Assembly: GCF_000292525.1 (NCBI RefSeq)
Contig: NZ_AEYF01000002.1
Location: 124,001-188,000 of the forward strand
DNA from: Rhizobium sp. CCGE 510
GTDB lineage: Bacteria > Pseudomonadota > Alphaproteobacteria > Rhizobiales > Rhizobiaceae
DNA: 64,000 bases
Reading direction: 5' to 3'
Made by a program: the position numbers and the translations under genes
Shown here: piece after piece, positions 1 to 64,000 of the stretch
How positions within the stretch are numbered: the first letter of the stretch is position 1
Layout of the letters: every line of letters begins with the position of its first letter
Notes under the pieces: generated by a model
Databases searched by the model: none
What the model was told of the DNA's origin: nothing
What the model saw: the letters and a program-made list of their open reading frames with translations, nothing else

Positions 1-300
1 GCCGCTTTCAAGAAAGCGGTCGGCGAAGTCGTCGATAGAGCCGGGATCCATCAGGTCGAGCGCCTCCAGTACAAGGCCGGGAATGCTTTCCACGGCGGCC
101 TTGGCTTTCCCGAGATTGCGGGCGGGGACGACAACCCTGGCACCGGCTTGGGCGAGCACACGAGCCGTCTCGAAGCCAAGACCGGAATAACCGCCGGTGA
201 CGATCGCGACCTTGCCTGAGAGATCGTGCCCGGCAATGACCTCCTCGGCGGTCGAAGTAGCACCGAAGTCAGAACCGATGGGAGCCTGTGGGGTGGACAT
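1..300 (-). CDS. SDR family oxidoreductase (N-terminal 100 residues, cut by window edge)
   Basis: The reading frame starts at an ATG at 300 and runs off the left edge, so only the first 100 residues are visible. Residues 30-50 form the first strand and nucleotide-binding turn of a Rossmann fold, with the TGGxSGxG motif (TGGYSGLG, residues 35-42) typical of classical short-chain dehydrogenases using NAD(P). The RN at about 61-62 follows the second strand. The catalytic Ser/Tyr/Lys lie outside the window, so the substrate cannot be inferred. It is divergent from an AraC-type regulator 97 bp away, and an inverted repeat lies between them; this arrangement suggests the regulator controls this gene (inference). 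Confidence 0.85.
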   Translation of the reverse strand, partial: MSTPQAPIGSDFGATSTAEEVIAGHDLSGKVAIVTGGYSGLGFETARVLAQAGARVVVPARNLGKAKAAVESIPGLVLEALDLMDPGSIDDFADRFLESG

Positions 301-341
301 GGTATGCCTCCGTGGTTGCACGATGGCCTTATATACGTCTG

Positions 342-379
342 GGAAATGGGATTCTGAATGCTTGCAAATCCCAATTTCC
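342..379. promoter_or_regulatory. Inverted repeat between divergent SDR and AraC genes
   Basis: GGAAATGGGATT (342-353) and AATCCCAATTTCC (367-379) are near-perfect inverted arms (one extra base in one arm) separated by 13 bp. They sit in the only intergenic space between two divergent genes, which fits an operator of the AraC-type protein. The arm covers the ATG at 358, one reason to prefer the regulator's start at 397. Function is inferred from position and symmetry only. Confidence 0.4.
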
Positions 380-396
380 TGCTCCATCGTTCACAA

Positions 397-1395
397 ATGA
401 CCAGCGACCCGCTCTCTGAAATGCTCAATCTGCTCGATGCGCGCTGCCTTGTGTCCGGCGGGCTGGTCGCCGGCGGCGCCTGGGCGCTGCGTTTCCCCCG
501 GCCGAATAGGATCAAGATCAGCGCGGTCGCCAAAGGGCGCTGCTGGCTTTCGCTCGACAATGGCAGTGCACCGATTCTGCTCGAGGCAGGCGACGTTGCG
601 CTTCTGAACGGCCGGCACTCCTTCGTCCTGGCGAGTAACCTTGCAGTTGCGCCGACCGATGCGGTCAGCGCCTTCAAGGAGAAGATCGACGGCATGGCGC
701 GCCACGGCGTTGGCGAGGATTTCCATTATCTCGGCGGCCACATCGCGCTCGGACCACAGGGCATGGAGTTGCTGTCCGACGTGCTGCCGCCGATCATCCA
801 TGTACGCGCCGCCCTTGCCGAAGCCGGCGTGCTGTGCTGGCTACTCGACCAGCTGGTGCGGGAGATGGCGGCAAAACGGCCGGGCGCCCTGCTCGCCTCA
901 ACACAGCTTGCGCAACTGATGTTCGTCCAGGTGCTGAGGGCGCACATCATGAGTTCGGCGCCCCTGACGGTCGGGTGGCTCCGAGCCTTCGGCGACGATC
1001 GCATTGCGCCGGCGCTGCGGCTGATGCATGGCGATCCGGGCCGGTCCTGGCAGCTTGGCGAACTGGCAAAGGCCGCCGGGATGTCGCGCACGAGCTTTGC
1101 TTTACGGTTCAAGACAGTGGCGGGGGTTGCGCCACTCACCTACCTCACCGGCTGGCGCATGCGTCTTGCCGAACGCGAGCTGCGCGAGGGCAGCATGCCG
1201 GTTTCGGCGCTGGCGCTTTCGCTCGGCTACGCATCCGAAAGCGCCTTCAGCAACGCCTTCAAGCGAATGACCGGTATCGCACCGAAGCGTTATCGTGCTG
1301 CGATGGCCCGCGAGGCCGGGCCGATCGAAGAGGCGGTGGATGTCGAGGGCCAGGCGATGACGGCACATTATCGGCCGTTGAAGGCGGCATCGTAG
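397..1395 (+). CDS. AraC family transcriptional regulator with cupin_6 sensor domain
   Basis: A 332-residue protein from the ATG at 397; an in-frame ATG at 358 would add 13 residues but lies in a likely operator, and the sequence from 397 (MTSDPLSEMLNLLDAR) is a typical family N-terminus. Residues 1 to about 195 resemble the AraC_binding_2/cupin_6 ligand domain (SGGLxAGG, then a beta-rich stretch). About 216-310 is the double helix-turn-helix: the first HTH has LAKAAGMSRTSFALRF, the second has ALSLGYASESAFSNAFKRM with the usual GxxPxxYR ending. It probably regulates the divergent SDR gene. Members near oxidoreductases often respond to reactive carbonyls, but no ligand can be read here. Confidence 0.9.
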   Translation: MTSDPLSEMLNLLDARCLVSGGLVAGGAWALRFPRPNRIKISAVAKGRCWLSLDNGSAPILLEAGDVALLNGRHSFVLASNLAVAPTDAVSAFKEKIDGMARHGVGEDFHYLGGHIALGPQGMELLSDVLPPIIHVRAALAEAGVLCWLLDQLVREMAAKRPGALLASTQLAQLMFVQVLRAHIMSSAPLTVGWLRAFGDDRIAPALRLMHGDPGRSWQLGELAKAAGMSRTSFALRFKTVAGVAPLTYLTGWRMRLAERELREGSMPVSALALSLGYASESAFSNAFKRMTGIAPKRYRAAMAREAGPIEEAVDVEGQAMTAHYRPLKAAS

Positions 1396-1416
1396 CGACT
1401 AAAGCGCGTTGATTTT

Positions 1417-1467
1417 ATGCGTGTCTTTATCCCGGAACCGCCGCACACTTCCTGATGACATGCATTA
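1417..1467 (+). repeat. Short hairpin repeat, unit P, degenerate copy
   Basis: About 51 bp with the same plan as the copies at 15491, 26020 and 37375: a GCRTGTC start, a CGGAACCGC-like core followed by CACACTT, and a GACATGCATTAG end. It is more diverged than the others. The TTA at 1465-1467 is the stop codon (TAA) of the minus-strand peptidoglycan-binding gene. A partial unit Q (TAAAGCGCGTTG) precedes it at about 1400. Confidence 0.6.
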
Positions 1468-2388
1468 GATCGCGCCGATTTCCTTGAGTTTTTTCAGCAC
1501 CGCCTGAGTCGGCTCGCCGTTTTCGGGCAGGTTGTAATGCTTCTGGAAATGGCGGATGGCCGCGCGGGTCTGCTCGCCGGCGACCCCGTCGACACCGACA
1601 TTGGCATAGGCCATGTTGGAAAGGCCCTTCTGGATCTTCAGCACCAGGTCGACATTGGTGATTTCGCTCGACGGCACCTGCTTTGCCGCCGAAGGAGCGG
1701 TTTTAACGGTCTTTTCGGCGCTGCGGATCGCCGCTGCCACCGGGTCTTCCGCCGCCGCCTTCGAGCTCACATCCTCGGGCGGCTTTTCCGCCGGCACGGT
1801 CGAAGGGCCTGCGGCATCGGTCTTCAGCGCCGCCAATACCTCCGGCGTCGGATCGCCGGTCTGGACCATGCCGATGGTTTCCTCGAAGAACAGGATGGCC
1901 GCACTGGTGCGGGGGCCGATGACGCCGTCGGGTATGCCGTTATAGAGGCCACGGCGCACCAGCTGCTGCTGGATGTCCATGACAAGCTGGCTCGGCTGCT
2001 GGCCGGCTGCTGCGGGCGCCGGCGTTGCGTTGGTGGTGGTTGCAGCATCCTCCGGCCGCTCGATCCGGAAGGTGGTGACGTCGCCCTGCTGCTCTTCAGC
2101 CGGGCGGCGGGCGCCGAGCACATTGGAGGACTGCGGATCGCGGGTGCGGAACATCGGATGCGGATGCAGGCCCGGCTGATACCAGAGCGCGTTGGCGGCG
2201 ACGAAGGAGAAGATGACGACGAAGGTGATGGTGCCGCCGGCAACCGAGGGATTGCGGCCGATGACGCCGCCGAGTACGGATACGCCTTGCAGGCCGAGAC
2301 CCCCGAGCGCCGCTGCACCCGACATCACGAGGCCCGGCTGCTGCCGTCCCCTTTTTCCCTTAGGCGATTTTCGCTTGCGCGCGGCCAT
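1465..2388 (-). CDS. Membrane protein with two peptidoglycan-binding (PG_binding_1) domains
   Basis: A 307-residue protein from the ATG at 2388 (MAARKRKSPKGKRG); an in-frame upstream start at 2415 is possible but the basic N-terminus fits better. It has a basic cytoplasmic tail, a glycine-rich hydrophobic segment and one clear membrane span at about 50-70, then an Ala/Pro-rich periplasmic linker. Two PG_binding_1 repeats follow, near 120-180 (LVMDIQQQLVRRGLYNG...DGVIGPRTSAAI) and 245-305 (LKIQKGLSNMAYANVGVDGVAGEQTRAAIRHFQ). It probably anchors to peptidoglycan from the inner membrane. Its start overlaps the 3' end of the upstream histidine kinase by 29 bp, so the two are very likely co-transcribed and translationally coupled. 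Confidence 0.85.
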   Translation of the reverse strand: MAARKRKSPKGKRGRQQPGLVMSGAAALGGLGLQGVSVLGGVIGRNPSVAGGTITFVVIFSFVAANALWYQPGLHPHPMFRTRDPQSSNVLGARRPAEEQQGDVTTFRIERPEDAATTTNATPAPAAAGQQPSQLVMDIQQQLVRRGLYNGIPDGVIGPRTSAAILFFEETIGMVQTGDPTPEVLAALKTDAAGPSTVPAEKPPEDVSSKAAAEDPVAAAIRSAEKTVKTAPSAAKQVPSSEITNVDLVLKIQKGLSNMAYANVGVDGVAGEQTRAAIRHFQKHYNLPENGEPTQAVLKKLKEIGAI

Positions 2389-3901
2389 CGAAACGCCCCT
2401 CCCCCAATTCGCCACCTGTATGGACCGCGCCCTTCAGCCGCGGCGGGAACTCGACAGTCGCGCCATGACCGGCGTCTTCGGCGCACACGGCGCCCGAGCC
2501 GTCGACCGCGATCTCGATGGTGATGATCGTGCCTTCGCCGGGCTGGCTGGCAATGGCGAAATGCCCGCCATGCAGCGCCACCAGCCCCTTGACCAGGGAA
2601 AGACCAAGGCCGGTGCCTTCGAAGCGGCGGGTATAGTCGTTCTGGATCTGAACGAAGGGCTGGCCGAGCAATGCCAGCTTGTCGGCCGCAATACCGATGC
2701 CGGTATCGCTGACCGTCAGCTTGAGGATGCCGTCGCGCGCCGCCGCATCGACCGAGACGACGCCGCCGGCCTCGGTGAACTTGATGGCATTGCCGACGAG
2801 ATTGATCAGGATCTGCTGGATGGCACGCTGATCGGCGACAATCTCGCCGAGCCCGCGCTGGATACGGCTCGTCAGCGTCAGGCCCTTGGTCTTGGCCTGC
2901 AATGCCAGCATCGATTCGCAGGATTTGACCGAGCTTGATATATCGAAAGCTTCGAGGATCAGCTCGTAGCGACCGGCTTCGATCTTGCTCATGTCGAGCA
3001 TGGTGTTGACGACGGACAAAAGGTGCGCGCCGGATTCGCGGACGAGGCCGACATATTCGCGCTGGCGGTCGTTTTCGAACTTGCCGAAATATTCTCCGAT
3101 CAGGATGTCGGAAAAACCGAGAATGGCGTTCAGCGGCGTGCGCAGCTCGTGGCTGACGGCGGCGAGGAAGCGCGATTTGGCGTCGTTGGCCGACTCGGCA
3201 TCGGCGACGCGGTTCTGGGCCTCGGCACGCAGCTGCTGTTCGACCGAGACATCGTGCAGCTGGGCAATGACGGCGGCAAGTTCGCCGTCGGCGTCGCGCC
3301 GGGCCGTCATGTCCATTCTGAGATAGGCGAACTGGCGTTGATCACGTGCGACCGAGGGGCGGTCGATGCGCAGATCGACACATTGAGCATCCTCGCCCCG
3401 GCGCAGGCCGTCGAGCGCCTGCAGGAAAAGAATGCGGTCGGAGACGTGCACCTGTTCCAGGAAACCCCTGCCTTTGGGATCACGCATCCAGGCGAGAAAA
3501 TCGCGCCGGTCGCGGCCACCGATGGTCGCCACGCTGCCATGCGGGTCGAGGAAGAAGACCAGGCCGGGGGTGGCGGCAAGGAAAAAATCCTCGGCCGACT
3601 GCGTCGCGATACCGGCAGACGAGCCCTGACGGGCGAGTGCGATGCTGCCGACGGCAGAAAAGAGAAAGGCAGCGCAGACCATGGCGACGCCTGCCGGCAA
3701 GGCGACGGCCGGACTGGTGACCGCCGAGAGGCCTATAGGAGCAGCAATAAGAGCGGCCGACGAGAACAGTACGAGGCGGCGCAGGATCGCGAGCTCGCGT
3801 TGGCGCACGGCTTCGCCGCCGCCCGTCCGGGACAGCCAGCTTGTCGCCGCCCGGTCTACGAGGGCCGTCACCCAGCCGCCAATGTTACTCAATACACGCA
3901 C
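2360..3901 (-). CDS. Sensor histidine kinase, DivJ/PleC-like
   Basis: A 513-residue protein starting with GTG at 3901. Two membrane spans lie within about residues 42-90, followed by a PAS-like domain (about 105-225), a short coiled linker, HisKA with phospho-acceptor His251 in SHELRTPLNAILGFSD, and a HATPase_c domain with N (NLVGNAIKF), G1 (DTGIGI) and G2 (GTGLGLSLVKGLV) boxes up to about 470. The DHp helix (SHELRTPLNAILGFSDIL, then VNTMLDMSKIEAGRYEL) resembles the DivJ/PleC/PdhS group that controls the DivK-CtrA cell-cycle phosphorelay in alphaproteobacteria; assignment to DivJ itself is tentative. No response regulator is adjacent, consistent with a distributed phosphorelay. The downstream overlapping gene encodes a peptidoglycan-binding protein. 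Confidence 0.88.
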   Translation of the reverse strand: MRVLSNIGGWVTALVDRAATSWLSRTGGGEAVRQRELAILRRLVLFSSAALIAAPIGLSAVTSPAVALPAGVAMVCAAFLFSAVGSIALARQGSSAGIATQSAEDFFLAATPGLVFFLDPHGSVATIGGRDRRDFLAWMRDPKGRGFLEQVHVSDRILFLQALDGLRRGEDAQCVDLRIDRPSVARDQRQFAYLRMDMTARRDADGELAAVIAQLHDVSVEQQLRAEAQNRVADAESANDAKSRFLAAVSHELRTPLNAILGFSDILIGEYFGKFENDRQREYVGLVRESGAHLLSVVNTMLDMSKIEAGRYELILEAFDISSSVKSCESMLALQAKTKGLTLTSRIQRGLGEIVADQRAIQQILINLVGNAIKFTEAGGVVSVDAAARDGILKLTVSDTGIGIAADKLALLGQPFVQIQNDYTRRFEGTGLGLSLVKGLVALHGGHFAIASQPGEGTIITIEIAVDGSGAVCAEDAGHGATVEFPPRLKGAVHTGGELGEGRFDGRAQAKIA

Positions 3902-4353
3902 GCAATACCCGCCAAGAAAGGCTGTCTATCGATCCGGACAATAGGCCTTGGCGACTTAAAGAAAGGATAAGGCAAAAGCGCTGTTCACAGCCTGAAAGCG
4001 CCGAAAATCCCGTTTTGAAGCATCTGGAAGGCTCTTTGCCTTTTGTGGTTAATAGCAGGTAAGCGACGGATTTTCCTCATATTTCAGCATTGCATTAACT
4101 CCTGTGGCAAGGCGAGCCAGCAAAAGTCCTGCAATTGCAGCGAGGTGCTGCCCTGATGCTTAACGGCGATTGCTCGCATTCGACTAAAATGTCCGTCAAA
4201 TACCGTTCGCTAAAATTTGAACTAAATTTGCCGCAAATGCGCGTGAGTTTCGAAAAGCGGCGTTCGCAACTTGGCGGTAGGGTGAAAACACACCGGACAA
4301 CCGGCCTGATTCGGCGACAAGAACCGGACGGGGAAACAGGATGGGCAACGACA
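3902..4353. other. Gene-free divergent promoter region
   Basis: 452 bp between the start codons of the histidine kinase (minus) and the DUF5330 gene (plus). It is locally A+T-richer around 3990-4240 and presumably holds both promoters. I find no convincing gene, hairpin terminator or clear operator in it. A TTAA-N7-TAAG sequence at about 4051-4065 resembles a half-matching CtrA site but is too weak to call. Confidence 0.5.
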
Positions 4354-4848
4354 ATGTGGTTTCTGATCAAAGGATCCTTCTGGTTTGGCCTTGTGCTCGT
4401 GCTTCTTTCCGTCTTCAGCACGGAGAGTTCCGACAAGCTCGCCAACGGCCCGCAATTGCAGCTTTCCGACGCGTTTACGGCGGCAAGCGGCGCCTATGAC
4501 TATCTCACAGGCATGTGCTCGGAAAAGCCCGAAGTCTGCGCCAAGGGCGCCGAAACCGCCACGGCGCTCGGCTACCGGGCCCGCGAAGGCGCCCGCGTCG
4601 CCTACGAACTTCTCGACAGCCAGTTCAAGGACGAGGCGCCGGCGACCGCAAGGCACGCCGAACAGCAGGTGCCGGTGGCGCTCAACCTGCCTTCGCTGGC
4701 CGCACCCGCCATTCAGGAAAAGTTCCGCGAGGCAAAGGCCGCGCTGAACCAGCCAATGCCTTACCGCCCGCCGGTCGAGGATGACGCCTCTGCCGAGATG
4801 GTTGTCACCGGCGCGATCCCGCTACCCACGCCGAAGCCTGCGATCTGA
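4354..4848 (+). CDS. DUF5330 domain protein, single-span membrane protein
   Basis: A 164-residue protein. I start it at the ATG at 4354, where MWFLIKGSFWFGLVLVLLSVF gives an immediate membrane span or uncleaved signal; upstream in-frame codons to 4135 look non-coding. The rest is a soluble, alanine-rich domain with two cysteines (MCSEKPEVC, about 51-57) and a Pro-rich C-terminus ending in LPTPKPAI. It matches what I know of the rhizobial DUF5330 family, whose function is unknown. A strong intrinsic terminator follows 86 bp downstream, so it is probably transcribed alone. Confidence 0.8.
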   Translation: MWFLIKGSFWFGLVLVLLSVFSTESSDKLANGPQLQLSDAFTAASGAYDYLTGMCSEKPEVCAKGAETATALGYRAREGARVAYELLDSQFKDEAPATARHAEQQVPVALNLPSLAAPAIQEKFREAKAALNQPMPYRPPVEDDASAEMVVTGAIPLPTPKPAI

Positions 4849-4933
4849 TTTTTCTAAACTTGCATCGGTGGTCCGCATGACGCGGAAATGCCCCATGCCT
4901 GACGTGCCTGCCCTGTTTAATTCAGCATTTGCT

Positions 4934-4971
4934 GCGCCGTGAGGATGCCCATCCCTCACGGCGTTTCTTTT
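4934..4971 (+). terminator. Rho-independent terminator
   Basis: A 10-bp perfect stem CGCCGTGAGG / CCTCACGGCG (4935-4944 and 4954-4963) with a 9-nt loop, followed by TTTCTTTT. It lies 86 bp past the DUF5330 stop codon. The tract before it (4849-4933) could be that gene's 3' UTR or the body of a small RNA; the sequence alone does not decide. Confidence 0.85.
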
Positions 4972-5015
4972 AATGCATGTCATCAGGACGCGCGGTTCAG
5001 GGATAACGAGATGCA
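4971..5015 (-). repeat. Short hairpin repeat, unit P (reverse orientation)
   Basis: TAATGCATGTCATCAGGA followed by a GCGGTTC core and GGGATAAC. It is the reverse complement of the plan seen at 1417-1467 and starts directly in the T-run of the terminator at 4934. It forms a three-part mosaic with the repeats at 5030 and 5122. Confidence 0.5.
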
Positions 5016-5029
5016 TAAAAACACAGAAC

Positions 5030-5070
5030 AAAGCGTGTCGCCTGAATCCTGTTCGACGCGACGCGCTTTA
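5030..5070 (+). repeat. Short hairpin repeat, unit Q
   Basis: AAAGCGTGTCGC and GCGACGCGCTTTA form an inverted-arm element of about 41 bp with one mismatch in the arms and a CTGAATCC-type loop. A related copy lies at 15436-15474. It sits between two unit-P copies. Confidence 0.6.
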
Positions 5071-5121
5071 ACGGTTCAAATCCGCCGGTCTTTCACCTAT
5101 ATGCAGTTTAGAGCTTTTCCT

Positions 5122-5171
5122 GGCGCATTCCGGACGCAAAACCGCTGTGCACTTTTGCTGGAAGTGCTTTA
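5122..5171 (+). repeat. Short hairpin repeat, unit P
   Basis: About 50 bp, with GCGCATTCCGGACGCAAAAC then CACTTTTGC and an ending AAGTGCTTTA. It is nearly the same as the copy at 26020-26070. It ends only 18 bp before the sufE start codon, so it lies inside the sufE leader or promoter. Confidence 0.75.
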
Positions 5172-5189
5172 ATAGTGAAAGGCTTCTCC

Positions 5190-5612
5190 ATGGCATCCCT
5201 CGACCTGATCATCGACGACTTCGCCTTCCTGGACGATTGGGAAGACCGCTACCGCTATGTCATCGAACTCGGCAAGGCACTGCCCGACCTGGCCGAGGAG
5301 AAGCGCACCTCCGAAAACAAGGTGATGGGCTGCGCCAGCCAGGTGTGGCTGGTGACGCATACGACAGGCGATCCCGACAACCCGGTGATGAGCTTCGAGG
5401 GTGATTCGGACGCCCATATCGTGCGCGGCCTCGTCGCCATCGTGCTCGCCACCTATTCCGGCAAGACGGCATCTGAGATCGCCGGGCTCGATGCCTTCGA
5501 GATCTTCTCGAAAATCGGCCTGGTGGAAAACCTGTCATCGCAGCGTTCGAACGGATTGCGGTCGATGGTCAACAGGATCCGGGAAGAAGCAACGGTCCGC
5601 GCCGCGGCGTGA
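5190..5612 (+). CDS. sufE: SufE family cysteine desulfuration protein
   Basis: A 140-residue protein, normal for SufE. I choose the ATG at 5190, which has AAAGG about 8 bp upstream; an in-frame GTG at 5175 is less likely. SufE accepts persulfide sulfur from the cysteine desulfurase SufS for iron-sulfur cluster assembly in the cytoplasm. The acceptor cysteine is Cys48 in VMGCASQVWL, and the GDSDAHIVRGLVAIVL helix and the C-terminal SQRSNGLRSMVNRI are also conserved. It stands alone, away from any suf operon. A unit-P repeat lies just upstream. Confidence 0.93.
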   Translation: MASLDLIIDDFAFLDDWEDRYRYVIELGKALPDLAEEKRTSENKVMGCASQVWLVTHTTGDPDNPVMSFEGDSDAHIVRGLVAIVLATYSGKTASEIAGLDAFEIFSKIGLVENLSSQRSNGLRSMVNRIREEATVRAAA

Positions 5613-5771
5613 ACGCGCTTGTGTTGAGGGGCTTTGCGAGGTCGAGAGCCGAGCGATTCGGAAAGCGCTGCCCCAGCGGATCAGTATATTAACACTTGCT
5701 CATAGTACAGGAATACATCCTGCGTCCGCCGGCGAAGCATAGAGCAGCGCCCCTGCCTCGAGCGCATACAG

Positions 5772-5798
5772 AAAAGCCGGGCACAAGACCCGGCTTTT
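5772..5798. terminator. Bidirectional rho-independent terminator for mucR
   Basis: Perfect 10-bp stem AAAAGCCGGG / CCCGGCTTTT (5772-5781, 5789-5798) with a 7-nt loop and A/T runs on both sides. It lies 25 bp downstream of the mucR stop codon on the minus strand, and could also stop readthrough from sufE. Confidence 0.85.
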
Positions 5799-5822
5799 GT
5801 CGTTGGTGGCTTTCGAAAAAGC

Positions 5823-6254
5823 TCAGCCGCGGCCGCGCTTGCGGCGCTGACCCAGGCCCATCTCCTTTGCCAGGCGCGAACGCGCTTCGGCATAAGCGGG
5901 CGCTACCATCGGGTAGTCGGTCGGCAGGTCCCACTTCTCGCGGTAGTCTTCCGGCGAGAGGCTGTGATGCGTCATCAGGTGACGCTTGAGGGACTTGAAG
6001 TTGCCGCCGCATTCCAGACACGTGATCTGCTCGTCCTGTACGGACTTGCGGACAGAGACTGCAGGCTTCTGTTTTTCGACGATGGCCGCAGCAGGCTGCG
6101 GTACGGACGTGTTGCTCAGTGCCGAATGCACGTCGGAAATCAGATTTGCCAAGTCGCTGACCGGGACAACATGGTTGCTGACATAAGCCGCGACGATGTC
6201 GGCCGTCAGTTCCACAAGCAGCTCCGGCGCATTGCCGGTCGCCATTTCCGTCAT
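5823..6254 (-). CDS. mucR: MucR/Ros family zinc-finger transcriptional regulator
   Basis: A 143-residue protein with the full Ros/MucR architecture: an N-terminal oligomerisation region ([19 protein letters not shown]) and a prokaryotic zinc finger C79-X2-C82-X9-H92-X3-H96. The C-terminal [20 protein letters not shown] and a basic QRRKRGRG tail are also present. MucR/RosR represses and activates exopolysaccharide, motility and cell-cycle genes in rhizobia and acts as an H-NS-like silencer on A+T-rich DNA. It begins at the ATG at 6254. The upstream region is long, A+T-rich and has two inverted repeats, consistent with known autoregulation. RosR paralogues occur in Rhizobium, so the symbol rosR could equally apply. 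Confidence 0.93.
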
Positions 6255-6286
6255 ATTTTTTCTCCTGTTAGCATGCTCAAACGGCC

Positions 6287-6304
6287 TTTGACTGTTACGT
6301 CAAA
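6287..6304. promoter_or_regulatory. Inverted repeat upstream of mucR
   Basis: TTTGAC-N6-GTCAAA, a perfect 6-bp inverted repeat 33 bp upstream of the mucR start codon. It is a candidate autoregulatory or other repressor site; no binding protein can be named from the sequence. Confidence 0.4.
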
Positions 6305-6499
6305 GACCCGCCTCGTAGAAGCGAACAGCAAAAGCACATGAACCGACCTTCTGTTTCGAAAAACACGAAATCCACCCCTAGATTCCGAAGAGCGAGACCT
6401 GTTCTTATACTGCCTGGCTGGAAACCACTACGTCATGCCCCAGGCGATGACCCCAGTTTAGACATAAAAAATCAAAACTGAGGGACTTGGAAGCAGTAC

Positions 6500-6516
6500 G
6501 ATTGTAATTCACAATC
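6500..6516. promoter_or_regulatory. Inverted repeat in A+T-rich mucR upstream region
   Basis: GATTGT-AATTC-ACAATC, a perfect 6-bp inverted repeat with a 5-nt spacer, about 245 bp upstream of mucR in the A+T-rich part of the region. It is a candidate regulator site. Confidence 0.35.
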
Positions 6517-6693
6517 AGAACTCTACTTGCATTTTCAAATAGCATCGTTTGGTCGAAAGGCCAATTATTATTTGTCGTTTTTCTTGAGAAAAAATGACAG
6601 ATGAAGAATTAAGGCACCCAAGGGCAAGATTTACTCACAGGTTCCTGTGCATAAGTTTTGCATAAATCTGGTAAAGCAGCGAACAGCATAGGC

Positions 6694-7026
6694 TCAGCGT
6701 TTGTGCATATCGTCACGGACCGAAACGGCACCGAGCGCATATCCCGAAAGGTGGGCGGCTCTGGCCAGCAGATGGGCAGAGACCGGCGCCGTCAGCAACA
6801 GGAAGACGAAGCCGGCAATGGCGCGGACGAGAATCGCCAGGTCCTGCGAATAGAGGCCGGCGGCAAGGAGCAGCAGGCCGGAGCCGACGGTCCCCACCTT
6901 CGAGGCCGCGTGCATGCGTGTATAGAGATCGGGCAGCCTGACCAGGCCAATCGCCGCCGAAAGAGCAAAAAAAGCCCCGGCGATCAGCAGCAGAGCGACG
7001 ATGGCAGCCAGAATATAATCCATCAT
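6694..7026 (-). CDS. mrpG: Mrp-type Na+(K+)/H+ antiporter subunit G
   Basis: 110 residues, three predicted membrane spans, with the family sequence [29 protein letters not shown]. MrpG/MnhG/PhaG is the last small subunit of the multisubunit cation/proton antiporter in the inner membrane. Two tandem ATGs (7026, 7023) overlap the mrpF stop codon, so translation is coupled. It is the last gene of the minus-strand operon. Confidence 0.93.
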
Positions 7027-7376
7027 CGCTTCTTTCCTCCCGCATGGCCCCTTTTCGCGCCGGCCTTTGCCGGAGAGGCAGATGCCGGCGATTCGATGTT
7101 GCCGCGCGACAGCACGAATCGGGCGAAGGCGACCGTCGCCAGGAACCCGACGAGGCCGAGCGAGATGGCGATATCGATATAGAGCGAAAAGCCTGTTTTG
7201 ATCGCGATGACAGCGATGAAGCCGATGGCGATGCCGGTCAGCATATCGAGGGCGAGGATGCGATCCGGCAATGTCGGGCCGGCAACGACGCGCCAGACCG
7301 TCAGAATCAGCGCCAGGCCGAGGATGACGAGGGCAGCCGAGGATGCGACCGCGATAATGGCGGCAGGTGTGATCAC
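7023..7376 (-). CDS. mrpF: Mrp-type antiporter subunit F
   Basis: 117 residues from a GTG at 7376 that overlaps the mrpE stop codon (GTGA). The core [20 protein letters not shown] is the conserved MrpF signature, with three membrane spans. It carries a basic, glycine/alanine-rich C-terminal extension ([17 protein letters not shown]) not expected in the minimal family. The small F subunit is needed for assembly of the complex. Longer upstream extensions of the frame read through mrpE and are not used. Confidence 0.92.
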
Positions 7377-7846
7377 CGGAAAGCCTCCATGATCTTGCGT
7401 TCGAAGCCATTGGCGATATCCCGCTTGGTGGTCTCGGGATCGGAACAATCGAGCGCGTGGACATAGAGCGTGCGGCGATCCGAGGAGACATCGACCGAAA
7501 GCGTGCCGGGTGTCAGGGTGATGAGGTTTGCGAGTAAAGTGATCTCGAAATCGCTCGTCACCGTCAGAGGAAAGGCGAAGATGCCGGGTTTCAGCTTCAT
7601 ATCAGGCGAGAGGATGGTGAGCGTGACCCTCCAGGCCGACAGCGACAATTCCTTCAGAAACAGAGCGGCGAGCGAGAGCACCAGGCGGGCGCGGCGCAGA
7701 TATCCCGTGCCGCCGAAGGGTTCGCGGATGATGGCCAGCGCCAGGGCGCCAAGCAGGAAACCGAAGACGAGATTGTGCAGCGAGGCGCTGCCGGTGACGG
7801 CGACCCAGGCAATGGCAAGCAGCAGGTTGAAGAGGAAGGCGATCAC
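7373..7846 (-). CDS. mrpE: Mrp-type antiporter subunit E
   Basis: 157 residues from a GTG at 7846, overlapping the mrpD stop by 4 bases (GTGA). N-terminal membrane spans ([32 protein letters not shown]) are followed by the conserved [30 protein letters not shown] region of MrpE/MnhE. The subunit is part of the stator-like small-subunit module of the complex. Confidence 0.92.
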
Positions 7847-9423
7847 CGTGCACCTCCGGGAAAAACCGAATGAAGATAGGCCGCAGGATCGGCAAGACCG
7901 GCGGCTGCTGATTGCGACAGCGCCAGCAACTGTTCCGGCAGGATGCCGAAGCCGATGATGAGCGCCGTCAGTGCCGCAAGCGGCAGACCGGTGCGCCATC
8001 CGGCTTCGGACGGCATCCGCTCTACCGGCGCCGGGCGCCAATAGGCGAGCAGGAAGAGGCGGCCGAAAGCGATCGTCGTCAGAAAACCGCCGACCAGGAT
8101 TGCGGCCGCCAGCCACCAGTCACCGAGATCGAGCGAAGCCTTGACGAGAATGACTTTCGGCCAGAAGCCGGAAAAGGGCGGCAGGCCGCAGGCGGCAAGG
8201 AAGAGCACGAGGGAGAGCGCGGCGAAGGCGCCGCTCTGCCGATAGAGCCCGCCGAGCTCCGACAATAAAAAGCCGCCGCCACGCCGGGCGATCTCGCCGG
8301 CAGCCAGATAAAGCGCTGTCATCAGCACCATGGAATGGAGCGCATAGAAGACCGCGCCGCTGACGCCGTCAATGCCGCCGCCTGGGCCGCCAAGGGCGAC
8401 ACCTGGGCCGCCAAGGGCGACACCGGCGAGCATGTTGCCGATGCCCGAGATGACGACATAGCCGAACAGCCTGCGGATATCGTTCTCGGCCAGGGCGCCG
8501 AGCGCGCCGACGAGGATGGTCGCGGCGGCGGCAAGCGCAATCAGCAGGCTCAATTCCTGGCGCTCCACCGGCAGCAACATGACCATCACCCGGATCAGTG
8601 CGTAGATGCCGACCTTGGTGAGCAGCCCGGCAAACAGCGCGGAGACGACGATGCGCGGCGTATGGTAGGCGGCGGGCAGCCAGAAATTGACCGGGAAGGC
8701 TGCCGCCTTCATGCCGAAGGCGAGCAGGAAGAGGCTGGCCAGGGTCATCAGCGGTGCAGTACCGCGCAAATCCTTCGCCCTTGCCGCGATATCGGCCATG
8801 TTGAGCGTGCCGAAGACGGCATAGAGGATGCCGACGCCAATCAGGAACAGCGTCGTGGCGATGAGGTTCAGCACCGCATATTTCAGCGCGCCATCGATCT
8901 GTTGACGTTCGGAGCCAAGGATGATCAGCCCGAAGGAAGAGATCAGCAGCACCTCGAACCAGACATAGAGATTGAAGACATCGCCGGTGAGAAAGGCGCC
9001 GGTGACACCGGCCATCAGCAACAAGAGCAGCGGGAAGAAACCGTATCGCCTCCCGCTTTCGCCGATATCGGCGAGCGCATAGATGCCGGCGGCGAGCGCC
9101 ACAAGGGCTGCGGTGAAGGCCATCAGCGCACCGAAGAGATCAACGGTGAAGGCGATACCGAAAGGCGGCAGCCAGCGCCCCATGACCATGGTGAGCGGCC
9201 CTTCGGCCGAAACCTTGGCGAGCAGCGCCGCATCGATCAAAGCCAGCAGCGTAAGGCCTGAGATGGCGAGCCATGCCTGCAGGCGGGGATGGTTGCGCAG
9301 CATCAGCAGAACGGCACCGAGCGTGATGCAATGGGCGACCGGCAGGATTGCAAGCCAATGACCGATGGGCACGGGGGCGGTGATCAGTGCGGCGGAGAGA
9401 TCGATGGTGATTGGGGCGGCCAT
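7843..9423 (-). CDS. mrpD: Mrp-type antiporter subunit D (NuoN/NuoL-like)
   Basis: 526 residues from the ATG at 9423, about 14 membrane spans, homologous to the proton-pumping subunits of complex I. The key charged residues for proton transfer are present: Glu157 (NLYVWFEVLLISSFG), Lys239 (FGMKAAAFPVNFWLP) and Lys270 (LFAGLLTKVGIYAL). Residues 335-348 contain a perfect tandem duplication VALGGPG-VALGGPG in a glycine-rich loop (a 21-bp DNA duplication at 8381-8422). Unlike the other operon junctions, mrpD is separated from mrpC by 214 bp holding a palindromic repeat pair. Confidence 0.94.
   Translation of the reverse strand: MAAPITIDLSAALITAPVPIGHWLAILPVAHCITLGAVLLMLRNHPRLQAWLAISGLTLLALIDAALLAKVSAEGPLTMVMGRWLPPFGIAFTVDLFGALMAFTAALVALAAGIYALADIGESGRRYGFFPLLLLLMAGVTGAFLTGDVFNLYVWFEVLLISSFGLIILGSERQQIDGALKYAVLNLIATTLFLIGVGILYAVFGTLNMADIAARAKDLRGTAPLMTLASLFLLAFGMKAAAFPVNFWLPAAYHTPRIVVSALFAGLLTKVGIYALIRVMVMLLPVERQELSLLIALAAAATILVGALGALAENDIRRLFGYVVISGIGNMLAGVALGGPGVALGGPGGGIDGVSGAVFYALHSMVLMTALYLAAGEIARRGGGFLLSELGGLYRQSGAFAALSLVLFLAACGLPPFSGFWPKVILVKASLDLGDWWLAAAILVGGFLTTIAFGRLFLLAYWRPAPVERMPSEAGWRTGLPLAALTALIIGFGILPEQLLALSQSAAAGLADPAAYLHSVFPGGAR
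8381..8422. repeat. Perfect 21-bp tandem duplication inside mrpD
   Basis: Two identical 21-bp units, 8381-8401 and 8402-8422, encode VALGGPG twice on the minus strand. The frame is kept. It is probably a recent slippage event in a loop between membrane spans. Confidence 0.95.
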
Positions 9424-9431
9424 CAGGTACG

Positions 9432-9613
9432 GCCCTCGGCATCGCCGGGCATCTCCCCCACAAGGGGGGAGATCGGCAAGACGCGCCCGTTTCCCGATAT
9501 AACAATTGCACCCCAATCCGTCTCGCCCATCCCAAGCATCCAACTAGGGTGAGATTTCGCCCCCAGCCGATCTCCCCCCTTGTGGGGGAGATGCCCGGCA
9601 GGGCAGAGGGGGG
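9432..9613. repeat. Palindromic intergenic repeat pair (family B) inside the mrp operon
   Basis: Two inverted copies, about 9432-9475 and 9560-9613, each with the palindromic core ATCTCCCCC-acaa-GGGGGGAGAT type and flanked by CCGGGCAT / ATGCCCGGCAGGGCAGAGG. The same paired arrangement occurs at 25287-25453 and 28130-28305. It looks like a RIME-type rhizobial mosaic element. It lies in the only large gap of an otherwise overlapping operon. Confidence 0.85.
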
Positions 9614-9637
9614 TAAACACCAACGTCGACATCCGCC

Positions 9638-10015
9638 TCAATATCCCAATGGCGGCAGCGGCCGGTCGTCGGGCTCGGCAGCGTGCATTTCGTTGGTGTC
9701 GTCGGTGCCGAGGTCCTGATAGGCGCGGTAGGTCAGTACCAGCAGGAAGGCAAGGAAGGAGAAGGAGATGACGATCGCCGTCAGGATGAGGGCCTGCGGT
9801 AGCGGATTGGCCGTGCTGGCGGGCAAGGCGTCGAGACCGGCCGGGATGATCGGCGGCACCCCACGCGTCAGCCGGCCTGATGTAAAGAGCAGAAGGTTGA
9901 CGGCATTGCCGAGGATGGCGATGCCGAGCATGATGCGGATCGTGAATTTCGACAGCATCAGATAAATGGCGGCGGCGAAGAACAGACCGACGAGGATCGC
10001 CAGCAGCGGCTCCAT
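9638..10015 (-). CDS. mrpC: Mrp-type antiporter subunit C (NuoK-like)
   Basis: 125 residues from the ATG at 10015, whose A is shared with the mrpB stop (TGATG), with GGAGGTGGAG just upstream; a GTG one codon earlier is possible. Three membrane spans and GIAILGNAVNLLLFTSGRL plus DPLPQALILTAIVISF-like LPQALILTAIVISFS are the NuoK/MrpC signatures. The C-terminal tail is soluble and acidic/proline-rich. It is the partner of MrpA/MrpD in the proton path. Confidence 0.93.
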   Translation of the reverse strand: MEPLLAILVGLFFAAAIYLMLSKFTIRIMLGIAILGNAVNLLLFTSGRLTRGVPPIIPAGLDALPASTANPLPQALILTAIVISFSFLAFLLVLTYRAYQDLGTDDTNEMHAAEPDDRPLPPLGY

Positions 10016-10434
10016 CACTCCACCTCCTTTTCTTCCAACGTCAGCGCAATCGAGGTGATGCCGCCGAGCACGACGAGATAGACGCCGATGTCGAAGAGCA
10101 TGACGCTCGACAGCGGCACTTCGAGACCGAAGAGGTTCGGATAGATCCAGAGGCCGGTCATGAAGGGAACGGCGAAAAGAATGGAGAGAAGGCCTGCTAC
10201 CGTCGACAGCAGCAGGCCGAAGCCGGCAAGCGACAGCGGATGGAAAAACAGCGCGCGGCGAACGGCGGCAACCCCACGGGCAATGCCATAGATCGCCAGT
10301 CCCGAGGCGGCGATCAGCCCGCCGATGAAGCCGCCACCCGGCTCGTTATGACCGCGCAGCAGCACGAAGACGGAAAATAGCAACATCAACGCGGTGAGGA
10401 ACGGCGCAACCGTGCGGAAGATCAGGGTGTTCAT
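10015..10434 (-). CDS. mrpB: Mrp-type antiporter subunit B
   Basis: 139 residues, four membrane spans, with the MnhB signature [15 protein letters not shown] and a C-terminal [21 protein letters not shown]. Here B is a separate gene rather than fused to A as in group 2 systems. Its ATG overlaps the mrpA stop codon (TGATG), so the two are coupled. Confidence 0.93.
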
Positions 10435-12797
10435 CAGCCCTCTGTCTCCACCGCGGGTTCATTGGCCGCAAGCTTGCGCTCGGTGCCGGCGCGGATGCGG
10501 ATCAGCGCCAGGATGGCAAGGCCGGCGACGGCGACGACGGCGATTTCGCCGAGCGTGTCGGTGCCGCGGAAATCGACGATGATGACGTTGACGACATTGG
10601 CGCCGTGGGCAATCGTTTTCGAATAGGCGTTGAAGAACATCGTCAGCGCGGCGTTGAACGGGACCTGCGTTGCCCGCAACAGCAGAAGCGTAAAGCCGAG
10701 GCCGCAGATCAGCGCAAGCGCGCCGTCGAAGACCCTGCGGCCGAGCGGGCGCCGATCGGCCGGCGAAAGGCGGAGCCTGGTCATGACCAAAGCGAGGATG
10801 ACCACCGCCAGAGTTTCGACCATGAACTGGGTGAAAGACAGATCCGGTGCCCCGAACATCAGGAAGATAATGGCGACGGCAAAACCCTGGATGCCAAGCG
10901 AGACGATCGCCGTCAGCCGGTCGCGGGCGACGAGCACGGCGGCAAGGCCGAAGGCGGCAATCAGCAAAACCGCCCATTCATAGAGCCTGACATCGGCCGG
11001 CCAGGCGGGAAGGTGCGGCAGCTCGCCGTAGGCGATGGGCGGAATGATGAGGATGGCGGCGACGCAGAGGAAGGTGCAGGTGACGTAGATCTGCAGCCGG
11101 CCCGGCTGGAGGACACGCATGAGGCGGCCGGCGAAGCGGACAAGGCCTGAAATGGCAAGGTCGAAGCCGTGATCCGGCCCACGCCCGGCCGCGCGCAGGA
11201 AGATCGCCATCAAAAAGCGGGCGCGATCAAGCTGCCAATAGACGACGACGCCGAGCAGCACGGTGAGGAGCGAAAGGCCCAAAGGCAGGCCGATATGCGG
11301 CGCCAGCGAAATGTCGATGTCTACCGGGTCCTGGCGGATGGCGGCTGATATCGGCGAGGACAGCACGGTGTGCGTGACGTTCGAAAAGATCGCGGCAAGC
11401 AAGCCGAGGCCAGCGAGAACCGCCGGGCCTAGCCAGAGCAGAACGGGCGCTTCGTGTGGATGTTTCGGCGTCTCTACCGGCCGGCCGAGGAAGGGTTTCA
11501 GCGCCACTCCGAAGGCGATGGCGAACATCAGCGCATTGCCAAAGACGGTGATGGCGGTGAAGGTAAGCGCCCGAACATCGCTGCCGACCAGGGCGGTATA
11601 GATCTCTTCCTTGGCGAGAAAGCCGAAAAATGGCGGCAGGCCGGCCATAGAGAACGCCGCGGCAAGTGCAATCACCCATGTCAGCGGCATCGCCCGCATC
11701 AGGCCGCTAAGCCTGGTGATATCGCGCGTGCCGGTTTCGTGATCGATGATGCCGGCGACCATGAAGAGCGCGCCTTTGAACAGCGAATGCGCCACCAGAT
11801 AGAGCGCCGCCGCCTCAACCGCATGTTCGGAGCCAAAGCCGATCAGCATGACGAGCAGGCCGAGCGAAGAGACGGTGGTGTAGGCGAGCTTGAGCTTCAA
11901 ATCCGTTTGACGAATGGCGAGTGCAGTGCCGACCACCAGCGTCAGTCCGCCGAAGAAGGGCAGAAGGATTTCCCAGGCGGGTGTCGCCCCCATGACCGGA
12001 TTGAGCCGCATCAGTAGATAGACGCCGGCTTTCACCATGGTGGCCGAATGCAGGTAGGCAGACACCGGCGTCGGCGCCTCCATGGCGTTCGGCAGCCAGA
12101 AATGAAAGGGAAACTGCGCAGACTTGGTGAAGGCGCCGCCAAGAACCAGGATGAGGGCAGCGAGATAGAGCGGGCTTTCGCGCACGACATCGCCAAATCC
12201 GATGAGCTGCGACATCTGCGTGACGCCTGAGATGTTCCAGAGCAGCAGCAGGCCGGCCAGCAGGCAGAGCCCTCCCCCGCCGGTCACAACAAGCGCCTGC
12301 AGGGCGGCGCGGCGAGCGGCCTGACGCTCGTGATCGAAGCCGATCAGCAGGAAGGAGGTGATCGATGTCAGTTCCCAGAAGATGAAGAGCATCAGGAAAC
12401 TGTCGGAGACAACGACGCCGAGCATGGCGCCCATGAACAGAAAGATGAAGGAGAAGAAGCGGCCGTGATCCTTGTGTCCCCTGAGATAGCCGCCGGCATA
12501 AAGCACGATCAGTGTGCCGATGCCGGTGATCAGCAACGCGAAAGCCAGCGACAAGCCATCGAGGAACCAGGAGAAGGAGAGATTGTAGCTCGGCACCCAG
12601 GAATAACCGCCGGTGACGACGTCGCCGCGCGCGATCTCGGGAACGAATCGCAGGAAATGCAGGAAGGCGAGCAAGGGAGCAATCGCCAGAAGCCAGGCAC
12701 CGTTGGCGCCGAAGATGCGGATGACGAAGGGGGCGGCAAGAGCGCCGGCAAGCGGCAGACACAGGGCCAGAAATGTCAGAGCCGTGACATCGGCCAT
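10434..12797 (-). CDS. mrpA: Mrp-type antiporter subunit A (NuoL-like, with C-terminal MbhD/MbhE-like domains)
   Basis: 787 residues from the ATG at 12797 with GGAGGAG upstream; this is the first gene of the operon. The N-terminal ~470 residues are a NuoL-type antiporter domain with the functional residues Glu142 ([14 protein letters not shown]), Lys225 ([15 protein letters not shown]), His250 and Lys256 ([11 protein letters not shown]). The C-terminal part carries the DUF4040/MbhD ([31 protein letters not shown]) and MbhE-like ([22 protein letters not shown]) domains. In rhizobia Pha/Mrp systems provide K+ or Na+ efflux and pH adaptation, needed for growth at alkaline pH and in some cases for nodule infection. 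Confidence 0.95.
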
Positions 12798-12923
12798 GTC
12801 TCCTCCCCAACCGCAATAAACGACGCGCCAGCAAAACCGGCCTGTCTTGACTTAAGCGAAACGGGAGGGCGTCTCAAGCGATTTCGATTGGAGGGGTAAG
12901 GAGCGCAGCGGTGGTTGGTTGGA

Positions 12924-13139
12924 TCAGGCCGCGGATCGAGAACGACGCGTCAACAGCCGGGCAACGCAGCCGTGCAGGACGAAGACCAGAAGCGTCAGCG
13001 GCCAGAGCAGGCAGGCAAAGAGGCCGGCGAGACGATGGAGCGTCAAGCCGTCATGGTTGGCCCAGCCCTCCAACAGCGTGACTGCCATGGCCGCCAGGGC
13101 GACGAGGCCGTAGAGCAGGACGATTGCTGCTTCAAACAC
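12924..13139 (-). CDS. Small hypothetical membrane protein
   Basis: 71 residues from a GTG at 13139. Two hydrophobic segments (IVLLYGLVALAAMAVTLL and LAGLFACLLWPLTLLVFVLHG) flank a short polar loop, ending in a basic tail (RRSRSAA). I do not recognise the family. The membrane-like composition in this frame only, and its position just upstream of the mrp operon on the same strand, make it a plausible gene. No strong ribosome binding site is seen. Confidence 0.5.
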   Translation of the reverse strand: MFEAAIVLLYGLVALAAMAVTLLEGWANHDGLTLHRLAGLFACLLWPLTLLVFVLHGCVARLLTRRSRSAA

Positions 13140-13328
13140 CAGTGATTCCCCAATGCACGTAAGATTAACCCTAACAGAAAACCCCTAAGGGATGTAAGAG
13201 CAAGCGTCCTCCTCCAAAAGCGGTACACGGCGAATTGGGCAGGATGGTGCCCAAGACTTGATGAATCGGGGACGGCGCACCACATTTTCTGGCGAAACGG
13301 AACCGCCCCTCGGCGAAAGGAGCATGGC

Positions 13329-13742
<414 letters not shown>

Positions 13743-13831
13743 GCGTTCAGGGCAGAGCCGGCCTGCCCCATCCGCCGGCCGGCGCCAACCGGGGTCGAGC
13801 CACGCGTCTCGACCCGTCCTTCGGACCCCCG

Positions 13832-13940
13832 CTTACGGGGCGAAGGGTTGCGCCGCAGCCTCTCCGTTCCCCACTAACCCCTTGCAGGGCACGTCCCCTC
13901 GCCCCGTCAAAACGGGGAGAGGGTTAGGGTGAGGGGCAGC
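13832..13940. repeat. RIME-like intergenic mosaic repeat (family A), diverged copy
   Basis: Contains the outer palindrome CGGGGCGAAGGG... and the inner hairpin CTCGCCCCGTCAAAACGGGGAG followed by AGGGTTAGGGTGAGGGGCAG in shortened form. It is the most diverged and shortest of five copies in the window. It lies between msrB and the pentapeptide gene. Confidence 0.7.
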
Positions 13941-13990
13941 TTTCGGCGCAAAACCATGCCTGCAGCGCGACGATCCGGCTAACCGCCCGA

Positions 13991-14692
13991 TCACTCGTGT
14001 TCGGCAGGGCATGGCCAGCTCGTCGGCGCCGAAAGGCCGGCCGGCAGCTTGGTCGAGGTGTCGCCGCAGGCGAGGTCGATCTGCGCCTGTTCGAGCCCGG
14101 CGGCGGCGGAGAGGTCGAGGCCTTCAATGCGGGTGAGGAACATGAAGGCGCGCTCGAATATCGGCGGGCCCTCGAAGGTAGCGCTGGAGAGATCGGCACG
14201 GGAGAGATTGGCGAAAGAGAATTTCGTGCCCGTCAGCACCGCCTTGTCGAAATCGGCGCGGCCGAGCTCAGCCTTTTCGAAGCTCGCGCCGGCAAGCGTA
14301 GCGCCGGCGAAATTGGCGCGTTGCAGTTCGGCGCCGGCGAAGGAGGCGCCGTCGGCGGCAATATTGGCGAAACTGGCGCGATAGGCCTCGATCTTGGCGA
14401 AGTTGGTGCCTTCGGCGTGGGCTCCCTCGAGTGAGGCACGCACCAACGTCGCCTTTTCGAGATTGGCGGATTTGACGTTGGCGCCAGCAAGATCCGTCAG
14501 CGAGAAATCGGTGCCGACGAGGTTGGCGCCTTCGAGATCACTGCCCTGCAGCATCAGGTTCTTCTTGGTGCATTCCTGCCAGTCGAGCTTCGGCGAGGCC
14601 AGGCTGCCGCAATCGGCGGCCCGGGCGGCAACCGGCGCAAATGCCAGAAGAACGAGGGCAAGGAGACCGAGCGACGATCCGTGCATTGCCAT
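13991..14692 (-). CDS. Secreted pentapeptide-repeat protein
   Basis: 233 residues from the ATG at 14692, with GGAGGTG 11 bp upstream; the open frame extends further upstream but without coding character. Residues 1-24 are a signal peptide (LGLLALVLLAFAPVAARA), so it is periplasmic or exported. About 50-200 is a run of A(D/N)LXX pentapeptides (GANLVGTDFSLTDLAGANV, then ANFAGATLAGASF) that fold as a right-handed quadrilateral beta helix. Two cysteine pairs flank the repeat region (DCGSL...QECT and LACGD...WPCP). The role is unknown; the family is structural rather than enzymatic. Confidence 0.85.
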   Translation of the reverse strand: MAMHGSSLGLLALVLLAFAPVAARAADCGSLASPKLDWQECTKKNLMLQGSDLEGANLVGTDFSLTDLAGANVKSANLEKATLVRASLEGAHAEGTNFAKIEAYRASFANIAADGASFAGAELQRANFAGATLAGASFEKAELGRADFDKAVLTGTKFSFANLSRADLSSATFEGPPIFERAFMFLTRIEGLDLSAAAGLEQAQIDLACGDTSTKLPAGLSAPTSWPCPAEHE

Positions 14693-14823
14693 TGAGCTGT
14701 TCACCTCCATACCATTCTGAGGCCGCCTCGCGGAAAGCAGGCTGCCTCCCTTTCTTACACAGCTCAGACTACAATAAAAAGATGGCGCGCGCCGTTCACA
14801 ATGGGCCGCCGAGGGTTGCCGCA

Positions 14824-15333
14824 TCAGTCGAGCGGCAGCCGAAGCTCCATGCAGGTGAGGTCCAGCCAGCGGCCGAACTTGGTGCCGACCTCGGAAAATC
14901 TGCCGGCAATGCGGAAGCCAAGCTTTTCGTGCAGCCTGATCGAAGCGGTATTTTCTGCCTCGATGCCGGCGATCATCACATGGATATTTCCTGCCGCAGC
15001 ATCGGCGATCAGTTCCCGCATCAGGCGCTCGCCGATGCCGGCGCCGCGGCAATCCTTGTGGACATAGACGGAATGCTCGACGGTGTGGCGGTAGCCGTCG
15101 AAGGCGCGCCAGTCGCCATATGAGGCGTAGCCCGCGACCTTGCCTGACAGCTCGGCAACGATGACCGGAAAGCCGCGACCCTTGCGCGCCTTCATCCATT
15201 CCCGGCGGTTTTCGAGATCGACCAGCGTGTCGTTCCAGATCGCCGTGGTGTGCTCGACGGCGTGATTGTAGATATCGCGGATTGCGGAAAGATCGGCTTC
15301 GGTGGCATCGCGGAGGAGGACAGCGTCTGTCAT
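14824..15333 (-). CDS. GNAT N-acetyltransferase, phosphinothricin/methionine-sulfone acetyltransferase type
   Basis: 169 residues, typical for the PAT/MnaT (YncA) branch. The N-terminus RDATEADLSAIRDIYNHAVEHTTAIWND and the acetyl-CoA loop VYVHKDCRGAGIGERLM are family features, and the C-terminal SIRLHEKLGFRIAGRFSEVGTKFGRWLDL is characteristic. Such enzymes acetylate the amino group of methionine sulfoximine/sulfone and phosphinothricin-like compounds. It shares the minus strand with the pentapeptide gene but is separated by 131 bp. Confidence 0.88.
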   Translation of the reverse strand: MTDAVLLRDATEADLSAIRDIYNHAVEHTTAIWNDTLVDLENRREWMKARKGRGFPVIVAELSGKVAGYASYGDWRAFDGYRHTVEHSVYVHKDCRGAGIGERLMRELIADAAAGNIHVMIAGIEAENTASIRLHEKLGFRIAGRFSEVGTKFGRWLDLTCMELRLPLD

Positions 15334-15435
15334 GATTGCCCGTTCGTATTGTCTGCGAAACGCGGCATACGCCCGGCCTCGAACGATGTAAACGGCGGAT
15401 GCGAAATACCGGCGACTTTGGGCACGGCCGTCGTC

Positions 15436-15474
15436 AAAGCGCGTCGCGATCTTTCAGATTCGCTCCTTGCGCTT
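15436..15474 (+). repeat. Short hairpin repeat, unit Q
   Basis: AAAGCGCGTCGCGATC then GATTCGCTCCTTGCGCTT: an inverted-arm element related to 5030-5070, with a degenerate right arm. It is followed 16 bp later by a unit-P copy. Confidence 0.55.
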
Positions 15475-15490
15475 GAGACCATTATTTTCT

Positions 15491-15542
15491 CGCATGTCGT
15501 TACCGCAAAACCGCTACACACTTTTGCGCGACATGCTTTAGA
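15491..15542 (+). repeat. Short hairpin repeat, unit P
   Basis: Inverted ends GCATGTCG / CGACATGC flank GCAAAACCGC...CACTTTTGC, which also pair. The TTA at 15538-15540 in the CTTTAG end is the stop codon of the minus-strand hemolysin III gene. Confidence 0.85.
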
Positions 15543-16206
15543 GCCCCGGCCCCGACAGGCTGAAGCAGGTGAAGACGGCCGAATAATGCACCGCCGCGGC
15601 GGTGACGACGAAACCGTGCCAAATGGCGTTCTGGAAGCGCAGCTTCTCCCAGACATGGAAGATGACGCCGAGCGAATAGATGACCCCGCCGATGACGATC
15701 AGCAGCATCGAGGCGGAGGGAATGCGCGCGGCGACAGGCCCGGCCACCAGCACGCCGCTCCAGCCCATGGCGAGATAAAGCAGGATGGCAACGCGGTCGT
15801 AACGGCCGGGAAAGACGCATTTCAGGACAATGCCGGCGGCGGCGAAAAGCCAGATCGCGACCAGCATGAACAAGAGCAGCGGGTCGTCGGCGCCGCGTTC
15901 GAGAAAGGGCGTGTAGGTGGCGGCGATCAACAGGAAGATCGCCGAATGATCGAAGCGGCGCAGGTACCATTTGGTGCGCGAGACAGGCCAGGCGTTGTAG
16001 GAAAAGGAAATGGCCAGCGTCAGCACCAGCCCGACGCCATAGATCCAGGCGGCAGCGAGCGCGCCGTAGGAACTCCAGAGCGTGGCGTAGAAGATCAGCA
16101 CCGTGGCGCCGATCAGCGCCAGCACGAGACCGACGCCATGGACGATACCGTCGGCTATCAGCTCGTATCTGTCGTAAGCCCAGCGAATGCCGTTGAATTC
16201 GGCCAT
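15538..16206 (-). CDS. Hemolysin III family (PAQR-like) membrane protein
   Basis: 222 residues from the ATG at 16206 (a TTG three codons earlier is less likely). Seven membrane spans are predicted. Family residues are visible: DGIVHGVG near the N-terminus, RTKWYLRRFDHSAIFLLIAATYTPF in the middle and FHVWEKLRFQNAIWHGFVVTAAAVHY at the end, holding the conserved His/Asp/Ser zinc-site residues of PAQR proteins. The hemolysin III name is historical. Possible hydrolase or membrane-stress roles are from the family. Its stop codon falls inside a unit-P repeat. Confidence 0.9.
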   Translation of the reverse strand: MAEFNGIRWAYDRYELIADGIVHGVGLVLALIGATVLIFYATLWSSYGALAAAWIYGVGLVLTLAISFSYNAWPVSRTKWYLRRFDHSAIFLLIAATYTPFLERGADDPLLLFMLVAIWLFAAAGIVLKCVFPGRYDRVAILLYLAMGWSGVLVAGPVAARIPSASMLLIVIGGVIYSLGVIFHVWEKLRFQNAIWHGFVVTAAAVHYSAVFTCFSLSGPGL

Positions 16207-16333
16207 GCCCGCCAATCCGTTTCAGACCCCGATTGCAATCGTCGCATCGAACCGACAGGCACGCAACTGCGGCAAAGCGCACGGGCGGTAAATCTTCGTG
16301 ACAGGCTGATTGACGGCGGAGCAGCTGCGCGCA

Positions 16334-16753
16334 TCAAACCTTCTGCCGGTCGACCAGCACCGAGCATTTGGCGTGGCGCACGACCCGGTCGGCGGTGGCG
16401 CCGATGAAATAATTGGAAAAGTCCGGAACATGCGAGGCGACGATAATGAGGTCGGCTCCGTGGCTGTCGGCGGTCGAGATGATCACTTTGGCGGGTGGGC
16501 CGTTGCGGATCTCGACGGTTGCCGCAATACCGGTTGCAGCGATCAGCGCTTTCAGCTCGTCGCGGCTGTCCTGCATGGCGTCCTCGACCATGTTGGCCGG
16601 CAGTTCGACGGCGACATAGGTCGGCACGTCCTCGATGACGTTGAGTGCGACGATCTCGCCGCCGTCGTCGAGCAGGGACGCGGCCTTGCGCAGGATCGTG
16701 CCTCCCTTTTCGATGCCGCCGAGCGCGATCGCTACGATGATCTTCCTGTACAT
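16334..16753 (-). CDS. Universal stress protein (UspF-like)
   Basis: 139 residues from the ATG at 16753 with GGAGGGAAG upstream. It has the UspA fold: MYRKIIVAIALGG at the start and ADLIIVASHVPDFSNYFIGATADRVVRHAKCSVLVD at the end. The classical G-2X-G-9X-G nucleotide motif is modified (ASHVPDFSNYFIGATA), as in the UspF/UspG group. A perfect TTGA-N6-TCAA box lies about 56 bp upstream, so expression under low oxygen through an FNR/FixK-type activator is likely (inference); this is a common setting for rhizobial Usp genes. Confidence 0.9.
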   Translation of the reverse strand: MYRKIIVAIALGGIEKGGTILRKAASLLDDGGEIVALNVIEDVPTYVAVELPANMVEDAMQDSRDELKALIAATGIAATVEIRNGPPAKVIISTADSHGADLIIVASHVPDFSNYFIGATADRVVRHAKCSVLVDRQKV

Positions 16754-16808
16754 GGCTTCCCTCCATGACTGAGATTTATAAGCTTCCTCTAAAGAAGATA
16801 TGGGCGCT

Positions 16809-16822
16809 TTGACCGCGATCAA
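16809..16822. promoter_or_regulatory. FNR/FixK-type anaerobox upstream of the usp gene
   Basis: TTGACCGCGATCAA, a TTGA-N6-TCAA match to the FixK/FnrN consensus, the right half (ATCAA) being exact. It is centred about 63 bp upstream of the usp start codon, a workable distance for an activator-dependent promoter with a short leader. Confidence 0.6.
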
Positions 16823-16939
16823 GTGGACGTCATCGTCAACATTTGCTCAACGCTTCATCCTCAAAAACGGATCTTCTGTGAACAATAGGAATCCGCCATA
16901 TAGAGATCAGCTATGGCAGCCCAGAGGAGGCAGAGGCGG

Positions 16940-17911
16940 ATGAATCGACGAAACTTTCTCGGCCTTGCCGCGGGCGGCACATTCGTCGCCACCGCCGGCA
17001 CGCCGTCCATTCCACAGGCCAGATCAGTGGCAGGAGAACAATCCATGACGACCGAAACTTCCTATGCGCTGACACGACCCGCCTATATCGATCAGTCGCA
17101 TCTGGTCGTGACCGACCTCGCTGTCGTTTCCGGCTTCTATCAATCGATGCTCGGCCTGAAGGTCATCGAGAAGACGGCGAGCGGGCAAGTGCTGGGTGTC
17201 GGCGATCTGCCGCTGCTGACGCTGACGCTGACGACCGCCAAAGACGCGGCGATCGCGCCACGCAATGCCGCCGGTCTTTTCCACACCGCCTTCCTGATGC
17301 CGGACCGGGCGGCGCTCGCACGCTGGCTGCGCCACGCCGCCAACAACAATGTTGTGCTCGACGGCGCCTCGGACCACCTCGTCAGCGAGGCAATCTATCT
17401 GTCCGACCCCGAGGGCAACGGCATCGAAATCTATGCCGACCGGCCGCACGAGCAATGGAAGTTCGATCAGGATGGCATGGTCGACATGGCAACGCTGCGG
17501 CTCGACCTGCAGGCGCTCTATGACAGCGCGACCGATGAGCATTGGAGCGGCATGGCTGTGGGAACGGCGATCGGCCATTTGCATCTGCAGGTCGGCGACA
17601 TCCCTCAGGCCGACGCCTTTTACCGCGACGTCCTCGGCCTAAAGCTGATGGCAAGCCGTCCCGGCGCAAGTTTCTTTGCGACCGGCGGCTACCATCATCA
17701 CATCGCCGCCAATATCTGGAACAGCCGGGGTGCTGTCGCACGCGCCGACAATATGACCGGACTTTCGGACTACAAGCTCCGTTTCAATGACAAGGCGACG
17801 CTGGATGCGGCCATCTCCAAGCTCGATACGCTGGAGATCAAGAGCGAGAAGCGTGATGGCGGCGTGTTCCTCAGGGATCCGTGGGGCATCGGCCTGACGC
17901 TTTCGGCTTGA
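16940..17911 (+). CDS. VOC family (CatE-like) protein with possible Tat signal
   Basis: 324 residues from the ATG at 16940. Residues 1-27 (MNRRNFLGLAAGGTFVATAG) look like a twin-arginine export signal. A second in-frame ATG at 17045 has AGGAG 8 bp upstream and would give a 289-residue cytoplasmic protein starting MTTETSYALTRP, the normal start for this family. Two vicinal-oxygen-chelate modules follow (about 55-180 and 205-320), with candidate metal ligands in QSHLVVTDL, the EGNGIEIYADRP strand and IGHLHLQVGD, and HHHIAANIW. The layout matches catechol-2,3-dioxygenase/glyoxalase-like CatE proteins; the substrate is unknown. Confidence 0.82.
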   Translation: MNRRNFLGLAAGGTFVATAGTPSIPQARSVAGEQSMTTETSYALTRPAYIDQSHLVVTDLAVVSGFYQSMLGLKVIEKTASGQVLGVGDLPLLTLTLTTAKDAAIAPRNAAGLFHTAFLMPDRAALARWLRHAANNNVVLDGASDHLVSEAIYLSDPEGNGIEIYADRPHEQWKFDQDGMVDMATLRLDLQALYDSATDEHWSGMAVGTAIGHLHLQVGDIPQADAFYRDVLGLKLMASRPGASFFATGGYHHHIAANIWNSRGAVARADNMTGLSDYKLRFNDKATLDAAISKLDTLEIKSEKRDGGVFLRDPWGIGLTLSA

Positions 17912-17922
17912 TCGCGACGAGG

Positions 17923-18306
17923 CTACTTGACCTTCTCGGTGCCTGCCGGACTCGTGACGCCGGTCGGTCCGCCACCATTTCCGCTTGGCGAGGGTGAACG
18001 GTCTACCGCTTCCGGAGGCTTTGACGGGCCGGAGGCAGGATCGTCGTTAAAGGCGCCGGGACCGGATGGTTGCGCATTGATCGGGTCCGGCTTGGTCGAG
18101 GCTGTCGCCGTCGGATCGTTGTTGCTAGGATCAGGCCAGATCGCGACGCTCACGCAGGCAATGATCAGCACCGCTGCGCCGGCCAGCAGGACCGTCCAAC
18201 CCCACCACCGCCTCTGGTCGCTTGCTTTAAGCGCTGCCTCGTCGGCATAAGGGGGATCCGCCGTATAAGTCTCGGCGGCGTTCCGCTGGTCGGGATCTTT
18301 GATCAT
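17923..18306 (-). CDS. Hypothetical single-span membrane protein
   Basis: 127 residues from the ATG at 18306 with AAGGAGTG upstream. A charged cytoplasmic head (about 1-32) is followed by one membrane span (WWGWTVLLAGAAVLIIACVS) and a Pro/Ser/Gly/Asn-rich low-complexity tail, presumably periplasmic. I do not recognise the family. The good ribosome binding site and typical topology favour a real gene; it is convergent with the VOC gene. Confidence 0.6.
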   Translation of the reverse strand: MIKDPDQRNAAETYTADPPYADEAALKASDQRRWWGWTVLLAGAAVLIIACVSVAIWPDPSNNDPTATASTKPDPINAQPSGPGAFNDDPASGPSKPPEAVDRSPSPSGNGGGPTGVTSPAGTEKVK

Positions 18307-18483
18307 GGCTTCACTCCTTCTCAGGCCGAACTCCTGCGGTTACAAGGTTGTTCCGCCGGGATGATTCAAATCGACCCAATTGCCGATGAGGCTTATCCCT
18401 GCGAGGTCAAAAGGGCTTGCGGAACCGGAACCGCATCGGCGCGTTTCCGTGACGAAGCAATGGGGCTTCGGGGACCTGACCGC

Positions 18484-19650
18484 ATGGGCATCGCCAACGG
18501 CATCCGCAAACAGGCAAAAAAGATCGCGATCGGCGAACGTCGCACCAGCGCTTGGGCGCAGACGCTGAAGGAGACAGCCGAAGAGCTGCCGCCGCCACCG
18601 CTGCACCGGCTGGAAAAAGACGGTCTCGATATCAGCATGGCCTGGGCGATCATCGGCATATTCGGCATTCTCGGCCTTGCCGCCGTCTACATGATGTCGC
18701 TGATCCTCATCCCGATCACGCTTGCCGTCGTCGTCGGCATGATCCTTGGCATGGCCGCGGAAAAACTCAGCAGACTGGGCGTGCCGCGGCTTGCCAACGC
18801 CTTCATTCTGTCGAGCAGCGTGGCGCTGGTGATCTTCCTGGTGATCAACTCGCTCGCCGGCCCGCTGATGACGTTTGCCAATGAGGGGCCGGCCTTTGCC
18901 GAGCGGACCATGGACCGCGTCATGCCTTATCTCGAGCGCATCGAATGGCTGCATATCACCCCGGCGACATTCGAAAGCGGGCCGATGTCGATCGGCGCGC
19001 TGCTCGAAAACACTGGCAACGTGCTGCACGTGGTGACCACCAGCCTGACGCCGGCTGTCGTGCAGGGGATGATCTTCTTTGCGGCGCTGTTGCTCTTCCT
19101 CGCCAGCCGGGTCAACCTGCGCAAGACTGTTATCATGACCTTCCGCACCCGAACGCAACGCCTGGCGGCCATTCGCGTCATCAATGCCGTCGAGCAGGTG
19201 CTTGGCTTCTATTTCGCCACAGCCTCGCTGATTTATATCGGGCTCGGCGTCGTCATGACGGTTATCGCCTATGCCGGCGGCTTGGCGGCGCCGGTGCTCT
19301 GGGGCTTCTTCGCCTTCCTGTCGAGCTTCATCCCTTATCTCGGCATCACGCTGATGACGCTTGCCGTCGCAGTCGCCGGCATTCTCACCCATGATGACCT
19401 CGTCATCGGCCTGATCCCGGCAGCGGCCTTCTTCACCGTGCATCTTCTCATGGAGAACCTGATCTTTCCGGCGGTGATGGGACGGCGGTTGGAAATCAAT
19501 CCCTTCGTCGTCTTCCTCGCCATCCTGTTCTGGACATGGATGTGGGGTGCCGTCGGCGCTATGCTGGCGCTGCCGCTGTCGCTGATCGTCATCACGATCA
19601 TCGAGGAATTGCTGATCGAGGAAAAGCCGCAGCCGCAGCTGCCGAAATGA
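18484..19650 (+). CDS. AI-2E family (PerM/TqsA-like) transporter
   Basis: 388 residues if started at the ATG at 18484; in-frame ATGs at 18361 and 18460 and no strong ribosome site make the start uncertain. About eight membrane spans. The conserved C-terminal family region is clear: PVLWGFFAFLSSFIPYLG, then ENLIFPAVMGRRLEINPFVVFLAILFWTWMWGAVGAMLALP. Family members export autoinducer-2 (TqsA) or act in Na+/H+ antiport; the substrate here is unknown. The following gene starts 18 bp downstream, so the two may be co-transcribed. Confidence 0.85.
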   Translation: MGIANGIRKQAKKIAIGERRTSAWAQTLKETAEELPPPPLHRLEKDGLDISMAWAIIGIFGILGLAAVYMMSLILIPITLAVVVGMILGMAAEKLSRLGVPRLANAFILSSSVALVIFLVINSLAGPLMTFANEGPAFAERTMDRVMPYLERIEWLHITPATFESGPMSIGALLENTGNVLHVVTTSLTPAVVQGMIFFAALLLFLASRVNLRKTVIMTFRTRTQRLAAIRVINAVEQVLGFYFATASLIYIGLGVVMTVIAYAGGLAAPVLWGFFAFLSSFIPYLGITLMTLAVAVAGILTHDDLVIGLIPAAAFFTVHLLMENLIFPAVMGRRLEINPFVVFLAILFWTWMWGAVGAMLALPLSLIVITIIEELLIEEKPQPQLPK

Positions 19651-19668
19651 TCAACCGGGGAGACACGC

Positions 19669-20967
19669 GTGGCCTCTGATCTCGATCTCAACGAATCCGA
19701 TCACAACGAGATGGTCAGCGGTCGTTCTCTCTGGGGAAAAAGCGGCATACGGCCCGCATGGCGGCCGATCGAACAGAACTTTTCCACCGACGTCGCCGTG
19801 ATCGGCGGCGGCATCACCGGCGCCTTGGTTGGCGAACATCTGACGGCGCGCGGTTTTTCCGTCGTTATTATCGACCGCGAGGAGCCCGGTTTCGGCAGCA
19901 CCGTGGCGAGCACGGCGATGCTGCAATGGGAAATAGACAGCACGCTCACCGAGCTTGAAGACTATTACGGCTTCGAACGCGCCGCCGGCATCTATCGCCG
20001 CAGCGGTGCTGCGGTCGCCGGCCTTTCCAAGCTGATCGCCGCAAACGGGATTGCATGCGGCTTCCGGCCGCGCAACACGCTCTATCTGGCCGCCAACCAA
20101 GAAGGCGCGCGCGATCTACTGGAGGAGCGTCAGCTGCGCCGCCGGGCCGGCCTGCCCGGCGTTTACCTCGAACATCCCGATCTTTTCACCCAGTTCGAAT
20201 TCGACCGCGACGGGGCGATCTATTCGCCGGGTTCGGCGGAATGCGACCCGCTGCTGCTGACCTGGGCATTGATCGAGATGTCCATCCGGCGCGGCGCGCG
20301 GCTGGTGAGTGCTTCCGTCACGGCACTTCACAGCGAAGGCGATCGCGTCACGGCGGAGACGGACGGAGGTCATATCATCGAGGCGCGGCATGTCGTGCTT
20401 GCCACAGGTTATTCGATGCCGGGCATCGACATGCCGAAGCTGCACCGCGCAAGCTCGAGCTGGGCACTCGCCACCGTGCCCCAGTATCCGGCAAATTTCT
20501 GGCGCGACAGGGCGCTGATCTGGGAGAACAGCCACCCCTATCTTTATATGCGCACGACTGAGGATAACCGCATCGTCGCCGGCGGCGAGGATGACGGCAC
20601 GACCGATCCCGAAGCCCGCGACCGCAAGCTGCCGGCCAAGACCATCGCAATCCAGGAGAAAATAAAGCGGCTATGGCCGAAGGCCGATACGCGCGTGGAA
20701 CATGCGTGGTGCGGAACCTTCGGCGAAACCGCCGACGGCCTGCCGCTGATCGGCCCGGTGCCTGAGATGCCGCATGTGTTCGCCGCCTACGGCTACGGCG
20801 GCAACGGCATCACCTTTTCCTATCTCGCAGCCCAGATGATCGGCGCGCTGCTGGCAGGCATGCATCGCGACTGGTTCGAGGATTTTGCGCTCGACAGGGA
20901 TGGACCGGGTTTGGCGCGTTTCCATTCGGGCGTTCATCGAAACGTGACGGAAAGCCAAAGGCGCTGA
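19669..20967 (+). CDS. FAD-dependent oxidoreductase, D-amino-acid oxidase (DAO) family
   Basis: 432 residues from a GTG at 19669 preceded by GGGGAGA. The FAD-binding Rossmann motif DVAVIGGGITGALVGEHL is at about 41-58 with the acidic end of strand 2 (VVIIDRE). The second flavin region HVVLATGYSMPG and the C-terminal ETADGLPLIGPVPEMPHVFAAYGYGGNGITFS are typical of DadA/PuuB-like amine oxidases. The exact amine substrate cannot be read. It lies 18 bp after the AI-2E transporter and is probably in the same transcript. Confidence 0.87.
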   Translation: MASDLDLNESDHNEMVSGRSLWGKSGIRPAWRPIEQNFSTDVAVIGGGITGALVGEHLTARGFSVVIIDREEPGFGSTVASTAMLQWEIDSTLTELEDYYGFERAAGIYRRSGAAVAGLSKLIAANGIACGFRPRNTLYLAANQEGARDLLEERQLRRRAGLPGVYLEHPDLFTQFEFDRDGAIYSPGSAECDPLLLTWALIEMSIRRGARLVSASVTALHSEGDRVTAETDGGHIIEARHVVLATGYSMPGIDMPKLHRASSSWALATVPQYPANFWRDRALIWENSHPYLYMRTTEDNRIVAGGEDDGTTDPEARDRKLPAKTIAIQEKIKRLWPKADTRVEHAWCGTFGETADGLPLIGPVPEMPHVFAAYGYGGNGITFSYLAAQMIGALLAGMHRDWFEDFALDRDGPGLARFHSGVHRNVTESQRR

Positions 20968-20971
20968 AATC

Positions 20972-21535
20972 TCAGTTCGTCTGGCTCGCTTGCTTTCCAA
21001 TCATCCGCAATTCTTCAACATGCTTGGCCACTTCGCGAACGTCTGGGATACCGAAAAAGCCGAATTTTTTGACACTATCTCCGTCTCCCTCCCGACGGTA
21101 AGTGAGGGTTCCTGAGCGATCCCATTTTTCCCTGACCTCCACAACGTTGATGGCTGTCGGCGCTATCGTCGTCACGCGTCGCCTGATCATATTTCGGATG
21201 ATGAGAAGCCTGCGATCGGTGACGGCGTAAGCGGTTCGACTTGTAGCAATCATATCGAAAACCACGCCCGCGATAGTCGCGATGCCAATGAGCGCGAAAA
21301 TTCCGGGGAATATGATGCCCATGATTCCAGCTGGCTTATCGATGCTGACAACCCCGTTATCTGCCGGCAACAGCAAAGTGGAACCCAAGATCGCGAAGAT
21401 CACGCCAAAAAACACGTCAGGCCACTTAAAAACGAAAGTTCCCCAGGCAGTTGGCTGCCCTATCCAAACAACCACTTCGGCGGGATGAAGCTCATTTCGA
21501 ATTTCACTTTCGACATCCCAAATCGCACGAAACAT
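20972..21535 (-). CDS. PH (YdbS/bPH2-like) domain membrane protein
   Basis: 187 residues from the ATG at 21535 with GAGGGG upstream; the open frame extends to 21592 but without a better start. The N-terminus (LHPAEVVVWIGQPTAWGTF) and two membrane spans (WPDVFFGVIFAILGSTLLL, IIFPGIFALIGIATIAGVV) are followed by YAVTDRRLLIIRN, the core of bacterial PH domains, then a soluble C-terminus. The function is unknown. It is convergent with the DAO gene. Confidence 0.75.
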   Translation of the reverse strand: MFRAIWDVESEIRNELHPAEVVVWIGQPTAWGTFVFKWPDVFFGVIFAILGSTLLLPADNGVVSIDKPAGIMGIIFPGIFALIGIATIAGVVFDMIATSRTAYAVTDRRLLIIRNMIRRRVTTIAPTAINVVEVREKWDRSGTLTYRREGDGDSVKKFGFFGIPDVREVAKHVEELRMIGKQASQTN

Positions 21536-21611
21536 GCGTCCCCTCAACCGAACAAACAAGAACAGCATTATTCGATTTCTGCGGGTAAACAAGCAGAGAG
21601 ATTCGGAGGCT

Positions 21612-22409
21612 CTACTCCGTCGTTTTGTCGTCGCCCAGATCCTCGACGTCTTCGAGACGGACGAATTGCACGCCCTTCGCCTTCAGGTCGACCAGCGCCT
21701 TGGCCACCCCCTCGCCCGCCGCATGCGTCGGCTGGTTGACGTGGGAGATGACGACATCACCGTCCTTGGCGGAGGCGATGCGCTTTTCGGTAATCGCAGC
21801 CCCGAGCAGCGAACCGCCGTCGCCGTTCACCGAATAACCGGCGATGCGATAGCCCATGGCGCGGATCTCGCCGATGGCGGAAAGGTCATATTTGGCAGTC
21901 GAGCCGCGGAACCAGCGGGGTGCCGGAATGCCGGCCGCGACCATGGCAGCAGCGCCGCCTTCGACTTCCTGCCTCACCGCCTGCGGCGAGCCGGCCGAGG
22001 CGATGCCATAGATCAGCGTTGGCGTGTCGACGGCCGGAATATGGTTCTCTCCGTGATTTTCGAGTTCGAAGAGATCGGGGTTCTGCAGGAACACGGCAAC
22101 CGCTGCAGGGTTGTGCTTCAGCCACCGGGCGGTGACGAAGATCGTCACCGGGATGCGTTCGCGCACCAGGGTCGACAGGATACGCTCGTCCGCCTGCCCC
22201 ATGCAGGCATCGAAGGTCAGCGCAATGCGGGCATGGCCGGCAAGGTTGGAGCGGGCGATATGCAGATGCGGCTCGACGAGCTTGACCGCCGGCGTCTTTG
22301 GTGCCGGGCTGACAGCGGCCGAGGCAGGCAGCGCTGAGGGCAACTCGTCCGCCAATAGGGGAGCCATGGCGGCCAGAAGGAACGCCGAAGCGAGCAGGAT
22401 GCGGTTCAT
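21612..22409 (-). CDS. Secreted polysaccharide deacetylase family (NodB-like) protein
   Basis: 265 residues with a signal peptide (1-20). The NodB homology region begins at about residue 60. The first motif reads LTFDACMG rather than TFDDG, keeping the first catalytic Asp but replacing the metal-ligand Asp by Ala-Cys. The second motif ENHGENHIP keeps the two histidines (H-x3-H). RWFRGSTAKYD stands for the RPPxG motif. Members with this altered pattern form a distinct subgroup; activity as a carbohydrate esterase is likely but not certain. Location periplasmic. Confidence 0.85.
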   Translation of the reverse strand: MNRILLASAFLLAAMAPLLADELPSALPASAAVSPAPKTPAVKLVEPHLHIARSNLAGHARIALTFDACMGQADERILSTLVRERIPVTIFVTARWLKHNPAAVAVFLQNPDLFELENHGENHIPAVDTPTLIYGIASAGSPQAVRQEVEGGAAAMVAAGIPAPRWFRGSTAKYDLSAIGEIRAMGYRIAGYSVNGDGGSLLGAAITEKRIASAKDGDVVISHVNQPTHAAGEGVAKALVDLKAKGVQFVRLEDVEDLGDDKTTE

Positions 22410-22513
22410 ATCAGAGGCTTCTACAAGTCGGTTTCGACAGATTTTAGCGGATGCTTTTGCATGGCGCCATGTGGCCGGATGTCACCGCTGCCGCCCGAAC
22501 AAAGCCAAGGGCA

Positions 22514-22903
22514 TCAATCGTAGAGATAATACTTGTCCCACTTCTCGCGCGGCACCTTGTCGCCGATCTGGTAGTCGAGTTCGCGCACGTTGATATGCTG
22601 CGGGCCGGTGATGCAATTGTAGGAGAGATGATACCAATCGCCCTTGCTGCGGAAGACCGCGCCCGGGGCTTGCAGCGAATTGTCGCCGGGGATCGGGTCC
22701 TTGAAGGTATAAGCGATCACCTTGTCAGGCTTGAAGCCGGCGCTTTCCTGGTTGATGCGGCTCATCGCCTCGGTGTCGCAGCTCTGTTCCAGACGGGTCG
22801 AGGGATCGAGTTTTTCAAGTTGCTTCTTGATGGCCGGATCGACGGCAAAGGCAGGGGCAGCAAGGCTGACGAGGGATACAAACAGGAGCAGACGTTTCGG
22901 CAT
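22514..22903 (-). CDS. DUF930 domain secreted protein
   Basis: 129 residues from the ATG at 22903 with AAGGGA upstream. A signal peptide (MPKRLLLFVSLVSLAAPAFA) is followed by the DUF930 core: LEKLDPSTRLEQSCDTEAMSRI, then KGDWYHLSYNCITGPQHINVREL. Two conserved cysteines (CDTEAM and YNCIT) may form a disulfide. The family is common in Rhizobiales and of unknown function. Confidence 0.8.
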   Translation of the reverse strand: MPKRLLLFVSLVSLAAPAFAVDPAIKKQLEKLDPSTRLEQSCDTEAMSRINQESAGFKPDKVIAYTFKDPIPGDNSLQAPGAVFRSKGDWYHLSYNCITGPQHINVRELDYQIGDKVPREKWDKYYLYD

Positions 22904-23155
22904 TGCGGAGAAATCCCTTGCTGTTATCCATTCTTCACCCTGCCACAGGCAGCTTGCCGGAGGCTTGGCGCGTGCAATTTTCGCTCTTTGATAGCGGACA
23001 TTCTTAAATATTGTGGTGACATCAAGGCAAGGCGGGCAGAGCCGCCTCCTTGCTTGTGGAAGGCCCTCCGCATCCTTGGCGCAGCTTTGACGCTTGATCC
23101 GGGACCGGGGCGCCTCTATCTCTTGCCAACTTGACATTCCCACCGGAGCCATTCC

Positions 23156-25264
23156 TTGTCCGTTTTCAAAAACCTGCCGACACCGCCTGCTGCCCCGAAG
23201 AAGCCGATCTCCGATACGCGCCACGGCATCACCCGCACGGACGATTATGCCTGGCTACGCGCCGACAACTGGCAGGCGATGTTCAAGGATCCCTCGATCC
23301 TCGATCCTGACATCCGCCGGCATCTCGAAGCCGAAAACGCCTATATGAATGCGGCGATGGAAGACACCAAGCCGCTGCAAAAGGTGCTGTTTTCCGAAAT
23401 GCGCGGCCGCATCAAGGAAGACGACAGCTCGGTGCCGATGAAGGACGGGGCCTATGCCTACGGCACGTTTTATGTCACCGGCGGCGAACAGCCGCGTTTT
23501 TTTCGCATCGCTAGGGACGGCGACGTCGCCGACGAGGCGATCCGCACGGTGCTGCTCGACGGCGACAAGGAGGCATCAGGCAAGGCCTATTTCCGTCTCG
23601 GCGGTCTCGACCATACGAGCGACCACAGCTGCGGCATCTGGGGCTATGACGACAAGGGCTCGGAATTCTTCACGCTGAAGGTCCGCGACCTCTCGACCGG
23701 GCAAGACCTCGAAGACCGGATCGAAAATACCGGCGGCGGCGGCGTCTGGGCGCCAGATGGCAAGAGCTTCTTCTATTCGGCGCTCGACGAGAACCACCGG
23801 CCTTCGAAGGTGTTCCACCATATTGTCGGCCAGCCGCAATCGGCGGACCGGCTGGTCTATGAGGAAGCCGATGCCGGCTTCTTCATGGGCGTCGGCGGCT
23901 CGCTGCTCGACGACTTCATCTATATCGACATCCACGACCACGAGACCAGCGAATATCGGCTGCTGTCGACAAGCGACCTGACCGCCGAGCCGAAGCTGGT
24001 GGCAGTGCGCGAGGAAGGCATCGAATATTCGCTGACCGAGGGCGGCGACGTCTTCTACATCCTGACGAATGACGCCGGCGCCAAAGACTTCAAGATCATG
24101 CAAGCGCCGGCCGACAATCCGGTCAAGGAAAACTGGCGCGAAGTCGTCGCCCACAAGCCCGGCACATTGATCATCAGCCACATGGCCTATGCCCGCCATC
24201 TTCTTTGGCTGGAGCGCAAGGACGGGCTGCCGCAGATCATGATCCGCGACCGAAGAACCGGCGAGGAACATGCAATCGCCTTTGCCGAGGAAGCCTATTC
24301 GCTGGGGCTTTCGGGCGCGGCGGAATATGACACGGATGTCATCCGTTTCTCCTATTCGTCGATGACGACGCCATCGCAGCTTTATGATTACAACATGGTG
24401 ACCCGCGAACGCACGCTCCTGAAGACCCAGGAGGTGCCGTCGGGTCACAATCCCGACGATTATATCACCCGCCGCGTCTTCGCCCCGGCATGGGACGGCG
24501 AGACAGTTCCGGTCACCCTGCTCTATCGCAAAGACACAGTGCTGGACGGCACCGCGCCCTGCCTGCTCTACGGATACGGCGCCTACGGCATCACCATTCC
24601 GGCCGGTTTCAACACCAATTGCCTGTCGCTCGCCGACCGCGGCTTCGTCTATGCCATCGCCCATATCCGCGGCGGCAAGGACAAGGGTTTTTCCTGGTAC
24701 GAAGACGGCAAGATGGACAAGAAGACGAATACCTTCAAGGACTTCGTCGCTGCCGCCGATTATCTGAATCAACAGAAGTTCACCTCTTACGCGAAGATCA
24801 TCGCCGAGGGCGGATCGGCCGGGGGCATGCTGATGGGTGCGGTTGCCAATATGGCGCCGGAGAAGTTTGCCGGCCTCATCGCCGCCGTTCCCTTCGTCGA
24901 CGTGCTCAACACGATGCTCGACGATAGTTTGCCGCTCACCCCGCCGGAATGGCCGGAATGGGGCAACCCGATCGACAGCCGGGAAGAATACGAGCAGATC
25001 GCCTCCTATTCGCCCTACGACAATGTCGGCGCCAAACCCTACCCGCCGATCCTGGCGCTCGGCGGCCTGACCGATCCGCGCGTCACCTATTGGGAACCGG
25101 CCAAGTGGGTGGCGAAGCTGCGTGAGGAGACGACCGGCGAGGCGCCGATCCTTCTGAAGACGAATATGGATGCCGGCCATGGCGGCGCGTCTGGGCGCTT
25201 CCAGCGGTTGGAAGAGATCGCGTTCGAGTATGCGTTTGCGATCAAGGTGGCTGGGAAGATGTGA
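23156..25264 (+). CDS. ptrB: S9A serine peptidase, oligopeptidase B / prolyl oligopeptidase family
   Basis: 702 residues from a TTG at 23156 with GGAG about 8 bp upstream. It has an N-terminal seven-bladed propeller (about 80-420) and a C-terminal alpha/beta hydrolase domain. The catalytic triad is visible: Ser554 in EGGSAGGM, Asp640 in LTDPRVTYWEP, His675 in DAGHGG. Oligopeptidase B cleaves short peptides after Arg/Lys in the cytoplasm; the family call is firm, specificity less so. Transcribed alone as far as can be seen; a family-B repeat follows. Confidence 0.93.
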   Translation: MSVFKNLPTPPAAPKKPISDTRHGITRTDDYAWLRADNWQAMFKDPSILDPDIRRHLEAENAYMNAAMEDTKPLQKVLFSEMRGRIKEDDSSVPMKDGAYAYGTFYVTGGEQPRFFRIARDGDVADEAIRTVLLDGDKEASGKAYFRLGGLDHTSDHSCGIWGYDDKGSEFFTLKVRDLSTGQDLEDRIENTGGGGVWAPDGKSFFYSALDENHRPSKVFHHIVGQPQSADRLVYEEADAGFFMGVGGSLLDDFIYIDIHDHETSEYRLLSTSDLTAEPKLVAVREEGIEYSLTEGGDVFYILTNDAGAKDFKIMQAPADNPVKENWREVVAHKPGTLIISHMAYARHLLWLERKDGLPQIMIRDRRTGEEHAIAFAEEAYSLGLSGAAEYDTDVIRFSYSSMTTPSQLYDYNMVTRERTLLKTQEVPSGHNPDDYITRRVFAPAWDGETVPVTLLYRKDTVLDGTAPCLLYGYGAYGITIPAGFNTNCLSLADRGFVYAIAHIRGGKDKGFSWYEDGKMDKKTNTFKDFVAAADYLNQQKFTSYAKIIAEGGSAGGMLMGAVANMAPEKFAGLIAAVPFVDVLNTMLDDSLPLTPPEWPEWGNPIDSREEYEQIASYSPYDNVGAKPYPPILALGGLTDPRVTYWEPAKWVAKLREETTGEAPILLKTNMDAGHGGASGRFQRLEEIAFEYAFAIKVAGKM

Positions 25265-25286
25265 AGGGTTGGGCGCGCCTAGTGGC

Positions 25287-25453
25287 ACCCCCTCTGCCCC
25301 GCCGGGCATCTCCCCCACAAGGGGGAGATCAGCAGGAGGATATGCCTCGCCCTGATTTACGATTGATGTGACGGGCTGTTGTTTGGGGAAGCCATCGCCC
25401 CCAGCCAATCTCCCCACCTGTGGGGGAGATGCCCGGCAGGGCAGAGGGGGGCT
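25287..25453. repeat. Palindromic intergenic repeat pair (family B)
   Basis: Left copy CCGGGCATCTCCCCCACAAG type at about 25287-25330 and right inverted copy at about 25396-25453 ending ATGCCCGGCAGGGCAGAGG. It lies between ptrB and the DUF1697 gene and ends about 34 bp before the latter's start codon. Confidence 0.85.
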
Positions 25454-25486
25454 GGCACGGCACAACAGGCCAAGGAAGACAACGAA

Positions 25487-26011
25487 ATGCCCGTCTATAT
25501 CGCCCTCCTCCGCGCCATCAATGTCGGCGGCACCGGCTCTTTGCCGATGGCCGAACTGAAGGCTATCTGCAAAGGCCTCGGCTTTTCCGACGTGAAGACC
25601 TACATCCAGAGCGGCAACGTGCTTTTCCATTCGGACGAAGCGGAAAAGACGGTGGAGGAAAAGCTCGACGCGGCGCTCGGACAAAAGGTGGGCAAGCGGC
25701 CAGGCGTAATGGTGCGCAGCCGCAAGGAGCTCGACGCCATTGCCGCCGGCGCTCCGTTTCCCGACGCCAAACCGAACTTCCTGCTCGTCTATTTTCTGCC
25801 CGAAAAACCGCCTGCCGATGCGCTGGAAAAGATGGTGGCGCCTGATGGCGAGGAGGCAAAGCTCGGGACCTACGAAATCTATGTGCATTACCCCAACGGC
25901 TCCGGCCGCTCGAAGCTGAAGCTGCCGGCGCTGAACACTGGAACGTCGCGCAATCTCAACACCGTGCGCAAGCTCGCGGAAATGGCCGCGGCGCTGGAGG
26001 ACGGAGACTGA
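25487..26011 (+). CDS. DUF1697 family protein
   Basis: 174 residues from the ATG at 25487 with AAGGAAG upstream; upstream in-frame sequence belongs to the repeat. The N-terminus YIALLRAINVGGTGSLPMAELK, then YIQSGNVLF, is the family hallmark, and the C-terminus SKLKLPALNTGTSRNLNTVRKLAEM is also conserved. The family is widespread and of unknown biochemical function. Its 3' end meets a unit-P repeat. Confidence 0.9.
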   Translation: MPVYIALLRAINVGGTGSLPMAELKAICKGLGFSDVKTYIQSGNVLFHSDEAEKTVEEKLDAALGQKVGKRPGVMVRSRKELDAIAAGAPFPDAKPNFLLVYFLPEKPPADALEKMVAPDGEEAKLGTYEIYVHYPNGSGRSKLKLPALNTGTSRNLNTVRKLAEMAAALEDGD

Positions 26012-26019
26012 GGATGTCA

Positions 26020-26070
26020 GCGCAATTCCGGACGCAAAACCGCTTCGCATTTTTGCTGGAATTGCCTTAG
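26020..26070 (+). repeat. Short hairpin repeat, unit P
   Basis: GCGCAATTCCGGACGCAAAA core followed by a TTTTTGCTGGAATTGCCTTAG end; arms CAATTCC / GGAATTG pair. TTA at 26067-26069 is the stop codon of the minus-strand TetR gene. It separates two convergent genes. Confidence 0.85.
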
Positions 26071-26696
26071 GCCCTTGGCATCTCCGCCACCGGCAGGAAG
26101 AGCATCTTTACGAAAGTGCGGAGCATCAGCACCTGCTCGGCCAGTGTGTTCGGTTCCTTCAGCGTCTTCGACAAAACGATGCCGCCTTCCAGAACGGAGG
26201 ACACCATGTCGGCGAGCTGGTCGACGTCGACGGGTTCGCGCGGCGGATAGACAGCCATGATCTCCCGCAGCATGCGGCCGAAACGGCGGCGCCAGGCAAG
26301 CACTGCGTTCCGGTTGGTCTCCTGTATCTCGCGGTCGAATAGCCGCTCGTAATAGCAGACGGTCGCCACCAAGCAGCCGGGATGGCCGTTCGGCAGGTCG
26401 GAGAGCAGTTCGGACAGCAGCTTCAGGCCGAGCAGGAAGGATTGCAGCGGATCGTCCACGAGATCACGCGCGCGGCCGAAGATCTCGTCGTAGATGCGCT
26501 CGTCGTTTTCGATGTAGCGGTTGAGCAGCGCCTTGGCGAGCTCGTTCTTGTCCCTGAAATGATAGAAGAAGCCGCTCTTGGTGATGCCGGTCTCGGCGAT
26601 CAGTTCCTCGATGGAGGTGCCGCCGAAACCCTTCTGCAAGACTGCCGCTTCGGCCACATCGAGGATGCGGGTCCGCGTTTCCTCGCCCTTTCGCAT
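26067..26696 (-). CDS. TetR/AcrR family transcriptional regulator
   Basis: 209 residues. HTH at about 10-56: RTRILDVAEAAVLQKGFGGTSIEELIAETGITKSGFFYHFRDKNEL. The C-terminal ligand domain resembles the TetR_C group found in several regulators of short-chain or thiol compounds, but no ligand can be read. A perfect 17-bp palindrome lies 8 bp upstream of its start codon, so it almost certainly represses itself. The divergent homocysteine methyltransferase gene starts 219 bp away and may be a target. Confidence 0.9.
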   Translation of the reverse strand: MRKGEETRTRILDVAEAAVLQKGFGGTSIEELIAETGITKSGFFYHFRDKNELAKALLNRYIENDERIYDEIFGRARDLVDDPLQSFLLGLKLLSELLSDLPNGHPGCLVATVCYYERLFDREIQETNRNAVLAWRRRFGRMLREIMAVYPPREPVDVDQLADMVSSVLEGGIVLSKTLKEPNTLAEQVLMLRTFVKMLFLPVAEMPRA

Positions 26697-26704
26697 GTCC
26701 CCTC

Positions 26705-26721
26705 CTGTACCGGCGGTACAG
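26705..26721. promoter_or_regulatory. Perfect palindromic operator upstream of tetR-type gene
   Basis: CTGTACCGGCGGTACAG, 7-bp perfect arms around GGC, starting 8 bp before the regulator's start codon on the minus strand. The position would block the regulator's own transcription or translation start region. Binding by the adjacent TetR-family protein is inferred. Confidence 0.65.
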
Positions 26722-26915
26722 TTTTCAGTGTTGCACGGTCGGACCTGCCGCCGCCCAGGGCAGGATCAGTTGAAGCAAGCGATTGATATCAATACGCAAA
26801 AATCAAAGCCGCCTGGAGTATACCGCAAGTCGCCTAGTTTGGCAGCCGATTAAGCGCCAGAACTTCACTCATCGACGGCAGCCGTTTCGGCTGCTGCGAG
26901 GGGGAGGCTTCAACA

Positions 26916-27863
26916 ATGGCAAAGTACAGAAGCGGTTTGCCGCAGCTCAAAGGCGGCACCTTCATTAGCGATGGCGGCATGGAAACGACGATGATCTTCC
27001 AGGAAGGCATCGATCTTCCGCATTTCGCTGCCTTCATATTGCTGGCTTCCGAAGACGGGCGCCAGCGCATGCGCAATTACTATCGCCGTTATCTCGATAT
27101 CGCCCGGCGGCACGGCACCGGCTTCGTGCTCGATACGGCGACATGGCGGGCCAATCCGGATTGGGGGCAGAAGCTCGGCTATACGAGCGAAGCCCTGAAG
27201 GCGGCAAACGAGGAAGCCGTCGACCTGCTCGTGGGTTTACGCAGCGCCTATGAGCGGCCGGAACGGCCGATCGTCATCAGCGGTGCGATCGGCCCGCGCG
27301 GCGATGGCTACAAGGCGGGCACCATGGATGCGGCCGAAGCGGAAGACTACCATGCCTTCCAGATTGCGACTTTCGCCGGCACGGAGGCGGACATGGTGGC
27401 CGCCTTCACGCTTACCAATATCGACGAGGCGATCGGCGTGGCGCGGGCAGCACAATCGCTAGGCATGCCCTCGGCCATCTCCTTTACCCTGGAGACGGAC
27501 GGCAGGCTGGTGACGGGCAGAAGCATTCAAGACGCCATCGAGACGACGGATGCGGCGACCGGCGGCGCGCCGGCCTATTACATGATCAACTGCGCCCACC
27601 CGACGCATTTCGAAGCGGCGCTCGATCTTCGAAGCACCTGGTTGAAGCGCATTTCCGGGATCCGTGCCAATGCGTCGACCATGAGCCATGAGCAACTGGA
27701 CAATAGCGAGACGCTGGATGCAGGCGATCCCGAAGATCTCGGCCGCCGCTACCGCAAGCTCATCGACCGCATGCCCGAGCTGCGCGTGCTTGGCGGCTGC
27801 TGCGGCACCGACCATCGCCATGTCGCGGCGATCTGCGAGGCATGCCTGCCGCAGGCGGCGTGA
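26916..27863 (+). CDS. Homocysteine S-methyltransferase family protein
   Basis: 315 residues from the ATG at 26916 with GGGGGAGG upstream. The TIM-barrel methyltransferase family (MmuM/BHMT N-terminal) is shown by ISDGGMETTMIF at the start and the three zinc cysteines: Cys226 in MINCAHPTH and Cys295-Cys296 in LGGCCGTDHRHV. It transfers a methyl group, usually from S-methylmethionine or a betaine, to homocysteine. The methyl donor is not evident. Possible control by the divergent TetR regulator. Confidence 0.88.
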   Translation: MAKYRSGLPQLKGGTFISDGGMETTMIFQEGIDLPHFAAFILLASEDGRQRMRNYYRRYLDIARRHGTGFVLDTATWRANPDWGQKLGYTSEALKAANEEAVDLLVGLRSAYERPERPIVISGAIGPRGDGYKAGTMDAAEAEDYHAFQIATFAGTEADMVAAFTLTNIDEAIGVARAAQSLGMPSAISFTLETDGRLVTGRSIQDAIETTDAATGGAPAYYMINCAHPTHFEAALDLRSTWLKRISGIRANASTMSHEQLDNSETLDAGDPEDLGRRYRKLIDRMPELRVLGGCCGTDHRHVAAICEACLPQAA

Positions 27864-28129
27864 CGACCTGAGAGGCGGAGAGAATGGCGATAGGGGGCCC
27901 GATGATGCGTGAGCACCGCTGGCACGATCTGTGGCTTGTAATCACGGGACGGCAGAGGCGCACTGAGCCTGGGCCGTGGAGGTGGCGCTGCGGGATAGTG
28001 ATCTCGCCTTCGGGGGATTTGACGGTCAGATCGCCTATGGGCTCAAGGGTCGGTCCTTGGGGGCGAGCATCTGCGGGAGCCGGTCGATTTCTGACGCCTT
28101 CGTCGTCCCCAGCAAGGGCGTGCCGGGGC
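27864..28129. other. Intergenic, no gene recognised
   Basis: About 266 bp after the methyltransferase. An open frame starting at 27884 (MAIGGPMMREHRWHDLW) runs through this stretch and into the palindromic repeat, so I do not treat it as a gene. No terminator hairpin with a T-run is evident. Confidence 0.5.
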
Positions 28130-28305
28130 CGCCCCCCTCTGCCCTACCGGGCATCTCCCCCACAGGTGGGGAGATCACAAGTGGCTTGGACTTCGTGCCC
28201 CTCTACCGTTTCGCCATGCTGGACGCTCATTGTTTCGGGAAGCCGGTGCGCCCAGCCAATCTCCCCACCTGTGGGGGAGATGCCCGGCAGGGCAGAGGGG
28301 GGCTG
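28130..28305. repeat. Palindromic intergenic repeat pair (family B)
   Basis: Left copy about 28130-28176 and right inverted copy about 28251-28305, with cores ATCTCCCC-CACAGGTGGGGAGAT and its mirror. The central part shares GTTTCGGGAAGCCGG-type sequence with the element at 25287-25453, showing that the whole pair is one mobile unit. It lies between the methyltransferase and the MFS gene. Confidence 0.85.
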
Positions 28306-28319
28306 ACGGGGCACAAGGC

Positions 28320-29762
28320 CTACGTGCCTTTCGTCCTTTTCGCCCTATAGCCGCTGATCTCCTCGCCGGCGGTCTTGGAGAAGCGCAGGTTCCAGAAGGT
28401 GGCGGTGATCGAAATGATCGTGACGACGATAAAGGCGGTCGAGAAATCGCCAAGTGCCGGCGTTTCAGCCCCGCTAAAGGCCATGGAACCGTGCAGCGCC
28501 AAGGCCCCGATGCAGATGCCGAGCGACAGCATCAGTTGCTGGAATGTGGTGTAGAAGCTGGTGGCCGAACTCATCCGTTCCTTGTCGATCTCGTCATAGG
28601 CGATGGTGTTATAGGCGGTGAACTGGAACGACAGGAAGAAGGCGCTGAGGATCAGGACGAGGAAGATCAGCGGCATCGGCCAATCCGGCCGGAAGGCGGC
28701 GCAGAGGCCATAGCCGACCGTGCCGAAGATGCCGTTGAGGACCAGGCTTCGGCGGAAGCCCAGCCGGCGGAAGACAAACTTCGCCATCGGCTTCATGGCG
28801 AGCGCGCCAAGCGCTGTGGCGATGACGATCTGGCCGGCCGCAGCGGCGGACAGGCCGAAGCCGATCTGGAAGAGCAGCGGCAGCAGAAAGGGCTGCGCCC
28901 CTTGCGTGATGCGCGTCAGCGATCCGGCGATCACCGAGGTGCCGAAGCTCGGGACTTTCATCAGCGAGAAATCCATGATCGGCGACGGGTGCTTGCGAGC
29001 GTGCCGGAGATAGGCGATGCCGAAGAGCAGGCCGAGGGCGATCAGAAAGATCGAGAAGGCGCCCTCGCCTTCATGGCTGGACATTTCGAAGCCGAAGAGC
29101 AGCGAACCGAGCGAGATGCCGGAAAGGACGAAGCCGAGCGTATCGAAGGGGCCGCTCGCCTTGCCCTTCACCTCGTCGATGTAGATCGACACGAAGATCA
29201 TGCCGATGATGCCGATCGGCACGTTGATGTAGAAGATCCAGCGCCAGTCGAGATAGGTGACGAAGAAGCCGCCGAGCGGCGGGCCGACGATCGGGCCGAT
29301 CAGGGCCGGCACCAGCAGCCAGGACATGGCGCTGACCATATCCTTGCGGTCGACGCTGCGCATCAGCACCAGCCGCCCGACCGGCATCATCATCGCCCCG
29401 CCTATGCCCTGCAGCAGCCGCGCCAGCACCAGGAATGACAGCGTCGGCGCCAGCGCGCAGAGGATCGAGCCGATCACGAAGACGGATATGGCCGCGCGGA
29501 AGACGGTGCGGGAGCCGAAACGGTCGGCCATCCGGCCGCTGGCCGGAATGAAGATCGCCAGACTCAAGAGATAGGAGGTCAGGGCGATCGACATGGCCGG
29601 CGCGCTGACGCTGAAATCGCGCGCCATGGTCGGCAGCGCCGTCGCCAGCACGGTCGCGTCGATATTTTCCATCAGCATCGCACTCGCGACAATCATCGCG
29701 ATCACCCGGAAATTGGGCGCGGCGCGCCGAACCATCGGCGCCTGGTAGATCTGATCCGACAT
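28320..29762 (-). CDS. MFS transporter, DHA2 (EmrB/QacA) drug-efflux type
   Basis: 480 residues, 14 predicted membrane spans. DHA2 features are clear: ENIDATVLATALPTMARDF in span 1, GRMADRFGSRTVF loop A motif, LLQGIGGAMMMPVGRLVL, and PALIGPIVGPPLGGFFVTYLDWRWIFYINVPIG motif C. It is a proton-driven exporter of unknown substrate in the inner membrane. No membrane fusion partner is adjacent. Its promoter region (29763-30017) is shared with selO. Confidence 0.9.
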   Translation of the reverse strand: MSDQIYQAPMVRRAAPNFRVIAMIVASAMLMENIDATVLATALPTMARDFSVSAPAMSIALTSYLLSLAIFIPASGRMADRFGSRTVFRAAISVFVIGSILCALAPTLSFLVLARLLQGIGGAMMMPVGRLVLMRSVDRKDMVSAMSWLLVPALIGPIVGPPLGGFFVTYLDWRWIFYINVPIGIIGMIFVSIYIDEVKGKASGPFDTLGFVLSGISLGSLLFGFEMSSHEGEGAFSIFLIALGLLFGIAYLRHARKHPSPIMDFSLMKVPSFGTSVIAGSLTRITQGAQPFLLPLLFQIGFGLSAAAAGQIVIATALGALAMKPMAKFVFRRLGFRRSLVLNGIFGTVGYGLCAAFRPDWPMPLIFLVLILSAFFLSFQFTAYNTIAYDEIDKERMSSATSFYTTFQQLMLSLGICIGALALHGSMAFSGAETPALGDFSTAFIVVTIISITATFWNLRFSKTAGEEISGYRAKRTKGT

Positions 29763-30017
29763 CGTCCGGATTAACTCGCGGTGGCGCGGCGGAGCACAAG
29801 AGGCAGCAAGGCCGCGGGAATGACATGGCGCAAGGCCAGGGGAGACGATTTGCTATACGCCTGCGATCATGGCGGCGCTATGTCGTTTATGGCAAAGCAG
29901 CTTTGACGAGAGGTAAAGGCAGATCACGATTCCTTGCATCGGACGGAGCTTCGTGAAGGTCATTCACTCCGACCAATCCGGCTTGCGCCGCGGGCGCCCC
30001 GGCCCTACCTATGAACC

Positions 30018-31520
30018 ATGACCTCCACTCTGCAGAAAAACCGGGCCGGCGCGGCCTTTGCCTTTGACAACAGCTATGTCGGCCTGCCCGAGCGCTTCTT
30101 TGCGGCGCAGACGCCGACTTCGGTGGCGGAGCCCTGGCTGATCAAGCTCAACGAACCGCTGGCCGCCGAGCTTGGGCTCGACGTCGAGGCGCTTCGCCGC
30201 GACGGTGCGGCGATCTTTTCCGGAAATCTTGTTCCCGAAGGCGCCGAACCGCTGGCCATGGCCTATGCCGGCCATCAGTTCGGCGGCTTCTCGCCGCAGC
30301 TCGGCGACGGCCGGGCGATCCTGCTCGGCGAGGTGATCGACCGCAGCGGCAGGCGCTTCGATATTCAGCTGAAGGGTGCCGGACCAACGCCTTTTTCGCG
30401 CCGCGGCGATGGGCGGGCGGCAATCGGGCCGGTGATGCGCGAATATATCATCAGCGAAGCGATGTTTGCGCTCGGCGTTCCTGCCACGCGGGCGTTGGCG
30501 GCGGTGACCACAGGCGAGCCGGTCTACCGCGAAGAGGTTTTGCCGGGCGCGGTCTTCACCCGCGTCGCGGCAAGCCATATCCGCGTCGGCACCTTCCAGT
30601 ATTTCGCAGCCAGGGGCGATACCGACGGCGTGCGGGCGCTGGCAGACTATGTGATCGACCGGCACTATCCCGCGCTGAAAGCGGCCGACAATCCCTACCT
30701 TGCGCTGTTTTCGGCGGTCTCGGAACGGCAGGCGGCGCTGATCGCCCGCTGGCTGCATGTCGGTTTCATCCATGGCGTGATGAACACCGACAATATGACC
30801 GTCTCCGGCGAGACGATCGATTTCGGTCCCTGCGCCTTCATGGATGCCTACGATCCCGCCACCGTCTTCTCGTCGATCGACCAGCAGGGGCGCTATGCCT
30901 ATGCCAACCAACCGGGCATCGGCCAATGGAACCTCGCAAGGCTCGGCGAAACGCTGCTGCCGCTGATCGACGAAGAGCCCGACGGCGCAGTCGACAAGGC
31001 GAACGCGGTGATCCGGGCCTATGGCGAACGGTTCCAGGCGCATTGGCTGGCCGGCATGCGAGACAAGATCGGCCTTGCCGGCGAAGAGGACGGCGACCTC
31101 GACCTGGTGCAGGCGCTGCTCTCGCTGATGCAGGCGCAGGACGCCGATTTCACCCTGACCTTCCGCCGGCTGTCTGATCTTGCCGGCGACGAGACCGCGA
31201 AGCCTACCTTTGCCGCGAGTTTCCGCGAACCGGAGGCCTGCGGCACCTGGCTCACGCAGTGGCGCGAGAGACTGTCACGCGATCCGCAGACGGGGGCTGA
31301 GCGCGCGACCGCCATGCGCAGCGTCAATCCGGCCTTCATTCCGCGCAATCACCGGGTCGAACAGGCGATCGAGGCCGCGGTCGAGAATGGCGATTTCTCG
31401 CTGTTCGAGGCGCTGCTGAGCGTGCTTTCCAAACCCTATGAGGACCAGCCGGGTTTTGCCGCCTATCGGGAACCTCCGCAGCCGAGCGAACGGGTGCTTG
31501 CGACCTTTTGCGGGACGTGA
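30018..31520 (+). CDS. selO: SelO (YdiU/UPF0061) protein AMPylator
   Basis: 500 residues from the ATG at 30018, standard length. SelO is a pseudokinase-fold enzyme that transfers AMP to Ser/Thr/Tyr of target proteins and is involved in redox stress responses. Family motifs are all present: AMAYAGHQFGGFSPQLGDGRA, DIQLKGAGPTPFSRRGDGRAA-type stretch, REYIISEAM, HVGFIHGVMNTDNM and DFGPCAFMDAYDP. The usual bacterial C-terminus is retained. It is monocistronic as far as can be seen. Confidence 0.95.
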   Translation: MTSTLQKNRAGAAFAFDNSYVGLPERFFAAQTPTSVAEPWLIKLNEPLAAELGLDVEALRRDGAAIFSGNLVPEGAEPLAMAYAGHQFGGFSPQLGDGRAILLGEVIDRSGRRFDIQLKGAGPTPFSRRGDGRAAIGPVMREYIISEAMFALGVPATRALAAVTTGEPVYREEVLPGAVFTRVAASHIRVGTFQYFAARGDTDGVRALADYVIDRHYPALKAADNPYLALFSAVSERQAALIARWLHVGFIHGVMNTDNMTVSGETIDFGPCAFMDAYDPATVFSSIDQQGRYAYANQPGIGQWNLARLGETLLPLIDEEPDGAVDKANAVIRAYGERFQAHWLAGMRDKIGLAGEEDGDLDLVQALLSLMQAQDADFTLTFRRLSDLAGDETAKPTFAASFREPEACGTWLTQWRERLSRDPQTGAERATAMRSVNPAFIPRNHRVEQAIEAAVENGDFSLFEALLSVLSKPYEDQPGFAAYREPPQPSERVLATFCGT

Positions 31521-31705
31521 GCGCGGCTTTGCCGTTTGGCTGCGGCAATCAAGGGATCGACGGCCCGGCACAATGCAACCCTACCGTGACACCAGCCTGC
31601 GGCAAATATGGCCGTTGAAAGGCATCTCCTTCGCGCTATCTGCCTGATCGGCGGGAGTTTTCCGCCGATCCTCCACCCCGGCTAAATCAAGCGGGAGACA
31701 GCCTT

Positions 31706-34045
31706 ATGGCGATCGTCATCACCTCCATCTTCTTCATCATCATCGGGCTTACCCTCGGGGGCGGCGGGCTATGGCTCGTCACGCTCGGTGGCAGCATGTT
31801 CTATCTGTTCGCCGGCTTGATGTTCCTGATCACCGCCGGGCTGCTGTTGATGCGCAAGGCGGTGGCGCTCTGGGTCTATGCGGTGCTGGTCGTCGCGGCA
31901 CTGGCCTGGGCGATCTGGGAGGTGGGTTTCGACTGGTGGCAGCTCGGCCCGCGCGGCGGCATGATCATCCTGCTCGGGCTTTGGCTGCTGACGCCGTGGA
32001 TCCGCCGGCCGCTCGGCTTTCGCAGCCCGACGGGCATCACCTACGGCGCAAACCCGTGGCCGCTCGCCGTGCCTGTTCTTCTGGCCATCCTCGTCGCCCT
32101 CTATTCGATGACCACAGACCCGCACGATCTTGCCGGCGAACTGCCTAGGGATGAGGTCGCCGCCAACCCCGCCTTCGGCGGCAGCGTCCCCGACGGCGAA
32201 TGGCATCAGTACGGTCGCACGCCCTTCGGCCAGCGCTATTCGCCGCTCGACCAGATCACCGCCGAAAACGTCTCCACCCTCAAGGAGGCGTGGCGATACC
32301 AGACCGGCGACGTCAAACGCCCGGACGATGTCGGCGAGACGACCTATCAGGTGACGCCGCTCAAGGTGAAGGACACGCTCTATCTGTGCACGCCGCATAA
32401 CTGGGCGATCGCGCTCGACGCCAAGACCGGCAAGGAGAAATGGAAATACGACGCCAATTCCGGGATGAACCCGGACCGCCAGCATCAGACCTGCCGCGGC
32501 GTCACCTACTATGCCGATCCCAATGTGGCCGCCGGCCAGCCCTGCGCTGAGCGCGTCTACCTGCCGACCTCCGATGCCCGGCTGATTGCGCTCGACGCGG
32601 CGGACGGCAAGGTCTGCACCAGTTTTGCCGACCAGGGCGTGCTGCATCTGGAAACCGGCATGCGCTACAACCCGGCGGGCTATTATTATTCCACCTCGCC
32701 TCCAGTCGCCGTGGCGGGCAAGATCATCGTCGGCGGGGCGGTGAACGACAATTATTCGACCGAGGAGCAATCCGGCGTCATCCGCGCCTTCGACATCAAT
32801 ACCGGCGCGTTGCTCTGGAACTGGGATTCCGGCAATCCGGACGTGACGACGCCGCTCGCCGAAGGCCAGACCTACACGACCAATTCGCCGAACAGCTGGT
32901 CGGTCTTCAGCGTCGACGAGGCGCTCGGCATGGTCTACATCCCGCTCGGCAACCAAGTGCCCGATCAGATCGGCATCAACCGCAGCGACAATGTCGAGAA
33001 GTTCTCCTCCTCGATCGTCGCGCTGGATATCGCCACCGGCCAAATGCGCTGGGTGCGCCAGACGGTGCATCATGATCTCTGGGACATGGACGTGCCGGCC
33101 CAGCCGGCGCTGATCGACCTGACGAAGCCGGACGGCACTGTGGTTCCGGCTCTCGTTGGCCCGACCAAGCAAGGTGATCTCTATGTGCTCGACCGGCGCA
33201 GCGGTGAGCCGATCATCCCGGTCAAGGAGATCCCGGCGCCTGATGGTGCGGTCTCCGGCGACCACACCTCGCCGACGCAGCCGATCTCCGATCTCACCTT
33301 CTCGCCCGACCCGCTCAAGGAAAAGGACATGTGGGGCGTGTCGCTATTCGACCAGCTCGCCTGCCGCATCGACTTCCATCGTTATCGCTACGAGGGCCGC
33401 TACACCCCGCCTTCGCTCGAGGGCACGATCGTCTATCCCGGCAATTTCGGCACCTTCAACTGGGGCTCGGTCGCGGTCGATCCGGAGCGGCAGATCATGT
33501 TCGGCATGCCGACCTATCTCGCCTTCACCTCGCGCCTGGTGCCGGCCGCCGACATTCCGCCGCGGGGTCAGGACGAGAAGGGCAGCGAACAGGGGCTCAA
33601 CCGCAATGACGGCGCGCCCTACGGCGTCTTCATGGGCCCGTTCCTCGGGCTGATGAAGATCCCCTGCCAGGCGCCGCCATGGGGCTATGTCGCCGGCGTC
33701 GACCTGCGCACCGGCAAGATCGCCTACATGCACAAGAACGGCACCGTACACGACATGACGCCGCTGCCCCTGCCCTTCAAGGTCGGCGTGCCCGGCATCG
33801 GCGGGCCGATGCTGACCAAGGGCGGCGTCGCCTTCCTCGGGGCTGCGGTCGACAACTATCTGCGCGCCTATGACGTGACCAACGGCCGGGAGCTCTGGCA
33901 GGCCCGGCTTCCGGCCGGCGGCCAGGCGACGCCGATGACCTATGCGACTGAGGACAACAAACAATATGTCGTCATGGTCGCCGGCGGCCACGGCTCGGTC
34001 GGCACCAAGCCCGGCGATTATGTGATTGCTTATACGCTGCCGTGA
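31706..34045 (+). CDS. gcd: Membrane-bound PQQ-dependent glucose dehydrogenase
   Basis: 779 residues from the ATG at 31706 with GCGGGAGA upstream. About five N-terminal membrane spans (1-145) anchor the protein; the rest is an eight-bladed PQQ propeller in the periplasm beginning with DGEWHQYGRTPFGQRYSPLDQI. Recognisable family stretches are KWKYDANSGMN, TCRGVTYY and VHHDLWDMDVPAQPAL (near residue 454). It oxidises glucose to gluconate and passes electrons to ubiquinone. It needs PQQ; no pqq genes are in the window. Gluconate production underlies phosphate solubilisation in rhizobia (family knowledge). Members for quinate/shikimate are close alternatives. Confidence 0.93.
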   Translation: MAIVITSIFFIIIGLTLGGGGLWLVTLGGSMFYLFAGLMFLITAGLLLMRKAVALWVYAVLVVAALAWAIWEVGFDWWQLGPRGGMIILLGLWLLTPWIRRPLGFRSPTGITYGANPWPLAVPVLLAILVALYSMTTDPHDLAGELPRDEVAANPAFGGSVPDGEWHQYGRTPFGQRYSPLDQITAENVSTLKEAWRYQTGDVKRPDDVGETTYQVTPLKVKDTLYLCTPHNWAIALDAKTGKEKWKYDANSGMNPDRQHQTCRGVTYYADPNVAAGQPCAERVYLPTSDARLIALDAADGKVCTSFADQGVLHLETGMRYNPAGYYYSTSPPVAVAGKIIVGGAVNDNYSTEEQSGVIRAFDINTGALLWNWDSGNPDVTTPLAEGQTYTTNSPNSWSVFSVDEALGMVYIPLGNQVPDQIGINRSDNVEKFSSSIVALDIATGQMRWVRQTVHHDLWDMDVPAQPALIDLTKPDGTVVPALVGPTKQGDLYVLDRRSGEPIIPVKEIPAPDGAVSGDHTSPTQPISDLTFSPDPLKEKDMWGVSLFDQLACRIDFHRYRYEGRYTPPSLEGTIVYPGNFGTFNWGSVAVDPERQIMFGMPTYLAFTSRLVPAADIPPRGQDEKGSEQGLNRNDGAPYGVFMGPFLGLMKIPCQAPPWGYVAGVDLRTGKIAYMHKNGTVHDMTPLPLPFKVGVPGIGGPMLTKGGVAFLGAAVDNYLRAYDVTNGRELWQARLPAGGQATPMTYATEDNKQYVVMVAGGHGSVGTKPGDYVIAYTLP

Positions 34046-34090
34046 TGGGGAGGCGCGCTTCCCGGGGATACTCAGCGAAGAGATCGCCGC

Positions 34091-34235
34091 CTGCCCCTCA
34101 TCCGGCTGCCGCCACCTTCTCCCCGTAAACGGGGCGAAGGGATATGCCGCGACCTCTCTGTCCTTCGCCAACGTCTCGCTGGGCACGTCCCCTCTCCCCG
34201 TTTTTTACGGGGAGAGGGTTAGGGTGAGGGGCAGC
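34091..34235. repeat. RIME-like intergenic mosaic repeat (family A)
   Basis: About 145 bp with a first hairpin (CTTCTCCCCG-taaa-CGGGGCGAAGG), a spacer with GGGCACGTCC, and a second hairpin (CCTCTCCCCG...CGGGGAGAGG) ending TTAGGGTGAGGGGCAGCC. Almost identical in plan to 44050-44194. It lies between gcd and the convergent beta-lactamase. Confidence 0.9.
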
Positions 34236-34288
34236 CATCGGCGCGAGAACCGGACAGCTTGCGATCATGCCCTTCGCATTCCCCCAAT

Positions 34289-35179
34289 TCAAACCATCTC
34301 GGCGATCATCCGCCCAACCTCGGCAAAGACCGGATTGAGTTCCTTCACCGGCGCGGTCGCCTCGGCGATATAGACGGCGGCGACGATCGGGCCGCGGTTG
34401 GGCGGCCAGATGACGGCGATGTCGCCGAGGGAGCCGTTTGGGCCGGTGCCGGTTTTGTCGCCGACCTTCCAATCCTTAGGCAGGCCGGCCCTGAGCCGCT
34501 CGCCGCCGGTGGTGCTGGCCACCAGCCAGGCGATCAACCTGTCTGAGGAGGCCTCGGTGAGGATCGAACCGAGCGTCAGGTTGCCGAGCGTGTCGAGCAT
34601 CGCATCCGGTGTCGTCGTGTCGCGCGGATCGTCCTTCCGGCCCTCGTTCAGCGTCGGTTCGGTGCGGTCGAGACGCGTCGTGCCGTCGCCGATCGAGCGC
34701 AGCCAGTCGGTTAATGCAGCCGGACCGCCAAAACTTTCGAGCAGCAGGTTGCCGGCGGTATTGTCGCTGACGGTCACCGCCGCCGCGCAGAGTTCGGCAA
34801 TGGTCATGCCATCGGTGCCGGCGTGTTTTTCGCTGAGCGGCGAATAGTCGACCAGCTTTTCCTTTCCATAGGTCACCCGGCGGTCGAGACTTTCCTCGCC
34901 CTTGTCGGCACGGGCGAGCACGAAGCCGGCGGCTAGCGCCTTGAAGGTGCTGCACATCGGAAAGGCTTCGCTGCCGCGATAGTTGAAGGAAATGCTCGTC
35001 TCAGTGTCGAGCACCGAGACGCCAAGACGGCCGCCGGTGCGTTTTTCCAGCGCGGCAAGGCGGCGCTGGATGTTGTCGTTGTCTTCCTCACTCGTCTCTT
35101 GGGCTCTGACGGGAAGCGTTAGCGCAGGCAGGCACAAAGCCGAGCCTATCAGCATACGGCGGGTAAGACTGAGATCCAT
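34289..35179 (-). CDS. bla: Class A beta-lactamase with Tat-type signal
   Basis: 296 residues from the ATG at 35179 with CGGAGGA upstream. Residues 1-26 contain TRRMLIGSALCLPALTLPVRA, a twin-arginine signal. All class A serine beta-lactamase motifs are present: Ser77-x-x-Lys80 (CSTFK), SDN at 138-140, Glu174 in EPTLNE, and KTG at 242-244. The residue before the nucleophile is Cys76 but the KTGTGPNG loop lacks the partner cysteine of carbapenemases. It probably hydrolyses penicillins in the periplasm and is a chromosomal enzyme. No ampR-like regulator is adjacent. A 20-bp direct-repeat array lies upstream. Confidence 0.93.
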   Translation of the reverse strand: MDLSLTRRMLIGSALCLPALTLPVRAQETSEEDNDNIQRRLAALEKRTGGRLGVSVLDTETSISFNYRGSEAFPMCSTFKALAAGFVLARADKGEESLDRRVTYGKEKLVDYSPLSEKHAGTDGMTIAELCAAAVTVSDNTAGNLLLESFGGPAALTDWLRSIGDGTTRLDRTEPTLNEGRKDDPRDTTTPDAMLDTLGNLTLGSILTEASSDRLIAWLVASTTGGERLRAGLPKDWKVGDKTGTGPNGSLGDIAVIWPPNRGPIVAAVYIAEATAPVKELNPVFAEVGRMIAEMV

Positions 35180-35220
35180 GATTCCTCCGGCGGTGAGGAA
35201 GACAGAGCTAAGGGGCGATT

Positions 35221-35320
35221 GCGGCGGCATCTCGTCCCCGCGGCAATCTTGTTGTCCGCCGAGCAATCTTGTTGTCCCCGCGGCAACTTTATTGTCGCCG
35301 AGCGACTTTGTCGTCCGCAC
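35221..35320. repeat. 20-bp direct-repeat array upstream of bla
   Basis: Four units in exact 20-bp register at 35241, 35261, 35281 and 35301, with a degenerate fifth at 35221. The shared core is GCAATCTTGTTGTC (units 2 and 3), diverging to GCAACTTTATTGTC and GCGACTTTGTCGTC. The array fills the space between dmeF's stop and the bla start and is not coding (period not a multiple of three). It might be a set of regulator sites on one face of the helix. Confidence 0.8.
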
Positions 35321-35325
35321 GCCGA

Positions 35326-36288
35326 TCACGCGGCGCGTGTGACCTCGACCGTCACATGCGACAATTCCGTCAGCGCCGAAAGCCTGCCCTTGTAGAAGGC
35401 CGGCTCCCGCGGCTCAGAGGTGACGACCGCGACGATCGCCGCATGGTGGCCGGGGCCGACCTGCCAGACATGCAGATCGGTGATCCGGTCTTCCTCCGTC
35501 TCGATCGCCTCGCGAATCTCCTTCGGCAAAGTCTCACCGTGCGGGACGACGTCGAGAAGGACGCTGCCTGCGGATTTCAGCAGGCTCCAGGACCAATTGG
35601 CGATGACCAGGCCGCCGACGATGCCCATCAGCGGATCGAGCCAGAGCCAGCCGTAGAGGCTGCCGAGCGTCAGCGCCGCGATGGCAAGCACCGAGGTCAA
35701 GGCATCGGCGATGACATGCAGATAGGCGGCGCGGATATTGTTGTCGCCGGGCTTTGCGTGATGGGCGTGATCGCCATGGCCGTGATGGTGATGGTGCGCA
35801 TGATTGCCATGCGCGGTATGGCCGCGGCCGGAAAGCAGCCAGGCGCTGACGAGATTGACGGCAAGGCCGATCACCGCGACGGCGATCGCCTGGGCAAAGC
35901 CGATCGGTACAGGATTTGAAAGGCGCAGCCAGCTTTCCCAGGCCATCAGCAGTGCGATCAAAGCCAGAACGATAGCGCTGGCGAAGCCGGCGAGATCGCC
36001 GAGCTTGCCGGTGCCGAAGGTGAAACGCGGATTGCGCGCCTGCCGGCGGGCGAAGAGATAGGCGAGCGCCGAAATCAGCAGAGCGCTGGCATGGGTCGAC
36101 ATGTGCCAGCCATCGGCGACCAGGGCCATGGAGCCGTAGACGGTGCCGGCGGCGATTTCCGCCACCATCATCACCGCCGTCAGCGCGATCACCAGCCAGA
36201 TGCGCCGCTCGTTGCGCTGATGATCGGCGCCGAGGAAGACATGATCGTGTTCAAAGGTATTCATTGCTTTCCCGATTCCGGCACTCAT
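35326..36288 (-). CDS. dmeF: DmeF cobalt/nickel cation diffusion facilitator
   Basis: 320 residues from the ATG at 36288 with AAGGAG 7 bp upstream; GTG at 36306 would add six residues. Six membrane spans; CDF metal sites at GSMALVADGWHMSTHASALL and AAYLHVIADALTSVLA (HxxxD). A histidine-rich cytoplasmic loop (HGNHAHHHHHGHGDHAHH, about 156-175) is typical of DmeF. It exports Co2+ and Ni2+. It follows dmeR by 23 bp as in the R. leguminosarum dmeRF operon. Confidence 0.93.
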   Translation of the reverse strand: MSAGIGKAMNTFEHDHVFLGADHQRNERRIWLVIALTAVMMVAEIAAGTVYGSMALVADGWHMSTHASALLISALAYLFARRQARNPRFTFGTGKLGDLAGFASAIVLALIALLMAWESWLRLSNPVPIGFAQAIAVAVIGLAVNLVSAWLLSGRGHTAHGNHAHHHHHGHGDHAHHAKPGDNNIRAAYLHVIADALTSVLAIAALTLGSLYGWLWLDPLMGIVGGLVIANWSWSLLKSAGSVLLDVVPHGETLPKEIREAIETEEDRITDLHVWQVGPGHHAAIVAVVTSEPREPAFYKGRLSALTELSHVTVEVTRAA

Positions 36289-36311
36289 TACAGGCTCCTT
36301 CGTCACGGCAC

Positions 36312-36584
36312 TCAGCGGATATAGGTTCTGAGCACTTCCGATATTTCCTCGACCGCTTCCGCCCTCGCCGCGTCATCGACGGCATTCAGCACATGTTCGC
36401 GCAGGTGATCGTCGAGCACCTCGCCGGTCAGCCCGGTCAGGGCGCCGCGGACGGAGGCAAGCAATTGCAGGATCTCGCCGCAGGGGCGCTCAGCCTCGAG
36501 CGCCCGTTCGACCGCCTCCATCTGCCCCTTCAGGCGGCTGACACGGGCGACGAGCTTCTTTTTCTGCAGCGTGGTGTGGGACAT
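36312..36584 (-). CDS. dmeR: DmeR, RcnR/CsoR family Ni/Co-responsive repressor
   Basis: 90 residues from the ATG at 36584 with AGGTGAG upstream. An all-helical RcnR/FrmR-type protein. The four RcnR nickel/cobalt ligands occur at matching positions: His3, Cys35, His60 and His64. It represses the dmeRF operon until Ni2+ or Co2+ binds. A textbook operator for this family, a G-tract flanked by inverted arms, lies just upstream at 36601-36620. Confidence 0.94.
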   Translation of the reverse strand: MSHTTLQKKKLVARVSRLKGQMEAVERALEAERPCGEILQLLASVRGALTGLTGEVLDDHLREHVLNAVDDAARAEAVEEISEVLRTYIR

Positions 36585-36600
36585 GGACAGCGCTCACCTA

Positions 36601-36620
36601 TAGTATAGGGGGGTATACTA
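36601..36620. promoter_or_regulatory. DmeR operator in dmeRF promoter
   Basis: TAGTATA-GGGGGG-TATACTA, perfect 7-bp inverted arms around a G6 tract, 17 bp upstream of the dmeR start. RcnR-type regulators recognise G/C tracts flanked by such arms (family knowledge). Confidence 0.85.
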
Positions 36621-36680
36621 TCAACGGCGCCGGCCAATATCAAGGCTGATGGGCTGTTTCAGCGTCCGGCTCTGACGCCA

Positions 36681-36709
36681 TTGACAAACGCCGCGTTTCC
36701 GACGATTGA
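36681..36709 (+). promoter_or_regulatory. Candidate sigma-70 type promoter for the leader/GNAT transcript
   Basis: TTGACA at 36681-36686 is a perfect -35 match; 17 bp later GATTGA (36704-36709) is a weak -10. The leader-peptide ATG at 36716 would then be at or very near the transcript start, which would require a leaderless or very short 5' end; a slightly different promoter is possible. Confidence 0.35.
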
Positions 36710-36715
36710 TGCCCC

Positions 36716-36766
36716 ATGATCAAGAACGCGCACCAGAGCCGCTCGTATTTTTGGCTGTACCTGTAA
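36716..36766 (+). CDS. Attenuator leader peptide rich in aromatic codons
   Basis: A 16-codon open frame, MIKNAHQSRSYFWLYL, ending in TAA at 36764-36766. It holds TAT-TTT-TGG-CTG-TAC in a row (Tyr, Phe, Trp, Leu, Tyr), the kind of sensor run seen in pheA, pheST and trp leaders. Segment 1 of the attenuator (36738-36744) lies just before this run, so a ribosome stalled on the Tyr/Phe/Trp codons would cover segment 1. I infer control by charged aromatic tRNAs. No obvious Shine-Dalgarno is present (CGATTGATGCCCC), which is a weakness. Confidence 0.7.
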   Translation: MIKNAHQSRSYFWLYL

Positions 36767-36842
36767 AGGGCGGCCGGACAAGATCATATTGTCAACAAGC
36801 CGCCGTCAGGCGGCTTTGTTGTATCGGCAGCGTCCTGACGGC
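36738..36842 (+). promoter_or_regulatory. Ribosome-mediated transcription attenuator upstream of GNAT gene
   Basis: Four segments can form mutually exclusive structures. Protector: 36738-36744 GCCGCTC pairs with 36768-36774 GGGCGGC (one G-U). Antiterminator: 36769-36774 GGCGGC pairs with 36799-36804 GCCGCC, and a nested GACAA/TTGTC hairpin (36777-36781, 36789-36793) closes the gap between them. Terminator: 36797-36804 AAGCCGCC pairs with 36809-36816 GGCGGCTT, loop GTCA, then TTTGTTGT. A further alternative, 36802-36810 GCCGTCAGG with 36834-36842 CCTGACGGC (9 bp), would also break the terminator. Read directly from sequence; no folding energies computed. Confidence 0.75.
36797..36822 (+). terminator. 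Intrinsic terminator of the attenuator
   Basis: 8-bp stem AAGCCGCC / GGCGGCTT with tetraloop GTCA, followed by TTGTTGT. With one bulge, the stem can extend outward by CAAC/GTTG pairs. It lies 45 bp upstream of the acetyltransferase start codon, so it would stop transcription before the gene. Confidence 0.75.
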
Positions 36843-36866
36843 AGACTATCAAAGGACGCGAAGACC

Positions 36867-37361
36867 ATGACCGAAATCGAAGACAGTGAAATTTCATTGA
36901 TGCGCCCATCGGTGGCGACGATCCGCGCCGCCAAGCCGCGCGACCTGCCCGAACTCAACGCGATGATCGCGCTGCTTGCCGCCCATCACGGCGATGCGGC
37001 GGGAACGACGCCGGAGCAGCTGGAGCGCGACCTGTTCGGCCCACTGCCGTGGATCACGGCGCTGGTTGCCGAAACCGACGAAGGGCTGATCGGCTACGCC
37101 ATTCTGGTGCCGCTCTACAGGGCACAAGAGGGAAAGCGCGGCATGGACCTGCACCATCTCTTCGTGCGCGACGGCCATCGCGGTCATGGCACCGGCCAGT
37201 TGCTCGTCGACCGGGCGCGCGAGACCGCGCGCAATGCCGGCTGCGGCTACCTCTCCGTCAGCGCCGCGACCGGAAATGTGCTGGCGCACCGCTTCTACGA
37301 ACAGATGGATTTCACCCCGCGGCCGGTGACCGGCATGCGCTATATGCAGTCGATCGCTTGA
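36867..37361 (+). CDS. GNAT family N-acetyltransferase under an aromatic-codon attenuator
   Basis: 164 residues from the ATG at 36867 with AAGGAC upstream; the frame continues upstream through the terminator but that part is leader. Core: IRAAKPRDLPELNAMIALLAAHHGD (alpha1), LVAETDEGLIGYAILVPLY (beta2-3), LHHLFVRDGHRGHGTGQLLVDRA (acetyl-CoA loop R/HGxGxG/L) and AATGNVLAHRFYEQMDFTPR (C-terminal). Family substrates range from polyamines to amino acids. The leader with Tyr/Phe/Trp codons suggests a substrate or product linked to aromatic amino acids (inference). Confidence 0.88.
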   Translation: MTEIEDSEISLMRPSVATIRAAKPRDLPELNAMIALLAAHHGDAAGTTPEQLERDLFGPLPWITALVAETDEGLIGYAILVPLYRAQEGKRGMDLHHLFVRDGHRGHGTGQLLVDRARETARNAGCGYLSVSAATGNVLAHRFYEQMDFTPRPVTGMRYMQSIA

Positions 37362-37374
37362 GCTGTGGGCTCTT

Positions 37375-37425
37375 TCGCATGTCGTTGCCGCAAAACCGCG
37401 GCACACTTTTGCACGACATGCTTTA
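37375..37425 (+). repeat. Short hairpin repeat, unit P
   Basis: GCATGTCG / CGACATGC ends with a GCAAAACCGC...CACTTTTGC interior. TTA at 37423-37425 is the stop codon of the minus-strand cytochrome c gene. Almost identical to 15491-15542. Confidence 0.88.
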
Positions 37426-38337
37426 GCGCCCCGGCACGGCCTTCAGATAGGCCGCGATCGCCTCGCGGTCAGCGGCCGGCAGATGGGCAATGTTCTGCTG
37501 CACATCGACCATCGAACCGCCGACGCTATCGAAATCTGGCGTGAAACCGGTTTCGAGATAGCTGGCGATATCGGACCCACTCCAGCCGCCGATGCTTTTG
37601 GAGGCCGGGGTGATATCGGGGATGCGGCCCTTGCCTTCCGGATTGGGGGCGCCGGCGAGCCACTGATCCGCCTTAAAGCCGCCGAGCGCATCGCGCGGCG
37701 TATGGCATTCGCCGCAATGACCGGGGCCTTCGACAAGATATTGCCCGCGCTTCACCTTCTCATCGCTTTTGGCCAAGGCGACGCGCGGCTGGTCGTTGAA
37801 ATAGAGGAATTTCCAGCCGCCGAGCGCCAGCCGGATGTTGAAGGGGAACGGCAGCTCATGCGGGGCCGCGACGTTGGCGCTCTTCGGCAGGGTTTTCAGG
37901 AAGGCGAAGAGATCGTTGACGTCCTTGTCGCTCATGCGGGCATAGGAGCCATAGGGAAAGGACGGGTAAAGATGCTCGCCGCTTGGGCCGACGCCGCGTT
38001 TCATCGCATTGCCGAACTCAGCCAGCGTCCAGGCGCCGATGCCGGCCTTCTCATCGGGGGAGATATTCGGCACGTGGAAGGTTCCGAACGGGCTCTTCAG
38101 CGCCAGCCCGCCCGAGAGTGTCAGCCTGGCATCGCCCTCGGAACCGGGAGCTGAATGACAGCTGACACAGCCGCCCGCCCAGAAGACCATCTGACCGTTG
38201 GCGGGATCCGGGGCACCAAGACCGGCAAAGTGGCTTTCCGGCAGCGGATCGGGCGCGGTCACCAGATAGAAGGCGCCTCCGCCGAGCACGGCGACGCCGA
38301 TCAGACAGAGCAATAACCGGATGAACCTGCGGACCAT
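37423..38337 (-). CDS. Membrane-anchored diheme c-type cytochrome
   Basis: 304 residues from the ATG at 38337 with GGGGAGG upstream. An N-terminal span (FIRLLLCLIGVAVLGGGAFYLV) anchors it, with two cytochrome c domains in the periplasm: heme 1 at Cys57-x-x-Cys60-His61 (CVSCH), heme 2 at Cys208-x-x-Cys211-His212 (CGECH). The layout resembles the cytochrome subunits of gluconate/alcohol dehydrogenases, but lacks their third heme and no dehydrogenase subunit is adjacent. Electron partner unknown; gcd, 3.4 kb away, passes electrons to quinone and is not expected to need it. Confidence 0.88.
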   Translation of the reverse strand: MVRRFIRLLLCLIGVAVLGGGAFYLVTAPDPLPESHFAGLGAPDPANGQMVFWAGGCVSCHSAPGSEGDARLTLSGGLALKSPFGTFHVPNISPDEKAGIGAWTLAEFGNAMKRGVGPSGEHLYPSFPYGSYARMSDKDVNDLFAFLKTLPKSANVAAPHELPFPFNIRLALGGWKFLYFNDQPRVALAKSDEKVKRGQYLVEGPGHCGECHTPRDALGGFKADQWLAGAPNPEGKGRIPDITPASKSIGGWSGSDIASYLETGFTPDFDSVGGSMVDVQQNIAHLPAADREAIAAYLKAVPGR

Positions 38338-38439
38338 GCCCCGCCTCCCCTTTTGCCGACATTTGGCCGCCGGTCGATCCCACATAAGGCGATCCGCGCC
38401 AGCGGCAAGGCTGGCGCGGATCGTGGTCTATCTTTGTTT

Positions 38440-38475
38440 TGCGCCATTCCGGACGCAAACTGCTGCACGGCCTAC
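38440..38475 (+). repeat. Short hairpin repeat, unit P, truncated copy
   Basis: GCGCCATTCCGGACGCAAAC followed by TGCTGCACGGCCTA: the left part matches the copies at 5122 and 26020, and the right part is lost. It lies at the 3' side of the minus-strand cytochrome c' gene, 4 bp beyond its stop. Confidence 0.55.
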
Positions 38476-38478
38476 CGC

Positions 38479-38919
38479 TTACTCCTTGAGGCGATAGGCC
38501 TTGTGACAGCCGCCACAGCTGGCGCCGAGTGTGTTGACCGTGGCGCCGACAGCCGCGGCATCGGCCGGAAGCTGGGCGAGCGCGGTTTCGGCATCGGCTG
38601 AGAGCTTGGCGGCGCGCGCCTTGAAGTCATCCATGTTTTCCCAGATTTTCGGGCTCGCTTCTTTATCGCCCGTTTCCGTGCCCGGCTTGAACTGATCAGG
38701 GAACACCTTGGCTGTTGCGGCGATCGTCGTCAGCGCCGCCTTCACCGCTTCGGCATCGTAAGGCTTGGTGCCCTTGGCGATCGCTCCCAGGGCGCCTGCC
38801 GCCCCGCCGATCTGCTTCATCAGCGCGATGCGCGAATCATGGGTGCCGTCGGCGGCGGTCACCGAACCGAAGGCCATGCCGGCGATCGCTAGTGCCGCAG
38901 CTACTGCTTTCCAATTCAT
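38479..38919 (-). CDS. Cytochrome c' / c556 family protein
   Basis: 146 residues from the ATG at 38919 with GAGAGG upstream. A signal peptide (1-23, ALAIAGMAFGSVTAA) precedes a four-helix-bundle domain with the single heme site at the C-terminus, Cys135-x-x-Cys138-His139 (SCGGCHKAYRLKE), diagnostic of cytochrome c'. Such proteins bind NO or act in periplasmic electron transfer. Same strand as the diheme cytochrome, 141 bp upstream of it, so possible co-transcription. Confidence 0.92.
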   Translation of the reverse strand: MNWKAVAAALAIAGMAFGSVTAADGTHDSRIALMKQIGGAAGALGAIAKGTKPYDAEAVKAALTTIAATAKVFPDQFKPGTETGDKEASPKIWENMDDFKARAAKLSADAETALAQLPADAAAVGATVNTLGASCGGCHKAYRLKE

Positions 38920-39200
38920 ATTCCTCTCCATTTTTCCTCGACCTAGAGCGGCCGATGGCCAATCTGCACCGGGAGGATGACAAAATCTACGCGTCCAGCT
39001 AGTCACAATTTGCCGGATCACCATAAAAACAGCGTGATAAGCAGCGAGCAGACCCCACGGGCCGGCGGTGCAACGAGTACACGATGCCGTTGCGCGTGAT
39101 TGGACGTCTAACGCTGGAAACCGTTGTCGAGGTCGTATTCGAAGCAAGGTAAAATGTATTTCTAGTGCCACTCCCGAGCGATCACCCGAGTTATCTAAAC

Positions 39201-40082
39201 CTATATATCCGCCAGCCTTGCCGCAAGGAAGTCGATGAGAACCCGCGCAGCCATCGGGAGGTGCTTTCGGGAAACGTAAAGAGCATGGATGCCAAGCGTG
39301 GTTGGCTTCCATTCCGGCAAGACGACAACCAGCCTACCCGTCTGAACCTCCTGATCGGCGGCAAAACAAGGCAGCGTTGCGATGCCGAGACCGGACAGAG
39401 CGGCACGCCGGAGAGCGAGAGCGTCATTGGTCTGGAAGGTACCTTCCACAGAAATGACGACCTGCGATTCAAGATTATTCAGCGACCATTCCGTCCCCCC
39501 AAGGTGGGTGTAGGTGAGGCACCTATGGTCGTTGAGGTCCTCTAGTCCCTTCGGAGTCCCGAATTCCCCGAGATAGCGCGGCGAGGCGTAGAGCCGCGAC
39601 GAGCACTCTCCCAGCCGTTTCGCGATCAAGGACGGGTCCAGGCGGTTGGCGATCCTTATCGCCAGATCGATGCGGTCCTGCACAAGGTCGATCGTCCGAT
39701 CGGAAATCTGTAAATCGACCTTGATGCGCGGATAGACGTCCGCAAAATCTGAAAGCAGCGGGATGAGCTGCGCCTCGGCCAGAATGCTGGGTGCCGTCAC
39801 CCGAAGGAGACCACGCGGAGTATCGGCATGGTTTGCGACTTCCGTGACCGCGTCGGCAACACGGACGATGTCCCGACACATTTCAAGAACGCGTTCACCC
39901 GCCGATGTCAGGCTCAGCTGCCGCGTCGTGCGGTGGAGAAGCCTTGTTCCTGACCAATCTTCCATGGACGCGATGTAGCGCGAGGCCATTGCCCGGGACA
40001 TGCCCAATTCTTCGGCTGCGCCGGAAGCGCTGCCGTGCTCGACGGTCTTCAACAAAACTTTTGCCGCGATTACCCGGTCCAT
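39201..40082 (-). CDS. LysR family transcriptional regulator
   Basis: 293 residues. Winged HTH at 1-60 (VLLKTVEHGSASGAAEELGMSRAMASRYIASMEDWSGTRLLHRTTRQLSLT), substrate domain from about 92. The HTH is of the AaeR/DmlR-like group. It is divergent from the DsbA-like operon with 94 bp between, which is the usual regulator/target arrangement. GCAACA-type repeats in that gap are candidate binding sites. Confidence 0.92.
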   Translation of the reverse strand: MDRVIAAKVLLKTVEHGSASGAAEELGMSRAMASRYIASMEDWSGTRLLHRTTRQLSLTSAGERVLEMCRDIVRVADAVTEVANHADTPRGLLRVTAPSILAEAQLIPLLSDFADVYPRIKVDLQISDRTIDLVQDRIDLAIRIANRLDPSLIAKRLGECSSRLYASPRYLGEFGTPKGLEDLNDHRCLTYTHLGGTEWSLNNLESQVVISVEGTFQTNDALALRRAALSGLGIATLPCFAADQEVQTGRLVVVLPEWKPTTLGIHALYVSRKHLPMAARVLIDFLAARLADI

Positions 40083-40099
40083 TTATTCGCTCGATTCAT

Positions 40100-40163
40100 G
40101 CAACATTCTGTCGATCATGGTGGCGTTTATCTTTGATCCTCGCAACATTATATTTTCGCAACA
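40100..40163. promoter_or_regulatory. GCAACA direct repeats between LysR and DsbA-like genes
   Basis: GCAACATT at 40100-40107 and 40142-40149, and GCAACA at 40158-40163, in the same orientation inside an A+T-rich divergent promoter region. They may bind the LysR-type regulator; only repetition and position support this. Confidence 0.3.
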
Positions 40164-40176
40164 CAAGGAGATCGTA

Positions 40177-40845
40177 GTGACCACCGACATCGAACTTCAA
40201 TATTTCTTCGACCCTTTCTGCGGCTGGTGTTACGCAAGCGCACCCGCACTCGCTGGCCTCGCCGACAAGTTCGGAGACAAGCTCATGATGCGCCCGTCGG
40301 GATTGTTCGCTGGAGGGCAGCCGGTCTCGTCGATCGCCGACCACGCCTGGCGCAACGACCAGAGGATCCAGGCTCTCACCGGGCAACGTTTCTCCAAGGA
40401 GTACCATCAGAACGTCCTGCTCGCACCGAACGGTATTTTCGACTCCGGGCCTGCGACGCTGGCGCTGACCGCACTTGGCGAACACGATATGAAGCTTGAG
40501 CCTCGTTTCCTGCATGCCATCCAAATCGCTCGCTATGTCAACGGGCGCGACACGTCCAACGTCCAGGAGGTGGCGACGGTCGCCGTTCAGGTCGCTGGTG
40601 AGCGTGGCGTCGAACTGACGGTTGAGACGTTCGACGGGAGGCTCCGGAACGACACCGATTTGCGCGAGCGCACGCTGGTGCGGGTGGAAGACACCCAGCG
40701 TCAGATGAGCACGCTCGGCATTCGCGGAGTTCCGCAGCTCGTCGCCGTCATCAACGGCGAGGCCCACGTCCTCAGCGGCGAGGCGCTATATCAAGGTTCG
40801 GCTCATCTCGTCGCAGCGCTCGACGAGCTCCGCGCAGACGCATGA
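40177..40845 (+). CDS. DsbA family (FrnE-like) thioredoxin-fold protein
   Basis: 222 residues from a GTG at 40177 with AAGGAG 6 bp upstream; longer in-frame starts cross the promoter. No signal peptide, so cytoplasmic. The active site is Cys15-Gly-Trp-Cys18 in FFDPFCGWCYASAP, the cis-proline region is STLGIRGVPQLV. The helical insert resembles FrnE/2-hydroxychromene isomerase relatives. It is the first gene of a three-gene operon with an NAD(P)-binding protein and an MBL-fold protein, suggesting a redox or detoxification role. Confidence 0.87.
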   Translation: MTTDIELQYFFDPFCGWCYASAPALAGLADKFGDKLMMRPSGLFAGGQPVSSIADHAWRNDQRIQALTGQRFSKEYHQNVLLAPNGIFDSGPATLALTALGEHDMKLEPRFLHAIQIARYVNGRDTSNVQEVATVAVQVAGERGVELTVETFDGRLRNDTDLRERTLVRVEDTQRQMSTLGIRGVPQLVAVINGEAHVLSGEALYQGSAHLVAALDELRADA

Positions 40846-40873
40846 AACATCAATCCCAACCAGGAGTATCATC

Positions 40874-41482
40874 ATGAAAATCGCTCTTATCGGCGCTTCC
40901 GGTCAGGCCGGTTCCCGCATCCTGTCCGAATTGTCAGCTCGCGGCCATACAGTCACCGCGATCGCCCGAGATCCCTCCAAGATCGCATCTCTCTCCAACG
41001 TCATCGCCGCTTCTGGCGACATCGAGGCACCTGATGCTCTCGCAGAGGTTCTGAAGGGCCATGACGCAGTCATAAGCTCGGTGCATTTCTCCGCCAGCGA
41101 TCCGGACAAGCTGCTTGGCGCAGTCAAGGCCTCCGGCGTTCGTCGTTACTACGTGGTGGGCGGGGCCGGCAGCCTTGAAGTCGCGCCAGGCGTCCTCCTC
41201 GTCAACACGCCCGAGTTTCCGGCGATCTACAAATCCGAAGCGCAGGGCGGCGTCGACTACCTCAACAAGCTCAAAGCTGAAAACGACCTCGACTGGACCT
41301 TCTTGTCGCCTTCGGCCGTATTCGTCCCCGGCGTGCGGACAGGAATCTTCCGCCTCGGCAAGGACCAGCTCCTGACGAACGAAAACGGCAGCAGCATTTC
41401 CTTCGAGGACTTCGCCATCGCACTCGTTGACGAGGTCGAAGCTCCGGCCCACGTCAGGCAGCGGTTTACCGTCGGCTACTGA
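40874..41482 (+). CDS. NAD(P)-binding atypical SDR (YwnB/NmrA-like)
   Basis: 202 residues from the ATG at 40874 with AGGAG upstream. The N-terminal MKIALIGASGQAGSRILSEL is the GxxGxxG motif of atypical SDRs; ARDP follows strand 2. The family (YwnB, NmrA-like, BVR-B-like) reduces quinones, flavins or senses NADP. No catalytic tyrosine motif of classical SDRs is seen. Second gene of the operon, 28 bp after the DsbA-like gene. Confidence 0.85.
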   Translation: MKIALIGASGQAGSRILSELSARGHTVTAIARDPSKIASLSNVIAASGDIEAPDALAEVLKGHDAVISSVHFSASDPDKLLGAVKASGVRRYYVVGGAGSLEVAPGVLLVNTPEFPAIYKSEAQGGVDYLNKLKAENDLDWTFLSPSAVFVPGVRTGIFRLGKDQLLTNENGSSISFEDFAIALVDEVEAPAHVRQRFTVGY

Positions 41483-41602
41483 TTCAACCTTCCAAACCTC
41501 AATCCGGCGCTCCAGCGTGGGCGACATCATTCGGGTGTCGGCTGCGGCCTCTCTGCCTCGAGCGCAGGGTCTGGCCCGTCCACAAACCTCGGGAATCCTA
41601 CG

Positions 41603-42508
41603 ATGATCGACAGACGCACCACCCTCAAAACGATCGCCGCAGCAGCTGCTGTCATGATCCCTCTCGCTACATCCGGTCTCGCACAGGAGAAGCCTCCCCT
41701 GTCATGGACGGCATTCAAGGCCAGCGAAGCAGGCTTCCTGCGCGCTCCGGTTCTGGTGACCGGGAAAACGGAAGCGATACTCATCGACTCGAGCTTCAGC
41801 TTCTCGGACGGCAAGGTCGTCGCCGATGCTATCAAGGCCAGCGGCAAGCACCTGACCACGATCTATATCACCACCAACGATCCCGACTACTATTTCGGTC
41901 TCGCACCGGTCCATCAGGCCTTTCCGGATGCTCGCATCCTCGCTGCTTCCGACACCGTCTCACTGATGCGGAAGAACGCCGAGGGCAAGATCAAGGCCTG
42001 GTCGCCTGTTTTGGGCGACAACGGTCCGAAGTCGGTCTCCGATCTGATTTTCCCGGAAGCGAGCGACATCAACACGCTGTCAGTCGATGGCGAAAAGCTC
42101 GAAATCGTCACCGCACCAGGCCTGAAAGATCGCGGTCGCTATATCTGGGTGCCGTCGCTCAGCGCTGTGTTCGGCGGCGTCCCAGTCTTCGGCGGCATGT
42201 ACCCCTGGGTCGCCGATCTTCCGACAGTCGAAGAACGAAAAGCCTGGCGCGCAGCACTTGACGACATCCTCGCCCGCAAGCCCAAGATCGTCGTACCGGG
42301 TCACGGCATCTCCACGTGGCCGACGGATGCTTCCAGCGTCAGCTACACGCGCGATTACCTGATCACATTTGACGCCGAGGCTACCAAGGCCGCAGACTCC
42401 AAGGCATTGATCGCAGCTATGAAGAAAATCTACCCCAACGATGCGATGCCGATTTCGCTGGAATTGGGTGCGAAAGTCGCCAAGGGCGAAATGACCTGGG
42501 GTCAGTGA
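41603..42508 (+). CDS. Exported metallo-beta-lactamase-fold protein with degenerate metal site
   Basis: 301 residues. Residues 1-28 (MIDRRTTLKTIAAAAAVMIP) look like a Tat signal. The MBL fold is recognisable, but the metal motif THxHxDHxxG reads TTNDPDYYFG (residues 90-99): Asp95 and Gly99 are kept while the histidines are replaced by Thr, Asp and Tyr. APGLKDRG replaces the usual PGHTPG. VPGHG near 235 is retained. It may be inactive, have a changed metal site, or act as a binding protein. 120 bp after the NAD(P)-binding gene, probably same operon. Confidence 0.8.
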   Translation: MIDRRTTLKTIAAAAAVMIPLATSGLAQEKPPLSWTAFKASEAGFLRAPVLVTGKTEAILIDSSFSFSDGKVVADAIKASGKHLTTIYITTNDPDYYFGLAPVHQAFPDARILAASDTVSLMRKNAEGKIKAWSPVLGDNGPKSVSDLIFPEASDINTLSVDGEKLEIVTAPGLKDRGRYIWVPSLSAVFGGVPVFGGMYPWVADLPTVEERKAWRAALDDILARKPKIVVPGHGISTWPTDASSVSYTRDYLITFDAEATKAADSKALIAAMKKIYPNDAMPISLELGAKVAKGEMTWGQ

Positions 42509-42558
42509 GAAGAGCGGCAAAACCCGCGGCTAGATCCAGGCCGCGAGTCCGTCCGCCC

Positions 42559-43194
42559 TCAGGCACTTTTCCAACCCTCCCAGAGGCTGAAGGCGGAGAC
42601 CGCAACCAGCAGCAGTCCGGCGAAGCGGCCGACAAAGGCCGTGACGTCAGGATTTGCAACGAGCAGGTCGCGGCTGCGGCCGGCCGTCATCGCCAGCGTG
42701 CCGTAGATGGCGAATTGGGTGGCAACTGTCATGGCGCCCATGATCAGCCCCTGCATCCAGACCGGGCCGTATTCCGGCTTGAGGAACTGCGGATAGACGG
42801 CGAACATGAAAATATAGGCCTTCGGATTCACGAGACAGGTGACTGCACCCTGGCGGAAGGCGCGCCAGCCGGAGCGTGCCGTTCCCGGCCCGACCGCCTC
42901 GACGGTGATCGAACTGCGGATGAGCGAAATGCCGATCCAGATCATATAGGCGACGCCGGCAACAAGCAGCACGTTGAAAAGCTGCGGCAGCATGGTGACG
43001 AGCACGCCGACGCCGGCCGCGCCATAGGCCGAATGCACGGCGCCGCCGGCCATGATGCCGCCGGTTGCCGCGAGCCCCCGTCTGACGCCGCCGGTCAGCG
43101 AATTGGCGAGCACGAAGAGCATGTCCATGCCCGGCACGATGATGATGCCGAAGAGAAGGATGAAGAAAAGCCAGAGGTTTTCGTGGTAGTTCAT
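42559..43194 (-). CDS. LysE/RhtB family amino-acid exporter
   Basis: 211 residues, six predicted membrane spans. The family start FGIIIVPGMDMLFVLANSLTGGVRRGLAATGGIMAG and GAVTCLVNPKAYIFMFAVYPQFL are characteristic. Such proteins export amino acids (homoserine, threonine, lysine and others) out of the cytoplasm. The divergent WYL-type regulator and the operator between them suggest specific induction. Confidence 0.92.
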   Translation of the reverse strand: MNYHENLWLFFILLFGIIIVPGMDMLFVLANSLTGGVRRGLAATGGIMAGGAVHSAYGAAGVGVLVTMLPQLFNVLLVAGVAYMIWIGISLIRSSITVEAVGPGTARSGWRAFRQGAVTCLVNPKAYIFMFAVYPQFLKPEYGPVWMQGLIMGAMTVATQFAIYGTLAMTAGRSRDLLVANPDVTAFVGRFAGLLLVAVSAFSLWEGWKSA

Positions 43195-43280
43195 GTCAGT
43201 TACCGCCTTGAGTTCTGCGGGTCGTTTTAAGAGACCCTGATTGATTTCAATCCGATAGGCGGCTCTATACGCAGACCCAA

Positions 43281-43298
43281 CTGACAGTGTATTGTCAG
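43281..43298. promoter_or_regulatory. Inverted repeat between lysE-type and WYL regulator genes
   Basis: CTGACA-N6-TGTCAG, perfect 6-bp arms, 25 bp upstream of the regulator's start and 87 bp from the exporter's. A likely operator for the adjacent YafY-type regulator. Confidence 0.6.
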
Positions 43299-43322
43299 GA
43301 GCGTGGACGACGGAGGCAGGAA

Positions 43323-44015
43323 ATGCGCAAGGCCTCGCGGCTTTTCGAGATCATTCAGATCCTGAGGCTCGCCAGAAAACCGATGACGGCGGCTGTGATG
43401 GCCGAGACGCTCGAGGTGACCGTGCGTTCGATCTATCGCGACATCGCAGCCCTTCAGGCGATGCGGGTGCCGATCGAGGGCGGGCGCGGCATCGGCTATA
43501 TCATGCGGCCGGGCTTCGACCTTCCGCCGCTGATGTTCTCGATCGAAGAGATGGAAGCAATCGTGCTGTCGCTGGCGCTGCTCGAACGAACGGCTGACGA
43601 GGAGCTGAAGCAGGCCGCGCGCCGGGTCAACCGGAAGATATCAGGCGCCGTGCCGGCGCCGCTGCGCCAGGCGATGGACAGCAAGGCGCTCTATGCCTGG
43701 GGCTCGACCGCGCAGCCGGCGGGCTTCGACCTTGCGATCGTTCGCCGGGCGATCCGTGACGAGCGCAAGCTGATGCTCGGCTACCGCGACGAGGGCGGCC
43801 GGGAGAGCGAACGGACGATCCAGCCGATCGCGCTGATCTATTATTCGCAGACCGCCAATATCGTCGCCTGGTGCGAGCTGCGTCAGGCTATCCGCAATTT
43901 CCGCAGCGACCGGGTGGAGCGCTGCGCGGCCGGCGAAGATTTCTTCAAGGGCGACGGCGACAGGCTGCGGGAGTTGTGGACCAGCGGCTGGACGGAGAAG
44001 GCTGTGTCGGCGTGA
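43323..44015 (+). CDS. YafY-type transcriptional regulator (HTH_11 + WYL domain)
   Basis: 230 residues from the ATG at 43323 with CGGAGG upstream; an earlier in-frame start at 43287 lies in the operator. HTH at 1-60 (FEIIQILRLARKPMTAAVMAETLEVTVRSIYRDIAALQ), then a WYL domain at about 135-205 ending in RNFRSDRVERC. WYL domains bind small ligands or nucleic acids. It probably represses the divergent LysE-type exporter and itself. Confidence 0.9.
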   Translation: MRKASRLFEIIQILRLARKPMTAAVMAETLEVTVRSIYRDIAALQAMRVPIEGGRGIGYIMRPGFDLPPLMFSIEEMEAIVLSLALLERTADEELKQAARRVNRKISGAVPAPLRQAMDSKALYAWGSTAQPAGFDLAIVRRAIRDERKLMLGYRDEGGRESERTIQPIALIYYSQTANIVAWCELRQAIRNFRSDRVERCAAGEDFFKGDGDRLRELWTSGWTEKAVSA

Positions 44016-44049
44016 GAAATGCGAAATAGGTGCCATACGAGATCGCCGC

Positions 44050-44194
44050 CGCCCCTCATCCGGCTGCCGCCACCTTCTCCCCGCACACGGGGCGAAGGGG
44101 GCAAGTAGCAACCTCTCCGTCCCTCGCCAACGTCTCGCAAGGCACGTCCCCTCTCCCCGTTTTTTACGGGGAGAGGGTTAGGGTGAGGGGCAGC
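44050..44194. repeat. RIME-like intergenic mosaic repeat (family A)
   Basis: Same two-hairpin plan as 34091-34235, with TCTCCCCG-caca-CGGGGCGAAGG first and CCTCTCCCCG...CGGGGAGAGG second, ending AGGGTGAGGGGCAGCC. Both copies share GAGATCGCCGCC at the left boundary. It lies between convergent genes. Confidence 0.9.
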
Positions 44195-44229
44195 CATCCC
44201 CACGAACCGGGCGTGCGAACTGTCACAGC

Positions 44230-45075
44230 CTAATAAACCAGCGTCCGGCTCTCCTCGCGGCCGAAGCCGCGGATTTCGATTCGGTCGGGGTGAAGCTCGA
44301 CGATGGCAAAGGCGTTTTCGGTTTCGGTGTCGACCACGCCCTTGAAATTGACGAAGTGGCAGGTGCCGGCCTTGCCGTAATTGCCGACGTGGTCGTGGCC
44401 GTTGAGATAGGCGACGACATTGCCCTGCGAGGCAAGCAGCTCGACGATGCGCTCGCTGTCCCACATGCCGTGCTCGCTGGGCGGATGCACGGGATAGTGA
44501 TTCATGACGATCACCTTTTCGCCGGCCTCACTCGCTTTGGCGATCTCGTCTCCGAGCCAGGCGAACTGCTCGTCGCTCAGCGCGGCATTCCAACGATGGG
44601 CATTCGCCGCACCCTTGGCCTCCAGCTCGGCCAGCATTTGCGCGGCCAGCGCCCGATGCGGATGGCCTTCGGGCGGCGCGAAGGTGCTGACCTCGTTGCC
44701 GTCGAGCACGATGAAGCGCCAGCCGTGGCGCGAGAAGCTATAATAGGGCGACGGCATGCCGAGACGGGCGGCGATTTCGGAAAGATGCCCCGGAGACACC
44801 GAGAAATCGTGATTGCCGAGCAGGAAGAGCGCCTCGTGCCTCAGCTTCCCATAGACCGGCAGGATATCGTCGAAGCTTGCGAAGCTGCGGTCGATGACGT
44901 CGCCGAGCGTCATGGCGAAGTTCAACTCCTCGCCGTTGAAGACCTCGATCGCCTCGGCGACCTTAGCGAGGCTGTTGGCGTAATAGCGGTCCATGGACGC
45001 ATGCGGAGGGATTGCCGCATATTGCGGGTCGGCGATGATGCCGAAGCGAAACGGGGAAGAAGGGGCTGAAGACAT
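44230..45075 (-). CDS. Metallophosphoesterase, ADP-ribose/CDP-alcohol pyrophosphatase (ADPRibase-Mn) like
   Basis: 281 residues. Dinuclear-metal motifs in order: FGIIADPQYA (DxQ in place of the usual DxH), GDVIDR, LGNHDF, MNHYPVHPPS and NGHDHVGNYG. The IADPQYA variant with Gln is the mark of the manganese-dependent ADP-ribose/CDP-alcohol diphosphatases (ADPRM family), otherwise known mainly from eukaryotes and some bacteria. It probably hydrolyses ADP-ribose or CDP-choline-type compounds in the cytoplasm. No signal peptide. Confidence 0.83.
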   Translation of the reverse strand: MSSAPSSPFRFGIIADPQYAAIPPHASMDRYYANSLAKVAEAIEVFNGEELNFAMTLGDVIDRSFASFDDILPVYGKLRHEALFLLGNHDFSVSPGHLSEIAARLGMPSPYYSFSRHGWRFIVLDGNEVSTFAPPEGHPHRALAAQMLAELEAKGAANAHRWNAALSDEQFAWLGDEIAKASEAGEKVIVMNHYPVHPPSEHGMWDSERIVELLASQGNVVAYLNGHDHVGNYGKAGTCHFVNFKGVVDTETENAFAIVELHPDRIEIRGFGREESRTLVY

Positions 45076-45123
45076 GGGGCGTGATTAGGAGTGGCCGATG
45101 ACAGGGATGTGACGGCTTGTCTA

Positions 45124-45159
45124 TCAAAACGAAACACCCGGCGTTTAAGGCGCCGGGTG
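45124..45159 (-). terminator. Rho-independent terminator of sodB
   Basis: On the minus strand CACCCGGCG / CGCCGGGTG (45151-45159 and 45135-45143) with a 7-nt loop, followed by TTTCGTTTTG. It lies 56 bp after the sodB stop codon, upstream of the phosphoesterase gene. Confidence 0.88.
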
Positions 45160-45214
45160 CCAAATTCGAAAAGGCCGACTGACATCGCCGCCCCGGGGGC
45201 TGCGAGCCTGGTGC

Positions 45215-45817
45215 TTACTTCGTGGCTGCTTCGTAGCGTTCCAGGACGTAGTCCCAGTTGATCAGGCTATCGACGAAGGCCTCGAGATATTTCGGGCGGG
45301 CGTTGCGATAGTCGATGTAGTAGGAGTGTTCCCAGACGTCGACGCCGAGGATCGGGGTGGCGCCGTGAACCAGCGGATTTTCGCCGTTCGGGGTCTTGGA
45401 GATTTCGAGCTTGCCGTTCTTGACGGAAACCCAGGCCCAGCCGGAGCCGAACTGGGTGGCGCCGGCAGTGGCGAAATCGGCCTTGAACTTGTCGTAGCCG
45501 CCGAGATCGGACGTAAAGGCCGCTTCGAGCTTGCCCGGCAGCTTGTTGCCGCCGCCGCCCTTCTTCATCCACTTCCAGAAATGGATGTGGTTGTAGTGCT
45601 GGGCAGCGTTGTTGAAGAGGCCGGCATTGGTGCCGAACGACTTCTTCACGACGTCTTCGAGCGAGAGATCCGAAAGACCGGCTTCGGCGGCAAGCTTGTT
45701 GCCGTTGTCGACATAGGCCTTGTGGTGCTTGTCGTGGTGAAACTCCAGCGTTTCCTTCGACATGAAGGGAGCAAGCGCTTCGTAGTCATAGGGAAGTTCA
45801 GGCAATTCGAAAGCCAT
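45215..45817 (-). CDS. sodB: Iron (Fe/Mn) superoxide dismutase
   Basis: 200 residues, standard length. Metal ligands: His27 (LEFHHDKHHKAYV), His near 74 (NNAAQHYNHIHFW), Asp and His in VDVWEHSYYIDY. GGGGNKLPGKL and GSGWAWVSV are family stretches. It dismutates superoxide in the cytoplasm. The terminator at 45124-45159 ends its transcript; it appears monocistronic. Metal choice (Fe or Mn) is not certain from sequence alone. Confidence 0.95.
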   Translation of the reverse strand: MAFELPELPYDYEALAPFMSKETLEFHHDKHHKAYVDNGNKLAAEAGLSDLSLEDVVKKSFGTNAGLFNNAAQHYNHIHFWKWMKKGGGGNKLPGKLEAAFTSDLGGYDKFKADFATAGATQFGSGWAWVSVKNGKLEISKTPNGENPLVHGATPILGVDVWEHSYYIDYRNARPKYLEAFVDSLINWDYVLERYEAATK

Positions 45818-46027
45818 ATCAGATCTCCTCTTGCAATAGATTGCGTCATCGGCAGGTGAGGCGGAACATAGGAGGGGAAAGGGGGAGAGGCAACCGGCGA
45901 AATATCAAAAAACGTTCCGTCGGAGGAAAATTTGCCTCAGTTGCCGGGCAGGAATCGCGCCTGCAAATTGCCTGGGACGCCCGCCTCGAAACCGCCTCCC
46001 CGCGACAGAGATTAACGGAGACCCGAT

Positions 46028-46354
46028 ATGAACAGGAATATAATCCAGCCGCTCGCCATTGCCGCGCTTCTTTGCCTCACAGGTGCGGCGCATGCCTCCT
46101 CCGATGACGCCTGGAAGCAGTTGGCTGCCGATGTGGAGGCCAAGTGCAAGAAGGCGGCTATCGGCATCGAGAAGCCGAATGCCACCGTTGATCCCTTCGG
46201 CACTTCACATTACGGGCTTGCCCTGCTGAGGGGAAAACCGAAGGGCGCCAAGGGGCTGATCGCCCAGATCTGCGTCTACGACAAGCAGAAGAAAACCGTC
46301 GAGATCGGCAGCGAGCTGGACGCCAAAACGCTTGGGCTCGTGCCGGCAAAATAG
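46028..46354 (+). CDS. Small secreted hypothetical protein
   Basis: 108 residues from the ATG at 46028 with ACGGAGAC upstream. Signal peptide 1-23 (PLAIAALLCLTGAAHA). The mature 85 residues have two cysteines (AKCKKA and AQICVYDK), probably a disulfide, and an alternating pattern ending VEIGSELDAKTLGLVPAK. I recognise no domain. A periplasmic location is likely. Confidence 0.75.
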   Translation: MNRNIIQPLAIAALLCLTGAAHASSDDAWKQLAADVEAKCKKAAIGIEKPNATVDPFGTSHYGLALLRGKPKGAKGLIAQICVYDKQKKTVEIGSELDAKTLGLVPAK

Positions 46355-46461
46355 GCGGCCGCGGCGTGGCCTGCCTGGCGACTTTGTGCCTTCGGTCACA
46401 TTCCGAGCGGAACCGGAGCCTACCCTTAGGAGTTGAGGACTGGGCTTTAGGGAGGTGCGGC

Positions 46462-47115
46462 ATGTCAGAGCTTCGCAACAGCGCGGAAGATCAACAGAAA
46501 ATCTATCAGCGCTGGGCGCCGGTATATGACCGCGTCTATCGCGGCATTCTCCGCGATGGCCACAGCAAGCTTTCGGCGCTTGCTGCTGCGGCCGGCACCG
46601 ATATTCTGGAGGTCGGCGTCGGCACCGGCCTGACGCTTGGGCACTATCCCGGTCGCTGCCGGGTGACCGGCATCGACATTTCCGAACATATGATCGCCCG
46701 GGCCCGCGAAAAGGCGAAACGCGAGGATCTGCAGCACGTGCAGGCGCTTGAGGTGATGGACGCGCATGCGCTGATCTTTGCCGACCGATCTTTCGACGCG
46801 GTTTGCCTGCCTTTCGTCATCACGCTGATCCCCGAGCCCGAGCGGGCGCTCGACGAATGCGCCCGGGTGCTGCGGCCGGGCGGCGAAATCATCCTGGCCA
46901 GCAAGCTTGGCGACGGCGCCGGTCTGCAAGGCGCGATCGAGGCGGCGGTGGCGCCGCTGGTGCGTCACATCGGCTGGTCCTCCGCCTTCCGCATCCACCG
47001 CATCCTCGCGTGGGCCGAGCGGCGCGGCGATTTTTCCGCCGTCGAAATCCTGCCGGTCTTTCCGAACGGCTTCTTCAAGATCGTCCGGCTGAAGCAGCGC
47101 GGACTTTCCGGCTGA
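46462..47115 (+). CDS. Class I SAM-dependent methyltransferase, PmtA-like
   Basis: 217 residues from the ATG at 46462 with GGGAGG upstream. Motif I DILEVGVGTGLTLGHYP (about 48-64), motif post-I VTGIDISEHM, and the Methyltransf_11 core DRSFDAVCLPFVITLIPEPERALDECARVLRPGGEIIL. The start YQRWAPVYDRVYRGILRDG matches the Rhodobacter-type phosphatidylethanolamine N-methyltransferase and related ubiE-like enzymes. Lipid methylation at the membrane is plausible, but specificity is uncertain. Confidence 0.82.
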   Translation: MSELRNSAEDQQKIYQRWAPVYDRVYRGILRDGHSKLSALAAAAGTDILEVGVGTGLTLGHYPGRCRVTGIDISEHMIARAREKAKREDLQHVQALEVMDAHALIFADRSFDAVCLPFVITLIPEPERALDECARVLRPGGEIILASKLGDGAGLQGAIEAAVAPLVRHIGWSSAFRIHRILAWAERRGDFSAVEILPVFPNGFFKIVRLKQRGLSG

Positions 47116-47174
47116 TACCAATCTTTTTTTCTGCGTCGCGGATTCTGATGCTACCGTTCGCCTGAGGGGACCGC

Positions 47175-47906
47175 ATGACATCGGATATTTTCGTCTTCAT
47201 CGTGGTGGGCTTCTGCGCGCAGATCGTCGATGGGGCGCTCGGCATGGCCTTCGGCGTGCTGTCGACGACGAGCCTTCTGGCCTTCGGGGTGCCGGCGGTC
47301 AATGCCAGCGCCATGACGCATGTGGCTGAGATGTTTACCACGGCCGCGTCGGGCATTTCGCATGTCTATCATCGCAATGTCGACTGGCGCCTGGTGGCGC
47401 GGCTGGCACCGGCCGGCATGATCGGCGGTGCGATCGGCGCCTATCTGCTGGCCAATATCGACGGCAAGGTCATTGCGCCGTTCGTGTCGGCCTATCTGGT
47501 CGCGATCGGCTTGTTGATCTTCTACAAAGCGTTTCGGCCACCGGCCAAGCGCGAGGTGCGCGACTGGGCGGTGCCGCCGGTCGGCTTTTGCGGCGGCGTG
47601 CTCGATGCGATCGGCGGCGGCGGGTGGGGACCTGTGGTCACCAGCACGCTGGTCGGCCGCGGCCACGACCTGAAACGGGTGATCGGCTCGACCAATTTCA
47701 CCGAATTCGCGGTGACGCTGACGATTTCGCTGACCTTCATCCTGACGCTCGGCTGGTCGGAGCTCAATTCGGCGATCGGCCTGATCATCGGCGGCGTCAT
47801 TGCCGCCCCCTTTGGCGCCATTCTCGTCAAGCGGCTGCCGGTACGGCCGCTGATGGTGGCAGTCTCGATGGTCATCATCGTCACCTCGGCAATCCGGATC
47901 CTGTAA
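47175..47906 (+). CDS. TSUP family (TauE/SafE) sulfite exporter-like protein
   Basis: 243 residues, about 7-8 membrane spans. Repeated family motif: FCAQIVDGALGMAFGVLSTTSLLAFGV near the N-terminus and VGFCGGVLDAIGGGGWGPVVTSTLV in the second half, with IGSTNFTEFAVTL. TSUP proteins move sulfite, sulfoacetate or related C-S compounds across the inner membrane; substrate unknown here. It starts 60 bp after the methyltransferase. Confidence 0.9.
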   Translation: MTSDIFVFIVVGFCAQIVDGALGMAFGVLSTTSLLAFGVPAVNASAMTHVAEMFTTAASGISHVYHRNVDWRLVARLAPAGMIGGAIGAYLLANIDGKVIAPFVSAYLVAIGLLIFYKAFRPPAKREVRDWAVPPVGFCGGVLDAIGGGGWGPVVTSTLVGRGHDLKRVIGSTNFTEFAVTLTISLTFILTLGWSELNSAIGLIIGGVIAAPFGAILVKRLPVRPLMVAVSMVIIVTSAIRIL

Positions 47907-47922
47907 ACCGGGCCAGCCGCGA

Positions 47923-48264
47923 TCAGAGATTGCGGCCGAAATAGACTTCCACGGAGACGATCTTGTCGCGGCGGAAATGAAGGCTTTCCATGTTGCAGAA
48001 GCTGCCGCCATCGCGTTTTTCGGCACGGTAGCGAACAACCGCTTCGTCTCCGTCGATCGCCAGGAACTCGATGTGGATATCGCGAAAGAACGGCTCCTTC
48101 GGCCAGCAGCGCTCGAAATAAGTCGTCCGGTCGATATGATCGTCACGCGGACTGGAGAAGGTGAAATCCTGCGTCAGCATGGCGTCGACTTTATCCTTGC
48201 GGTCTTGCAGATAGGCGGCGTAGAGATCGCGGACGGTCTGTTGCCTCGTGCGCATATCGTTCAT
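47923..48264 (-). CDS. NTF2-like (SnoaL) family protein
   Basis: 113 residues from the ATG at 48264 with GGAGGATA upstream. A cone-shaped alpha+beta barrel fold is suggested by RDLYAAYLQDRKDKVDAMLTQDFTFSSPRDDHIDRTTYFERCW and the C-terminal beta strands (IHIEFLAIDGDEAVVRYRAEK, ESLHFRRDKIVSVEVYFGR). Family members bind small hydrophobic ligands or act as isomerases. The function here is unknown. Convergent with the TSUP gene. Confidence 0.83.
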   Translation of the reverse strand: MNDMRTRQQTVRDLYAAYLQDRKDKVDAMLTQDFTFSSPRDDHIDRTTYFERCWPKEPFFRDIHIEFLAIDGDEAVVRYRAEKRDGGSFCNMESLHFRRDKIVSVEVYFGRNL

Positions 48265-48376
48265 GGCACTATCCTCCGATTATCCGATTGCATATTGCAA
48301 TCAGTTATAACACTTTTACTTGAGATGATCCAGGTTGATGCGTAACTGCGCCCACGGGATCAATGCCGGGGCAGGA

Positions 48377-49645
48377 ATGACCGATACGCAACGGGACGCG
48401 GCAAACACCACGGGCTCGATCTACTGGAAGCGCAACCTTGCGATCTCCCTGATCGGCTCGTTCACGACGATCGTGGCGATGACGCTGTTGCTGCCCTTCC
48501 TGCCGCTCTATGTCGAGGAGCTCGGCGTCAAAGACCATGCGGCGATCGTGCAATGGTCTGGTATCGCCTATGGCGCCACCTTCCTGGCCGCGGCTCTCGT
48601 CGCGCCGATCTGGGGGCGGCTCGGCGATATTTACGGCCGCAAGCTGATGCTGGTGCGCGCCAGCCTCGGCATGACGCTGGCGATCTCGCTGATGGGCATG
48701 GCCGGCAATGTCTGGCAATTGGTGGCGCTGCGCCTCTTCGTCGGGCTTGCCGGCGGTTATGCCTCCGGCTCGATGGTGCTGGTGGCAACGCAGACGCCGA
48801 AAGACCGCTCGGCCTGGGCGCTCGGTGTACTCTCTTCCGGCATCATGGCCGGCAATCTCGTCGGGCCGCTGATTGGCGGGGCACTGCCGCCGATCATCGG
48901 CATCCGCGGCACGTTTCTGGCCGCCGGCGGCATGATCTTCCTCGCCTTTCTCGCCACGATCCTGCTGATCAAGGAGGAGAAGTCGCCGGCCCGCAAACAG
49001 GCGGCCAAGGCGAGCGGCGGCTGGAAATCCATCGGCGACAAACGGCCTGTCATCGCCATGCTGGCGACCGGTATGCTGTTGATGTTCGCCAATATGTCGA
49101 TCGAGCCGATCATTACCGTCTATGTCGCGCAGATCGTGCCGGTGGCAGACCAAGTGACGATGATCTCGGGCATCGTCATGTCGGCCGCTGCCCTCGGCAG
49201 CATTCTTTCCGCCTCGCGGCTCGGCAAGCTCGCCGACCGGATCGGCCATTGGCCGGTGATTTCAGGTACACTAGCCGTCGCCGGGCTGCTGCTGATCCCG
49301 CAGGCCTTCGTCGCCAGTTCCTGGCAGCTGATCGTCCTGCGCTTCCTGATGGGGTTGGCACTCGGCGGCCTCCTGCCCTGCATCGCCGCCGTCATCCGCC
49401 ACAGCGTGCCGGATAGCGGGGCCGGCAGCATTCTCGGGCTTTCCATCTCCTCGCAATATATCGGCCAAGTGGCCGGCCCTATCCTCGGCGGCTTTGTCGG
49501 CGGCCATATCGGCATGCCGGCGGTTTTCCTCGGCACCTCGGTGCTGCTTCTTGGCGGTGCTGCCTATGCCTGGCTGGTGCGGCCGGCCGAGACGAATCTT
49601 CAGTCAGCTTTGCCTGGCACTTCCGCAGATCAGCTCGACGCCTGA
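48377..49645 (+). CDS. MFS multidrug efflux transporter (DHA1 type)
   Basis: 422 residues from the ATG at 48377 (GGCAGGA close upstream); earlier in-frame ATGs at 48335/48338 are possible. Twelve membrane spans, with motif A GRLGDIYGRKLMLVRA and motif C-like GIMAGNLVGPLIGGALPPIIG. The central cytoplasmic loop is basic. It exports unknown small molecules. Its 3' end overlaps that of the convergent TetR gene by 42 bp, a possible target of the regulator. Confidence 0.9.
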   Translation: MTDTQRDAANTTGSIYWKRNLAISLIGSFTTIVAMTLLLPFLPLYVEELGVKDHAAIVQWSGIAYGATFLAAALVAPIWGRLGDIYGRKLMLVRASLGMTLAISLMGMAGNVWQLVALRLFVGLAGGYASGSMVLVATQTPKDRSAWALGVLSSGIMAGNLVGPLIGGALPPIIGIRGTFLAAGGMIFLAFLATILLIKEEKSPARKQAAKASGGWKSIGDKRPVIAMLATGMLLMFANMSIEPIITVYVAQIVPVADQVTMISGIVMSAAALGSILSASRLGKLADRIGHWPVISGTLAVAGLLLIPQAFVASSWQLIVLRFLMGLALGGLLPCIAAVIRHSVPDSGAGSILGLSISSQYIGQVAGPILGGFVGGHIGMPAVFLGTSVLLLGGAAYAWLVRPAETNLQSALPGTSADQLDA

Positions 49646-50224
49646 GCTGGCGATCTCTTCCAGCGTCTCGCGGCTGTCGCCGGCGCGGGCGCGAACGGCG
49701 AGCGAATGCATGACCGCAGAGGCGAGCATCGCCAGCATCTGCGGATCGGCGCCTTCGGCAAGCTCGCCGCTTTCGACGGCGAGGCGCATGCGCTTTTCGA
49801 TCGCGCCGTCGAAATCGCTGAGGCTGCGGCCAAGCACCTCGCGGACCCGCTCGTGCTCGACCGCCTCGACCGTCGCCGTGCCGATCAGGAGACAGCCGCG
49901 CGCGGCGATTTCACCATGCAGATACACCGCCAACGCGCCGGCGTAGACGCGGGCGAGATTGTCGCGCAGCTGAAGTGACGGATCGAGCGCCTCAGCCAGC
50001 GCATCCATGCCGTCTTGCCGATAACCCTCCAGCGTATCGAGATAGAGATCCTCCTTGTCGCCAAAGGCGCCATAGAGGCTCGGGCGGTTAAGCTTGGTCG
50101 CGGCACTCAGATTGTCGAGCGAGGCGGCGGCAAAGCCCCTGTCCCAGAAAACATCGCGGGCCTTGGCGAGCGCGGCCTTGGCGTCGAAGGCCCTTGGGCG
50201 GCCGCGCTTCTTCTCATCCTTCAT
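49604..50224 (-). CDS. TetR/AcrR family transcriptional regulator
   Basis: 206 residues. The N-terminus KKRGRPRAFDAKAALAKARDVFWDRGFAAASLDNLSAATKLNRPSLYGAFGDKEDLYLDTL is the AcrR-type HTH. The C-terminal domain is ligand-binding. A long inverted repeat lies between it and the divergent GST gene, so it probably regulates itself and the GST. It overlaps the 3' end of the MFS gene by 42 bp on the opposite strand. Confidence 0.92.
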   Translation of the reverse strand: MKDEKKRGRPRAFDAKAALAKARDVFWDRGFAAASLDNLSAATKLNRPSLYGAFGDKEDLYLDTLEGYRQDGMDALAEALDPSLQLRDNLARVYAGALAVYLHGEIAARGCLLIGTATVEAVEHERVREVLGRSLSDFDGAIEKRMRLAVESGELAEGADPQMLAMLASAVMHSLAVRARAGDSRETLEEIASSGVELICGSARQS

Positions 50225-50226
50225 AT

Positions 50227-50284
50227 TTTGTACCGCTTCGCATTAAATTCTTGACGAGAGTTATTTTATGCGGAACAGTACAAA
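50227..50284. promoter_or_regulatory. Long imperfect inverted repeat between tetR-type and GST genes
   Basis: Arms 50227-50247 (TTTGTACCGCTTCGCAT...) and 50265-50284 (...ATGCGGAACAGTACAAA) match at most positions: TTTGTAC and GTACAAA are perfect, and CGCAT/ATGCG also pair. An A+T-rich 17-bp centre with TTGACG lies between. It begins 3 bp from the TetR-type start codon, so it fits an operator for the divergent pair. Confidence 0.55.
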
Positions 50285-50352
50285 TGTTCAATGGCATCGA
50301 CAGGCGGCATCGACCGGCTGCGCCAAGAAAGGAACCGAGAGAGGAAATCGCC

Positions 50353-51036
50353 ATGAAACTCTATATGAACGCCGCTGCCTGCTCGCTGTCGCCGCATATC
50401 GTCTGCCGGGAGCTGGGGCTCGATATCGAGCTCGTCGAGGTCGACCGGCAAACCAACAGGACGAGCGACGGACAGGATTACCTTTTGATCAACGGCAACG
50501 GCTATGTGCCCGCGCTGATGCTCGACGACGGCAAGGTGCTGACCGAGGGGCCGGCGATCGTGCAGTTCCTCGCCGACAGCGTGCCGCAGGGATCAGCCAT
50601 GCTGCCCGAGGTCGGCAATATCAGCCGCAACGAGGTGCAATCCTATCTGAATTTCATCACCGCCGAGCTGCACAAGCCGATGGTGCTGCTGTTCAACCCG
50701 CTTTACTCAAGCGTGCATGCGGAGATCCGCGCGCTGATCTCAAAGCGGCTCACCTGGCTGAACGGTAGCATTGCCGGACCCTATCTCACCGGCGATGCCT
50801 TCACGGTGGCGGACGCCTATCTCTTCGTCTGCCTGAACTGGTCGCCCTGGATCGATGTCGATCTCAGAAAATGGCCGGAGCTGCTCGGCTTCATCGGCCG
50901 CGTGGCGGAACGTCCGAAGGTGCGCGAGGCGATGCAGGCCGAAGATCTCGAAGCCTTCGATGCCGACGGCGTCTATTTCGCGCCGCATGCCTATGTCTCC
51001 TCGTCCGGGCGAACGGGCTCGCCGGTGCGGCCGTAA
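50353..51036 (+). CDS. Glutathione S-transferase, beta-like class
   Basis: 227 residues from the ATG at 50353 with GAGAGGAAA upstream. N-terminal thioredoxin-like domain MKLYMNAAACSLSPHIVCRELGLD with Cys10 (beta-class catalytic cysteine), the GSH-binding GYVPALMLDDGKVLTEGPAIVQFLAD, and C-terminal helical domain with GDAFTVADAYLFVCLNWS. It conjugates or transfers glutathione in the cytoplasm. Divergent from the TetR regulator, which likely controls it. Confidence 0.93.
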   Translation: MKLYMNAAACSLSPHIVCRELGLDIELVEVDRQTNRTSDGQDYLLINGNGYVPALMLDDGKVLTEGPAIVQFLADSVPQGSAMLPEVGNISRNEVQSYLNFITAELHKPMVLLFNPLYSSVHAEIRALISKRLTWLNGSIAGPYLTGDAFTVADAYLFVCLNWSPWIDVDLRKWPELLGFIGRVAERPKVREAMQAEDLEAFDADGVYFAPHAYVSSSGRTGSPVRP

Positions 51037-51048
51037 CATCAACAATCG

Positions 51049-51882
51049 TCAGAGGGCGTTGACGGCAACCGGCAGAGCGCGCTTGTGGGCGGTTGCGCGA
51101 TAGGCAGCGAGAATGCGGCGGCGGGCGATCTCGCCGACCGGCTTGCCTTCGAGAAAATCGTCGATTTCGTCATAGCTGACGCCATAAGCCTCCTCGTCGG
51201 GGCGTAGCGGCCGCTGGTCCTCGAGATCGGCAGTCGGCACCTTGAACACCAGCTCATCCGGTGCGCCGAGCCGCTTTGCCAGCAGGCGCACGCGGCGCTT
51301 GTTGAGCCCGGCGAGCGGCAGGATATCGGCTGCGCCATCGCCGAACTTGGTGAAAAAACCCATGACCGCCTCAGCGGCATGATCGGTGCCGATGACGAGA
51401 CTGCCGAGCGCGCCGGCAAGCGCGAATTGGGCGATCATGCGCTGACGGGCCTTGATGTTGCCGAGGATGAAATCCTGGCGACCGGCGTCGGCGAAGGCAA
51501 GGCCGCCACTGCGGGCCGCAGCAAGCATCGCATCGGCCGGCTCCTTGATGTTGACCACCATCGAGCGATCAGCGCCGATCGTTGCCAGCGCCCTCGCCGC
51601 ATCGGCCTCATCGGCCTGGACGCCATAGGGAAGGCGTACGGCAATGAATTCGGCGGCATTGCCGCTGTCCCTCAGCTCGCGTACCGCCTTTTGAGCCAGC
51701 AGCGCCGCCGTCAGCGAATCGACGCCACCGCTGATGCCAAGCACGTAGCCACGCATGCCGGAGGCGACGAGATAATCCTTGAGAAAATTGGTTCGCCGCG
51801 CGATCTCGCGCTCGGGGTCGATATCGGCGGCGACACCCAGCTCGCGGATAATCTCGCCTTGTTCGTCGAACTGCACGGTCAT
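51049..51882 (-). CDS. nadE: NH3-dependent NAD+ synthetase
   Basis: 277 residues. N-type ATP pyrophosphatase motif LGISGGVDSLTAALLA (SGGVDS near residues 50-55), GNIKARQRM and GTDHAAEAVMGFFTKFGDGAADILPL are diagnostic. It converts nicotinic acid adenine dinucleotide to NAD+ using ammonia; the glutaminase domain of the long form is absent. It ends 12 bp from the convergent GST gene. Cytoplasmic; appears monocistronic. Confidence 0.95.
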   Translation of the reverse strand: MTVQFDEQGEIIRELGVAADIDPEREIARRTNFLKDYLVASGMRGYVLGISGGVDSLTAALLAQKAVRELRDSGNAAEFIAVRLPYGVQADEADAARALATIGADRSMVVNIKEPADAMLAAARSGGLAFADAGRQDFILGNIKARQRMIAQFALAGALGSLVIGTDHAAEAVMGFFTKFGDGAADILPLAGLNKRRVRLLAKRLGAPDELVFKVPTADLEDQRPLRPDEEAYGVSYDEIDDFLEGKPVGEIARRRILAAYRATAHKRALPVAVNAL

Positions 51883-51970
51883 GGGTTCTCCTCGGTGTTC
51901 TGGGGTTGGCGGGCACTATGGCGGAAAGATATGGGAAGGGTAAGTAAGGGGCTTCCGTCACAGCAAGAAA

Positions 51971-52117
51971 GCTGCCCCTCACCCTAACCCTCTCCCCGTT
52001 CTGACGGGGAGAGGGGACGTGCCATGCAACACGTTGGGTGAGAGACGGAGAGGTCGCGGCATATCTCCTTCGCCCCGTTTTACGGGGAGAAGGTGCCGGC
52101 AGGCGGATGAGGGGCGG
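51971..52117. repeat. RIME-like intergenic mosaic repeat (family A, reverse orientation)
   Basis: Starts GCTGCCCCTCACCCTAACCC, hairpin CTCTCCCCG...CGGGGAGAGG, spacer, then a second hairpin CTTCGCCCCG...CGGGGAGAAGG and GGCGGATGAGGGGCGG. Same element as 34091-34235 read in reverse. It ends 10 bp after the cyclase stop codon. Confidence 0.9.
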
Positions 52118-52126
52118 CCGCGAGCA

Positions 52127-53326
52127 CTACCGCACGATCGTGAACAACTCCACCGGCTCCGCAAACCCCTTCAACCCATGCGCCCCGACCGACACCACAT
52201 CCCCTGCCTCCTGGCGAAACGGCGCCGACATCAGCAAGGCTTCTCCGAACTCGCTGCAGGCGGTCTGGATGCGGCTGACCAGGTTGACGTCGCGGCCGAT
52301 CAGAGTGAAGTCGAGGCGGCGGCCGGAGCCGATATTGCCGTAGCTGACCTCGCCGTAATGCAGGGCAATGCCGGCCTTCACGCCGATGCCCTCATACTGG
52401 AAATGGTCGATCTCATCGAGGATGGCGCGGGCCGATGCCAGGGCCGCGCCGCAGGAATGGGCGGCATCGTAACCCGGAAAGAAGGCGAGCACGGCGTCAC
52501 CCATGAATTTCAGCAGTTCGCCGCCCTCGCGGGTGATGGCCGGCACGATCCTGTCGAAATAGGCATTGAGCAGGCCGAGCACGGTGCTACCGGGCAGCCG
52601 GTTCGACAGCTCGGTAAAGCCGCGCAGATCGCAAAGCAGCAGTGCTGCCTCCATCGATTCGATCTCGTCCCGGCGGATGCGGCCGGCCAGAATGCGGCTT
52701 GCCGTCAGCGGACCGATATAGGTATCGAGCAGGCTGAGCTCGACCTGGCGAAGGATGCGCAGTTCGCTGGTGTTACGTAGCGCCGGCAGTATGCGCTCGA
52801 TCACCTCACGCTCGGAGGTGGTGAAGCCGCCCGGCCGCCGTGTGCCGAAGACGGCGGCGCTGACCGGGCCGTCGACATTGCAGAGCGGCGCGATGACGAG
52901 CTGCATCAGGCCACGATCGGCAAAGACATCGATATGCTGCCAGCGGCCATGCACGCTTTCGCCGGTATCGACGACCAGCGGTTCGCGGGTTTCCATGACC
53001 TTGCGCAACGGCGTATTTGATATGGCGACCCGGGCGCCATGCTCCCGGTCGTGGATCTCGACCGGCTCGCCCGGCGCCCAGGCGATGGTGCGGCCGATGA
53101 ACTCGGGATGCAGCGTCATCAGATGCAGGGTCAACCGGTCGACAGGCAGGCCGAGCGCCTGGAGCCTGCGGCCGAGGCCGGAGATGAGGCCGGCTTCGTC
53201 GAGCGCGTGGCATTCATCGCCGGAAAGCCATTCGATGATCGAGAGCAGCGCCCCGGCGCCGACCGCATGGCCGGCAGACTTTGGCTGAAACCGATCGAGA
53301 TCGGGGGCTTGGATCGCGGATATCAT
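52127..53326 (-). CDS. Class III adenylate/guanylate cyclase with N-terminal GAF-like domain
   Basis: 399 residues. The N-terminal ~190 residues resemble a GAF-type sensor (LTLHLMTLHPEFIGRTIAWAPGEPVEI, then LMQLVIAPLCNVDGPVSAAVF). The catalytic CHD domain (about 215-399) keeps both metal aspartates, Asp233 (LCDLRGFTE) and Asp277 (KFMGDAVLAFF). The purine-selecting Lys (LLKFMGD) and DFTLIGRDVNLVSRIQ with Asn/Arg are present, favouring an active adenylate cyclase. Rhizobia carry many such cyclases; the signal is unknown. Probably soluble. Confidence 0.9.
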   Translation of the reverse strand: MISAIQAPDLDRFQPKSAGHAVGAGALLSIIEWLSGDECHALDEAGLISGLGRRLQALGLPVDRLTLHLMTLHPEFIGRTIAWAPGEPVEIHDREHGARVAISNTPLRKVMETREPLVVDTGESVHGRWQHIDVFADRGLMQLVIAPLCNVDGPVSAAVFGTRRPGGFTTSEREVIERILPALRNTSELRILRQVELSLLDTYIGPLTASRILAGRIRRDEIESMEAALLLCDLRGFTELSNRLPGSTVLGLLNAYFDRIVPAITREGGELLKFMGDAVLAFFPGYDAAHSCGAALASARAILDEIDHFQYEGIGVKAGIALHYGEVSYGNIGSGRRLDFTLIGRDVNLVSRIQTACSEFGEALLMSAPFRQEAGDVVSVGAHGLKGFAEPVELFTIVR

Positions 53327-53355
53327 GGCGTTGTCCTCCTTAAGGGCGCGCGGTG

Positions 53356-54969
53356 TTAGTGAGCGCCGCCGCCCGAGAGTTGACCGGGTTTCCTGAGCAG
53401 CAGGCTTGCAACCAGGGCGACGACGAGGGCGACGCCGAGCAGAAAGAAGGTGTCGCTGAAGGCCATGATATTGGCCTGCTTGCGTATTTTGAGCGCGATG
53501 GCGACGACGGCCTTGTGGCCGGCGAGCGCCTGGTCGCTGACGCCGTGGCTCATGAAGTAGCCGGCGAGCCGGGCGATGCGATCACGGGTGGCTTCCTCGA
53601 AGACCGAGACCGAGTTGGTCAGGATATTCGAATGGAACTGTTCGCGCTTCGACAGGAAGGTCTGCAGCGAGGCGATGCCGACGGCGCCACCGAGATTGCG
53701 CATCATGTTGAAGAGCGCCGACGCCGAACCGGCATTCTCCTGCTCGATGCCTGATGTGGCGATCGCCGAGAGCGGCGTGAACACCAGCGCCTGGCCGACG
53801 GCGCGGACGATATTCGGCCAGAACAGCTGGTCACTGGCATAATCGCCGGTCATATGCACGTTCATGAAGTTCGAGGCGGCAAAAAGGGCAAAGCCGACGA
53901 CGATCAGCAGGCGGACGTCGAACCGCTTCATCAACTGCGGCACCAGCGGGATCAGCAGCAGCTGCGGGATGCCGGTCCAGGCGAGCACCATGCCGATCTG
54001 CTCGGAATTATAGCCCTGGATACGGGTCAGATAGATCGGCAGAACGAAGACCGAACCATAAAGCGCGATGCCGAGCAGGAAGTTGGCGACGATGCCGAAA
54101 CCGAAGTTGCGGCGCAGCAGCAGGCGCAGGTTCAGGAGTGGGTTCGCCGTCTTCAGCTCGATGATCAGGAACAGCGCCAGCGAGACGGCTGATATAACCG
54201 ACAGGCGGACGATGAAATCGGAGCCGAACCAGTCTTCCTTGTTGCCCTCTTCCAACACGGTCTGCAGGGCTGCGAGGCCGATCGCCATGGTGGCGATGCC
54301 CGGCCAGTCGCCCTTGGCAAGCAGCTTCAGGTTCATCGGCGCCCGGTCGAGCGAGGCCCACAGCATGCCGACCATCAGCGCGCCCGGCACCAGATTGACG
54401 TAGAAGATATATTCCCAGCCCCAGTTCTCGGTGAGGTAACCGCCGATCGTCGGGCCGATCGCCGGCGCGAAGGTGGCCGACAGGGCAAAGAGGGCAAGGC
54501 CGATCGGCTGCTTGGCCTTGGGCAGCAGGGTGATGATGATGGTGAAGGCCATCGGGATCAGCACGCCGCCGGAAAAACCCTGAATAGCGCGTAGGATGAT
54601 CATCTGCTGCAGGTTGGCCGCAAAGGCGCAAGCGACGGAGAAGATCAGGAAGAGGATGGCGTTGACGAGCAGATAGTTGCGCAGGGAGAAGACCCGCGCC
54701 AGCCAGGCGCTCAAGGGAATGACGACAATCTCGGCGATCAGATAGGAGGTCGAGATCCAGCCGCCATCATCGCTGCCGGCGCCGATGGCGCCCTGGATAT
54801 CGGCAAGCGAGGCATTGACGATCTGGATGTTGAGCACCGCCATGAAGGCGCCGAGCGTCGAGCCGACAACGGCTGCCCACATGCGCAGCGGGCTCGTGGC
54901 TGCGGGCATGGGCGCTGCAGCGGCGGCCTTGCGCGAATTGCTGTTGGCGGCGATCTGAAGAGTGGCCAT
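53356..54969 (-). CDS. emrB: EmrB-type MFS multidrug exporter (DHA2 family)
   Basis: 537 residues, 14 membrane spans. Family stretches: VGSTLGAFMAVLNIQIVNASLADIQGAIGAGSDDGGWISTSYLIAE, motif C PAIGPTIGGYLTENWGWEYIFYVNLVPGALM, and GFSGGVLIPMAF. It works with the adjacent EmrA-type adaptor to expel hydrophobic compounds through an outer-membrane channel. It is downstream of emrA, separated by 95 bp that contain a 21-bp repeat array. A LysR regulator is divergent from emrA. Confidence 0.93.
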   Translation of the reverse strand: MATLQIAANSNSRKAAAAAPMPAATSPLRMWAAVVGSTLGAFMAVLNIQIVNASLADIQGAIGAGSDDGGWISTSYLIAEIVVIPLSAWLARVFSLRNYLLVNAILFLIFSVACAFAANLQQMIILRAIQGFSGGVLIPMAFTIIITLLPKAKQPIGLALFALSATFAPAIGPTIGGYLTENWGWEYIFYVNLVPGALMVGMLWASLDRAPMNLKLLAKGDWPGIATMAIGLAALQTVLEEGNKEDWFGSDFIVRLSVISAVSLALFLIIELKTANPLLNLRLLLRRNFGFGIVANFLLGIALYGSVFVLPIYLTRIQGYNSEQIGMVLAWTGIPQLLLIPLVPQLMKRFDVRLLIVVGFALFAASNFMNVHMTGDYASDQLFWPNIVRAVGQALVFTPLSAIATSGIEQENAGSASALFNMMRNLGGAVGIASLQTFLSKREQFHSNILTNSVSVFEEATRDRIARLAGYFMSHGVSDQALAGHKAVVAIALKIRKQANIMAFSDTFFLLGVALVVALVASLLLRKPGQLSGGGAH

Positions 54970-55020
54970 GACCTATTTCCTTCCGGCTCTTGCGGAAAAC
55001 TGCCTCATGACGGGGTTCGC

Positions 55021-55083
55021 GATCATTCGCGAATGATCAGTGATAATTCGGGAACGATCGGGGATCATTCGGGAATAAGAGAA
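55021..55083. repeat. 21-bp palindromic direct-repeat array between emrA and emrB
   Basis: Three units in 21-bp register at 55021, 55042 and 55063. Unit 1 holds the perfect palindrome GATCATTCGCGAATGATC; units 2 and 3 are diverged (GATAATTCGGGAACGATC and GATCATTCGGGAATAAG). The third overlaps the emrA stop codon (55065-55067). It fills the emrA-emrB junction and can fold into hairpins in the transcript. Confidence 0.85.
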
Positions 55084-56324
55084 GGATCATCTAGCGGGGC
55101 TGGATAATCCCCCTCGGCTGCCGTGGATGCCCGAGCCTCGCTCTGGGCAGCTTTGGTATCGATTTCGGGCTCGACCGACATGCCGGAGCGCAACAGGCCG
55201 ATCAGCGCCTGGTCGTCGATGACGATCTTGACCGGGATGCGCTGGACGATCTTGGTGAAGTTGCCGGTGGCATTATCCGGCGGCAGCAGCGAGAATTCCA
55301 GGCCGCTTGCCGGCGAAACGCTGTCGACATGACCCTTGATCGATATATCGGGAAAGCTGTCGACCTTTATCTCGACCGACTGACCGGGACTGATATAAGT
55401 CAACTGCGTTTCCTTGAAATTGGCGACGACATAGACAGCATGGAGCGGCACGACCGCCATCAGCTGCGTGCCCGAGGTGACATACTGGCCGACACGGATC
55501 GACCGGGCGCCGACCGTGCCGTCGACGGCGGCGACGATATCAGTATAGGACAGATTGAGTTCAGCCTGCTGGGCGGCCGCTGCTGTCCGGTCGCGCTCGG
55601 CAACCGTCTGTTCGCGCTGGCTCTGGAGCACCGGCACCTTGTTCTCCGCCGCAACGAGCGCCGCCCGGTCGCGCTCGACGGCAGCAGCTGCCTGCTCGCG
55701 GGCCGACTGGGTCTGTTCGGCGCGCGACTGGGTGCCGGCGCCATTGCTGATCAGGCGGGCCGAGCGGGCGGCGTCGGAGACGGCAAAATCCAGCGAGGCC
55801 TGCGAAGCATCGATCGTCGCCCTTGCCTGCCCGATGACCGATTGCTGCAGGGCGATCTGGGCATCGATATTGCTGATGGCGGCTTCGGCCGCCTTCAGAT
55901 TGGCTCTCGCCTGGGAAAGCGCAGCCTGGAAGTCGCGGTCGTCGATGCTGGCAAGAACCTGGCCTGATTTGACCGCGTCGTTGTCGTTGACCAGCACCTG
56001 CCTGATATAGCCGGCGACCTTCGGGGCGACGGTGGTGTAATCGGCCTTCACATAGGCATCGTCGGTGGATTCGATAAAGCGGCCGACCGTCCAGTAGCGG
56101 TAGCCGAAATCGCCCGCGAAAGCGACGCCGGCAAGCAGCGCGGCGGCAATGACGGCGCGCTTGAATATCCGGCGGCCGGTCTTTTGGGGAGCGGCTGCAG
56201 CCGGCGCTTCGGCGACCGGCAGGGGAGCCGCCTCGGCGGTGGGCGCTCTGGCGGCTTCCTCGGCCAAGATCAACTCGGCCTGTCCGGCACTTTCGAAAAC
56301 TTGCCTATGGGATAACTCGACCAT
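55065..56324 (-). CDS. emrA: EmrA-type membrane fusion protein (HlyD family)
   Basis: 419 residues. Cytoplasmic N-terminus with Ala/Pro-rich stretch (about 20-50), membrane span at about 52-72 (RAVIAAALLAGVAFAGDFGY), then lipoyl and beta-barrel halves flanking a long coiled coil with Gln/Arg heptads (about 145-265). VAPKVAGYIRQVLVNDNDAVKSGQVLASIDD and GTVGARSIRVGQYVTSGTQLMAVVP are the lipoyl halves. It bridges EmrB to an outer-membrane channel. First gene of the pair; divergent from a LysR regulator by 138 bp. Confidence 0.93.
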   Translation of the reverse strand: MVELSHRQVFESAGQAELILAEEAARAPTAEAAPLPVAEAPAAAAPQKTGRRIFKRAVIAAALLAGVAFAGDFGYRYWTVGRFIESTDDAYVKADYTTVAPKVAGYIRQVLVNDNDAVKSGQVLASIDDRDFQAALSQARANLKAAEAAISNIDAQIALQQSVIGQARATIDASQASLDFAVSDAARSARLISNGAGTQSRAEQTQSAREQAAAAVERDRAALVAAENKVPVLQSQREQTVAERDRTAAAAQQAELNLSYTDIVAAVDGTVGARSIRVGQYVTSGTQLMAVVPLHAVYVVANFKETQLTYISPGQSVEIKVDSFPDISIKGHVDSVSPASGLEFSLLPPDNATGNFTKIVQRIPVKIVIDDQALIGLLRSGMSVEPEIDTKAAQSEARASTAAEGDYPAPLDDPSLIPE

Positions 56325-56405
56325 CGTCCATTTCCTTCATCTGTCGCCCCGTTTCTGCGAGGCCCTGTTCGATGCGAAGGAAAATGCACCCTGCCATTCA
56401 CAATG

Positions 56406-56418
56406 ATAATCTGCTTAT
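56406..56418. promoter_or_regulatory. LysR-type box candidate between emrA and LysR genes
   Basis: ATAA-TCTGC-TTAT, a short perfect inverted repeat of the T-N11-A type, 45 bp upstream of the LysR start codon within the divergent promoter region. Confidence 0.35.
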
Positions 56419-56462
56419 ATCGGGAAGGATCATCAACTCTCAGCGGATAATCCGGAGACAAT

Positions 56463-57365
56463 ATGGATCGACTGACAAGCCTCGCCGTCTTTGGCCGGGT
56501 GGTGGAATGCGGCGGGTTTTCCGCTGCCGCGCGCCGGCTCAACATGTCGGTGACCATGGTCGGCAATCACGTGCAATCGCTGGAGGAGCGGCTTGGGGTG
56601 CGCCTGCTCAACCGCACGACACGCAAGGTCAGCCTGACGGAAACCGGCAAATATTACTATGAGCGCTCGTCGCAGATCCTGGCCGAACTGGATGAGGCGG
56701 ATCGGACGGCAGGGGCGCTGAACACCACGCCGCGCGGCACGCTGAAGGTCTATACCAGCAGCGCCATCGTGCGGTTCCTGCTGCCAGTCGTCAGCGAATA
56801 TATGGAGCTTTACCCGTCGATCGCACTCGATTTCAGCGTCGGCGAGCGGATGGTCGACATGATCGAAGATGGCTACGACCTCGTGATGCGCACCGTACCG
56901 CCGCCGGATTCGTCGCTGGTTGCCCGCAAGCTGACGCCCTGGCGCCATATGCTGGTCTGCTCGCCGGCCTATTTCGAGAGCCACCCAATGCCGAAAAGCC
57001 CGGCCGAGGTCGCCGATCACAATTGCCTGCAATATGCCTACTACCCCTATGGCGACGAATGGCGCTTCGAGGATGGCGAGGGCAAGCAGGAGAGCGTCAA
57101 AATCGGCGGCAACGTCGTCTCCAACAGCGCCGAAATGCTGCGTTTCCTGACGCTGAATGGGCAGGGCATCTTCCTGGCGCCGAGCTTCGTGGTGTTCGAC
57201 GACTTCGCCGAAGGCCGGCTGGTGAAGATCATGCCGGACTACCGGCCGGTAGAATTCAACATCAACGCCGTCTACCCCAACCGCAGCCACCTGCCGACCA
57301 AGGTAAGGCTGTTCATCGACCTCTTGGCGGAGAGATTTGCGGAGCATCGTAAGTGGATGACGTGA
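56463..57365 (+). CDS. LysR family transcriptional regulator
   Basis: 300 residues from the ATG at 56463. HTH: LAVFGRVVECGGFSAAARRLNMSVTMVGNHVQSLEERLGVRLLNRTTRKVSLTETG. Ligand domain from about 92 (GTLKVYTSSAIVRFLLPVVSEYMELYPSIAL). It belongs to the DmlR/AaeR-like group often found beside efflux pumps. Divergent from the emrAB-type operon, which it probably regulates. Confidence 0.93.
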   Translation: MDRLTSLAVFGRVVECGGFSAAARRLNMSVTMVGNHVQSLEERLGVRLLNRTTRKVSLTETGKYYYERSSQILAELDEADRTAGALNTTPRGTLKVYTSSAIVRFLLPVVSEYMELYPSIALDFSVGERMVDMIEDGYDLVMRTVPPPDSSLVARKLTPWRHMLVCSPAYFESHPMPKSPAEVADHNCLQYAYYPYGDEWRFEDGEGKQESVKIGGNVVSNSAEMLRFLTLNGQGIFLAPSFVVFDDFAEGRLVKIMPDYRPVEFNINAVYPNRSHLPTKVRLFIDLLAERFAEHRKWMT

Positions 57366-57391
57366 GGGAAGCGGCGGACCTCAGCGCGAGA

Positions 57392-57533
57392 GGCTGCCCC
57401 TCACCCTAGCCCTCTCCCCGCAAACGGGGCGAGGGGACGTGCCAAACGAGACGTAGCGAGGAACGGAGAGGTTGCGGCATATCCCCTTCGCCCCGCAAGC
57501 GGGGAGAAGGTGCCGGCGGCGGTTGAGGGGCGG
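57392..57533. repeat. RIME-like intergenic mosaic repeat (family A, reverse orientation)
   Basis: Starts GCTGCCCCTCACCCTAGCCC; hairpin CTCTCCCCG-caaa-CGGGGCGAGG; second hairpin CTTCGCCCCG-caag-CGGGGAGAAGG; ends GCGGTTGAGGGGCGGG. Same orientation as 51971-52117. The remaining ~105 bp up to ilvE (57534-57640) hold no recognisable feature. Confidence 0.9.
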
Positions 57534-57640
57534 GCCTCGCTCTGCTGGCCGAACCGCCCCGGCCCTGCGCTTGCGCTTCGGGCGTTCGTCGCTGCAATCG
57601 ATTCACTGGATCGATTGCTTCGGCTACGCCGAACCGCTTC

Positions 57641-58528
57641 TCACTCCTCACTCTCGCTGCGACCGTGGGCCCAGTCCATGTAGAGGTCCAGCGCCTTGCG
57701 GGTGACCGGGCCTTCCTGGAAATTGCGGCTGTCGAGGCGGGTGACGCCGACGACTTTGGAGTAGTTGCCGGTGGTGAAGATTTCGTCGGCGGCGAGGAAA
57801 TCCTCGACGGAGAGCGTGGCTTCGACGACGTCGAAACCGGCCTTGCGCAAGAGGTTCATGACGCGGGCGCGGGTGATGCCGGCGAGGAAGGTGCGGTTGG
57901 CGGCCGGTGTCATTACCACGCCGTCACGCACCAGGAAGACATTCGAGGAGGCGGTCTCGACGACGTTGCCGTTGAGATCGCGCACCAGCGCATTGTCGAA
58001 GCCGCGGCCGCGCGCCTCGGCGATCATCCGGCCGCTGTTCGGATAGAGCGAGCCGGTCTTCGCCTCGGTCATCGCCGTCTCAGGCGACGGGCGGCGATAG
58101 GGCGAGACGGTGAGGCTGGTGCCGCCGTGGCCGCCCATCGGCGCCTCGAACAGGCAGAGCGCGAAGCGGGTCGATTCCGCATCGACGGAGACGACACTGC
58201 CGGGCGAACCATGTTCGCCCCAATACATCGGCTTGATGTAGATTGGTGTCGCGCCCTCGAATTTGGCAACGCCTTCCCAGGCGAGTGCGGCGATTTCCTC
58301 GGCCGATTTCACCGGCTTCAGGCCCATGGCGAGCGCCGAGCGATTGATGCGCTGGCAGTGCAGGTCGAGATCGGGGGCGATACCCTCGAACCAGCGGGCG
58401 CCGTCGAAGACCGTCGAGCCCAGCCACATGGCATGCGAGGTCGGCCCGATCAGCGGCGGATTGCCGGGTAGCCATTCCCCGTCGACATGAGTCCAGGTGG
58501 TTGAACGCGGTGATGTATCGACGGCCAT
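57641..58528 (-). CDS. ilvE: Branched-chain amino-acid aminotransferase (class IV)
   Basis: 295 residues from the ATG at 58528 with GGGAGGG upstream. PLP-dependent fold type IV; Lys157 in MTEAKTGSLYPNSGRMIAEA is the PLP lysine; TASSNVFLVRDGVV, then AGITRARVMNLL, are conserved. HAMWLGSTVFDGARWFEG is the N-terminal family signature. It transfers amino groups between glutamate and branched-chain 2-oxo acids in the cytoplasm. Genomes of this group usually have more than one, so it may be an IlvE paralogue. Confidence 0.92.
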   Translation of the reverse strand: MAVDTSPRSTTWTHVDGEWLPGNPPLIGPTSHAMWLGSTVFDGARWFEGIAPDLDLHCQRINRSALAMGLKPVKSAEEIAALAWEGVAKFEGATPIYIKPMYWGEHGSPGSVVSVDAESTRFALCLFEAPMGGHGGTSLTVSPYRRPSPETAMTEAKTGSLYPNSGRMIAEARGRGFDNALVRDLNGNVVETASSNVFLVRDGVVMTPAANRTFLAGITRARVMNLLRKAGFDVVEATLSVEDFLAADEIFTTGNYSKVVGVTRLDSRNFQEGPVTRKALDLYMDWAHGRSESEE

Positions 58529-58770
58529 GCTGCCCTCCCTAAAAAGCTGGATGAGCAAAAACCTCGTCGGCAAGCCGGGTCAAGGATAAATCCAGGCCGG
58601 AAACATGGAAGCAAGAAAATGCCGGAGGATGACGCCTGGCCGCAATTTTCGTGCGCGACAACTGTGACTTGAGCGATGGGTGCATCAGCAAAAATGATGG
58701 GAATGGATGTTGGAATGGCAGGTTGGCGCATGCCATCATGGGCGCAATCCACCGAACAAGGAAGACGCCG

Positions 58771-59814
58771 ATGAAAGCGATGTTCTACGAAGCCTTTGAA
58801 CAGGCGCCCGAAATCCGCACCCTGCCCGATGCGACGCCTGCCGAGGACGGTGTCGTCATATCGGTCGGCGCCAGCGGGCTCTGCCGCAGCGACTGGCACG
58901 GCTGGATGGGACACGACGCCGATATCCGCCTGCCGCATGTGCCGGGGCACGAGCTTGCCGGAAAGATCGTTGCCACCGGCCGCGGCGTGATGCGTTTCAA
59001 GGTGGGTGACCGGGTAACCGTGCCGTTCGTTTCCGGTTGCGGCCATTGCAGCGAATGCCATTCCGGCAACCAGCAGGTCTGCCCCAACCAGTTCCAGCCG
59101 GGCTTCACCCATTGGGGGTCGTTCGCCGAGTATGTGGCGATCGATTATGCCGACACCAATCTGGTGCATCTGCCGGAGACGATCGACGATGCGACGGCGG
59201 CAAGCCTCGGCTGCCGCTTCGCCACCTCGTTTCGCGCCGTCACCGACCAAGCCCGCACCGGGCCCGGCGAATGGATCGCCGTGCATGGCTGCGGCGGCGT
59301 CGGCCTGTCGGCGATCATGATCGCCACCGCACTTGGGGCGAATGCGATCGGCGTCGACATATCCGAGGAGAAACTTGCCTTTGCCAGGGAATGCGGGGCG
59401 GTGGCGACGGTCAATGCCTCAAGCGTGGCCGACGTGGCCGAGGCGGTGCATGAGATCACCAAGGGCGGCGCGCATGTCTCGATCGACGCGCTCGGCCATC
59501 CCGCAACCTGCTTCAACTCGATCAAGAACCTTCGCCGACGTGGCCGGCATGTGCAGGTGGGGCTGATGCTCGGCGAACATGCCGCGCCGCAGATCCCGAT
59601 GGCGCAGGTGATCAGCCACGAGTTGGAGATCTACGGCAGCCACGGCATGCAGGCCTGGCGCTACGACGCCATGCTGTCGATGCTCGCCGCCGGCAAGATC
59701 GCGCCGCAGAAGCTGATCGGACGGCGTATCAGCCTCACGGAAGCCGTGCCGGCGCTGATGGCGCTCGACAAGGCGGAGGCGACCGGGATCAGCGTGATCA
59801 CGCGGTTTTCTTAA
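58771..59814 (+). CDS. Zinc-dependent medium-chain alcohol dehydrogenase
   Basis: 347 residues from the ATG at 58771 with AAGGAAG upstream. Catalytic-zinc ligands in [11 protein letters not shown] (Cys38) and PGHELAGKI; structural-zinc lobe [19 protein letters not shown]-binding [30 protein letters not shown]. The C-terminal [17 protein letters not shown] is typical. It oxidises alcohols with NAD+; substrate unknown. Divergent from ilvE. Confidence 0.93.
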
Positions 59815-59854
59815 GAGAATTCGATCCTCCCCGAGAGCAGGCAGGCAACCGGCC

Positions 59855-60673
59855 CTATTCGGCCAAGCCAATCGAGGCGAGATAGGCCGCGGAAGCCGGG
59901 ATCTTCGACTTGTCCTTGATCTCGATGATCAGGCGCGGATTGCTTTCGAGCTTGGCAAGCGCTGCGAAGACGGCGCGCCAGTGGATCGAGCCTTCGCCGA
60001 GACTCCAATGGCGATCGGCATAGCCGTCGGCATCCTGCAGATGAACATGCTGCAGACGGTTGCCGGCCGCCTTGACGTAATAGTCGACTGGCGGCGCGCC
60101 GGTATAACCATTGGAATAATGGGCGTGGCCGGTATCGATCGAGACGGCGACGGCGGGCGAATTGAAGCTTTCGGCCAGCGCCACGCGGATACCAGGATCC
60201 TTGTCCTCGATGTTTTCGATGACCATGGTGCAGCCGATATCCTCGGCGCGCCTGACGGCCTCGCGCAGCGTCAGATGCACGCGCTCGACCAGATCCTCTC
60301 TGGCACCGTCATTGTTGTCGAGATTGTTGTAGGACCATGAGGTGTAAGGGCTGTGGACGACCATCTGCGTCGCGCCGATGGCGGCGCAAACGTCGAGGCC
60401 CTGCAGCAGCCGCCGGGTGACGACTGCGCGGATATCCGGATCTTCCGAGGCGATGCTAAAACCCCAGAACGGGCCGTGAATGCCAAGGCGGCCGGTATGG
60501 CCGTCGAGAAGCCTGCGGGCGCGCGCAGCAAGCGGCGCCCAGTCGCCGTTCAGAACCTCGGCATCGACGAAACTCTGCAATTCGAGATCGCGGGACTTTT
60601 CGAAGAGCCAGCCCCGGTGAACCTCGAGTTCATCGAGCGTCATGGCGGCGCCAGCGACGGGAAGAGAAGACAT
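59855..60673 (-). CDS. Sugar phosphate isomerase/epimerase (xylose isomerase-like TIM barrel)
   Basis: 272 residues. AP-endonuclease-2/xylose-isomerase fold with metal ligands suggested by HSPYTSWS, MVIENIEDKDP, SIDTGHAHYSNG, QHVHLQDADGYADRHWSLGEGSIHW and LIIEIKDK. Family members isomerise or epimerise keto sugars or inositol-like compounds. No pathway neighbours are present, so the substrate is unknown. Convergent with the alcohol dehydrogenase. Confidence 0.85.
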   Translation of the reverse strand: MSSLPVAGAAMTLDELEVHRGWLFEKSRDLELQSFVDAEVLNGDWAPLAARARRLLDGHTGRLGIHGPFWGFSIASEDPDIRAVVTRRLLQGLDVCAAIGATQMVVHSPYTSWSYNNLDNNDGAREDLVERVHLTLREAVRRAEDIGCTMVIENIEDKDPGIRVALAESFNSPAVAVSIDTGHAHYSNGYTGAPPVDYYVKAAGNRLQHVHLQDADGYADRHWSLGEGSIHWRAVFAALAKLESNPRLIIEIKDKSKIPASAAYLASIGLAE

Positions 60674-60792
60674 GGATGCGCTCCATCAATGACGCCGTGA
60701 CGGCGTGAAGGGACGGCCGGAACAGCCGCCGCGCTCTATGCGCCTCTTCTGTGTCGGCGGTATTACAGGCCGTCGAACTGGGGGTCGAGGCG

Positions 60793-61677
60793 TCAGAACA
60801 GATGCTTGTGACGCGCAAAAAGACGTGACAGCCGATCGAGTACAATGCGCACGCGCGGGATATGGGCGAGTTCGGCCGGGGCCAGCATCCAGAGCTCCCG
60901 CTCCGGCATCGGTGCTGCGAAGGCGACGGGCTCCAGACCGGAAACCGTCCCGGCAAGATAAAACGGCAGCATGGCAAGGCCGAGACCGGCGGCGGCGGCC
61001 TGCGCCTGAACCGCATTGCTGCTGGAGCGCAGGCTGATCGGGTGATCGGGAAAATTGCGGTCGAGCCAGCGCGCTTCGGCGACGCCCTCGCTATCGCTAT
61101 CATAGGCGATCAGCGGCGGAGAAACGCCGTTTTCGAAGGCGGTCCGCGTTTCCTTCGAACCGAAATAACCATAGCGGATAGTGGCAACGCGCCGGCCGGA
61201 GAGCTCACTGTCGCCGGGATGGCCGAGGCGAAGGGCGATATCGGCTTCGCGCTGGGCGAGACTCAACACCTTGATATCGGTGACGATCTCCAATTCGATA
61301 TGCGGCAGGCCGTCGAGAATTTCGGTGAGATTCGGCGCTAGCACAAGATCGGCAAGAGAACGGATCGTCGTCAGACGCACGCGGCCTTGCGGGCCGTCTT
61401 CGGCATTGAGCCGGTCGCGGATTGCGGTAGCCGCGGCCTCCATCGCGCCCGCCTCGCCGAGAATGGCGCTGCCTTGTCGGCTCAGCGCGTAACCGTCGGC
61501 CCGGCGCTCGAACAGGCTGACGCCGAGGCTTTGCTCCAGAGCGGCGATCCGCCGCGCCACCGTCGCGTGGTTGACCTTCAGGAAGCGGGCGGTGGCCGAG
61601 AGACTGCGATGCTTGGCCAGTGCCGCAAAAAAGCGCAGATCCTCCCAATCCAGTCCTGTGCGTTTTTGATCAGCCAT
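60793..61677 (-). CDS. LysR family transcriptional regulator
   Basis: 294 residues. HTH: FFAALAKHRSLSATARFLKVNHATVARRIAALEQSLGVSLFERRADGYALSRQG. Ligand domain from about 98 (GRVRLTTIRSLADLVLAPNLTEIL). Divergent, by 78 bp, from an isochorismatase/cupin pair it probably controls. A short palindrome lies in that gap. Confidence 0.92.
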   Translation of the reverse strand: MADQKRTGLDWEDLRFFAALAKHRSLSATARFLKVNHATVARRIAALEQSLGVSLFERRADGYALSRQGSAILGEAGAMEAAATAIRDRLNAEDGPQGRVRLTTIRSLADLVLAPNLTEILDGLPHIELEIVTDIKVLSLAQREADIALRLGHPGDSELSGRRVATIRYGYFGSKETRTAFENGVSPPLIAYDSDSEGVAEARWLDRNFPDHPISLRSSSNAVQAQAAAAGLGLAMLPFYLAGTVSGLEPVAFAAPMPERELWMLAPAELAHIPRVRIVLDRLSRLFARHKHLF

Positions 61678-61708
61678 TGAGAGGATATAGCGGATACTCG
61701 CTCAGACC

Positions 61709-61721
61709 GATAGCGGCTATC
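61709..61721. promoter_or_regulatory. Palindrome between LysR and isochorismatase genes
   Basis: GATAGC-G-GCTATC, a perfect inverted repeat with a one-base centre, in the 78-bp divergent promoter; a related ATAGCGGATA lies at about 61687. Candidate LysR-type binding site. Confidence 0.45.
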
Positions 61722-61755
61722 TCCTGGTGCGGAACCCGAACCTCAGGAGAAAGAT

Positions 61756-62382
61756 ATGGCTCCCCTCACTCTGCTTCAGCATGCCGGCGCAACGCCAAAG
61801 CCGGTCGACCTTGCGCAATCGGTGCTCGTCATCATCGATGCGCAGAACGAATACCTCGACGGCACGCTGCCGCTTTCCGGCATTGCGGAGGCGGTCGGCG
61901 AAATCGGCCGGCTGCTCGATACAGCACGCCAAAGCGGCATGCCGGTCTTTCACATCGTGCATCGTTCGGCGGCCGGAGCCGGACTTTTTGCGGCCGGCTC
62001 GCACGCAGCCGAAATCATTCCGGCACTGACCCCGGTCGAAGGCGAAATGGTGATCGCAAAGACGCTTCCCAATGCCTTTGCCGGCACGACCCTTGGCGCA
62101 GCGCTGACCGATCTTGCACAAGCAACCGGTCGTACCGATATTATCCTCGCCGGCTTCATGACGCATCTGTGTGTCAGCGCCACGGCGCGGGCAGCCCTCG
62201 ACCTCGGCATCCGGGCGATCGTCGTCGCATCGGCCGCAGCGACGCGCGACCTGCCCGATCCGCTCGGCGGCGTCATCGACGCCGATGTCGTGCATCGCAC
62301 TGCGCTCGCCGAACTCGCCGACCGCTTCGCGACGGTCGTTCCGAATGCAGGGTCTGTTGTCAAAGACGGCGCAAGGGTCTAA
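61756..62382 (+). CDS. Cysteine hydrolase, isochorismatase family
   Basis: 208 residues from the ATG at 61756 with AGGAGAAAG upstream. Catalytic triad Asp28 (VIIDAQNEY), Lys102 (IAKTLPNAF) and Cys139 (FMTHLCVSATAR) with a cis-peptide region AGFMTHLC. Members hydrolyse isochorismate, nicotinamide, N-carbamoyl compounds or other small amides/ethers. The neighbouring LysR regulator and cupin do not narrow the substrate. Cytoplasmic. Confidence 0.92.
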   Translation: MAPLTLLQHAGATPKPVDLAQSVLVIIDAQNEYLDGTLPLSGIAEAVGEIGRLLDTARQSGMPVFHIVHRSAAGAGLFAAGSHAAEIIPALTPVEGEMVIAKTLPNAFAGTTLGAALTDLAQATGRTDIILAGFMTHLCVSATARAALDLGIRAIVVASAAATRDLPDPLGGVIDADVVHRTALAELADRFATVVPNAGSVVKDGARV

Positions 62383-62439
62383 CGGCTGCACCCGCAAGAA
62401 AAGGCCGGCAAGAAAAGCCGGTCAGAAGAAGAAAGAGAC

Positions 62440-62916
62440 ATGATGTCCAACTCATTTGTGAACGTGCATGCCAGTCAAGAGAGCAGTGAAGGGGCGAAGC
62501 GCTTTTTTGTCCTCGGCGACCGGATCGAGCGACAGGTCCGTATCCGCGGAACCTGGCTCAACATCTTCGACGTCACCGTGCCGTCCGGCAGCCGCACCCC
62601 GAAACATGCGCATGCAAGCCCGGAAGTGTTTCGCATCCTCGAGGGACGTTTGACGATCTGGCGGCTCACCGACAACGGCCCTGAGGAGATCGAGGCCGGC
62701 GCAGGCGACATCGTCGCCATCCCGCCCTTCATGGTGCACGGCTATGCCAACCGCGGGACGGCCCCGGCCGTCTTTTCCGCGATCGTCGATCGCGACATGG
62801 CCGAATTCATAGAAGCGGAAGGCACGACCGAGCCGCTGAAAGCCCCCTCGCCTGAGACCATCGCCCGCATGACGGCGGCGGCCAATGCTTACGGGATCAC
62901 CATTCTCGCGGCTTGA
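62440..62916 (+). CDS. Cupin domain protein
   Basis: 158 residues; two tandem ATGs (62440, 62443) follow AAGAGA. Cupin core with metal-type motif 1 TPKHAHASPEVFRILEG and motif 2 AGDIVAIPPFMVHGYANRG. The histidine/glutamate pattern supports metal binding. It follows the isochorismatase gene by 57 bp and is likely co-transcribed. Enzymatic role unknown; cupins act as dioxygenases, isomerases or binding proteins. Confidence 0.87.
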   Translation: MMSNSFVNVHASQESSEGAKRFFVLGDRIERQVRIRGTWLNIFDVTVPSGSRTPKHAHASPEVFRILEGRLTIWRLTDNGPEEIEAGAGDIVAIPPFMVHGYANRGTAPAVFSAIVDRDMAEFIEAEGTTEPLKAPSPETIARMTAAANAYGITILAA

Positions 62917-62926
62917 TGGTGTGAAC

Positions 62927-62967
62927 GCATGATGCCGGGCCGCTTCGAGCGGCTTTCGGCATCATGC
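62927..62967 (+). terminator. Large hairpin after the cupin gene
   Basis: GCATGATGCCG (62927-62937) pairs perfectly with CGGCATCATGC (62957-62967), enclosing an inner hairpin CCGCT-tcg-AGCGG. It lies 11 bp after the cupin stop. No good T-run follows, so it could be a terminator lacking a U-tract or an mRNA-stabilising structure. Confidence 0.55.
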
Positions 62968-63498
62968 GGAAACACGAACAATGCTGTTAAAATCGTCAAT
63001 CAGAACGCGGTACGGCCTTCCTTTTCAAAACTGTCACATCAGTACGCTATAAGGATTTTCATCCCGCGCCTCTTGCGCCGGGACCGTTTCACCGCCAAAA
63101 TTGCGACATGCCTGATAGCGACCCATCCAGTACAAGCTCTGCCCGTTCCAGCCGGGATCTTCCGGCCGAGGAAGCTGGCGGCCACTGTAGACGGCGCGAT
63201 GACCTCCGCCTCGCCTCGGGTAGATCCCGCAGAGAGCGGCCTTCTTCCAGATCATTGCCAATGACGCGCCGCCGCATGGCAGGCTCTTGCCGAATCACTG
63301 ATGTTTTTCGACCGCATTTCCGACCCTTCCGCCGGGGTCGGGCTTGCCGCCTCACGGAATTCTGAAGACTGATGGAAGCGACGCTGATGTAATACGATGA
63401 TGGAAAGACGATGGGCGACGCGTATATAACGCCTCGTCGAACGCCTCGCCGCGTCGCTTGATCAACGTGGCATTGAAACCTCAACGAATAGGGTCCCT
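62968..63498. other. Gene-poor stretch before the TlyC-type gene
   Basis: 531 bp without a confident gene. A plus-strand frame at 63108-63365 (MPDSDPSSTSSARSSRDLP...) and minus-strand frames at 63034-63261 and 63089-63484 overlap each other; none has a recognisable domain or good ribosome site. 62968-63060 is A+T-rich and may hold a promoter. The part before 63498 presumably contains the promoter of the following gene. Confidence 0.5.
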
Positions 63499-64000
63499 GT
63501 GTTTCTGGAAATTGGAATTGTGGTGCTTCTCACCATCCTCAATGGTGTGCTCGCCATGTCGGAGCTGGCCGTTGTGTCTTCTCGAACGGCCCGCCTAAAG
63601 GTTCTCTCCGACAATGGAAGCAAGGGTGCCGCTCAAGCAATCAAACTTGCCGAAAACCCCGGTCGTTTTCTCTCTACGGTTCAGATCGGCATCACGCTGG
63701 TCGGTGTTCTCTCGGGCGCTTTCTCAGGGGCCACGCTCGGCAGCCGCTTGACCGGATGGCTGGAGACACAAGGGCTGTCATCGACGGCCGCCGATGCGAT
63801 CGGCGTCGGTTCCGTCGTCGTGGCGATCACCTATCTTTCTTTGATTGTCGGCGAACTTGTTCCAAAGCAAATCGCACTGCGAGAACCCGAAGCGGTTGCG
63901 GCGAAGGTCGCACCGGCCATGGCGGTGCTTTCAAAAATCGCGCTGCCGCTCGTGTGGCTTCTGAACGCCTCCGGAAATCTTGTGCTGAAGCTCTTGGGCC
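63499..64000 (+). CDS. Hemolysin family protein (TlyC/CNNM, DUF21 domain), N-terminal part
   Basis: The frame starts at a GTG at 63499 and runs off the right edge after 167 residues; an in-frame TAA at 63427 limits upstream starts. VFLEIGIVVLLTILNGVLAMSELAVVSSR and the following QIGITLVGVLSGAFSGATLG, then GELVPKQIALREPE, are the hallmark of DUF21 membrane domains. CBS and CorC_HlyC domains should follow outside the window. Such proteins are linked to Mg2+/Co2+ transport or membrane stress. Confidence 0.9.
   Translation, partial: MFLEIGIVVLLTILNGVLAMSELAVVSSRTARLKVLSDNGSKGAAQAIKLAENPGRFLSTVQIGITLVGVLSGAFSGATLGSRLTGWLETQGLSSTAADAIGVGSVVVAITYLSLIVGELVPKQIALREPEAVAAKVAPAMAVLSKIALPLVWLLNASGNLVLKLLG

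Follow-up and report, generated by a model that had tools for sequence, protein, structure and literature searches.

In attenuators of the type found at trp, pheA and pheST in Escherichia coli, a short leader open reading frame with cognate codons is accompanied by competing 1:2, 2:3 and 3:4 stems and by a terminator that is positioned before the structural gene. The target of an attenuator usually serves the supply or use of the amino acid that is sensed, although this relationship is not strictly defining. Among rhizobia, the tryptophan attenuator before trpE of Sinorhizobium meliloti is described as producing a short RNA, rnTrpL, from a leaderless leader frame (PMC10117765; PMC7298713), and the start of this transcript with the AUG of trpL makes it a known leaderless attenuator of the group (PMC10117765). 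The 64,000-nucleotide stretch of Rhizobium sp. CCGE 510 DNA analyzed here (the window) contains an element of comparable design, with an RNA that is predicted from the sequence, upstream of a different gene, which encodes a 164 aa GNAT acetyltransferase with an SSAT/thialysine-acetyltransferase-like fold (36867..37361, + strand). The element differs from the trp, pheA and pheST attenuators by combining three aromatic amino acids in one sensor, by being probably leaderless, by having a GNAT gene as target and by a further predicted pairing, which joins the terminator loop to a segment able to hide the Shine-Dalgarno sequence. The element is very probably a leader-peptide transcription attenuator that would turn on the GNAT gene when charged Tyr-, Phe- or Trp-tRNA is short, a level of confidence that applies to the attenuator and its aromatic signal, the substrate of the enzyme being a separate matter.

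The leader open reading frame, MIKNAHQSRSYFWLYL, comprises 16 codons (36716-36763, + strand) followed by a stop codon at 36764-36766; it was read directly in the sequence and is conserved by relatives. Its putative sensor is formed by the codons TAT TTT TGG for Tyr11-Phe12-Trp13 (36746-36754). On its own the codon run TAYTTYTGG is commonplace, with 99 occurrences across the window's own genome, and a short frame with a cluster of Tyr, Phe and Trp codons was present in all 65 GNAT elements that were scored. Direct reading placed a -35 element, TTGACA, at 36681..36686 on the + strand, and a weak -10-like sequence, GATTGA, at 36704-36709 would position +1 at about the leader ATG. The TTGAC motif is located 34-39 nt upstream of the leader ATG in 65/65 GNAT elements, 63 of them with a distance of 34-36 nt. 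In view of this constant spacing transcription should start at the leader ATG, the weakness of the -10 match notwithstanding, and the leader RNA probably is leaderless with its start at or adjoining the ATG. The suggestion in the preliminary description that the leader is nearly leaderless is strengthened correspondingly.

Downstream elements on the + strand follow the classical order. Segment 1 (GGCUGUACCU, 36753..36762) extends from the end of the Trp codon to Leu16, within the Trp-Leu-Tyr-Leu codons, and has as its partner segment 2 (AGGGCGGCC, 36767..36775) which lies immediately 3′ of the stop codon. Within segment 2, GGCGGC (36769-36774) is the antiterminator half that matches segment 3 (GCCGCC, 36799..36804), a sequence common to the antiterminator and the terminator. 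A small hairpin formed by GACAA (36777-36781) and TTGTC (36789-36793) is nested in the antiterminator (36777..36793), and all three of its modelled pairs exhibited two-sided changes among relatives. The intrinsic terminator, AAGCCGCC-GTCA-GGCGGCTT with the T-rich tail TGTTGTAT (36797..36824), has a stem at 36797-36816 that is extendable to 36793-36821; the stem ends 50 nt before the GNAT ATG at 36867. The folding energy of the stretch 36793-36825 was -19.6 kcal/mol, whereas 200 shuffles gave -6.06 kcal/mol (sd 2.17), a difference equal to z -6.2. An interruption of the T-tract (TTTGTTGTAT) counts against the attenuator reading. The 16-codon frame, the antiterminator with its nested hairpin and the terminator with its GTCA loop all were found at the positions given in the preliminary description. 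Neither the window nor seven related loci yielded an Rfam match above the gathering score, and the element does not belong to the T-box or another described Rfam family by this measure.

The association of the element with the GNAT gene was assessed at increasing phylogenetic distances. The GNAT protein was detected in all 37 genus genomes searched, including the window's own genome, with 79-100% identity; the strongest match in 24 genomes from the order's other families had an E value of 2.9e-13, which at most denotes a distant relative. Thirty of the 37 genus loci were read, and in each the leader ends with SYFWLYL or TYFWLYL and is followed by a near-identical terminator. A first covariance model produced 72 matches in 68 of 297 family genomes, spanning 24 of 109 genera with the doubtful match G094 counted. 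Seventy of the 72 matches were retrieved first and G111 later; G074 was known by its coordinates only. A GNAT orthologue starts 136-235 nt downstream of the element start in 65 of the 70 retrieved matches, and the others comprise four Tyr-Tyr versions considered below (L072, L073, L078, and L091) and G094, which is not credible. The latter, the candidate for an element lacking a GNAT gene, scored an E value of 4e-4 with the first model and revealed no element by eye; the refined model did not report it either, in an output that does not name every genome searched.

Conversely, a protein search (E ≤ 1e-30) identified the GNAT gene in 68/297 family genomes from 23 genera, and the element was located upstream in 68/68. 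The first model recovered 67 of these, with G111 also verified by reading and G074 by coordinates only, and in G128 the leader MTEMANHTVRYFTLFR and a terminator were found by reading and also by the refined model. This refined model, which was built from 69 elements, reported 31 genomes among 151, all 31 of which are within the 68 GNAT genomes. Named loci were assembled from public genome records of 402 relatives, of which 80 were kept: 80/80 possess the element with a YFW or WYF leader, among them S. meliloti 4H41 (leader MIKNAPISSVYFWLFR), S. medicae, S. fredii, Ensifer adhaerens, and members of Agrobacterium, Neorhizobium, Pararhizobium, and Ciceribacter. Overall, the GNAT gene was never met without the element among the 68 GNAT genomes, a strict linkage between gene and element that goes beyond the preliminary description.

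The secondary structure is supported by covariation. RNAalifold applied to 30 genus sequences produced the 1:2 stem formed by GGCUGUACCU and AGGGCGGCC, with two-sided change in none of its pairs within the genus. Across a wider alignment of 69 sequences (65 distinct), 92.0% of cells were paired, a value to be read with the fact that the sequences were aligned to a covariance model fitted to the tested structure and so are biased towards it. In these 69 relatives the 1:2 helix displayed two-sided changes at seven of nine pairs with 87.8% of cells paired, and its covariation score of 0.255, against 0.04-0.07 for slid controls, was reached by 0/500 shuffles. The pairs between segments 3 and 4 were conserved in 65/65 distinct sequences, one with a G-U pair, and the columns of the 2:3 antiterminator were paired in 335/414 cells. 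The preliminary description had assigned the protector to 36738-36744 paired with 36768-36774: this stem can be formed by the window sequence, but its columns pair in just 266/483 cells of the 69 relatives, and it was rejected as the conserved 1:2 stem in favor of the helix 36753-36762/36767-36775. The comparison of regions upstream of orthologous genes, which had been put forward there as a check, otherwise bore out the assignment of a ribosome-mediated attenuator of the trp/phe type with a Tyr-Phe-Trp sensor before the GNAT gene, as the leader codons are conserved and compensatory changes occur in the covarying stem.

Switching was examined in a model of the nascent RNA that was folded up to segment 3, the edge of the ribosome being assumed to lie 15 nt from the first base of the P site. 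When the ribosome occupied any one of the first three positions in the aromatic run, the probability of the antiterminator exceeded 0.5 in 69/69 elements, compared to 0/69 with the ribosome at the stop codon and 29/69 without a ribosome. In this model with its 15-nt edge, the stall and stop positions select between mutually exclusive antiterminator and terminator structures. Equilibrium folding with segment 4 included was performed on 59 elements, the four Tyr-Tyr copies and six elements with a long or uncertain spacer being left out. No switch was seen among these 59 as the terminator was dominant in most of them in every state; with a stalled ribosome the antiterminator won in 2-4/59 nascent and 12-13/59 full-length folds. 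As the terminator dominates the equilibrium, the decision must be kinetic. In the mechanism that is proposed, the RNA would begin at or beside the leader ATG. When aromatic amino acids are ample, a ribosome at the stop codon would cover segment 2, the 3:4 terminator would form and the RNA would end. A stall at Tyr11-Phe12-Trp13 would instead cover segment 1, permitting the 2:3 pairing and entry of the polymerase into the GNAT gene.

A second covarying pairing, additional to the stems in the preliminary description, is predicted between X (GCCGTCAGG, 36802..36810), which consists of the end of segment 3, the terminator loop and the start of segment 4, and segment 5 (GCGTCCTGACGGC, 36830..36842). 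The part of segment 5 that is complementary to X is CCTGACGGC (36834-36842), and GCGTCCT (36830-36836) is the putative partner of segment 6 (AGGACGC, 36853..36859), the Shine-Dalgarno region of the GNAT gene, which could be closed by seven pairs predicted in the genus. The X:5 pairing hence would reach a segment able to hide the ribosome-binding site. Gapless full pairing of X and segment 5 was observed in 51/69 elements and at most one mismatch in 63/69. Seven of 14 distinct X sequences had a perfectly matching partner, with loops that include GTCA, ATCA, GTCG, ACCG, GCAA, and TTCG. The partner of X in the same element outperformed the mean of the partners from other species in 67/69 cases, and z values relative to mononucleotide shuffles were below -1.5 in 69/69. 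The pairing of segment 5 with the Shine-Dalgarno region was tested on 63 elements, after six whose spacer is long or uncertain had been set aside; the native combination exceeded cross-species pairing in 52/63, with z below -1.5 in just 37/63. In 16 related elements, X:5 was clear (z ≤ -2) in nine, eight of which precede tyrS, was weak in L106, L109, L111, and L120, and was absent from the three tested elements that precede DAHP synthase genes. In the window the X:5 conformation was calculated at -33.3 kcal/mol compared to -35.3 kcal/mol with the Shine-Dalgarno sequence closed, coaxial stacking excluded, and as it is 2 kcal/mol worse the translational layer is advanced as a proposal. Formation of the terminator would leave segment 5 to shut the ribosome-binding site of leaked RNA, whereas formation of the antiterminator would free X to capture segment 5 and open the GNAT Shine-Dalgarno sequence, such that translation would follow the same decision as transcription.

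Sister elements precede genes of aromatic metabolism. The Tyr-Tyr version noted above occurs in Sinorhizobium/Ensifer-like genomes: an entire tyrS gene lies behind L072 and L073, a tyrS frame is represented behind L091 by its first 90 residues, and no tyrS was evident within 3.1 kb downstream of L078. The TTGAC motif is missing at the usual promoter position in these four copies. A search of 397 genomes of the order yielded 22 further matches outside the family, all of which were read. Ten precede tyrS and have Tyr-rich leaders, some with one Phe (L102-L104, L107-L109, L112, L115, L116, and L120); three precede a prephenate-dehydrogenase-like gene and have Tyr-Tyr leaders (L105, L106, and L111); and three precede a type I DAHP synthase gene and have leaders like MITVATSYFWYFSYDS (L117, L119, and L125). 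Six others (L110, L118, L121, L122, L123, and L124) had no convincing combination of leader and gene and were discarded. Family models confirmed TyrRS at L073, L102, and L107 and DAHP synthase at L119 and at L207, and the prephenate dehydrogenases at L105 and L111 scored above the cut-off of Pfam PDH_N and below that of NCBIfam; the remaining targets were named by likeness. Most of the sister elements were found with models built from GNAT elements.

The locus L207 is in the window's own genome, where a type I DAHP synthase gene is preceded by an F-Y-W-Y leader, MSTTSIYASRFYWYRCSQRTRVHA, and a terminator. Type I DAHP synthase (E ≤ 1e-80) was detected in 5/111 family genomes and an aromatic leader is present in 5/5. 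The type I DAHP synthase group of sister elements includes L207 and L209-L212. The tyrS gene of the window's genome (L206) has no such leader element upstream. The type II DAHP synthase gene of this genome (L208) has an aromatic-rich frame, MEWWVFTTYM..., ~199-107 nt upstream and behind a TTGACA sequence; the frame possibly is another leader, and no terminator was recognised after it. The sister elements share a similar start, terminator and stem plan with the GNAT element, and X:5 in most of the tyrS cases tested, but differ in that those of tyrS and prephenate dehydrogenase use mostly Tyr codons and those of DAHP synthase have longer leaders. The sensor matches the target: the Tyr genes read Tyr and the enzyme at the entry to the pathway, DAHP synthase, reads all three aromatic amino acids. 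The composition of the GNAT leader resembles that of the entry-enzyme leaders. In light of these sister elements, which go beyond the preliminary description, the GNAT gene most likely has been co-opted into the response to aromatic starvation beside DAHP synthase.

The composition of the GNAT leaders is more durable than their order. The order is YFW in 55/65 and WYF in 10/65, and the YFW leaders possess a further Tyr or Phe two residues on; order and flanking residues vary across genera (SYFWLYL, TYFWAYR, VYFWLFR, RWYFTLLP, WYFTLHS, RYFWSFL, and CWFYYANLP), the last of these and RYFTLFR, which is without Trp, being outliers. This pattern fits a leader in which tRNA charging is read and not a fixed arrest peptide, in which the critical residues are constant in identity, order and distance from the stall site. 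ErmCL and TnaC are examples of ligand-dependent stalling by the peptide's own sequence, and SYFWLYL might likewise stall the ribosome in the exit tunnel together with a drug or metabolite which the GNAT then inactivates. Antibiotics often are inactivated by GNATs, and the codons for the C-terminal YFWLYL are invariant, synonymous sites included, in 30/30 genus loci. The synonymous invariance of these last six codons exceeds what the peptide alone explains and is accounted for by the covarying 1:2 stem; in conjunction with the variation in aromatic order (YFW, WYF or WFYY) and neighboring residues across genera, and with the change of codons according to target gene in the sister elements, this makes an arrest peptide very unlikely. 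Separately, Phe is encoded by TTT in 66 of 100 Phe codons in the 65 GNAT leaders compared to 9/54 in four window genes, which means either that the wobble-read codon is preferred or that the RNA requires it.

The chance is similarly slight that the terminated RNA, the leader peptide, or both act elsewhere and that control of the GNAT gene is secondary. S. meliloti provides a precedent in rnTrpL and peTrpL (PMC7298713), nucleotide conservation within the genus is very high, and L078, a Tyr-Tyr copy, is not followed by tyrS, but the constant company of element and gene in 68/68 genomes, as well as structures and predicted Shine-Dalgarno pairings that suit a switch in cis, weigh against this role as the principal one; it could coexist with control in cis. 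That a plain, unrelated stem-loop terminator is preceded by a chance frame and followed by a constitutive gene is scarcely credible. The evidence is sequence-based, and the dominance of the terminator at equilibrium in most elements and every state would be expected from such an arrangement, but the conserved leader, the promoter spacing, the covariation and the switching of 69/69 elements in the nascent-RNA model all oppose it. A tRNA-charging attenuator acting in cis accordingly is the preferred reading.

The GNAT product matches PF00583, with no NCBIfam model at cut-off. A homologue search returned 328 proteins at E ≤ 1e-10, and the names among the 120 matches listed were no more telling than "acetyltransferase". 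The closest folds identified with Foldseek were SSAT2/thialysine N-acetyltransferase and SSAT1 (PDB 2bei and 2b3v), which assigns the protein to the SSAT group by fold; these nearest solved structures act on polyamines and thialysine, whereas the GNAT is bacterial and of low identity to them. The preliminary description had put forward an aromatic amino acid or a derived compound as a candidate substrate. The gene is flanked by genes for a divergent DmeF-type exporter and a metal-sensitive repressor and by a cytochrome c gene on the other strand, an orientation from which it looks to be the sole gene of its transcription unit in the window. The unit may differ elsewhere, as another same-strand frame is closely downstream of the GNAT gene at two of seven named loci examined (L187 and L191). 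A near-palindrome around GGGGGG (TATAGTATAGGGGGGTATACTAT, window 36599-36621) precedes the metal-sensitive repressor and DmeF genes and perhaps is the operator of the repressor.

To our knowledge, no GNAT has been assigned a pathway role in aromatic supply. Perhaps the enzyme N-acetylates and thereby disarms the agent behind the shortage, either an aromatic antimetabolite or an inhibitor of the pathway. In its most elaborate form this idea describes a damage-sensing defence, in which the target would be an aromatic antimetabolite or an inhibitor of an aminoacyl-tRNA synthetase or the shikimate pathway from soil or root exudate, the switch would detect uncharged Tyr, Phe or Trp tRNA and not the compound, and the six-segment relay would set both transcription and the opening of the Shine-Dalgarno sequence. 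We offer this scheme tentatively and, taken as a whole, consider it rather unlikely.

Attenuation by leader peptides was known already; the composite sensor for three aromatic amino acids, the GNAT target and the possible translational relay are new. No published description of the GNAT element was found among titles and the beginnings of abstracts, in a collection with most subscription journals outside its coverage. A term search of the main texts of PMC2965389, PMC4833913, PMC1273637, PMC4117421, and PMC10117765 did not find the element, and the main text of the last, a Ribo-seq study of S. meliloti, contains neither "YFW" nor "acetyltransferase" as a term. An anonymous acetyltransferase of Rhizobium, Sinorhizobium/Ensifer, Agrobacterium, Neorhizobium and relatives thus gains a testable physiological cue and is set beside the DAHP synthase, prephenate dehydrogenase and TyrRS genes that are under sister switches. 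The findings suggest that rhizobia and their relatives respond to a shortage of aromatic amino acids in a way that has escaped notice. The textbook scheme would be extended by a leaderless attenuator that senses Tyr, Phe and Trp together and maybe also gates translation, and what the GNAT acetylates during aromatic shortage is a question that can be addressed directly in a model symbiont.
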